From Ammonifex sp. (lineage in GTDB: Bacteria; Bacillota; Desulfotomaculia; Desulfotomaculales; DYER01), in the NCBI GenBank assembly GCA_020725605.1, contig DYER01000044.1, positions 1 to 35,090 of the forward strand: a stretch of 35,090 nucleotides of DNA. The letters run 5' to 3'. The notes under the pieces were generated by a model that searched no databases, was not told the origin of the DNA, and saw nothing but the letters and a program-made list of their open reading frames with translations. This document shows, in pieces, positions 1 to 35,090 of the stretch (position 1 is its first letter; each line of letters opens with the position of its first letter). The position numbers and the translations under genes are program-made.

Positions 1-694
1 GGGTGGTCTTGCCCGTACCGTCGTCGCCGTTGATCACCACGCGCCTACCCAGGGGGCCCACGATGGATTCCAGATGACTGACGGGACCGTCGGGGGTGAT
101 GGCGGTGGCGAAAAGGCGCCGCACCCGGGGCCGGTCGGTCTGACGGGGCCGGCCGGTAAAGATCTCGTGGGTCAGCTCCAGCACCAGACGGTCGAAGGCC
201 CCCTGGTTAAAGGCCCCGGTTTCGCGGTAGAAGGAGCGCACCTCCTCCAGAAACAGTCTGGCCGCGGAAAGATAGGAGTAGGCGCGGCGGAAGAGCCGGG
301 CGATCTCCCGGTTGCAGGCGATAATTTCCCTCTTGTGGGCCCGCAGCCCGGCCTCGTTCCAGTGGTCCCCCAGGTGAATGATTTCGTCCACGGCACCCGG
401 ATGGCGCGGGTCCACCACGTGCGGGGCCGTACCGTCGATGAGCGCCACACCGATGGCGGGAAAGACCACTCCGTCCAGGGATCCGTTGTCGGAGGAGCAG
501 CAGTGGAACTCGACGTCGAAACCGCGCGCCAGCATTTCCTCGCCGATCTTACGCATGAAGGTGGACTTGCCCACCCCCGGCCCGCCTTTGACCACGAAGA
601 CGCGGGTGGCGTCCGGCTCGATAATGTGGTCGTAGAACGAGTGGAAGCCCAGGGCGGTGTTGCCGCCGGGAAAGACCTTTCTGAGTCGTGCCAT
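1..694 (-). CDS. ATPase with two P-loop motifs (PRK06851-like hypothetical), 3' part cut off by window edge
   Basis: Reverse-strand reading from ATG (complement of 692-694): MARLRKVFPGGNTALGFHSFYDHIIEPDATRVFVVKGGPGVGKSTFMRKIGEEML...; a second Walker A (RRVVINGDDGTGKTT) lies near the edge. Not in the ORF track because it is open at the edge. Confidence 0.8.
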   Translation of the reverse strand, partial: MARLRKVFPGGNTALGFHSFYDHIIEPDATRVFVVKGGPGVGKSTFMRKIGEEMLARGFDVEFHCCSSDNGSLDGVVFPAIGVALIDGTAPHVVDPRHPGAVDEIIHLGDHWNEAGLRAHKREIIACNREIARLFRRAYSYLSAARLFLEEVRSFYRETGAFNQGAFDRLVLELTHEIFTGRPRQTDRPRVRRLFATAITPDGPVSHLESIVGPLGRRVVINGDDGTGKTT

Positions 695-860
695 GGTCGT
701 ATTCCCCTCCGGTTCGGGATTCGCATTCCGTGCGTTGTGAAGGCCGGTCGGCATTCGGCCGGGGGGTGCCGACCGTTGTTTTTAAATGCGGTTGGCAATT
801 TTCAGGCTATGCGATGGCCGGCCCGGGGTTGAGTGGGAATTCAAGGCAGGCAAAAAACTG

Positions 861-890
861 TTGCGCCGCGGGGTTCGTTTGGGGTATAAT
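861..890 (+). promoter_or_regulatory. sigmaA-type promoter, TTGCGC-N18-TATAAT, upstream of the ANTAR regulator leader
   Basis: TTGCGC at 861-866, TATAAT at 885-890. Confidence 0.6.
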
Positions 891-903
891 CGGAGTGAGC
901 CGA

Positions 904-938
904 CGGTGACAACGGTGTTCCGGAGGGCAGGGTGGCCC
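904..938 (+). promoter_or_regulatory. Candidate ANTAR-target two-hairpin RNA in the leader of the ANTAR gene
   Basis: P1: CGG(T)GAC-[AACGGT]-GTTCCG (904-922). P2: GGGC-[AGGGTG]-GCCC (925-938). Both hexaloops have A at position 1 and G at position 4. The P2 3' arm overlaps the terminator 5' arm. Confidence 0.55.
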
Positions 939-963
939 GGTTCGCACCGGGCCTTTGTATTTT
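934..963 (+). terminator. Intrinsic terminator/attenuator upstream of the ANTAR regulator
   Basis: GGCCCGGT-TCGC-ACCGGGCC followed by TTTGTATTTT, 20 nt before the likely TTG start. Confidence 0.75.
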
Positions 964-982
964 CTGGCGAGGGGTGGTGGGA

Positions 983-1597
983 TTGTACCATGGCACCGTC
1001 GCCATAGGGGCCAGGGAGGAAAAGTTGCGGCGCGAGCTGCGGGCCCTGCTCGCTTCCTGGGGCTGGACCGTGGTGGGGGAGGCGGCGGACGGGGCCGGCA
1101 TGCTGCGCCTGGTGCACGGCGCCAGGCCGGACGTGGTCGTGTTGGACGAGGAGCTCGAAGGCGTGGACGGCCTGGAAGTGGTGCGCAGGCTGGGCTCCGA
1201 GTACGCGGTGGTCCTGGTGACGCCCTACCCCCAGGGCCGGGCCCTGGATGCCCTGCAGGACCTGTGGGTTTTCGGACTGGTGACGCGCCCGGTGGAGGAG
1301 ACCTCCCTGCGCCTGGCCCTGGCGCTGGCCACCGCGGGGTTCCAGAAGGTGCGCCGGCTGGAGCGGGAGGTCGGCGAGCTCAAGGAGAAGCTGGAGACCA
1401 GGAAGGCGGTGGAGCGTGCCAAGGGTATCCTGATGGAGGTGCTGGGGCTCAGCGAGGCCGAGGCCTACAGGCGCATGCAGCGCCAGAGTATGGACCGGCG
1501 CGCCTCCATGCGCACCATCGCCGAGGCCATCATTACGACGTACGAGCTGCAGCGGGGGGCCCTGGAGAAGCCGCCCCCGCAGCGGAAGAAGCGGTAG
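983..1597 (+). CDS. ANTAR-domain response regulator (AmiR/NasT type) with a degenerate-looking receiver
   Basis: ORF 932..1597, likely TTG start at 983. C-terminal ANTAR signature: KAVERAKGILMEVLGLSEAEAYRRMQRQSMDRRASMRTIAEAII. Confidence 0.9.
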   Translation: MYHGTVAIGAREEKLRRELRALLASWGWTVVGEAADGAGMLRLVHGARPDVVVLDEELEGVDGLEVVRRLGSEYAVVLVTPYPQGRALDALQDLWVFGLVTRPVEETSLRLALALATAGFQKVRRLEREVGELKEKLETRKAVERAKGILMEVLGLSEAEAYRRMQRQSMDRRASMRTIAEAIITTYELQRGALEKPPPQRKKR

Positions 1598-1773
1598 CCG
1601 ACGAAGGCGTCCGCCAGCGGGCCGAGGGAGACCCGGACCGGGACGCCTTTTTCCTTGTCGGGCGCCGGACCGTCCGAATTGCACATTCAGGGGAGGAATG
1701 TAACCTTGACGCCCGAAGAGGTACTCCAATTCGCAGGGGAGGCCCTTGCGACCGGCGCGGGGGCATTTCGGCG

Positions 1774-1802
1774 TTGCGCGGCGCGGCCCGGTGGTTTATA
1801 AT
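1774..1802 (+). promoter_or_regulatory. sigmaA-type promoter for glnA, TTGCGC-N17-TATAAT
   Basis: TTGCGC 1774-1779; TATAAT 1797-1802. The predicted start falls just before the P1 hairpin. Confidence 0.65.
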
Positions 1803-1818
1803 ACTGCTGAGCCGGACA

Positions 1819-1856
1819 GGGATCAAAGAGGATCCCGAAGCAGGGCAAAGGTGTCC
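1819..1856 (+). promoter_or_regulatory. Candidate ANTAR-target two-hairpin RNA in the glnA leader
   Basis: P1: GGGATC-[AAAGAG]-GATCCC (1819-1836). P2: GGGC-[AAAGGT]-GTCC (1843-1856). Both hexaloops are A1/G4. Confidence 0.7.
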
Positions 1857-1884
1857 CCGTCGGAACGCGGGACTTTTACTTTTT
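1853..1884 (+). terminator. Intrinsic terminator in the glnA leader, mutually exclusive with P2
   Basis: GTCCCCGT-CGGA-ACGCGGGAC (one bulge) followed by TTTTACTTTTT; its 5' arm is the P2 3' arm. Confidence 0.7.
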
Positions 1885-1903
1885 AAAACAGGGGTGACTG
1901 AGG

Positions 1904-3232
1904 TTGGGCTACACCAAAGAGGACGTTCTGAAACTCTTCAAAGAGGAAAACGTCAAGTTCGTGCGCCTGCAGTTCACCGACATCCTGGGCATCCTGAAGA
2001 ACATGGCCATCCCCGTGGAACAGGCCGAGAAGGCGCTGGAAGGGGAACTTATGTTCGACGGTTCGTCCATCGAGGGTTTCGTGCGCATCGAGGAATCGGA
2101 CATGTACCTGAGGCCGGACCCCAACACGGTGGCCATCTTTCCCTGGCGGCCGCGGGAAGGAGCCGTGGCGCGCCTGATCTGCGACGTCTACAACCCCGAC
2201 GGCACGCCCTTTGCCGGGGACCCACGCTACGCCCTGAGACGGGTGGTGGCCGAGGCCGCCCAGATGGGCTTTACGGCCTACTTCGGCCCGGAGTGCGAAT
2301 TCTTTCTCTTTCACGTGGACGAGAAGGGCCGGCCCACCACCGTAACCCACGACCAGGCCGGTTACTTCGACCTCAGCCCCGTGGACCTGGGGGAGAACGC
2401 CCGGCGGGAGATCGTACTGGTTCTGGAGCAGATGGGCTTCGAGATCGAGGCCTCCCACCACGAAGTGGCGCCCGGACAGCACGAGATCGACTTCAAGTAC
2501 TCGGACGCCCTGGACACCGCGGACAAGATCGTCACCTTCCGCATGGTGGTGCGCACCGTGGCCCAGCGCCACGGGCTGCACGCCACCTTCATGCCCAAGC
2601 CCATCTGCGGCATCAACGGGTCGGGCATGCACACCCACCAGTCCCTGGCCCGGGGCGGGGAAAACGCCTTCTACGACCCCCATGGACCCAATCAGTTGAG
2701 TGATATTGCCTATTACTACATCGGGGGCCTGATGAAGCACGCCCGGGCCCTTTCTGCCATCTGCAGCCCCACCGTGAACTCCTACAAACGCCTGGTGCCC
2801 GGCTACGAGGCCCCGGTCTACATCGCCTGGTCCAACCGCAACCGCAGTCCCCTCATCCGGGTGCCGGCCAAACGCGGACCCTCGACCCGGGTGGAGTTCC
2901 GCAGCCCGGATCCCTCGTGCAACCCCTATCTGGCCATTGCGGCAATGCTTAAGGCCGGGCTGGACGGTATCAAAAAGAAGATCCAGCCGCCCCCGGCGGT
3001 GGACCGCAACATCTACGAACTTACCCCCCGGGAACGTGAGGAGCTGGGTATCGGCGTGCTGCCTTCTTCCCTGCGGGAGGCCCTGGACGAACTGGCCCGG
3101 GATGAGGTCATCAAGGAGGCGCTGGGACCCCACATCTACGCCAAGTTCATGGAAGCTAAGGAAAGGGAATGGGACTCCTACCGGGTGCAGGTGCACCAGT
3201 GGGAGCTGGACCAATACCTGACCAAGTTTTAG
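1904..3232 (+). CDS. glnA: Glutamine synthetase type I
   Basis: 442 aa, TTG start. [34 protein letters not shown] and [12 protein letters not shown] motifs are characteristic of GlnA. Confidence 0.98.
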
Positions 3233-3266
3233 TTTCGCAAGGGAGGCGGCGCTATTCCGTGCCGGA

Positions 3267-3302
3267 GGGCCGCGGGAACCGGCCCGGCCGGCCCCTTTTT
3301 TT
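3267..3302 (+). terminator. Intrinsic terminator after glnA
   Basis: GGGCCGCGGG...CCCGGCCGGCCC followed by a T run at 3296-3302. Confidence 0.65.
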
Positions 3303-3365
3303 GGCCGGGAATCTTTTCTACCGCCGGGGTCTATGCTACAATAAGTTCTAGTCTTCGGACGCGGG

Positions 3366-3608
3366 GTGAAGGATGCCTTGGAGGTTAAGCTGGCTTTTCT
3401 GCCCGGGGGAGAAGAGGAGGCCACGGTTTCCTGCTGGAAGGTGGAAGAGGGGGACACCGTGGAGGAGGGAGACCGCCTGGTGGAGCTGACCACCGGTAAG
3501 TCCGTGTACCGCGTATCCGCCCCCTGCAGCGGGACCATAGCCGAGATCCTCGTAACCGAGGGGGACACGGTGCGCCTCGGCGAGGTCCTCTGCGTCATCG
3601 AAGAGTGA
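3366..3608 (+). CDS. Stand-alone lipoyl/biotinyl-attachment domain protein
   Basis: 80 aa; VSCWKVEEGDTVEEGDRLVELTTGKSVYRVSAPCSGTIAEILVTEGDTVRLGEVLCVIEE has a lipoyl-domain fold pattern with a TGKS lysine. Confidence 0.85.
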   Translation: MKDALEVKLAFLPGGEEEATVSCWKVEEGDTVEEGDRLVELTTGKSVYRVSAPCSGTIAEILVTEGDTVRLGEVLCVIEE

Positions 3609-3615
3609 CCCGCGG

Positions 3616-4380
3616 GTGGGAAGTCCGGTGGCGCCGCCGCTGATCGGCATCACCTGCGCCTGGAACGAGGACGAGGAGCGCTTTTACCTCGGCCGCCACT
3701 ACGTGCGGGCCGTGGAAAGGGCGGGCGGGCTGCCCGTGGCCCTGCCGGCCCTGGTGCGCGAGGGAGGCGTGGAGGGCCTGCTGGGGGTCCTGGACGGGCT
3801 GCTCCTGGCCGGTGGCGGAGACCTGGATCCCTTTTACTTCGGCGAGGAGCCCCTGCCGGTCACGGGGGAGATCGCGCCTGAGCGGGACCGCTTCGAGCTG
3901 GCCCTGGCCCGGGGGGCGTTACGGCTGGGCCTGCCGGTGCTGGGCATCTGCCGCGGCCTCCAGGTATTGAACGTGGCGGCCGGAGGGACCCTATACCAGG
4001 ACCTGGCCCAGGCCGTGCCCCGTCCCCTGAAACACTACCAGCAGGCGCCGCGCTGGTACGCCACCCACGGGTTTACGGTGGCGGGCGGCTCGCGCCTGGC
4101 CGGCATTATGGGCGCGGGGTACCGGCGGGTCAACAGCTTCCACCACCAGGCCGTGGCGCGGGTGGCACCCGGATTTCGGGCCACGGCCTGGGCTCCCGAC
4201 GGTGTGGTGGAGGCCGTGGAGGCCACGGGGCCCGGCTTCGCCCTGGGGGTGCAGTTCCACCCCGAGGGCATGGCGGAGCAGGACCCGGGTTGTCTGGCCC
4301 TGTTCGCGGCCCTGGTAGAAGCCGCCCGCCTTTTCTCCCTGGGCAGGCCCGGTGGGACCACGGGTGTATGTCGAAAGTAA
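3616..4380 (+). CDS. Class I glutamine amidotransferase, gamma-glutamyl-GABA hydrolase (peptidase C26/PuuD-like)
   Basis: LPVLGICRGLQVLNVAAGGTLYQDL; NSFHHQAV; GVQFHPEG. Confidence 0.9.
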   Translation: MGSPVAPPLIGITCAWNEDEERFYLGRHYVRAVERAGGLPVALPALVREGGVEGLLGVLDGLLLAGGGDLDPFYFGEEPLPVTGEIAPERDRFELALARGALRLGLPVLGICRGLQVLNVAAGGTLYQDLAQAVPRPLKHYQQAPRWYATHGFTVAGGSRLAGIMGAGYRRVNSFHHQAVARVAPGFRATAWAPDGVVEAVEATGPGFALGVQFHPEGMAEQDPGCLALFAALVEAARLFSLGRPGGTTGVCRK

Positions 4381-4491
4381 CAAACTTTTAACGTTCCCGG
4401 GCAGGATCGGACGGCCCGATGTCGAATACCTCCGGTGGCGGGATTATCCTAGGGTGTCACTTTATGTCAAATGTCGTCGGAGGTGACTCGG

Positions 4492-4884
4492 TTGCCGTTA
4501 CGTATTCTGGTGGTGGACGATCAGCCCAGGGTATGCCATCTGTTGGAGGCCTTTCTCCGCCAGCAAAACTATGCCGTATATTCGGCAAGTAACGGGCTGG
4601 AGGCGCTGGAACTGGTGGAGACGGTGCGGCCCCATCTGATCTTTATGGACATCCGGATGCCGCGCCTGGACGGGCTGGAAACTCTGGACCGCATCAAGTC
4701 CCTCTGGCCCGACGTGGAAGTGGTCATGATGACGGCCTACGGCGGCGAGGGGGCCTTCACCCGCGCTTATCAGCGGGGGGCTTTTTGCTGCCTCACCAAA
4801 CCCTTTGACCTGTCGCAGGTAGCCGCCGTTGTCCGGGCGGTGGAGGAGCGGTGCCGGGAAAGGGCTGACTTTCTCGTATCCTGA
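4492..4884 (+). CDS. Stand-alone receiver-domain response regulator (Spo0F-like)
   Basis: ILVVDDQPRV...LIFMDIRMPRLDGLETLDRIK...MMTAYGG...CLTKPFD. SD GGAGGTGA at 4478-4485, before TTG 4492. Confidence 0.88.
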   Translation: MPLRILVVDDQPRVCHLLEAFLRQQNYAVYSASNGLEALELVETVRPHLIFMDIRMPRLDGLETLDRIKSLWPDVEVVMMTAYGGEGAFTRAYQRGAFCCLTKPFDLSQVAAVVRAVEERCRERADFLVS

Positions 4885-4910
4885 GATAGAGAATAACCGT
4901 TGTGGGGATC

Positions 4911-5003
4911 CCCGGGGGTGCTCGCGAGAGGCGGGCTGAGAAAGGCACCCGATGAAGTGCCTTACCCTTGGAACCTGACCTGGGTAATGCCAGCGGAGGG
5001 AGA
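4911..5003 (+). promoter_or_regulatory. TPP riboswitch (THI element)
   Basis: GGGGTGCTC...GGCTGAGAAAGGCACCCGATGAAGTGCCTTACCCTTGGAACCTGACCTGGGTAATGCCAGCGGAGGGAG matches the conserved THI box; followed by thiC. Confidence 0.97.
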
Positions 5004-5020
5004 GGGGGCCGGGCTACACC

Positions 5021-5044
5021 ACCCGCCCTCGGCGGGTATTTTTG
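5021..5044 (+). terminator. Intrinsic terminator (TPP riboswitch expression platform)
   Basis: ACCCGCC-CTC-GGCGGGT-ATTTTTG between the aptamer and thiC. Confidence 0.8.
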
Positions 5045-5135
5045 TGGTGGGCGACGGAGAATTTTGCCAACCGCCGCAGACCGCATGGCTTCACGCAGGC
5101 AAAATTCCCCGTCGGGCGAAAGGGGGGACGTACGG

Positions 5136-6434
5136 ATGACCCAGATGCAGGCGGCCCGGGAGGGAATCATTACGCCGGCCATGAGAAGGGTGGCCGAAAG
5201 GGAGGGGCTTCCCGCGGAGACGATCCGCGCGGGAGTCGCGGCGGGTACCATCGTCATCCCGGCCAATCCGGCCCACGGGGGTCTGGACCCTACGGGCATA
5301 GGGAAAGGGTTGCGCACCAAGATCAACGCCAACATCGGCACCTCGTCCCACTACCCGGACCCGCAGGCAGAACTGGCCAAGCTCCGGGTGGCCCTTGAGG
5401 CGGGTGCCGACACCGTGATGGACCTGAGCACGGGGGGCGACCTGGACCTCAGCCGGCGCCTGATCGTCCGGGCCAGCCCGGCGCCCGTGGGCACGGTGCC
5501 CATCTACCAGGCCGCGGTGGAGGCCCTGGCGCGCCACGGCAGCATCGTGGCCATGACGGCCGACGAGATGTTCGAGGTCATAGAGAGGCAGGCCGCCGAC
5601 GGCGTCGACTTCATGACCGTCCACTGCGGGGTAACCCTGTCCACCATCGAGCGGTTGCGGCACTCGGGGCGTATTACCGACATCGTAAGCCGCGGCGGGT
5701 CCTTCCTCACGGGCTGGATGCTGTACCACGGCCGGGAGAACCCCCTCTACGCCGAGTACGACCGCCTCCTGGAGATCGCGGCGCGCCACGACGTGGTGCT
5801 GAGCCTGGGCGACGGCCTGCGGCCCGGCTGTCTGGCCGACGCCACGGACCGGGCCCAGGTGGCCGAGCTGCTCGTGCTGGGAGAGCTGGTGGAGCGGGCC
5901 CGGGAGCGGGGCGTGCAGGTCATGGTGGAGGGGCCGGGCCACGTACCCCTGAACCAGGTCACGACCAACGTGCGCCTGGAGAAGTCCCTGTGCCGGGAGG
6001 CGCCCTTCTACGTCCTGGGGCCTCTGGTCACCGACGTGGCGGCGGGCTACGACCACATCGCGGCGGCCATCGGCGGGGCCGTGGCCGCGGCCGCGGGCGC
6101 GGACTTTTTGTGCTACGTGACGCCGGCCGAGCACCTTGGCCTGCCTACCCTGGAGGACGTGCGGGAGGGCGTGATCGCGGCCCGCATCGCGGCCCACGCC
6201 GCGGACGTGGCCAAGGGCGTGCCGGGTGCGGCCGAGTGGGACCGGGAGATGGCCCGGGCCCGCAAGGCTTTGGACTGGGAACGGCAGCTGGAACTGGCCC
6301 TGGACCCGGAGAGGGCGCGGCGCCGGCGGGCCGAGCGCAACCCGCCCGGCACCAGGGAGTGCAGCATGTGCGGCGAGTTCTGCGCCATGGCCCTGGTGGG
6401 CCGGTTTCTCGGCCGGCCTCAGGGCGCATGCTGA
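5136..6434 (+). CDS. thiC: Phosphomethylpyrimidine synthase
   Basis: [25 protein letters not shown]...[14 protein letters not shown]...[14 protein letters not shown]... and a C-terminal [10 protein letters not shown] Fe-S motif. Confidence 0.97.
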
Positions 6435-6464
6435 GGGCGCCGCCGGCTTGGCGGGGGTGGGACC

Positions 6465-6941
6465 TTGTGGACCGTGAGGAGCGCCTCGCCCGCGGAGACC
6501 GAGGCCCTGGCCGCGGGCCTGGCGCCGCACCTGGCGGCGGGCGACGTGCTGTGCCTGCACGGAGAACTGGGGACCGGCAAGACCTGTTTTGTGCGCGGCC
6601 TGGCGCGGGGGCTGGGCGTGACGCGGCCCGTGACCAGCCCCAGTTTCGTGCTGGTCCACGAGTACCGGGGGCGGCTGCCGCTCTACCACCTGGACCTCTA
6701 CCGCCTCCGGGGGCCCGAGGAGGCCTTTGACCTGGAGGAGTACTTCCACACCGGCGACGGTGTGGTGGTGGTGGAGTGGGCGGACCGGGCCGAAGGGATG
6801 CTGCCGGAGCGGCGCCTGGACGTGGTTTTTTCCTTTGCGGGCGAGGACCCCGGGGCGCGGACCCTTTCCTTCGTGGCCCGCGGGGAGCGCTACGCCCTGA
6901 TGGTACGGGAGTGGCTGAAGGGTGCGCGTACTGGGCATTGA
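6465..6941 (+). CDS. tsaE: tRNA t6A biosynthesis ATPase TsaE
   Basis: LHGELGTGKTCFVRGLARGLGV...VTSPSFVLVHEYRG; followed by tsaB. Confidence 0.95.
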   Translation: MWTVRSASPAETEALAAGLAPHLAAGDVLCLHGELGTGKTCFVRGLARGLGVTRPVTSPSFVLVHEYRGRLPLYHLDLYRLRGPEEAFDLEEYFHTGDGVVVVEWADRAEGMLPERRLDVVFSFAGEDPGARTLSFVARGERYALMVREWLKGARTGH

Positions 6942-7605
6942 GACCTCCGGAGATGTGGCGGGCGTGGCCGTGGCGGGGGAAGGGGGCGTGCTGGTGGAGT
7001 ACGCCGTGCGGGCGCCGCGGGCCCACTCGCGGCTCCTGCTCGACCTGGTGGCACGGGCTATGGAAGCCGCAGGCCTCGCGGGCCGGCAGCTGGCGGGCCT
7101 GGCCGTTTCGGCCGGCCCGGGCTCCTTTACGGGCCTGCGCATCGGCTTTGCTGCGGCCAGGACCCTGGCCCAGGTCTGGGGCCTGCCCCTGGCTGCGGTG
7201 CCCACGCCGGAGGCGCTGGCCTATCCCCTGGTACGGGCCGGCGCTACGGTTTGCGCCGTCATCGCGGCCCGCCGCGGCGAGGTCTACGCGGCCCTCTACC
7301 GTCCCGGGCCGGACGGGCCGGCGTGCCTGGCCGGTCCCGCGGCCCTACCGGTGGAGCGGTTGCCGGAGTTCGCGGCCCGGGCCGGGGAGCCGGTGATCCT
7401 GGTGGGGGACGTGCCCCCGGCGGTGGGCGAAAACGCGACGGTACCGGTGGCGCGGGCCCCGCAGGCTATGAACTACCCGCGGCCGGCCGTGGTGGCCGAG
7501 CTGGGGCTAGTGCGCCTGAAGGGGGCCGCCCCGGACCCCCTGCTCGTGCAGCCCCTCTACGTGGAGGCTCCCCGCGTGCGGGGCGGTGGGCGGCATGGCC
7601 TGTGA
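6922..7605 (+). CDS. tsaB: tRNA t6A biosynthesis protein TsaB
   Basis: MRVLGIETSGDVAGVAV...SAGPGSFTGLRIGFAAARTLAQ. Confidence 0.95.
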   Translation: MRVLGIETSGDVAGVAVAGEGGVLVEYAVRAPRAHSRLLLDLVARAMEAAGLAGRQLAGLAVSAGPGSFTGLRIGFAAARTLAQVWGLPLAAVPTPEALAYPLVRAGATVCAVIAARRGEVYAALYRPGPDGPACLAGPAALPVERLPEFAARAGEPVILVGDVPPAVGENATVPVARAPQAMNYPRPAVVAELGLVRLKGAAPDPLLVQPLYVEAPRVRGGGRHGL

Positions 7606-8068
7606 GGCCGGACCGCAAACCGGGGCCCGGGTGAGGTTTGCCCCTATGAAGCTGCGGCACCTTCCCGAAGTACTGGCCATCGAACGGGTTTCCTTTCCCA
7701 CGCCCTGGACGCGCCAGGCCTTCGTCTTCGAGATCCTGTATAACGAGTGCGCCCGGTACGTGGTGGCCCTGGCGGGCGGGCGCGTGGTGGGCTACGCCGG
7801 CATGTGGGTGCTGGTGGACGAGGCCCACCTGACCAATATCGCGGTGCATCCCGGGTGGCGGGGCCTGGGCCTGGGCCGGGCCCTGATGGAGGAGATGCTG
7901 GCACGCGCCCGGAGTCTCGGGGTCCGGGCCATGACCCTCGAGGTGCGGCCCTCCAACCTGCCCGCCGTAAGGCTCTACGCCTCGCTTGGCTTCGTGGAGC
8001 GGGGCCGGCGCAAGGGGTATTACGCCGACACGGGCGAGGACGCCCTCATCATGTGGAAGGAGTGGTAG
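7595..8068 (+). CDS. rimI: Ribosomal protein S18-alanine N-acetyltransferase
   Basis: GNAT fold: LTNIAVHPGWRGLGLGRALMEEML...LEVRPSNLPAVRLYASLGF; located between tsaB and tsaD. Confidence 0.93.
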   Translation: MACEAGPQTGARVRFAPMKLRHLPEVLAIERVSFPTPWTRQAFVFEILYNECARYVVALAGGRVVGYAGMWVLVDEAHLTNIAVHPGWRGLGLGRALMEEMLARARSLGVRAMTLEVRPSNLPAVRLYASLGFVERGRRKGYYADTGEDALIMWKEW

Positions 8069-8072
8069 GGCC

Positions 8073-9089
8073 GTGGCCGTGCCCGTCCTGGCCATCGAGA
8101 CCTCCTGCGACGAGACCTCCGTGGCCGTGGTGGTGGACGGCGTGGAGGTGCGGGCCAACCTGGTGGCCTCCCAGGTGGACCTCCACCGGCGCTTCGGCGG
8201 CGTGGTGCCCGAGGTGGCCTCGCGCCGCCACCTGGAGGTGCTTAACCCCCTTCTGGCCGAGACCCTGGCCCGGACCGGGCTCTCCTGGCAGGACCTGCGG
8301 GCCGTGGCCGTGACCTACGGCCCGGGGTTGGCCGGGTCCCTGCTGGTGGGGGTCATGGCGGCCAAGGCCCTGGCCTTCGCCCTGGACCTGCCCCTGGTCG
8401 CCGTGAACCACCTGGAGGGCCACATCTACGCCAACTTCCTGGTGGAGCCGGGCCTGGAATTCCCCCTGATATGCCTGGTGGTGTCCGGGGGCCACACGGA
8501 CCTGGTGCTGGTGGAGGGCCACGGCGCCTACCGGGTGCTCGGCCGGACCCGCGACGACGCGGCCGGCGAGGCCTTCGACAAGGTGGCCCGGGTGCTGGAA
8601 CTGGACTACCCCGGGGGCCCGCACCTGGAGCGCCTGGCCGCGCGGGGGGACCCGGCCCGCCTGCCCTTTCCCCGCCCTTACCTGGAGGAGGGCAGCCTGG
8701 ACTTCAGCTTCAGCGGGCTCAAGACCGCGGTGGTCTACAGCCTGCGCCGGGCCCGGGAACGGGGCCTGGAGGTCAACCGGGCCGACGTGGCGGCCGGCTT
8801 TCAGGAGGCCGTAGTGGACGTACTGGTGGAAAAGACCGTGATGGCCGCGGAGCGCCACGGCGTGGACACCATCCTGCTGGCCGGCGGCGTGGCGGCCAAC
8901 CGCCGCCTGCGGGAAAGGTTGCCGGAGCGTGCGGGGGGACGCCGGGTGGTGGTCCCGCCCCCGGCCCTGTGTACGGACAACGCGGCCATGATCGCCTGCG
9001 CCGCCTACTACAAGTACCTGCGGGGGGACTTCGCGCCGGCCACCCTCAACGCGGTGCCGGACCTGATGCTCGGCGAAGACCGCTATTGA
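8073..9089 (+). CDS. tsaD: tRNA N6-adenosine threonylcarbamoyltransferase TsaD
   Basis: MAVPVLAIETSCDETSVAVVVDG...VPEVASRRHLE...NHLEGHIYAN...LVVSGGHTDL. Confidence 0.98.
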   Translation: MAVPVLAIETSCDETSVAVVVDGVEVRANLVASQVDLHRRFGGVVPEVASRRHLEVLNPLLAETLARTGLSWQDLRAVAVTYGPGLAGSLLVGVMAAKALAFALDLPLVAVNHLEGHIYANFLVEPGLEFPLICLVVSGGHTDLVLVEGHGAYRVLGRTRDDAAGEAFDKVARVLELDYPGGPHLERLAARGDPARLPFPRPYLEEGSLDFSFSGLKTAVVYSLRRARERGLEVNRADVAAGFQEAVVDVLVEKTVMAAERHGVDTILLAGGVAANRRLRERLPERAGGRRVVVPPPALCTDNAAMIACAAYYKYLRGDFAPATLNAVPDLMLGEDRY

Positions 9090-9196
9090 GGGAGGGTAAC
9101 CGGGGGGCGGGCACGAATCTATTCAGTTAGCAACCCTGCCGACGATTACCGTGGCGGGAAGACTTTTCACACTTTTCACCTTGGGGGGGAGAGAGC

Positions 9197-9691
9197 ATGG
9201 ACAAGGCCGCCGAAGAGCGTGAGGTACAGCTGGTAGTGTTCCAGTTGCTCGACCAGACCTACGGGATCGATATCGCCGCGGTGCACGAAATCATCAGGAT
9301 GGAGAGCATCACCTACGTGCCCCGGGCCCCGGAGTTCATCGAAGGCATCATCAATTTGCGCGGCCGCATTATACCCGTAATCGACCTGGGGAAGCGCTTC
9401 AACCTCAGCACGGGCGAGCGCACCAAGGCCAGCCGCATCATCATCGTGGAAGTCGGGGGCGTCACGGTGGGCATGATCGTAGACGCCGTGCTGGAGGTGC
9501 TGCGCGTGCCCGCCACCAGCATCGAGCCGCCGCCCCCCATCATCCACGGCATCGAGGCGGCCTACCTCCGGGGCATCGTGCTGTGGAACGAAAAGCTGAT
9601 CATCCTTCTAAACCTGGACCGTATCCTCTTCGAGCACGAGCAGCGGGCGCTCGAAGAGGCTCAGGAACGACTCGCCGCGGCCATCACTTGA
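9197..9691 (+). CDS. cheW: Chemotaxis coupling protein CheW
   Basis: LVVFQLLDQTYGIDIAAVHEIIRMESITYVPRAPEFIEGIINLRGRIIPVIDLGKRF. Confidence 0.95.
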   Translation: MDKAAEEREVQLVVFQLLDQTYGIDIAAVHEIIRMESITYVPRAPEFIEGIINLRGRIIPVIDLGKRFNLSTGERTKASRIIIVEVGGVTVGMIVDAVLEVLRVPATSIEPPPPIIHGIEAAYLRGIVLWNEKLIILLNLDRILFEHEQRALEEAQERLAAAIT

Positions 9692-9698
9692 GAACAGG

Positions 9699-11804
9699 GT
9701 GAGAGCCGTGTTCACGGAAGCCGAAGTGGCGGTCTTCCTGGACGAGCTGGACGAGAAGATCGAGGTCATCAGCGAGCAGTTGCTGGTGCTGGAGAAGGAC
9801 CGGGGCAACAGGGCGGCCCTGCAGGAAATCTTCCGAGCGGCCCACACCATCAAGGGTTCCTCGGCCATCATGGGCTACGAAAGGATGTCCACCCTGACCC
9901 ACGAGATGGAGAACCTGCTGGACCGCCTGCGCCACGGGGAGCTGGAGGTTTCCACCGAGGTCGTAGACTGCCTGTTTCATGCCCTGGACACCCTCAAGAC
10001 CCTGCGCGCCCGGGTCACGGCGGGGGGCGAGGAGCCCGACGTAGGGCCGGTGCTGGCCTGGCTGCGGCGCTGCGGCACCTCTGCCCGCCCCCCGGAGGCA
10101 GGCGCGGCTCCCTTTGAAGAGGGGATCGCGTGCCCCTCGGCGCCCGCGGCCGCGGGGGCCGGAGACGAGTCCCCGGCCGGCCACCGGGTGGAGCCGCCCC
10201 CGCCCCTGGACGACGTGGAGCTGAACGTGGTACGCGAGGCCGAGCTGCGGGGCTTTCGGGCCTACTGGCTCACGGTACACATAGACCCCGACTGCCAGAT
10301 GAAGTCCGTGCGCGCCTTCCTGATCTTCGAGAACCTGGGCCGCACCGGGGAGATCATCAAGAGCCTGCCCCCGGCCGAAGAGATCCAGGAGGGCCGCTAC
10401 GACGGGGGTTTCCGCGTGCTTCTGCTGACCAAGGAGGAGCCGCGGGCCCTCGAACACCTGATGATGAGCATTGCCGAGGTCACGGGGGTCTCGGTGGTCC
10501 CGGTGGTGACGCCGGAGGAGTACCGCGCTCCGGCGCGTCAGGAGGCGGCACCAGCGACGGCCCCGACCGCGCGTGTGGAGACGGTCCCTGAGGTCCGCCG
10601 GGTGAGCCAGACCGTGCGTATCGACGTCCAGAAGCTGGACACCCTCATGAACCTGGTGGGTGAGCTGGTCATCGACCGCACGCGCCTCAACCGGCTGGTG
10701 GAGGTCTTCGGCGGCCGCTACGGCGCCGACGAACTGGTGGAGACCCTCAACGAAATCTCGTCGCACCTGGGCCAGATCACGGGAGATCTCCAGGAGCACA
10801 TCATGAAGGCCCGCATGCTGCCCGTGGCCCAGGTCTTCAACAGGTTTCCCCGCATGGTGCGGGACCTGGCCCACAAGCTGGGCAAGGAGATCGACTTTCT
10901 GGTCCAGGGCAAGGAGACCGAGCTGGACCGCAACGTCCTCGAGGTCATCGCGGACCCCCTCATGCACCTCATCCGGAACGCCGTGGACCACGGCATCGAG
11001 CCCCCGGAGGAGCGCCTCCGCCTGGGCAAGCCCCGTGCCGGACGCCTCCTGCTCAAGGCCTCATACCAGGAGAGCTTTATAGTGATTACGGTGGAAGACG
11101 ACGGTCGCGGCATGGACCCGGCCCGCATCAGGGAGCGGGCCGTGGGAATGGGCCTCCTGGACCGCGAGGCCGCGGCGCGGCTGCCGGAACGGGAGGTGCT
11201 GGACCTGGTCTTCCTGCCCGGCTTTTCCACCGCCAGCACGGTCAGCGAGCTCTCCGGCCGCGGCGTGGGCCTGGACGTGGTGCGCAACCAGATCGAGCAG
11301 ATCAACGGCACGGTGGAGATGTTCACGGCGGTGGGCGCGGGCACCCGGTTCACCATCAAGCTGCCCCTCACCCTGGCCATTATCCGGGCCCTCATGGTCA
11401 CCCTCGGGGAGCAGGTCTACGCCTTCCCCCTGACCAACGTGGTGGAGACCATGCACGTCAGACCTTCGGAGATCCGGCGCATCAGGAACAACGAGGTGGT
11501 GGTGGTGCGGGGTCAGGTGCTGCCCCTGGTCCGGCTGGCCCACCTCTTCCAGGTGCCCGACGCGGGCGGCGAGCACCTGTTCGCCGTGGTGGTGGGCTCG
11601 GGCGAACGTCGGGTCGGGATCATTGTGGACCGCCTGCTGGGGGAACAGGAGATCGTCATCAAGTCCCTGGGCGAGTACCTGGGCCGCATTCCGGGCCTGG
11701 CCGGCGCCACCATCCTGGGAGACGGCCGCGTGGCCCTCATCGTGGACGTGCGGGGCCTGGTAAAGGAGATCGGTACCGAGGAAGTGGCCTATGCCGCGGG
11801 TTAG
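9699..11804 (+). CDS. cheA: Chemotaxis histidine kinase CheA
   Basis: Hpt domain RAAHTIKGSSAIMGY, HLIRNAVDHGIEPPEER, GRGVGLDVVRNQIEQINGTVE, C-terminal CheW-like domain. Confidence 0.97.
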   Translation: MRAVFTEAEVAVFLDELDEKIEVISEQLLVLEKDRGNRAALQEIFRAAHTIKGSSAIMGYERMSTLTHEMENLLDRLRHGELEVSTEVVDCLFHALDTLKTLRARVTAGGEEPDVGPVLAWLRRCGTSARPPEAGAAPFEEGIACPSAPAAAGAGDESPAGHRVEPPPPLDDVELNVVREAELRGFRAYWLTVHIDPDCQMKSVRAFLIFENLGRTGEIIKSLPPAEEIQEGRYDGGFRVLLLTKEEPRALEHLMMSIAEVTGVSVVPVVTPEEYRAPARQEAAPATAPTARVETVPEVRRVSQTVRIDVQKLDTLMNLVGELVIDRTRLNRLVEVFGGRYGADELVETLNEISSHLGQITGDLQEHIMKARMLPVAQVFNRFPRMVRDLAHKLGKEIDFLVQGKETELDRNVLEVIADPLMHLIRNAVDHGIEPPEERLRLGKPRAGRLLLKASYQESFIVITVEDDGRGMDPARIRERAVGMGLLDREAAARLPEREVLDLVFLPGFSTASTVSELSGRGVGLDVVRNQIEQINGTVEMFTAVGAGTRFTIKLPLTLAIIRALMVTLGEQVYAFPLTNVVETMHVRPSEIRRIRNNEVVVVRGQVLPLVRLAHLFQVPDAGGEHLFAVVVGSGERRVGIIVDRLLGEQEIVIKSLGEYLGRIPGLAGATILGDGRVALIVDVRGLVKEIGTEEVAYAAG

Positions 11805-12876
11805 GGTCCTGGTGGTGGACGATTCCCCCACCGTGCGGCGCCTGGTGGAGCGCTTCCTGGGCGCGGACCCGGAAATCGAGGTGGTGGGCACGGCGGGCGA
11901 CGGCCGGGAGGCCATGGAGCAAATCGCCCGGCTGCGGCCCGACGTGGTGACCCTGGACGTCGAAATGCCGGTCATGGACGGCCTCACGGCCCTGAGGAAA
12001 ATCGTGGCCGAGCGGCCGGTGCCCGTGGTCATGCTGAGCGCCCACACCACGGCGGGCGCCCGCCTCACCATGGAGGCCCTGGCTTTGGGGGCCGTGGACT
12101 TCGTGGCCAAGCCCTCGAATCCCAGGGACGTGGGCCACATGATTGCGGACCTCACCGCGAAGGTGAAGGTGGCGGCCCAGGCCGGCGTGCGGCGCCTGCG
12201 GCGCCCGCCGACGGCACCACCCCGGCCGGTGCTGCCTGCGGGCGACAGGTCCCGGCCGGCCGCGCCCGAAGGGGCCCGCGGGCCGCGCCGGGTGGACCTG
12301 GTGGTCATCGGCGCCTCCACCGGGGGCCCAAACGCCCTGGGCACGGTGCTGGGCGGCCTGCCGGCCGACTTCGCCGCCCCGGTCGTGGTGGTGCAGCACC
12401 TGCCCCGCGGGTTCGACAGGTCCCTGGCCGAGCACCTGGACCGGCGGACGGCCCTGGAGGTGCGGCCGGCGACCCACGGAGATGCCCTGGCCCCGGGCCG
12501 GGTACTGGTGGCGCCCGTGGGCTTTGAGCTGGAGTTCAGGAGGGCGGGGGGCACCACGCGCGTCATCTTAAGGCCCGATGACAGGCCCCTGCCGCCCGGG
12601 GGTTTCCGTCCCTCGGCCGACGGGGTGATGACGGCCGCCGCGCGGCTGGCCGGGGACCGCACCGTGGGGGTGCTGCTCACGGGCATGGGCCGCGACGGCG
12701 CCCTGGGCATGAAGGCCATCAAGGACCGCGGGGGCCACACCATCGCCGAGGACGAGAGCACCTGCGTGGTCTTCGGCATGCCCCGCGCCGCCATCGAAAT
12801 GGGCGCCGCGGACCGCGTGCTCCCCCTGCACGAGATCCCCGGCGAACTCGTGGCCGTGGTGGGGCGGAAGGGCTAA
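11794..12876 (+). CDS. cheB: Protein-glutamate methylesterase CheB
   Basis: Receiver VLVVDDSPTVRRL...VTLDVEMPVMDGL; methylesterase VVIGASTGGPNALGTVLGGLP...VVVVQHLPRGF...LLTGMGRDGALGMKAIKDRGG. Confidence 0.97.
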   Translation, partial: PRVRVLVVDDSPTVRRLVERFLGADPEIEVVGTAGDGREAMEQIARLRPDVVTLDVEMPVMDGLTALRKIVAERPVPVVMLSAHTTAGARLTMEALALGAVDFVAKPSNPRDVGHMIADLTAKVKVAAQAGVRRLRRPPTAPPRPVLPAGDRSRPAAPEGARGPRRVDLVVIGASTGGPNALGTVLGGLPADFAAPVVVVQHLPRGFDRSLAEHLDRRTALEVRPATHGDALAPGRVLVAPVGFELEFRRAGGTTRVILRPDDRPLPPGGFRPSADGVMTAAARLAGDRTVGVLLTGMGRDGALGMKAIKDRGGHTIAEDESTCVVFGMPRAAIEMGAADRVLPLHEIPGELVAVVGRKG

Positions 12877-13317
12877 AGAGTTGGAGGTGGACGTAAACGC
12901 GAAATCCGGCGGGCGCACACGTTGCAATCAGCAACGGAGCGGCGGACCGGTTATGGGTGAAACTTGGGTGGACCGTTCGAATACGGAAAGCGGTGGCCGG
13001 CGCCGGCCTCCGCGCGAGTGGCTTGCACGTGGGGCGCCCCTTGGTTATGATTCGGTGCAGGGGGGAACGGCATGGGGGGAAATACGCGCGGCCTTCCGCC
13101 AACTCCTGGACGCGGTGGTCGAGGCCACCGGCGCATCTACGGCAACCGTCTGGTTGCGGTGGCGGTCCCGCTCCGTAGGTCGGGGGACACCCGACACAAC
13201 TCCGATTGTGACCTTTTGGTGTGGGCGAGGGACCTGCCTCGGGGGCGGCTGGCGCGCATACAGAGCCGCACGCGTGAGCAGGCGGTTATTCCTTGCCGAG
13301 GACCGAGGAGGGGGAAT

Positions 13318-13692
13318 ATGAAGATCGGAGCGGGCGGATTACAGAGCCAGACGGTGTTCGAAATGCTGCGCGCCATGACGCAGCCCAACCTCGAGCGGCC
13401 CGCAGCGGTGCGACCCGAAAAGGCATCTGACGGCACACCCGCGGCGGTTGCGACGGTTGCGGCTTCGCCCGGGGAGGACCTCATTCGGGCGGTCGAGACC
13501 CTGAACCGGGCTGCGGAACAGCACAACTACCCCTACCGGCTGCGCGTACTGCCGGAGCAGCCGGGCTGGTTAGAGGTGGTGGAGAATGAGGGCCAGCAAC
13601 GGGTGGGTGTGCTCAATCCGGGGGAGAGTCAGGGCCTGGTGGAGAACGTCCGGCACGGGAAATTGGGGATGCGTACCGACCTGTGGGTGTGA
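13318..13692 (+). CDS. Small FlaG-like protein (paralogue of 17673..18032)
   Basis: MKIGAGGLQSQTVFEMLR...EDLIRAVETLNRAAEQHNYPYRLRVLPEQPGWLEVVENEG; shares its N-terminus and RAVExLNxAAE motif with 17673..18032. Confidence 0.75.
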   Translation: MKIGAGGLQSQTVFEMLRAMTQPNLERPAAVRPEKASDGTPAAVATVAASPGEDLIRAVETLNRAAEQHNYPYRLRVLPEQPGWLEVVENEGQQRVGVLNPGESQGLVENVRHGKLGMRTDLWV

Positions 13693-13699
13693 GGGTGGC

Positions 13700-13726
13700 T
13701 AAAGAAGCCACGCGAAAAGTCGATAA
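13700..13726 (+). promoter_or_regulatory. sigma28 (SigD/FliA) promoter upstream of flgM
   Basis: TAAA-N15-GTCGATAA, one mismatch from GCCGATAA. Confidence 0.8.
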
Positions 13727-13814
13727 TGGTTCCAGAGGGCTCGTTTGAGAGTTGCCGGGACACCGGTTTGTGGGTTGGCGACGCTTACGAATGCTTTCCG
13801 GGAGGTGAGCCCGG

Positions 13815-14144
13815 TTGAAAGTGAGCGGTTTAAACGGTATCGGACCCATCCAGACGTACAGGGTTCAGGCTGGCAAACAGGTTAAGGAACGCGGTGCCAC
13901 GGAAGGGATAGCCGTTACGAGGGCCGACGTGGTGGAACTCTCTCCGACGGCCCAGGAGTTACAGGTGTACAGGGCGCGCCTTCAGGAATTGCCCGAAATT
14001 CGCGAAGAACTGGTCGCGGCCATACGTGAGCGTGTGGCGCGAGGCGAGTTTCAAGTCGACGTCCAGAAGATCGTATCGGGAATCGCGGCCGAATACGGGA
14101 CGAACCGCGACGCCACCGAAATCCCGACGGTTAACGAGGGATGA
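13815..14144 (+). CDS. flgM: Anti-sigma28 factor FlgM
   Basis: ADVVELSPTAQELQVYRARLQELPEIREELVAAIRERVARGEFQVDVQKIVSGI; position before flgN-flgK. Confidence 0.92.
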   Translation: MKVSGLNGIGPIQTYRVQAGKQVKERGATEGIAVTRADVVELSPTAQELQVYRARLQELPEIREELVAAIRERVARGEFQVDVQKIVSGIAAEYGTNRDATEIPTVNEG

Positions 14145-14147
14145 GCC

Positions 14148-14642
14148 TTGCTCGAGTCATACCGGGAACTGGTGTCGTTGCTCCGGCGCAAGCTGGAGCT
14201 GTTGCTTTTGCTGCGTACCGGAGCCGAGGCGTTACTCGAGTGCCTGACCACGTCTCGTTATCGCGACCCGGGCTCCCGGCGAGGCTGGGCCGAACTTGCC
14301 CTGAAATCGCTGGCGGAACAGGATGCTCTCGTCCGGCAGTTGCGCAGTTTGGACCGCGAAGCCTCGGAGCGACGTAAAGCGCTTGCGGCCGCGGTGCGGT
14401 GTCCCGGCGATGCGACGCTCGGAGAACTTGCGATGAGGTTGCCTGGCGAACTGCGGGACGAACTTATGGAGCTGCGTCGCGAACTCTTACGGCAGATAAC
14501 GGAACTGGAAAAGGTCCAGCTCACCGTGGGCGTGGTGGCTGATCACGGCAAAAAGCTCACCGCGCGGCTACTGGACGTTATGAGGGGCATTTCGCACAGG
14601 GGTCGCGACCCTGGCTCGTACATGGTGAACGTATTTGTCTGA
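14148..14642 (+). CDS. flgN: Flagellar chaperone FlgN-like protein
   Basis: Helical 164 aa ORF between flgM and flgK; SYRELVSLLRRKLELLLLLRTGAEALLECL. Confidence 0.75.
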   Translation: MLESYRELVSLLRRKLELLLLLRTGAEALLECLTTSRYRDPGSRRGWAELALKSLAEQDALVRQLRSLDREASERRKALAAAVRCPGDATLGELAMRLPGELRDELMELRRELLRQITELEKVQLTVGVVADHGKKLTARLLDVMRGISHRGRDPGSYMVNVFV

Positions 14643-14689
14643 ATCGGGGTGGCTGTCGCTTTAGCCTTTAGTACCTGGGGGCACCTGTC

Positions 14690-15994
14690 GTGGGCAGTAC
14701 CTTCGTGGGTATCGAAATTGGGCGCTCGGCCCTGCGGGCGCAAAGGCTGGCGCTGGAGGTTACCGGGGACAATATCGCCAATGCCGCGACGCCCGGATAC
14801 ACCCGGCAACAGCCGGTTTTCGCGCCGGTGGACGTTTTCGCCGAGGCCATGGTCCAGGCCGAAACGGGTGTGGTGCGGCTTGGTACGGGAGTTAGCGTCG
14901 AGCGGGTAAGACGGGTTCGGGACCAGTACCTGGAGGAGCAGTTGCGCGCCGCGAAGAGCGTGGTGGCCTACTGGGAAGAAAGCCAGAATTCCCTGCGCCG
15001 GGTAGAGGCGCTGTTCGTGGAGCCGTCCGCCGAAGGCCTGCAGGAAACGCTAACACGCTTCTGGTCCGGCTGGGAGGAACTGGCCCAGAACCCGCAGGAG
15101 CAGGCCCCTAGGGCCGCGATTCGCGAAGCGGCCGACGCCCTTGCGGGCCAGTTAAACTACCTTTCCACGGAGCTTTCCCGCATTGAAGCCGACCTGGCCG
15201 CGCTTACCGCCGACTACGTGGCGCGGGTCAACGAACTGACGGATCGCCTGGCCGGATTGAATCAGAGAATCAGGGCCCTGGGTCCTCAGGTCAGCAACCA
15301 CGTTTTGGACGAACGAGACCGGTTGCTGGGCGAACTGAGCGAGCTGCTCGCCATCGAGGTTGTGGAGAACGACGACGGTACAGTGACGGTGACCGGAGCC
15401 GGGCAGGCCCTGGTAGAGGATTTTGAGGCTCAGGACGTCACGGAGGACGGTCTGGCGGCACTGGCCGGCGGCCCGGGTGGAAAGCTGGGGGCGCTGCTGG
15501 AAGCCCGCAACAAGGCCGCGTACTACCGGGAAAAGATCGTAAACTTCATGAGCGCCCTTGCCGGGCGCGTGAACGAGGCCTACGAAGGAACGTTCTTCGT
15601 GTTCGACGGGGAAACCATTGGTCTGAGTGATGAGATCAAGGAGTCTGCCGGCAATATCGTTGCGGGACGGAGTGGCTACCCGGGAGATAACAGCGTGGCC
15701 GTGGCGGTGGCCCAACTCCGGGAGGCCCCCGTCCTGGAAGGGCTGACCTTCGGCCAGTACTACCGGCAACTGGTGGCCGAAGTGGGCGAGGCCGCCTCCG
15801 GCGCAGAAACCATGGCCACGGCTTACGGCAGGGTGCGGGACAATCTGGAGGCTCTGCGCGAAGGGGTGTCCGGGGTCTCCCTCGACGAAGAACTTACGTT
15901 TCTGATGCACTACAGGTACGCGTACCAGGCCGCGGCCCAGTACATAAGCATCGTGGACGAGATGCTCGACACCCTGGTGAACCGGCTGCGCTAG
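14690..15994 (+). CDS. flgK: Flagellar hook-associated protein FlgK
   Basis: GTG start; TFVGIEIGRSALRAQRLALEVTGDNIANAATPGYTRQ; C-terminal LTFLMHYRYAYQAAAQYISIVDEMLDTLVNRL. Confidence 0.96.
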   Translation: MGSTFVGIEIGRSALRAQRLALEVTGDNIANAATPGYTRQQPVFAPVDVFAEAMVQAETGVVRLGTGVSVERVRRVRDQYLEEQLRAAKSVVAYWEESQNSLRRVEALFVEPSAEGLQETLTRFWSGWEELAQNPQEQAPRAAIREAADALAGQLNYLSTELSRIEADLAALTADYVARVNELTDRLAGLNQRIRALGPQVSNHVLDERDRLLGELSELLAIEVVENDDGTVTVTGAGQALVEDFEAQDVTEDGLAALAGGPGGKLGALLEARNKAAYYREKIVNFMSALAGRVNEAYEGTFFVFDGETIGLSDEIKESAGNIVAGRSGYPGDNSVAVAVAQLREAPVLEGLTFGQYYRQLVAEVGEAASGAETMATAYGRVRDNLEALREGVSGVSLDEELTFLMHYRYAYQAAAQYISIVDEMLDTLVNRLR

Positions 15995-16007
15995 GAGGGT
16001 GAGGCAG

Positions 16008-16928
16008 GTGCGGGTGAGCAACCAGTTGGTGGTGCGCGATACCGTGAGGAACGTCGAGGCCGGCTTTGCCCGCGTCGCCAGGGCGCGGGATGCGGTTGCG
16101 TCGGGCAAGGCCCTGCGACGCCCCTCCGACGGCCCGGCGGCCACGGCGAGGGCCATGGCCCTTCGGGAAGTTCTCGCCGCCAGGGAGCAGACCGCGAAGA
16201 ACATCGATTACCAGAGCGCCTGGTTGCAGGCCGTCGATGACCATCTCGCGGCGGCCGCCGAAACCCTGGTCGGAATACGTACCCTGCTCGTTCAGGCACG
16301 AAACGGCACCATGAATCCGGCGGATCTGCAAACCTTTACCCGGCAGGTAGACGAGGCCATCGAACACCTGGTCGCCATCGGCAACGCTTCTTTTAACGGC
16401 AACTATCTTTTCGCCGGCCAGGATCTCAAAACTCAGCCGCTGGAGTGGGATCCTGTTACGGGTACCGTAACCTACAAGGCTGCCCCGGAGGTTTCGGACG
16501 GGCCCTGGGCTACGGAGCCGATCCGGGAGATCGGTCTGGCCATCAGGATCAGCGGTAAGGAACTTTTCATAGACCCTCCGGAAGAGGATCCCTCGCTGCC
16601 GGGGATGTTTGACCTCCTGGTCAATCTCAAGAACCTCCTGGCGGACGGGCAGATCGACCAGGCGGCCGAGCTTCTGCCCGGACTGGACCGGCACCTCGAG
16701 CGGGTTTTGCAGGAGAGGGGTATCGTCGGTTCGCGCCTCAATCGCCTGGAGGGGTTGCGTAACCAGATCCAGACCCAGACCTTACGGCTGACGGAACTGC
16801 TGAGCAAGACCGAGGACGCGGACCTGGCGCAAGCCGTGCTGGAGCTGAGGCAGCAGGAACTGACCTACCAGGCCACGCTGGCCGCGGCCAGCGAAGTCAT
16901 GCAACTGGGGCTGCTGCGGTACCTGTAG
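16008..16928 (+). CDS. flgL: Flagellar hook-associated protein FlgL
   Basis: MRVSNQLVVRDTVRNVEAGFARVARARDAVASGKALRRPSDGPAATARAMALR; GNASFNGNYLFAGQDLKTQPLEW. Confidence 0.95.
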   Translation: MRVSNQLVVRDTVRNVEAGFARVARARDAVASGKALRRPSDGPAATARAMALREVLAAREQTAKNIDYQSAWLQAVDDHLAAAAETLVGIRTLLVQARNGTMNPADLQTFTRQVDEAIEHLVAIGNASFNGNYLFAGQDLKTQPLEWDPVTGTVTYKAAPEVSDGPWATEPIREIGLAIRISGKELFIDPPEEDPSLPGMFDLLVNLKNLLADGQIDQAAELLPGLDRHLERVLQERGIVGSRLNRLEGLRNQIQTQTLRLTELLSKTEDADLAQAVLELRQQELTYQATLAAASEVMQLGLLRYL

Positions 16929-16947
16929 CCATTCTAACGAGGGGAGA

Positions 16948-17412
16948 ATGAACGGGATGTTTATAGAGACCACCCGCTTCGGCAGGCTGGAGATAGCGAT
17001 AGACAGAATCATACATTTTCCCAATGGCCTTCCGGGGTTTGAACGCCTGAGAAGGTTCGTCCTGGTTCCCGAAAAGGATCTGCCGGAATTCCTGTGGCTC
17101 CAGGCGGTGGACGCGCCCGAGGTGGCGCTGCTCGTGACCGATCCTTTTGCCTTTTTTCCGGACTACAGCGTGGACCTGCCCGACGAAGAGGTAAGGGAGT
17201 TGGGACTGCGCGGCCCGGAAGAGGCCCTCGTTTTGACCACCGTCAGCATTCCGGGGCGGGAAGTGCGGTCCGCAACCACGAATCTCTTAAGCCCCATCGT
17301 GATTAACGTCACCCTGCGGCGCGGCCGGCAAGTAATACTGACGGAATCCGGCTACAGCCTGAAGCAGCAGCTGTTCCGCCGGGCGCCCGACAGGGAGGCG
17401 GCGGCGTGCTAG
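16948..17412 (+). CDS. fliW: Flagellar assembly factor FliW
   Basis: ETTRFGRLEIAIDRIIHFPNGLPGFERLRRFVLVP...SPIVINVTLRRGRQVIL; overlaps csrA. Confidence 0.95.
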   Translation: MNGMFIETTRFGRLEIAIDRIIHFPNGLPGFERLRRFVLVPEKDLPEFLWLQAVDAPEVALLVTDPFAFFPDYSVDLPDEEVRELGLRGPEEALVLTTVSIPGREVRSATTNLLSPIVINVTLRRGRQVILTESGYSLKQQLFRRAPDREAAAC

Positions 17413-17669
17413 TTCTCACGCGCCGCAGGAACGAGAGTATCATGGTAGGGGACAGCATACGCATCACCGTGCTGGACGTGCGGGACGACGCGGTCCGCAT
17501 TGGTATTGAGGCTCCGCGAGAGATCACCATCCTGCGGGCCGAGCTCTATCAGGCGGTTCAGGAAGAAAACGTGGCGGCCAGCCGGCCCGACCGCGATACG
17601 TTGCGGCAGCTGGGAGGGCTGCTGGAAAACGGGAAAGAGAAGGGTTCCGCCTTGGGAGGGGGAAAGTAA
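17406..17669 (+). CDS. csrA: Carbon storage regulator CsrA
   Basis: MLVLTRRRNESIMVGDSIRITVLDVRDDAVRIGIEAPREITILRAELYQAVQEEN. Confidence 0.98.
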   Translation: MLVLTRRRNESIMVGDSIRITVLDVRDDAVRIGIEAPREITILRAELYQAVQEENVAASRPDRDTLRQLGGLLENGKEKGSALGGGK

Positions 17670-17672
17670 ACC

Positions 17673-18032
17673 ATGAAGATCGGTGCCGGAGGGTTGCAGT
17701 CTCTGGCGGTGCGCGAGGCTCTTGTAATCCGGCCGGCCGAGGCGGGCGGGGCCGCGGAACGCGCGGCCGATTTTCGTGCCGCCCTCCTGGCGAGCGCAGG
17801 AGTGCCCGCCGGAACGGCGGGGGACGAGCTGGTGCGAGCGGTGGAAAGTCTCAACAAGGCCGCCGAACTCTTCAACCAGCGTTTCGGGTTCGTGATGCGG
17901 GAAGGGGGACGCGTGGAAGTGGTGGAGCGAGCGGGCCGGCGGCCGGTAGCCGAACTACCGCGGGAGCGCGTTGTGGCTTCGGCCAGGGAATTGGAGGAGG
18001 CCGTGGGGGCCGTACTGAACAGGTTGATATGA
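17673..18032 (+). CDS. Small FlaG-like protein (paralogue of 13318..13692)
   Basis: MKIGAGGLQSLAVREAL...DELVRAVESLNKAAELFNQRFGFVMREGGRVEVVERAGRRPVAELPRERV. Confidence 0.78.
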   Translation: MKIGAGGLQSLAVREALVIRPAEAGGAAERAADFRAALLASAGVPAGTAGDELVRAVESLNKAAELFNQRFGFVMREGGRVEVVERAGRRPVAELPRERVVASARELEEAVGAVLNRLI

Positions 18033-18060
18033 GCGTAGAACGGAGGATTGGCCCGGGCTT

Positions 18061-18429
18061 CTACCCCCTGCGGTCGACGAAAGAACCGGGAGCGCGATCC
18101 GGCCTCCAGGTTTTCAGCAATTGCCGTGCCGACTGAAGGCGGACCAGGAGGTTGCGGCAGGCCGTCAGGTGTTCCTGCAGACGCGCACGGCTCTGCCGGT
18201 CGAGCTCCCAGGCCTGCCGGAAAAGGTCCGCGGTGGCCGAAGGGATCCTTTGAGGGCCAGGGTTCAGCCTCTCCACCTCTTCCATGCAGCGCCGGCGTTC
18301 CTCCAGGAGTTCCGCGCACCGTGCCAGGGCCTCGGGCGAGGGGTCGCCCTGCGCCGCGCTCAGGAGTTCCCGCGAGAGCCTCCAGATTCTCACGGCAAGC
18401 TCTTTTTGTTTCTCCTTTTCGGACCTCAA
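18061..18429 (-). CDS. FliT-like flagellar protein (hypothetical)
   Basis: Helical 122 aa ORF, overlaps the end of fliS; position and character match FliT-type chaperones. Confidence 0.6.
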   Translation of the reverse strand: MRSEKEKQKELAVRIWRLSRELLSAAQGDPSPEALARCAELLEERRRCMEEVERLNPGPQRIPSATADLFRQAWELDRQSRARLQEHLTACRNLLVRLQSARQLLKTWRPDRAPGSFVDRRG

Positions 18430-18830
18430 GGCAACCCCTCTCCATTACCCCCCGAGTCGTCCGCGAGCCGCATGGCCTCCTCCCAGGTGTCCCGCAGTTG
18501 CTCCACGAGCCCGGCCACCTCGTCCAGGATGGCTGCGTCTTTCTTCAGGTTCGCCTCCATGAGCCTCCGGTAAATGTAGTCATACAGCAGGGTGAGATTT
18601 GCCGCCACTTCGTAGCGGTGGTCGAGGGCCTCGTCCAGAGTCCGGATGGCGTCCTGGGCCCGTATGAGGGCCTGGTGGGCCGCGCCGACGTTCCGACCGA
18701 CGATGTGTTCGCGGGCCTGCCGGATAAAGCGCAGGGTCGCGTTGTAAAGTATGAGCACCAGTTCCGGGGGACGGGCGCTCAAAATGGCGTTTTCCTGGTA
18801 CATCCGGTACGGAGAAGTATTCAGTATCAC
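18426..18830 (-). CDS. fliS: Flagellin-specific chaperone FliS
   Basis: YRMYQENAILSARPPELVLILYNATLRFIRQAREHI...NLTLLYDYIYRRLMEANLKKD. Confidence 0.95.
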   Translation of the reverse strand: MILNTSPYRMYQENAILSARPPELVLILYNATLRFIRQAREHIVGRNVGAAHQALIRAQDAIRTLDEALDHRYEVAANLTLLYDYIYRRLMEANLKKDAAILDEVAGLVEQLRDTWEEAMRLADDSGGNGEGLP

Positions 18831-18850
18831 GTAAGGCTCACCTCATGAGA

Positions 18851-20665
18851 CTAGCTTTGCTGGCCGAACTGCTGGCTGAGCCAGGCGCTCTGGACGTTCA
18901 ACTGGCCGATCAACCGTTCCAGGGTAGCGAACTGGCGCCAGTACCGGTCCTCCATTTCGGCCAGGCGCTCTTCCATGGCGTCTATACGCTCGTTTATCTC
19001 GTCGATGGTCCGTCCAAGAAAACTGTGGTCGTACAGCGCGTAGCCGACCGGATTGCCCGCTTCGGCGGTGAGCCGGCTGATGGCGGCCTTTAGGGTGGCG
19101 TATACCCTCTGGCCGACCCCCTGTTCCTCCCGTGTGTCACCGGTTCTGGTAAAGAGGTCCTTTACCGCGTCGGGGTTGTCGCGGATGGCCGCCTTCAACT
19201 TGGCCTCGTCTACGTACAGCCTGCCGTGCTCCCAGTAACCCCCCGTGGTAATGCCGATGGCCGCCAGGCGGTCCGCCGCGGCATCGGCGCCGCGCACCGC
19301 AGTAATGACGTCAGTCCGCAACCGGCTTACGATGTCGTAGAGTATCGAGTTGTTCCGCAGGAGACCGCTCCGCGCCTTTTCTTCCCACTGCTGGATCTCC
19401 GTGTCGGTGAGCTGCTCCCGCTGCTCGTCGGTCAGGGGCAGGTAATCGGGAAAGCGTTCTTCGTAAAGTTCGCGGTTAATGGTATCCAGGACCGAGTTGT
19501 AAGCGTTAATGAAGGATACGATGCTGTTGTAAACCCGGTCCACGTCTGTCTCCACGTTAATCGTAACGGCGGTAGCGGTAACTTTTTTGAGGGTAAAGGT
19601 CACCTCGTTCAGGGTAAAGGTGTTGCTGGCCCTGGTAACGGTCAGGCCGTTTATGGTGGCGCTGGCGTCGGTGCCGCCCTGCTCCTGGGTCTGGTCCAGC
19701 TTCAAGACTTCGGCCAGGAAGCCGGTCGTGCCGATCTGAATTTCGGGAAAACCGGCCGCGGCCGTACCCGGATTATTGTCGCCCGTTCTGGTGGTGGCGA
19801 TGGAGACCTTGTCGGCTCCGCTTTCGTAAAAGGCCGTCAACCCCAGTGCCGGATCGCTGCTGATTTCGTTCAGCACGTCGTTGAGGGATTTGGCGGTGGC
19901 GTCAACGGTGAAGGCTTTGGTATTGGTGGTATGGTCCTGGTTGTAGGTGGTGATGCTGAACGAAAACTGTTTGGTATTGTATTCGTAGCCTGCGGTAATC
20001 GTGCTGCCACTGGCGATGGCCTGATTAAAGGTCAGCTGGCCGGTGTCCGCGTTCACCAGCACCTTGTTGGGGTCCGTACTGGCGTCGTAGCTGGCCTGGT
20101 CGTAAAAGACGGTGAACGGGGTGCCGTCCACGCTGATTGATACGGTACCGGTTTTAACGGCGTCGTGGGCCAGGTAATAAATACTTCCGCCGTTGCCGGG
20201 TATTGTTTCGCCGGTCACGGTATTGTAGATCCAGCCGAAGTTTGTGTTGGCGAATTTGGTGCGCTGCGACCACAGCGTGGCCGACGGGTTGATCTTGTCG
20301 GACGTATTGGCAGAAATGGCTCCGGTGCTCACGTTGGTGGCCACCGTGGCCAGGGCGCCGACGGTCACAGTATACGTGGTAGTCCTGGCGTTGGCGGACG
20401 CCGTAGCGGTGACCGCCGTTTCATCACTCGATGTAACTCTTTTGGCCAGGAAGGTGGCCTGCAGGCGGGCTTCGGACGCTTCGTTAGAATAGAAGTTAAG
20501 CAGGGCCAGATTGATGGCGCGCAGGTCCTCCCGCTTCCACTCCAGCAGTTGCTTTTGCTGCTTGAGCCGGTCCACGGGCATCCGCTCGACCTTCATCAGG
20601 TCCTTGACGATACTGTCTACGTCCAGCCCGGAGGCCAGACCGCCGATCCGCAGGATGCGGTACAT
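18851..20665 (-). CDS. fliD: Flagellar filament capping protein FliD
   Basis: LRIGGLASGLDVDSIVKDLMKVERMPVDRLKQQKQLLEWKREDLRAINLALLNF. Confidence 0.96.
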   Translation of the reverse strand: MYRILRIGGLASGLDVDSIVKDLMKVERMPVDRLKQQKQLLEWKREDLRAINLALLNFYSNEASEARLQATFLAKRVTSSDETAVTATASANARTTTYTVTVGALATVATNVSTGAISANTSDKINPSATLWSQRTKFANTNFGWIYNTVTGETIPGNGGSIYYLAHDAVKTGTVSISVDGTPFTVFYDQASYDASTDPNKVLVNADTGQLTFNQAIASGSTITAGYEYNTKQFSFSITTYNQDHTTNTKAFTVDATAKSLNDVLNEISSDPALGLTAFYESGADKVSIATTRTGDNNPGTAAAGFPEIQIGTTGFLAEVLKLDQTQEQGGTDASATINGLTVTRASNTFTLNEVTFTLKKVTATAVTINVETDVDRVYNSIVSFINAYNSVLDTINRELYEERFPDYLPLTDEQREQLTDTEIQQWEEKARSGLLRNNSILYDIVSRLRTDVITAVRGADAAADRLAAIGITTGGYWEHGRLYVDEAKLKAAIRDNPDAVKDLFTRTGDTREEQGVGQRVYATLKAAISRLTAEAGNPVGYALYDHSFLGRTIDEINERIDAMEERLAEMEDRYWRQFATLERLIGQLNVQSAWLSQQFGQQS

Positions 20666-20770
20666 CGAAACCCCTCCCCGGCATCTGTGTGTCTTCCTGA
20701 TTTTCGGTCGCTTCCGGGCCCACCGGGGTACGGATGGTGAGGGCGAACCCCAGCCTGGCCGGTTAAACGA

Positions 20771-21199
20771 TTACCTCTTTTCGTCCACGATCAGGCCGGC
20801 CAGCTCCCAGAGCTTGGCGATCATGTCAAGAATCTCCTCCCGGGGTATTTCCCGAATCACCTCTTGCGTCTCACGGTCGATTATGCGCACCATGATCTCC
20901 TTGGTGGGTTCGTGAACGAAAAAGCGCAGGCTCACGTCCCGGCCGCGCAGCGCCTTCACGGCCTCCTCGATGATCCGGAGCAATTGCCGCATCCCCACGG
21001 AGTCTTCGCGCGGAACCACGTCCGGCCGAAAGGCTTGATTTTGCCCCTCGTCCCGTGCAACGGTTTTTTCCTTCGGTACCACCTCGACGTTTTTGTGTTC
21101 ACGCACGGCTTCCGCCTGCGCAGCCTCTTCCACCGGCCGCACCGGCCTTATGTGGTCGGGTAGAGGTGGCCGGAACTGCGAGATGTCACCAATGCGCAA
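20771..21199 (-). CDS. flaG: FlaG family protein
   Basis: LRFFVHEPTKEIMVRIIDRETQEVIREIPREEILDMIAKLWELAGLIVDEKR. Confidence 0.9.
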   Translation of the reverse strand: MRIGDISQFRPPLPDHIRPVRPVEEAAQAEAVREHKNVEVVPKEKTVARDEGQNQAFRPDVVPREDSVGMRQLLRIIEEAVKALRGRDVSLRFFVHEPTKEIMVRIIDRETQEVIREIPREEILDMIAKLWELAGLIVDEKR

Positions 21200-21215
21200 G
21201 GGTTTCCCCCCTCGT

Positions 21216-21240
21216 CAAAAAACAAAGCCCCCCGCGGGGC
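21216..21240 (-). terminator. Intrinsic terminator downstream of fliC
   Basis: Reverse strand GCCCCGCGGGGGGC followed by TTTGTTTTTT. Confidence 0.8.
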
Positions 21241-21266
21241 AACCCTCTCTCACCACTTCACGCTAC

Positions 21267-22523
21267 TTACCTGAAGAGCTGCAGTACGTTCTGCGGCAGC
21301 GTGTTGGCCTGCGCCAGCATGGCCGTGGCCGCCTGGTTGAGGATGTTCAGCTTGGTGTACTGCATCATCTCCTGGGCCATGTCCACGTCTCTGATCCGCG
21401 ACTCGGCCGCCGTCATGTTCTCGTGCACCGTGGCCAGGTTGTTGATGGTGTGCTCCAGGCGGTTCTGGTAGGCGCCCAGGCGGGACCGCTGCTCGGACAG
21501 CCGGTCGATGGCCTGACTGATGGCGTTGATGGAGACGTTGGCCTGCTCCCGCGTCGCTACCTTCAGCCCGGTCACACCCAGGTTCTGGGCGTCCACGTTG
21601 TCGATGTCGATGCGCAGCACCTGGTTCGGGTTCGGCCCGATGGCGACCCGTGCGGCATTGTCCTCGGTCGCATTACTGGCCCACCGGGTCTTGGTGAGCT
21701 GGTTGATCAGGATGTTGAAGGTCGTGCGCTCGGTGCCGTCTGCGCCCTTCGCGGTGATGGTCAGCCCTACGATGTCGTTGAGCAGGCCGTTCTTGCCGGT
21801 GATCTTCAACTGACCGTTCACCATGGACACCGAAGCGGCGCTGAAGAGGTTTTTAATTCCGTTCATCAGCGCCACCAGGCTTCCGCCGCCCGAAGTGCTG
21901 ATGTTAATGTAACTCGATTTCCAGGTGCCGCCCATGAATCCCTGGATGTAAATGGTGTCACCCGAACGCAGGTCCACCCGCACCCCGTCCTTGGCTACGC
22001 CCAAGTCGATGAGCGCGGTGCTCGAGGCCGCCGCGGTGGATGAGCCCGCCTTGTAGAGAGTGACGGACTGGATTTCTGTCCCCCGGAGCTCTTTCTTAGC
22101 CGTAAGCGTACCGTTCAGGATACGCATGGTGTTGAACTCGGTGTTCCTGGCGATACGGTCGATCTCATCGATGAGCTGGTTCACCTCGGACTGAATGTTG
22201 GCGCGGTCGCTGTCGGTCAGGGCGTTGCTGGCAGCCTGCACGGCCAGCTCACGCATGCGCTGTAAAATGGAGTGGACCTCGTTCAGCGCTCCCTCGGCCG
22301 TCTGGATCAGGGAGATGCCGTCCTGGGCGTTCCGGCTGGCCTGCTCCAGGCCCCTGATCTGGGCCCGCATTTTCTCCGAAATGGCCAGCCCGGCGGCGTC
22401 GTCCGCGGCCCGGTTGATCCTGAGGCCCGAAGACAGCTTCTCCAGGGACTTGGCCACCTGGGTCTGATTCAGGGAGAGCTGGCGGAAGGCGGTCAACGCG
22501 GGGATGTTGTGGTTGATGCGCAC
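21267..22523 (-). CDS. fliC: Flagellin
   Basis: MRINHNIPALTAFRQLSLNQTQVAKSLEKLSSGLRINRAADDAAGLAISEKMRAQIRGLEQASRNAQDGISLIQTAEGAL; conserved C-terminus. Confidence 0.98.
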   Translation of the reverse strand: MRINHNIPALTAFRQLSLNQTQVAKSLEKLSSGLRINRAADDAAGLAISEKMRAQIRGLEQASRNAQDGISLIQTAEGALNEVHSILQRMRELAVQAASNALTDSDRANIQSEVNQLIDEIDRIARNTEFNTMRILNGTLTAKKELRGTEIQSVTLYKAGSSTAAASSTALIDLGVAKDGVRVDLRSGDTIYIQGFMGGTWKSSYINISTSGGGSLVALMNGIKNLFSAASVSMVNGQLKITGKNGLLNDIVGLTITAKGADGTERTTFNILINQLTKTRWASNATEDNAARVAIGPNPNQVLRIDIDNVDAQNLGVTGLKVATREQANVSINAISQAIDRLSEQRSRLGAYQNRLEHTINNLATVHENMTAAESRIRDVDMAQEMMQYTKLNILNQAATAMLAQANTLPQNVLQLFR

Positions 22524-22535
22524 TAAAACCCCTCC

Positions 22536-22565
22536 TCCTTGAAGCTTGGTTGGGCATCCCTGCCC
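22536..22565 (-). promoter_or_regulatory. Candidate CsrA-binding sites in the fliC leader
   Basis: Reverse strand: hairpin GGGC-[AGGGAT]-GCCC presents AGGGA in the loop (22552-22565); a second ANGGA (AAGGA) overlaps the SD AAGGAGGAGG (22531-22540). Confidence 0.6.
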
Positions 22566-22616
22566 GGTTTTCAGTGCTTTTTACGGAAGGCTGCCCGCGG
22601 GGGGCTGCTACGATAT

Positions 22617-22643
22617 TTATCGGCAGGGCCGATGCCTTCTTTA
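22617..22643 (-). promoter_or_regulatory. sigma28 promoter of fliC
   Basis: Reverse strand TAAA-N15-GCCGATAA, exact consensus. Confidence 0.93.
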
Positions 22644-22704
22644 GGCGTTAAGATGCGGGGCGGGCCGGACGATTAAATGGATAGGGGAAAGGGGCTGATT
22701 CCGC

Positions 22705-23094
22705 GTGACCGATCTGGCGGCGGACGTTCGCGACTCGGCGAGGACCTACCTGCCGGTGTTGAGAGCGGGATTGGAAGAAGCGGCGCGCAGGCTGACCCTG
22801 GGTGAAGACGACGGGCTTGAACTCCTGGCCGCCGCCCTGGACGGCCTGGAGTGGGTGGCGCACGTGCTCGCCAATCCCCGGCTCTTCGTGGGGGCGCCGG
22901 CAGTGGTGGCAGCCTGGCAGGATTTGGGCGCCCGCTACCTGGCCGCCCTGCGGCTGCTGCTGGAGGCCTGGGAGAATCGGGACACGCTGGCGCTGGGCGA
23001 GATCCTGCGCTACGAACTGGTGCCGGTGCTCGCCGAATTCCAGGTGCTGTTTGTTCCGGAGGTGGGCCTGTCTTGTGGCGGCCTGCAGCAGTGA
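22705..23094 (+). CDS. Hypothetical protein between fliC and maf
   Basis: 129 aa, GTG start, SD-like GGGGAAAGGGG upstream, helical composition. Confidence 0.6.
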   Translation: MTDLAADVRDSARTYLPVLRAGLEEAARRLTLGEDDGLELLAAALDGLEWVAHVLANPRLFVGAPAVVAAWQDLGARYLAALRLLLEAWENRDTLALGEILRYELVPVLAEFQVLFVPEVGLSCGGLQQ

Positions 23095-23134
23095 CGGCAG
23101 AAATCATACCGGAGATTTCCCGCATGATTCCCGC

Positions 23135-24907
23135 ATGATCGGCGGCAGGGAGATTACCGTGGAGACGGCGCGCAGCGGATTGCCCACGTTGCGCGGCCGG
23201 GCCGGTGGACGCGAAATCTGGCTCCACAGCCGCTACGACCCGCGGGAAGAGGCCCGCCTCTGGGCCGCGGCGGTGGAGGCCCCGCAGCGCGGGTTGCTGG
23301 TGGTCCTGGGCGTGGGCCTCGGCTATCACGTGGAACAACTGGCGGAGCGATTCCCCCGGGCGCGCATCCTTGCCGTCGAGGCTACCCGCGAATTATGCGA
23401 GCTGGCGCGGGCGGCGCGAGGAGAGAAACTTTCCGCCTTTGGCAACGTCGTGGTGGCCGGACCGGACGAGGCCGAAGGGACCCTGCTGCGCCTGGTTTCC
23501 CTTTGGAAGCTCCAGAACGTGGACTTTTTAATTTACCGTCCGGTTTACGAGTTTTTCAAAGCGGAACTGGAAGCGGTATATAACCGGCTGTTGCGGCTTT
23601 ACCGTACCCTCCATCTCGACCGGGCCACGGCCATCAGTTTCGGCGAACTGTGGGCCTTTAACCTGCTCCGCAGCTTCCCGGTCGTAGCCCGCTCGCCGGG
23701 CGTAAAGAATCTTTACGGCCCCTTTACAGGCCGGCCGGGAGTGATCGTGGCGGCGGGGCCGTCGCTGGACAAAAACATCCACCTTTTGGCGGAGGTCAAA
23801 AATAAGGCGCTTATCCTGGCCACCGGGACGGCCCTGAAAGCAATCCTGCGGGTCGGGGTGGAGCCAGACCTGGTGGTGACCATCGACCCCACCGAGGCAA
23901 ACTACCGCCACTTCCAGGGAGTCAGGGTACCGGGAGCGGCTCTGGTTTTCGAGCCGCGGGCCCACTATCGAATTGCCGCGGAGTTCGCCGGGCCGACCTT
24001 CGTGGGACCGGCGGACGGATGCGGATGGCTAAACGATGTCTGCGGCGAAGATCTGGGCCTGCTGTGGAGCGCCGGCTCGGTGGCCAACGTGGCCTTCAGC
24101 GTGGCCTACTTAATGGGCCTCAACCCCATTATCTTTATCGGACAGGACCTGGCCTACGGCGACGGCTGCACCCATTCCCGCCTTCTGGAACACCAGGAGC
24201 CGGTGGACTGGGAGAAAAGGGATGGTTTCATTCCCGTGGAGGGAAATCTCGGGGGAATCGTCTACACCAAGTCCACGTGGCTCAGCTTTCTGGAGTGGTT
24301 CGAGCGGGTCTTTTCCGCCATTCACGACCGGACGATCATCAACGCCACCGAGGGCGGGGCGCGGATCAGAGGGGCCCGGGTGATGACCTTTCGCCGGGCC
24401 GTAGACGATTACGTGGCCGCACTCTCGACATGCCCGTTTCAGGAAGTGATTCGGGATCTGTACGAAAGTCACCGGCGGCACGGGCTGACGGCGCGCCGGG
24501 AAAGGCTCGTTCACTATCTTGAAGGGATTTTGCGGGCATTGAGACGGGCCCGGAGATGCTGCGCCAAAGGCGTTACCCTGGCGGACCGGCTCTGGGCACG
24601 TTGCCGGAAGGGGGAACTGGACCCGCCGGCGCAACGGCTCGCCTTGCAGCTGGATGAGGTGGAGGAGCGGCTGGAAAGGCTGAAGCAGAAAAGCTCCGGC
24701 GCCCACATTTTCTTCGGCCAGGTGGACCTGGAAATAGGCACGGTGTCCGGGGAGCTTAAAGGAGAACTGAAGGATCAGGTTCTAACGGCTCTGCAAATGG
24801 CATTCCTGTACTACGCCCGCCAGGCGGAGGTGCTGGAGCGGGTCATACCCGTGGCGCAGGAAGTTCTGGAAAGGCTGCGAGAGGAACGGAAGGTGGCAGA
24901 ATGCTGA
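23135..24907 (+). CDS. Maf (motility-associated factor)/DUF115 family flagellin glycosyltransferase
   Basis: GVIVAAGPSLDKNIHLLAEVKNKALILATGTALKAILRVGVEPDLVVTIDPTEANYRHF...NPIIFIGQDLAYGDGCTHS...INATEGGARIRGA. Confidence 0.88.
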   Translation: MIGGREITVETARSGLPTLRGRAGGREIWLHSRYDPREEARLWAAAVEAPQRGLLVVLGVGLGYHVEQLAERFPRARILAVEATRELCELARAARGEKLSAFGNVVVAGPDEAEGTLLRLVSLWKLQNVDFLIYRPVYEFFKAELEAVYNRLLRLYRTLHLDRATAISFGELWAFNLLRSFPVVARSPGVKNLYGPFTGRPGVIVAAGPSLDKNIHLLAEVKNKALILATGTALKAILRVGVEPDLVVTIDPTEANYRHFQGVRVPGAALVFEPRAHYRIAAEFAGPTFVGPADGCGWLNDVCGEDLGLLWSAGSVANVAFSVAYLMGLNPIIFIGQDLAYGDGCTHSRLLEHQEPVDWEKRDGFIPVEGNLGGIVYTKSTWLSFLEWFERVFSAIHDRTIINATEGGARIRGARVMTFRRAVDDYVAALSTCPFQEVIRDLYESHRRHGLTARRERLVHYLEGILRALRRARRCCAKGVTLADRLWARCRKGELDPPAQRLALQLDEVEERLERLKQKSSGAHIFFGQVDLEIGTVSGELKGELKDQVLTALQMAFLYYARQAEVLERVIPVAQEVLERLREERKVAEC

Positions 24908-25926
24908 ACGGCAAGGTAATTCTGGTTACCGGAGGGACGGGCTCCTTCGGCCGCCGGTTCGTGGCCGCCGTGCTGTCCCGCTACCGGCCGCGGAAACTGA
25001 TCATCTTAAGCCGGGACGAACTCAAGCAGTTCGAAATGCAGCAGGAATTCAACCCGGCGGACCACCCCTGCCTGCGCTACTTTTTGGGCGACGTTCGCGA
25101 CAGGGACCGGCTTTATCGGGCCTTCCAGGACGTGGACTACGTTATTCACGCCGCGGCCCAGAAGCAGGTCCCGGCGTCCGAGTACAACCCTTTTGAAGCG
25201 GTTAAGACCAACATCATCGGCACCCAGAACGTCATCGACGCGGCCATCGACCGGGGTGTGGAGCGGGTCATCGCCCTTAGTACCGACAAGGCCGTAAATC
25301 CGGTAAACCTTTACGGAGCTACCAAACTGTGCCTGGAAAAGCTCACCGTGGCCGCCAACTCATACTCCGGTGGGCGCACTAAGTTCAGCGTGGTCCGCTA
25401 CGGCAACGTGCTGGCGAGCCGCGGCAGCGTGGTGCCCCTTTTCCTGAAGCAGCGCGAAACCGGCGTCCTCACCGTCACGGACCCGCGCATGACGCGCTTC
25501 TGGATCACCCTCGACGAGGCCGTGAACTTCGTCCTGCGCTGCCTGGAGCTGATGCAGGGCGGCGAGGTCTTCGTGCCCAAAATCCCCAGCATGAAGATCG
25601 TCGACCTCGCCCGCGCCGTCTGCCCGCGGTGCGAGATCAGGTACATCGGCATCCGACCGGGCGAGAAGCTCCATGAGGTCCTCATCTCCCGGGACGAAGC
25701 CCGCAACACCGTCGACGCCGGCGACTTCTATGTCATAAAGCCCTCTTTTCCCTTCTGGAGTACCGGCAACTGGAGCGAAGCCAACCCGGTACCGGAGGAG
25801 TGGGAGTATACGAGTAGTAACAACGAGCAGTGGTTGACTATGTGGCACCTGCGAAGGATTTTGGAAGAAATTGGTAGCCCTAGGGTTACTGGCGTTGGTG
25901 GGGCGACTGGTCTGTCGACGCGGTAA
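24901..25926 (+). CDS. pseB: UDP-N-acetylglucosamine 4,6-dehydratase (inverting), PseB-type
   Basis: MLNGKVILVTGGTGSFGRRFVAAVLSRYRPRKLIILSRDELKQFEMQQEF...HAAAQKQVPASEYNPFEAVKTNIIGTQNVI...RYGNVLASRGSVVPLF. Confidence 0.94.
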   Translation: MLNGKVILVTGGTGSFGRRFVAAVLSRYRPRKLIILSRDELKQFEMQQEFNPADHPCLRYFLGDVRDRDRLYRAFQDVDYVIHAAAQKQVPASEYNPFEAVKTNIIGTQNVIDAAIDRGVERVIALSTDKAVNPVNLYGATKLCLEKLTVAANSYSGGRTKFSVVRYGNVLASRGSVVPLFLKQRETGVLTVTDPRMTRFWITLDEAVNFVLRCLELMQGGEVFVPKIPSMKIVDLARAVCPRCEIRYIGIRPGEKLHEVLISRDEARNTVDAGDFYVIKPSFPFWSTGNWSEANPVPEEWEYTSSNNEQWLTMWHLRRILEEIGSPRVTGVGGATGLSTR

Positions 25927-25960
25927 GACTGTGGAATTGGCGGGTGGGCGAGGTGGCACC

Positions 25961-27994
25961 GTGAGTAGCTACCGCGTGGTTGTATTTAAAGGGTGGGGAG
26001 TCGCGGCTCCGTACGTCATGCAGGATCTGGCAGAGGCTTTCCGGGACCTGGGCCACGAAGTGCTTCTACTTGACGTCGCAAATCTCAACGAAAAGGCAGC
26101 AGGTGCACTGGTACCGGCAGTAGGCGAGTTTAAGCCCGATTTTGCCGTGTTCTACGGTGCAGTTGGAATTATTAGGTACAATGCTGGGCCGCGCGTGACT
26201 CATATCCTTCAGGAGCTGGACCTTCCGTTTGCGGCTCTCATATACGACAATCCGCATCTGATAATGGACGTGCTCAAATGGGCTCGCTCACCGCTTATGA
26301 ACCTTTTCGTTTGGGACGACGTATATGCCGACGAGTTGCGTGCAGCCGGGTTTGAGCGGGTTAACCCTATTGCCCTGGCTACCAATCCCAGGCGGTTTGC
26401 GGGAAATTTAAGGCAGGGGCACAAGGGGCGGGATTGGCAACCCCCTGCAATTGCGTTTGTGGGGTCGTTGCCGGGCGAAGACCGCATAACACAACTGCGC
26501 GACGAGTTGCAAGCCGATACTCTGGTGCATGCCATCCTCCGCATTCGGAGGCTCAATCCCGCCCTCTCCGCCTATCAAGCTGTAAAGTTATTGAGTCGCG
26601 AACTGGATGCGCGGACGGGTGAAAGGTTGGTTGGGCTTCTCGATACGCCTTTTTCGCGGAAGCTCGCTTACCTCACTGACGTAATGTTAATGCGCGAGAG
26701 GCGGATAGCCGCTGTAAGAGCTCTGGAAGGACACGGCATAAACGTTTGGGGAAGTGAGAACTGGCGTGAGGTTTTAAAGAACCCCGATACCTACAAAGGC
26801 CGGATTGACTACGACAATGAAGTCCCGGTTCTCTATGCTACCGCATCGATTGTACTTGACGTTCCGGCTGGTCAGCTTTTAACTTCCGTCAACCAACGTG
26901 TTTTTGACGTACTAGCGGCAGGTGGATTTATCATTACCGAATATCGCCGGGACATCGAGAAACACTTCCGGATTGGCGAAGAAATCGTTTGCTACCGCGA
27001 CGTCAACGAACTGGTCGGCCTGGTGGAGAAGTTTCTTCACGATCCAAATGGCAGAGCAAAAATTACTGCAGCCGGCCAAAGGCGTGTGCTGAGCCAGCAT
27101 ACGTGGCACCGCAGGGCCGAGCAGATAGCTGAGGTAATGGGCGCCGAGGTAAAGAGCCGTCGTGCGCGAGTACATTACGTATTGAAGTCGTACATGCGCC
27201 CCGTAGCGTGTAATGTTTGCGGATCCGAAGCGAGTGAGCCGTTGTACGAATATAAATATCACTATTGTTACCTTGAGCTTCGGTTTCGTCTGGTTAGGTG
27301 CAAAAACTGCCATCTAGTTTTCAACAACCCGCAGTGGGAATCGTGGCTGGTGGATGACTTTTACCGTCAGAGGTATCATCGCCGGGGTGAAAGCGAGAAG
27401 GACCTGGGCTCGGTGGTTACCGCTCTCATTCCTGTGGCGGAACAGGAACTTGATCTGATTGAGGAGCTAAAACCACCGGGCCGCCTGCTTGATGTGGGCG
27501 CCGGAATCTGCGTATTCGGAGCGGTCGCTGCCACCAGGGGTTGGGAAGTGTGGGCCCTCGAACCCTTCGAAGAGCCGGTTAAATGGGCGCGCGAACTCTT
27601 CCCTTGGGCTAACATGCATATACTCCCGGGCAAACTGGATGGTATTGTACTCCCTGAGGGAAGCTTTGACGTAATAACATTGAATGAGGTACTCGAGCAT
27701 GTCCATAATCCCTCGGTCACTCTAGCGCGTGTGCACAGCCTTCTGCGTGCCGACGGCTACGTCGTAATTACCGTGCCCGATGCATTGAGCATTCACGCGC
27801 GACTTAACGGAAGAGAATGGCGGCATTGGGATCCACCCTATCATCTGTACGGTTTTAGTCGCCATTCTTTAACGGTGCTATTAGACAAAACGGGCTTTCA
27901 ACCGTTATTGTGGCGCAGTAGCATAATGTACCCCGGGCAGTTGCTTGTGGTGGGTATGAAAACCTGTTTTGCTGCTAACGCGTCCTTACGGTAG
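25961..27994 (+). CDS. Fusion protein: CgeB/DUF3880-like glycosyltransferase + zinc-ribbon SAM-dependent methyltransferase
   Basis: N-terminal half ...VPVLYATASIVLDVPAGQLLTSVNQRVFDVLAAGGFIITEYRRDIEKHF...; C-terminal CNVCGSEASEPLYEYKYH...VRCKNCHLVFNNPQ...GRLLDVGAGICVFGAVAATRGWEVWALEP. Confidence 0.85.
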   Translation: MSSYRVVVFKGWGVAAPYVMQDLAEAFRDLGHEVLLLDVANLNEKAAGALVPAVGEFKPDFAVFYGAVGIIRYNAGPRVTHILQELDLPFAALIYDNPHLIMDVLKWARSPLMNLFVWDDVYADELRAAGFERVNPIALATNPRRFAGNLRQGHKGRDWQPPAIAFVGSLPGEDRITQLRDELQADTLVHAILRIRRLNPALSAYQAVKLLSRELDARTGERLVGLLDTPFSRKLAYLTDVMLMRERRIAAVRALEGHGINVWGSENWREVLKNPDTYKGRIDYDNEVPVLYATASIVLDVPAGQLLTSVNQRVFDVLAAGGFIITEYRRDIEKHFRIGEEIVCYRDVNELVGLVEKFLHDPNGRAKITAAGQRRVLSQHTWHRRAEQIAEVMGAEVKSRRARVHYVLKSYMRPVACNVCGSEASEPLYEYKYHYCYLELRFRLVRCKNCHLVFNNPQWESWLVDDFYRQRYHRRGESEKDLGSVVTALIPVAEQELDLIEELKPPGRLLDVGAGICVFGAVAATRGWEVWALEPFEEPVKWARELFPWANMHILPGKLDGIVLPEGSFDVITLNEVLEHVHNPSVTLARVHSLLRADGYVVITVPDALSIHARLNGREWRHWDPPYHLYGFSRHSLTVLLDKTGFQPLLWRSSIMYPGQLLVVGMKTCFAANASLR

Positions 27995-28089
27995 GGTTCG
28001 CGGCATGTGGGGAGGGGGAGACTATGTGTGCGTATCGACCGATCTGTGGCTCGTCGATTACATGCGCAGGCCGTATGGGTTGTGACCTG

Positions 28090-28339
28090 AGGCTGGGAGA
28101 GGTGGAAGCTCGCCATCTGGTGGGTATGACGGCCTTTAACTTCCGCTTCCACCCCCACTTACGTCTGGTCAAGGATTTGCTGGAACAGGACGCAATTGGC
28201 CGCCCGTACTGTCTGCGCTCCGAGTGTGGTTCATATCTATCCCGGGTGGCACCCCACCGGAGACTACCGTACGGAGTACAGTGCCCGGCGAGAGCTGGGG
28301 GGCGTAATCCTCGAGCCATTCAGGAATCGATATAGCTAG
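28090..28339 (+). pseudogene. Frameshifted, truncated remnant of a Gfo/Idh/MocA-type oxidoreductase
   Basis: Frame A: VGMTAFNFRFHPHLRLVKDLLEQDAIGRPYCLRSECGSYL. After about 28240 the homology continues in another frame: PGWHPTGDYRTEYSARRELGGVIL..., stop at 28337-28339. Confidence 0.75.
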
Positions 28340-28444
28340 ATAGGACAGTGGAGACTGACGAAGGTTTAGCAGATTCTGGCGGTCTTGTCCGAGTAGATTG
28401 GTTGTGCCGAGTAATTATATAGGCTAGTAAGAGAGGTCGAGGGA

Positions 28445-28930
28445 TTGGCTCCCGTGTTATTAAGGCTGAGGCTGGCGAGACCAGAGGATGCTGGGATGTT
28501 ATGGCATTGGGTAAACGATCCCGAGGTGAGACGTGCTTCTTTTTCCGGTGAGCCTGTGACATGGCACGAGCACTTGGAGTGGTTTTCTGGGAAGCTACGT
28601 AACGAGAAGTGTCTCATCTTTGTGGTTGAGGACGCTGATAGCATTCCGGTAGGGCAGGTGCGCTTTGACATAGATGAGCGGCAGGAAGCGGAGGCACACG
28701 TGAGCATAGTAAGGGAGCGTCGCGGTTACGGTTACGGGAGTGCTGCCATAACTGCTGCTGTGGAGGAGTTAGTTCGCAGGAAACCCGTCAGGAGGATCAA
28801 CGCGTACATAAAGCTGAGCAACATGGCCTCCATTCGCGCGTTCGAAAAGGCAGGTTTCATGAGAGCCGGAACGGTGGTTGTCAGGAGCCAACCGGCTTTG
28901 CATTATGTGAGGGATTGCGATGAAGAGTGA
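28445..28930 (+). CDS. pseH: GNAT-family N-acetyltransferase, PseH-like
   Basis: LRLARPEDAGMLWHWVNDPEVRRASFSGEPVTWHEHLEWF...GQVRFDIDERQEAEAHVSIVRERRGYGYGSAAITAAVEEL...NMASIRAFEKAGF. Confidence 0.75.
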   Translation: MAPVLLRLRLARPEDAGMLWHWVNDPEVRRASFSGEPVTWHEHLEWFSGKLRNEKCLIFVVEDADSIPVGQVRFDIDERQEAEAHVSIVRERRGYGYGSAAITAAVEELVRRKPVRRINAYIKLSNMASIRAFEKAGFMRAGTVVVRSQPALHYVRDCDEE

Positions 28931-29332
28931 TGCGGGGCGGAACTGAAATACTTTAGCCTGAATAACGAAAGCCGATCCTCTGGAAGCTGGATTTATTTAT
29001 CACGGTCCGCTTCTATCCGGTGGGCCGTAAAGCCAGTCAGCACTCGGCCAAACCTTCACGCCGGGGCTTTTGGGACGGTCCACGAACCAATGTGGTCCTG
29101 GCACGCCCCCGGGAAAGCCCTAGGAGAATGGTGCCTGAGGGCCGCATACGTGGGGGTTTAGGTACGGTTCGATAGGGGGGGTCGCGGTTAGCTGAGTTTA
29201 AACAGAAGCCTGCTGGCCACAGTCCACTCTACTTTCACCAGTTTCCCTGATGCTTTCCCCCGAACGTTTACGTGGCGTTAAGGGTAGACTTGATATCAAG
29301 TTAGCGGAACTAAGGCCTTTTTCCCATCCCCG

Positions 29333-30535
29333 TTGCCTGAGGCAGCTGCAGCGCTCGTACGTGCGCTGGGGCAGCGTTATCGGATGATGCTGCAGAAGCC
29401 TTCGAGCTTATTCGGGCTTTCAGGGCGGCAGGTGATTCCGGCAGTGGATTACTCCTTACAGGTCGGTAACCGGCTTATAGGTCCCGGGAGACCGGTGTAC
29501 ATAGTCGCTGAAGTTTCTGCCAATCATTGTCAAAAGCTCGATTACGCGTTGGCGCTCATCAAGGCGGCAAAGGAATGTGGTGCCGACGCGGTGAAGTTTC
29601 AGGCCTACACTCCCGACACCCTTACCATACCTTGCAACCGGCCTGAGTTCCGGGTGGAGGGGGGGACCCCATGGGACGGTAGGTGCCTGTACGAGCTATA
29701 CGCCGAGGCTTATACTCCCTGGGATTGGTTCCCGAAGCTCCGGGAAGTTGCCGTTGGTCTTGGACTTGATTTTTTTGCCACAGCCTTCGATCCCACGGCG
29801 GTTGATTTTCTGGAAGAAGTTGGTGTACCCGTACACAAGGTTGCTTCTTTCGAAATCGTTGACATTCCTCTGATAAAGAAAATAGCCCGGACTGGCAAGC
29901 CGCTCATCATCTCTACTGGAATGGCGAGCCTTCAGGAAATAGCAGAGGCGGTTGAGGCGGCCCGCAGCGAGGGAGCCGGCGGCGTTGCTCTACTGAAATG
30001 TACGAGCGCCTATCCGGCACCTCCTGAAGCTATGCATCTCCGGACCATTCCGCACCTTGCGGAGACCTTCGGCCTTCCAGTGGGGCTTTCCGACCACACC
30101 CCAGGTATTATTGTGCCGGCCGTTGCGGTTGGTCTGGGGGCCTGTATCGTCGAGAAGCACTTTACCCTCTCACGCCATCTTCCCTCGGCGGACAGCGCGT
30201 TTTCCCTGGAGCCCTCTGAATTCAAGACCCTGGTTGAAGCCATCCGGACCGCAGAGAAGGCTCTCGGCGGAGTCAAGTACGGGGCGGGGACCTGCGAGGC
30301 GGGAAGTATTGCATTTCGGCGGTCGCTCTTTGTGGTCAAAGACGTTAGGGCTGGCGAGGTCCTTACGGAAGAGAACGTCCGCTCAATTCGGCCTGGCCAC
30401 GGGCTTTCACCCAAGCACCTGCCGGAGGTGCTGGGACGACGGGCCAGGGTCTACATCGCTAGGGGGACACCGCTTCGCTGGGAAATGGTGGGCGACCCGC
30501 CGGAAAGGGCCAACGGTGATTCGGGACGTAGCTGA
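29333..30535 (+). CDS. pseI: Pseudaminic acid synthase (NeuB family, PseI-type); ATG starts also at 29384/29387
   Basis: RPVYIVAEVSANHCQKLDYALALIKAAKECGADAVKFQAYTPDTLTI...GLSDHTPGIIVPAVAVGLGACIVEKHFTLSR; C-terminal SAF domain. Confidence 0.93.
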   Translation: MPEAAAALVRALGQRYRMMLQKPSSLFGLSGRQVIPAVDYSLQVGNRLIGPGRPVYIVAEVSANHCQKLDYALALIKAAKECGADAVKFQAYTPDTLTIPCNRPEFRVEGGTPWDGRCLYELYAEAYTPWDWFPKLREVAVGLGLDFFATAFDPTAVDFLEEVGVPVHKVASFEIVDIPLIKKIARTGKPLIISTGMASLQEIAEAVEAARSEGAGGVALLKCTSAYPAPPEAMHLRTIPHLAETFGLPVGLSDHTPGIIVPAVAVGLGACIVEKHFTLSRHLPSADSAFSLEPSEFKTLVEAIRTAEKALGGVKYGAGTCEAGSIAFRRSLFVVKDVRAGEVLTEENVRSIRPGHGLSPKHLPEVLGRRARVYIARGTPLRWEMVGDPPERANGDSGRS

Positions 30536-30796
30536 CCGTGACCTGAACAAATTGGCGGTCCGTCCTTGATTCGGCTGATATGAACTGCAGTACCGACTCG
30601 CTGCGTCGGCCCCCCGCACAGGATCTTGGGGCCACCACGTGCCTTCGTTTGAAGGTAACGCCCCCGTCAGTCTCTGAACTGAATCACGGTTTCGGGAGTT
30701 GGCAGCGAATCCCCTCAGGTTCGCTGGTATCCGTTACCCACGGGTGTTGCCTCGGGTTAACACTTCCATCTATCGGTCAGAGGTGCTGTTGGAGAC

Positions 30797-31531
30797 GTGA
30801 CGCGAATTATCTGCATCGTTCAGGCCCGCACCGGCTCCACGCGGCTGCCCGGCAAGGTGCTGAAACCGCTGGTGGGGCGCCCCATGCTCGCCCACTTAAT
30901 AGAGCGCTTGCAGGCCGCGCGGATGCTGAACGGCATCGTAGTGGCCACCACCCACTTGCCGCAGGACCGGCCGATTGTGGAGCTGGCCGAGCAGGCCGGG
31001 GTGATGTGGTACACAGGGCCCGAGGAAGACGTTCTGGCCCGGTACGCGGGAGCGGCGGAAATGGCCGGGGCCGAGGTGGTGGTGCGGATTACGAGTGATT
31101 GTCCTTTGATAGATCCGGTGACGGTGGACGAGGTGGTGCGCTTTTACCTGGCGCACGATTACGATTATGTGGGGGCAGGGGTGGGAAGCGGCTTTCCGCG
31201 CGGCCTGGATACGGAGGTGTTCTCCCGCTCGGCCCTTCAAAGGGCCCATGAACTCGCCCGGGATGCGGCTTCCCGGGAGCACGTGACCCTCTACATTTAC
31301 CGGCATCCGGAACTCTTCAGGGTGGCCTCTTATCCGGTGCCTCAAAACCTGCGGCATCCGGAGTGGCGGCTCTGTGTGGACGAGGAGGACGATTTCCGGC
31401 TGATCGAGATCATCTACCGGCGCCTTTACCGGCCCGGCTCCATCATCGACATACGCGACGTGGTGCGGCTGCTGGAGGCCGAGCCCGAATTGCCCCTTAT
31501 TAACGCTCACGTGCGGCAGAAGGTTGTCTGA
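30797..31531 (+). CDS. pseF: Cytidylyltransferase (SpsF/PseF-like)
   Basis: MTRIICIVQARTGSTRLPGKVLKPLVGRPMLAHLIERLQ...VVRITSDCPLIDPVTVDEVV. Confidence 0.75.
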   Translation: MTRIICIVQARTGSTRLPGKVLKPLVGRPMLAHLIERLQAARMLNGIVVATTHLPQDRPIVELAEQAGVMWYTGPEEDVLARYAGAAEMAGAEVVVRITSDCPLIDPVTVDEVVRFYLAHDYDYVGAGVGSGFPRGLDTEVFSRSALQRAHELARDAASREHVTLYIYRHPELFRVASYPVPQNLRHPEWRLCVDEEDDFRLIEIIYRRLYRPGSIIDIRDVVRLLEAEPELPLINAHVRQKVV

Positions 31532-31646
31532 GGTTTTCCGGGCGTGCCGGACGTCTCATGGGGGCGTTGGGCGGCGCAACCCGGGGCATTGAGGCGGGCA
31601 GGAGCGGGCCGTGCGGGGCGGCGGGCCTCACCGGGGGTGGCCTGAG

Positions 31647-32672
31647 GTGGGTGGCAAGGTCGTTCTTTTCCGGGTGGACGCCACACGGGAGACGGGGCTG
31701 GGGCACCTGATGCGGTGCCTTGCCCTGGCCGAGGAATTCGCTGACCGCGGGTGGTCCGTGGCCTTTGCCGGCGATCTCGACCGGGACGCCTGCGGGCGGA
31801 TCGCGCGGGCCGGCGCGGCGCTTTTAGCGGCTTCGACCGGCGAGGCAGAGGAGAGGCTGCTGGTTTCGGCCGTCGAAGGGATCGGCCCGGCGGTGCTGGT
31901 GGTCGACACCTATCTTCTGGGTGACGAGTACTACCTTCGGGCCGCCCGTCTGATACCCGTGGTGGTGGCCGTGGACGACCTGGGCTACAGTCCGCCCGGT
32001 GCTCGGGTGCTGATCAACTACTGCCCGGCCGCAACACGGCTCGGATACAGGGTACGGCCGGAGACGCATTACCTCCTGGGTCCCCGTTACGCCCTGCTCC
32101 CCCGGACCCTTCGGGCGCGGGGGCCAAGGCAGGTCCGGCGGGAAGTGTCGCACATCCTGGTCACGGTAGGGGGTAGTGATCCCAACCGACTTTTGTCCCG
32201 GATTCTGGCCGGGCTGCAGAGGGCCGGGGTTGGCGCAAGGTGGGACGTGGTGCTGGGGCCGGGTATGCTGGGGGAGGTGGGGGCGCCGGACTGCGGGAGG
32301 GACCCGCGCGTGAGGTTTCACGAGGCCCTGCCCTCGCTGCTTCCCCTCCTCCAGGAGAGCGACCTCGTTCTCTGCGCGGCCGGTGTCACGGCCTGCGAGG
32401 CCGCGGCCGCAGGGACACCGGCCATTCTGCTGGTGCAGGCGCACAACCAGGAGCCCAACGCGCAAGAGCTGGCCGCCCTGGGCGCGGCCGTCGATCTGGG
32501 GTGGGGGCCGGACGTAACGCCGGAGGCCGTGGCAGAGGCGGTGGTCCGCTTGGCCCGCGATTGGGAGGCGCGCCGCAAAATGAGCAGGGAGGGACGGGCG
32601 TTGTTCGACGGTTACGGGCCTGCCCGCTGCGCCGACGCCATCGAAGGGGTGCTGAAGCGGGTTGGAGGGTAG
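31647..32672 (+). CDS. pseG: UDP-2,4-diacetamido-2,4,6-trideoxy-beta-L-altropyranose hydrolase
   Basis: VVLFRVDATRETGLGHLMRCLALAEEFADRGWSVAF...ILVTVGGSDPNRLLSRIL...LVLCAAGVTACEAAAAGTPAILL. Confidence 0.9.
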   Translation: MGGKVVLFRVDATRETGLGHLMRCLALAEEFADRGWSVAFAGDLDRDACGRIARAGAALLAASTGEAEERLLVSAVEGIGPAVLVVDTYLLGDEYYLRAARLIPVVVAVDDLGYSPPGARVLINYCPAATRLGYRVRPETHYLLGPRYALLPRTLRARGPRQVRREVSHILVTVGGSDPNRLLSRILAGLQRAGVGARWDVVLGPGMLGEVGAPDCGRDPRVRFHEALPSLLPLLQESDLVLCAAGVTACEAAAAGTPAILLVQAHNQEPNAQELAALGAAVDLGWGPDVTPEAVAEAVVRLARDWEARRKMSREGRALFDGYGPARCADAIEGVLKRVGG

Positions 32673-34098
32673 AGCGACCGCCGGAGGCGAACTGCCCGCC
32701 CTTGTTGGCGGGCGACCGGTGCGCGAGACCTGGCTGCCCTACGCGCGGCAGTGGGTGTCCGAGGAGGACGTGGCGGCCGTTGCAGAGGTTCTGCGGGGCG
32801 AGTGGCTTACCACCGGGCTGAAGATCCGCGAGTTCGAGGAGGCGGTGGCGGCGTATGTGGGGGCCCGCTACGCGGTGGCCGTGTCCAGCGGGACCGCGGC
32901 CCTGCACGCGGCCTGCTTCGCGGCCGGCATCGGCCCCGGCGACGAGGTCATCACCACGCCGCTCACCTTCGCGGCCTCGGCGAACTGCGTGCTGTACGCG
33001 GGGGCCGAGCCGGTGTTTGCCGACGTGGACCCCGTGACCGGCAACATCGATCCGGGGGACGTGGCCCGGAAGGTAACCCCTCGGACCCGGGCGATTATCC
33101 CGGTGCACCTCGCCGGACATCCCTGCGATCTCGACCGTTTACACGCCATAGCCCGTCAGTACGGCCTGGTGGTCATCGAGGACGCGGCCCACGCCCTGGG
33201 CGCGGAGTACAGGGGCAGGCGCATCGGCGGGCTCAGCGACCTCACCATCTTCAGCTTTCATCCCGTCAAGCACATCACCACCGGCGAGGGCGGCATGGTC
33301 ACCACGAATGATCCCGAGCTGTACCGCCGGCTGGTGGCCTTCCGCAACCACGGCATCGTGCGGGAGCCCGAGTATTTCCTGGAGGAGCCCCACGGACCCT
33401 GGTATTACGAGATGCAGCACCTGGGCTACAACTACCGGCTCACCGACATCCAGGCGGCCCTGGGGCTGAGCCAGCTGGCCCGCCTGGAGGAGTTTCTGGC
33501 CCGCCGGCGGGAGATCGTGGCCGCCTACAACGCGGCCTTCGCCGGGCTCCCCTGGCTGGAGACCCCGGCGGAGCCCCCGGACGGACGCTCGGCCTGGCAC
33601 CTCTACATGGTGCGCCTTCGCCTCGAGAAGTTGCGCGTGGACCGGGGTACCATATTTAGGGCCCTGTGGGCCGAAAACATCGGCGTGCAGGTACACTACA
33701 TCCCGGTCTACCTTCACCCTTATTACCGCGGCAGGGTCTGCGGGGCCCCGGGAGGGCGGTCGGTACCGGGGTTTGCCGGCGAGCTCGCGGACCGGCCAGG
33801 GGTGCCGGCCGACGCCTCCTCGGTCCCGGGCGCTCCTTCGTGTCCCCAAGGGTCGGAACGGGGGACCGGCCCGGGCAACGGCCTGTCCACCCCGGCGCCT
33901 TCCTCATCCGCCAGACGCCCGGACCCGGAAACGGCCCCGTCCGAGGCCCCCTCCGGTCCCGCACCACCCTTGTGTCCCCGCGCGGAGGCCCTCTACGCGC
34001 GCCTCCTCAGCCTCCCGCTCTTTCCGGCCATGACGGAACGGGACGTCTCGGACGTGGTGCGGGCAGTTTGCAAAGTCTTGCGCTATTACGGAGCGTGA
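32662..34098 (+). CDS. pseC: UDP-4-amino-4,6-dideoxy-sugar aminotransferase, PseC-type, with C-terminal insertion
   Basis: DegT/DnrJ/EryC1 motifs: VSSGTAALHAACFAAGIGPGDEVITTPLTFAASANCVLYAGAEPVFADVD...VIEDAAHALGAEYRGRRIG...FSFHPVKHITTGEGGMV; LSLPLFPAMTERDV. Confidence 0.92.
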   Translation: MEGRATAGGELPALVGGRPVRETWLPYARQWVSEEDVAAVAEVLRGEWLTTGLKIREFEEAVAAYVGARYAVAVSSGTAALHAACFAAGIGPGDEVITTPLTFAASANCVLYAGAEPVFADVDPVTGNIDPGDVARKVTPRTRAIIPVHLAGHPCDLDRLHAIARQYGLVVIEDAAHALGAEYRGRRIGGLSDLTIFSFHPVKHITTGEGGMVTTNDPELYRRLVAFRNHGIVREPEYFLEEPHGPWYYEMQHLGYNYRLTDIQAALGLSQLARLEEFLARRREIVAAYNAAFAGLPWLETPAEPPDGRSAWHLYMVRLRLEKLRVDRGTIFRALWAENIGVQVHYIPVYLHPYYRGRVCGAPGGRSVPGFAGELADRPGVPADASSVPGAPSCPQGSERGTGPGNGLSTPAPSSSARRPDPETAPSEAPSGPAPPLCPRAEALYARLLSLPLFPAMTERDVSDVVRAVCKVLRYYGA

Positions 34099-34236
34099 AA
34101 TCCTCACGTCCAACGGTGCACACGGATGCCGTTTATCTTCCTGCCGCTCCCTCCGGCATGAAATAATACCCTCGAGAAAGCGTGAGGCCGGAGGCGTACC
34201 CGGTGCGGAACCGCGGGGCAAAGGAGGTGACGGCCC

Positions 34237-34917
34237 GTGCGTGCATCCGGGGAGAGGGAGGTCAGGGGGGCGGCCACACGGTACGAACTCGGGGAAGGGC
34301 GCGCCGTGCCCTGGCGGATGACCTTCGAGGAGTTTCTGGCCTGGGCCGACGAGGATACCTGGGCCGAGTGGGTGGACGGGGAGGTTGTGCTCTTGACGCC
34401 GCCATCGAGACGACACCAGCTGGTGGCCGAGTTCCTTCTGAGGTTGTTGGGCGAGTTTGTGTGGCTGCGGGAGCTGGGCCAGGTGCTTTCCGCGCCCTTC
34501 CTGGTGCGGCTGCCCCTGGCCTCCCCGCGCGGCCGCGAGCCGGACCTGATTTTCGTCCACCGCGATCGGCTGGGGATCCTGGGTGCCACCTACTGCGACG
34601 GGGCGCCGGACCTGGTGGTGGAGGTGACCTCGCCGGAGAGCTTTGCCCGGGCCCGGGACGAGAAGTTCGTGGAGTACGAGGCCGCGGGTGTGAAGGAGTA
34701 CTGGCTCGTCGACCCGGACCGCCGGCAGGCCGACTTCTACGTGCTCGGTGAGGACGGCCGTTACCATCCGGCGGCCGCGGAGGGAGGCGTCTACCGTTCC
34801 CGGGTGCTGCCGGGCCTGGCGCTGAAGCTGGAGTGGTTGTGGCAGGACCCGCCGCCGGCGGGCGTGCGGGCGCTGCAGGAAATGGGAGTGGTTGCGGGCT
34901 TGAGGACGGGGCGGTAG
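34237..34917 (+). CDS. Uma2 family (DUF820) PD-(D/E)XK nuclease-like protein
   Basis: MTFEEFLAWADEDTWAEWVDGEVVLLTPPSRRHQLVAEFLLRLL...REPDLIFVHRDRL...GAPDLVVEVTSPESFARARDEKFVEYEAAGVKEYWLVDPDRRQADFYVL. Confidence 0.9.
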   Translation: MRASGEREVRGAATRYELGEGRAVPWRMTFEEFLAWADEDTWAEWVDGEVVLLTPPSRRHQLVAEFLLRLLGEFVWLRELGQVLSAPFLVRLPLASPRGREPDLIFVHRDRLGILGATYCDGAPDLVVEVTSPESFARARDEKFVEYEAAGVKEYWLVDPDRRQADFYVLGEDGRYHPAAAEGGVYRSRVLPGLALKLEWLWQDPPPAGVRALQEMGVVAGLRTGR

Positions 34918-35006
34918 CAGAAGGTAGCCACAGGAATTTCTGCATTTCCCCGAACCCGATGCCGCGACCTGCGAACGTTCCGGTACGCTTCCGTTCGTTC
35001 GACCCG

Positions 35007-35035
35007 TTGACAAGAATCGACATCAGGAGTACAAT
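35007..35035 (+). promoter_or_regulatory. sigmaA promoter TTGACA-N17-TACAAT
   Basis: TTGACA 35007-35012; TACAAT 35030-35035; directly upstream of the riboswitch. Confidence 0.9.
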
Positions 35036-35046
35036 TAGCTCAAAAT

Positions 35047-35090
35047 CCCAGCGGAGGGCAAACCCGGCGAAAGCCGGGGACGCAAAGCCA
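35047..35090 (+). promoter_or_regulatory. Cyclic di-GMP-I (GEMM-I) riboswitch aptamer, 5' part, truncated by window end
   Basis: GGAGGGCAAACCCGGCGAAAGCCGGGGACGCAAAGCCA: conserved AGGGCAAACC, GAAA tetraloop hairpin, GGACGCAAAGCC. Confidence 0.93.

Follow-up and report, generated by a model that had tools for sequence, protein, structure and literature searches.

A candidate ANTAR-target attenuator before an ANTAR regulator gene next to glnA

Analysis of a 35,090-nt stretch of DNA (the window), the start of contig 36 in a 2.2-Mb genome of 115 contigs, points to an ANTAR response-regulator-like gene that carries an ANTAR antitermination leader of its own. The 5' leader of this gene, in a transcript expected from ~897, is likely an ANTAR-target attenuator, and the encoded protein most likely controls the glutamine synthetase gene glnA and amplifies its own synthesis; we draw this from the letters of the DNA, given that the gene product is an ANTAR protein and that the adjoining glnA leader, which is of the same kind, has the same promoter type. 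The preliminary description of the locus, which proposed that the regulator has its own leader, is supported by conservation at orthologous loci (35 of 37), by covariation of the stems and by the 12 genomes in which just one ANTAR gene was detected. The RNA and its mechanism are of a known kind (EutV/AmiR/NasR), and the circuit arrangement is little noticed and widely conserved. In this testable circuit an antiterminator must first read through the terminator that stands before its own gene, and the genomes with a single ANTAR gene provide clean systems in which memory, thresholds and bistability in nitrogen assimilation are directly testable.

Anatomy of the regulator leader and its locus

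The regulator gene lies at 983-1597 on the + strand and encodes a protein of 204 aa with a REC-like domain and ANTAR, as identified by Pfam. Its TTG start at 983, considered likely beforehand, agrees with the closest orthologue, which has ATG-TAC where the window has TTG-TAC, and a likely ribosome-binding site, AGGGGTGGT (970-978, + strand), lies 4 nt 5' of it. The sequence carries a sigma-70-type promoter on the same strand (861-890), consisting of TTGCGC (861-866), an 18-nt spacer and TATAAT (885-890). A terminator-like hairpin, GGCGTCC...GGACGCC-TTTTT (1606-1652, + strand), stands 3' of the gene, and the fold of this region (1600-1660) reaches -29.3 kcal/mol; because of this hairpin the regulator gene seems to be transcribed alone, which suggests a monocistronic unit. 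On the other side, between the regulator promoter and the divergent upstream gene (693-1, minus strand), another terminator-like hairpin with TTGTTTTTAA is found at 745-775 on the + strand.

The promoter, two hexaloop hairpins with A1 and G4 and an overlapping terminator were all found where they had first been placed. P1 (904-922, + strand), CGG(T)GAC-[AACGGT]-GTTCCG, was recognized by sequence and folding and has six pairs, one of them G.U, and one bulged U; its hexaloop (911-916) carries A1 and G4, the best fold closes this loop with an A1-U6 pair, and the hairpin keeps the invariant AC-A..G..-GT core of orthologous leaders. P2 (925-938, + strand), GGGC-[AGGGTG]-GCCC, read from the sequence as the antiterminator, has four pairs and a hexaloop (929-934) that also carries A1 and G4; it agrees with the invariant GGC-A..G..-GCC of orthologous leaders, and P2 stems in this family normally have 3-4 pairs. 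The intrinsic terminator, GGCCCGGT-TCGC-ACCGGGCC (934-953) with a TTTGTATTTT U tract (934-963 in all, + strand; -15.7 kcal/mol), overlaps P2: as originally described, its 5' arm contains the 3' arm of P2 and it runs in the same direction, and a terminator scan picks it as well. Given that the upstream gene is divergent, this terminator is best read as an attenuator and not as the end of an upstream operon. The predicted energies were -28.1 kcal/mol for the terminator state versus -18.2 kcal/mol for the dual-hexaloop state, and P1 together with P2 is the favoured predicted fold until the 3' arm of the terminator is made. An extra hexaloop hairpin, TCGG-AGTGAG-CCGA (890-903), was rejected as part of the leader, as it begins 5' of the expected transcript start (~897). 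Folding of a partial transcript also predicted a helix of 897-901 with 939-943, the bases directly 3' of P2.

The neighbouring glnA gene (1904-3232, + strand; Pfam Gln-synt_C, 485.9 bits) has the promoter TTGCGC-17-TATAAT (1774-1802, + strand; by sequence), whose -35 box is identical to that of the regulator promoter. Its leader comprises P1, GGGATC-[AAAGAG]-GATCCC (1819-1836, + strand; sequence and covariance model R2), P2, GGGC-[AAAGGT]-GTCC (1843-1856, + strand; hairpin search and R2), and a terminator with a T-rich tail that overlaps P2 (1853-1880, + strand; folding); model R2 scored it at 18.0 bits (E 0.0033, window). This dual-hexaloop leader (1819-1873) is cleaner than that of the regulator, and glnA is likely the main target. 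The claim that the regulator copy is weaker than the glnA copy held for P1 (-3.7 vs -8.5 kcal/mol) and failed for P2 (-6.0 vs -4.1 kcal/mol).

Orthologous leaders in relatives and the drift of the window's copy

Searching 113 genomes of the order (a search at the level of the class gave the same set), we found a conserved cluster of ANTAR_a - glnA-like - gltB - ANTAR_b - glnA - glnA. In 35 of the 37 loci that could be evaluated, belonging to 15 families, the glnA-adjacent ANTAR gene is preceded by a promoter, two hexaloops and an overlapping terminator, so that the leader seen in the window is matched at the orthologous place. Thirty of these 35 leaders were obtained by script and five were added by eye, three of the latter having a 7-nt P2 loop. 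Their consensus is P1 GGNTAC-ANNGNN-GTNYCC, P2 GGC-AAYGAT-GCC, an overlapping terminator and a ribosome site; the TATAAT usually ends 19-30 nt 5' of P1 and mostly has a TTGNNN box 17 nt before it. In all 35 leaders both loops have G at position 4, and position 1 is A in 31/35 and 33/35 of the two loops and otherwise G. The leaders L040, L053, L054, L072 and L073 have G at position 1 of the P1 or P2 loop, and L036, L050 and L055 have a seven-base P2 loop (e.g. GGC-AATGATT-GCC) in an otherwise canonical regulator leader. The same script found no leader in front of the paralogous gene ANTAR_a (0/26), and none in front of the glnA-like gene (0/19) or gltB (0/29); it found one before 43 of 76 glnA genes.

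Compensatory changes, as expected of conserved stems, were present across the 35 leaders of regulator genes, with the own genome left out: 97.4% of the stem cells are paired and three pairs have changed on both sides, with slid controls at 28-55% paired; these covariation figures lean towards structure because the sequences were partly chosen by pairing. In the glnA leaders of the relatives 96% of the stem cells are paired. A held-out test with covariance model R1, which is free of this pairing-based selection, gave best matches directly before the ANTAR gene in 13 held-out genomes. Model R1 was built from the 35 regulator leaders, own genome excluded and G008 included, and with a match threshold of E 1e-3 it hit 89 of the 99 genomes that have an ANTAR gene and none of the 14 that lack one (113 genomes; Fisher p 7e-12). 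In 12 genomes with one detectable ANTAR gene (G008, G025, G026, G031, G035, G036, G069-G073 and G106) the leader precedes that gene, the R1 match lying 459-483 nt upstream of the ANTAR domain, i.e. just before the gene; two of these genomes, G036 (two contigs) and G071 (one contig), are 100% complete. As each of them has one detectable ANTAR protein, the leader, if it works there, must have as its reader the protein encoded directly downstream. In seven more genomes of the phylum, outside the class, R1 matches immediately upstream of an ANTAR gene, and glnA comes next. Among the few distant relatives obtained by protein search of contigs, Sphaerobacter has ANTAR genes without a self-leader and the ANTAR genes of Mahella sit behind glnA.

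By its sequence the window's regulator leader is a divergent copy. R2 scored it at 10.7 bits (E 0.24 over 35 kb) in an alignment that departs from the drawn P2, and R1 returned a 5.2-bit fragment only; scaled to the 289-nt intergenic strand, the R2 E becomes ~0.001, with P2 aligned through the terminator. A genome-scale search with R1 and R2 did not detect the leader, and the case for it therefore rests on its position, on the invariant pattern and on the orthologues. The protein of the window belongs to a small clade with those of G008, G046 and G027 (tree support 99), beside the ANTAR_b clade, and the self-leader of G008, its closest relative, scored 33.6 bits with R1 (E 1.9e-5; G008 is among the 35 sequences of this model).

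The spacing of the two hairpins is short. By strict stem ends the linker between P1 and P2 is 2 nt, outside the range of the eut leaders (5-12 nt) and below the 3 nt that impaired eutP, where linkers of 3 or 14 nt were detrimental and 3 nt sharply lowered induction (PMC3369931); the eutP spacing is a measured preference and does not define the published ANTAR RNA family, which has a variable linker. Measured from loop to loop the distance is 18 nt, within the 17-27 nt of the relatives, and distances of 17-19 nt are present in their natural leaders.

Proposed mechanism and alternative readings

Pfam assigned to the regulator an ANTAR domain at its C-terminus (PF03861, 77.8 bits; cut-off 27.3) and Response_reg at 44 bits. 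Its receiver keeps the Asp and the Thr, the acid pair is replaced by A/R and the Lys by Arg; with this set incomplete for phosphorylation, we filed it as an ANTAR protein and not as a phosphorylated regulator of the EutV type. Among the ANTAR_b orthologues, roughly half carry Glu in place of the receiver Asp. Given the degenerate receiver, control through a protein partner, in the way known for AmiR, is more likely than control by a kinase.

The predicted terminator state lies ~10 kcal/mol below the dual-hexaloop state without protein, so that the default would be off: the terminator (934-953) would form and the leader would end as a short RNA. Before the 3' arm of the terminator is made, P1 and P2 would be favoured, opening a time window for protein binding, and an active ANTAR dimer could bind the two hexaloops as these emerge. 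The bound dimer would hold the P2 stem and thereby deprive the terminator of its 5' arm, so that transcription would continue into the regulator gene, resulting in positive autoregulation. We infer from the sequence that the protein binds, that readthrough follows and that it is the encoded protein, and neither of its two paralogues, that does the binding.

The genome encodes three ANTAR proteins, the paralogues lying at C35:475-1116 and C35:12408-12983, and the leader could thus be a genuine ANTAR target that is read mainly by one of these two, which would make the circuit a cascade or cross-regulation and not autoregulation. We consider this unlikely. In the EutV structure only the G4 of the loop is contacted base-specifically (PMC8934654), by which specificity among paralogues may be low, and the regulator and glnA leaders have loop features in common; low specificity would, however, also permit self-binding, and the self-leader is kept in relatives with a single ANTAR gene, including G008 with the closest protein. 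It is highly improbable that transcription yields mainly the short terminated RNA, which would expose the P1 hexaloop and act as a decoy for ANTAR protein like EutX/Rli55, providing buffering or negative feedback. EutX does sequester EutV (PMC5821096), one hexaloop is enough for EutV binding (PMC8934654), and the leader has its own promoter and a strong terminator, but EutX is an RNA of its own, and no terminator is associated with its EutV site (PMC5821096), whereas the regulator leader runs into a gene with a ribosome site, which is the standard layout of an attenuator.

The weak scores of the covariance models, the bulged P1 and the short linker, as well as the G+C-rich leader region in which hairpins form easily, would fit hairpins that arose by chance on an ordinary promoter-proximal terminator or on an attenuator answering another signal. 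Several controls make this reading very unlikely. The combined score for a dual hairpin with an overlapping terminator was equalled in none of 3,000 dinucleotide-keeping shuffles and, with the terminator held fixed, in 2 of 3,000; in the whole window only the regulator and glnA leaders attain it. The (nearly) invariant positions of the orthologues' regulator leaders, own genome excluded, define the pattern ACANNGNNGT-N0..22-GGCANNGNNGCC, which shuffling of the intergenic region reproduced once in 20,000 trials; it occurs three times in the 2.2-Mb genome, including the regulator leader and a strong leader of the gltB cluster, and a reversed control pattern occurs twice in the same genome. Against chance also stand the conservation of the leader at orthologous loci and the leader of the paralogue L004:12408-12983 (contig C35), in which a P1-like hairpin (L004:12321-12342) shares the bulge and differs at two stem pairs that stay paired, the A-U and G.U pairs of the window's P1 stem being G-C there. 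An Rfam scan of the window and one canonical leader revealed no ANTAR family and no other match within the leader, which also speaks against this reading. With these two sequences scanned, this kind of RNA is seemingly absent from Rfam 15, and its conserved members are enough for a family model.

Autoregulation through the leader thus remains the preferred reading. A wider version of it, which would make the self-leader a threshold device of ancient origin found throughout the phylum, is unlikely: a partner-switched ANTAR protein, whose partner might be glutamine synthetase, would be amplified by readthrough while the short RNA with exposed P1 would titrate free protein, giving a sharp on/off of glutamine/glutamate synthesis.

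Known systems and further ANTAR elements

Binding of a dual hexaloop by ANTAR proteins and the resulting block of a terminator is an established mechanism (PMC3369931, PMC8934654). The E. faecalis eutP, eutG, eutS and eutA leaders read by EutV resemble the window's leader in having two hexaloop hairpins with A1 and G4, a P2 whose 3' arm overlaps an intrinsic terminator, and a REC-ANTAR regulator (PMC3369931, PMC8934654). Unlike in the eut leaders, the target in the window is the regulator gene itself, P1 is bulged and the linker has 2 nt, and unlike EutV, the REC-like domain is without the normal set of phosphorylation sites. ANTAR RNAs before nitrogen genes were reported in 2012 in Desulfotomaculum reducens and D. 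acetoxidans (PMC3369931, Fig. 9); they are the same kind of RNA in the same setting of glutamine/glutamate synthesis, and these Desulfotomaculum probably belong to the same or a neighbouring lineage. The main text of that paper does not discuss a self-leader of an ANTAR gene or autoregulation (PMC3369931); since the accompanying commentary names glutamine synthetase together with associated regulators (PMC3369936), the paper's supplementary tables may hold single instances. Our literature search on ANTAR autoregulation found nothing relevant.

In the amiECBRS operon of P. aeruginosa the antiterminator gene amiR is likewise downstream of the leader on which AmiR acts, and autoregulation is inferred from the order of the operon (PMC3369936). 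Whereas amiR lies far down a catabolic operon, the window's regulator has its own promoter, a leader directly before the gene and a terminator behind it; its receiver resembles the pseudo-receiver of AmiR more than the phosphorylated receiver of the EutV type. The same circuit logic is known from antiterminators of the BglG/LicT type (CAT/RAT), which act on a terminator before their own gene and to which the ANTAR protein and RNA fold are unrelated. In E. coli, a terminator of the bgl leader stands before bglG.

Further elements of this kind were observed. The leader of the C35 paralogue (L004:12321-12363) has only one hexaloop hairpin with A1 and G4, GG(T)GGC-AACGGC-GCCCC. The 3' arm of this hairpin doubles as the 5' arm of a strong terminator, and the leader is possibly a single-hexaloop attenuator. 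Tandem ANTAR leaders lie between two glutamate-synthase-type genes of the same genome (L004:4255-4300 and L004:4404-4446; R2 26.0 and 36.6 bits), and another ANTAR leader, G000:C52:4234-4279 (L077:1501-1546, minus strand; R2 35.9 bits), precedes the genes of an iron-sulfur protein and of a FAD/NAD oxidoreductase and likely marks a further member of the regulon. In the eut locus of Neobacillus (L102:1390-1560 and L103:1390-1560), a P2-like hexaloop, TAGGC-AAAGGC-GCCTA, overlaps a terminator directly before a histidine kinase/ANTAR gene pair of the eutWV type, and eut loci may therefore have a self-leader too. Elsewhere on the + strand of the window, an ordinary TPP riboswitch (4904-5018; Rfam RF00059, 62.9 bits) lies 5' of a thiC-like gene, and a c-di-GMP-I riboswitch aptamer (35047-35090, 37.8 bits) is interrupted by the end of the contig.
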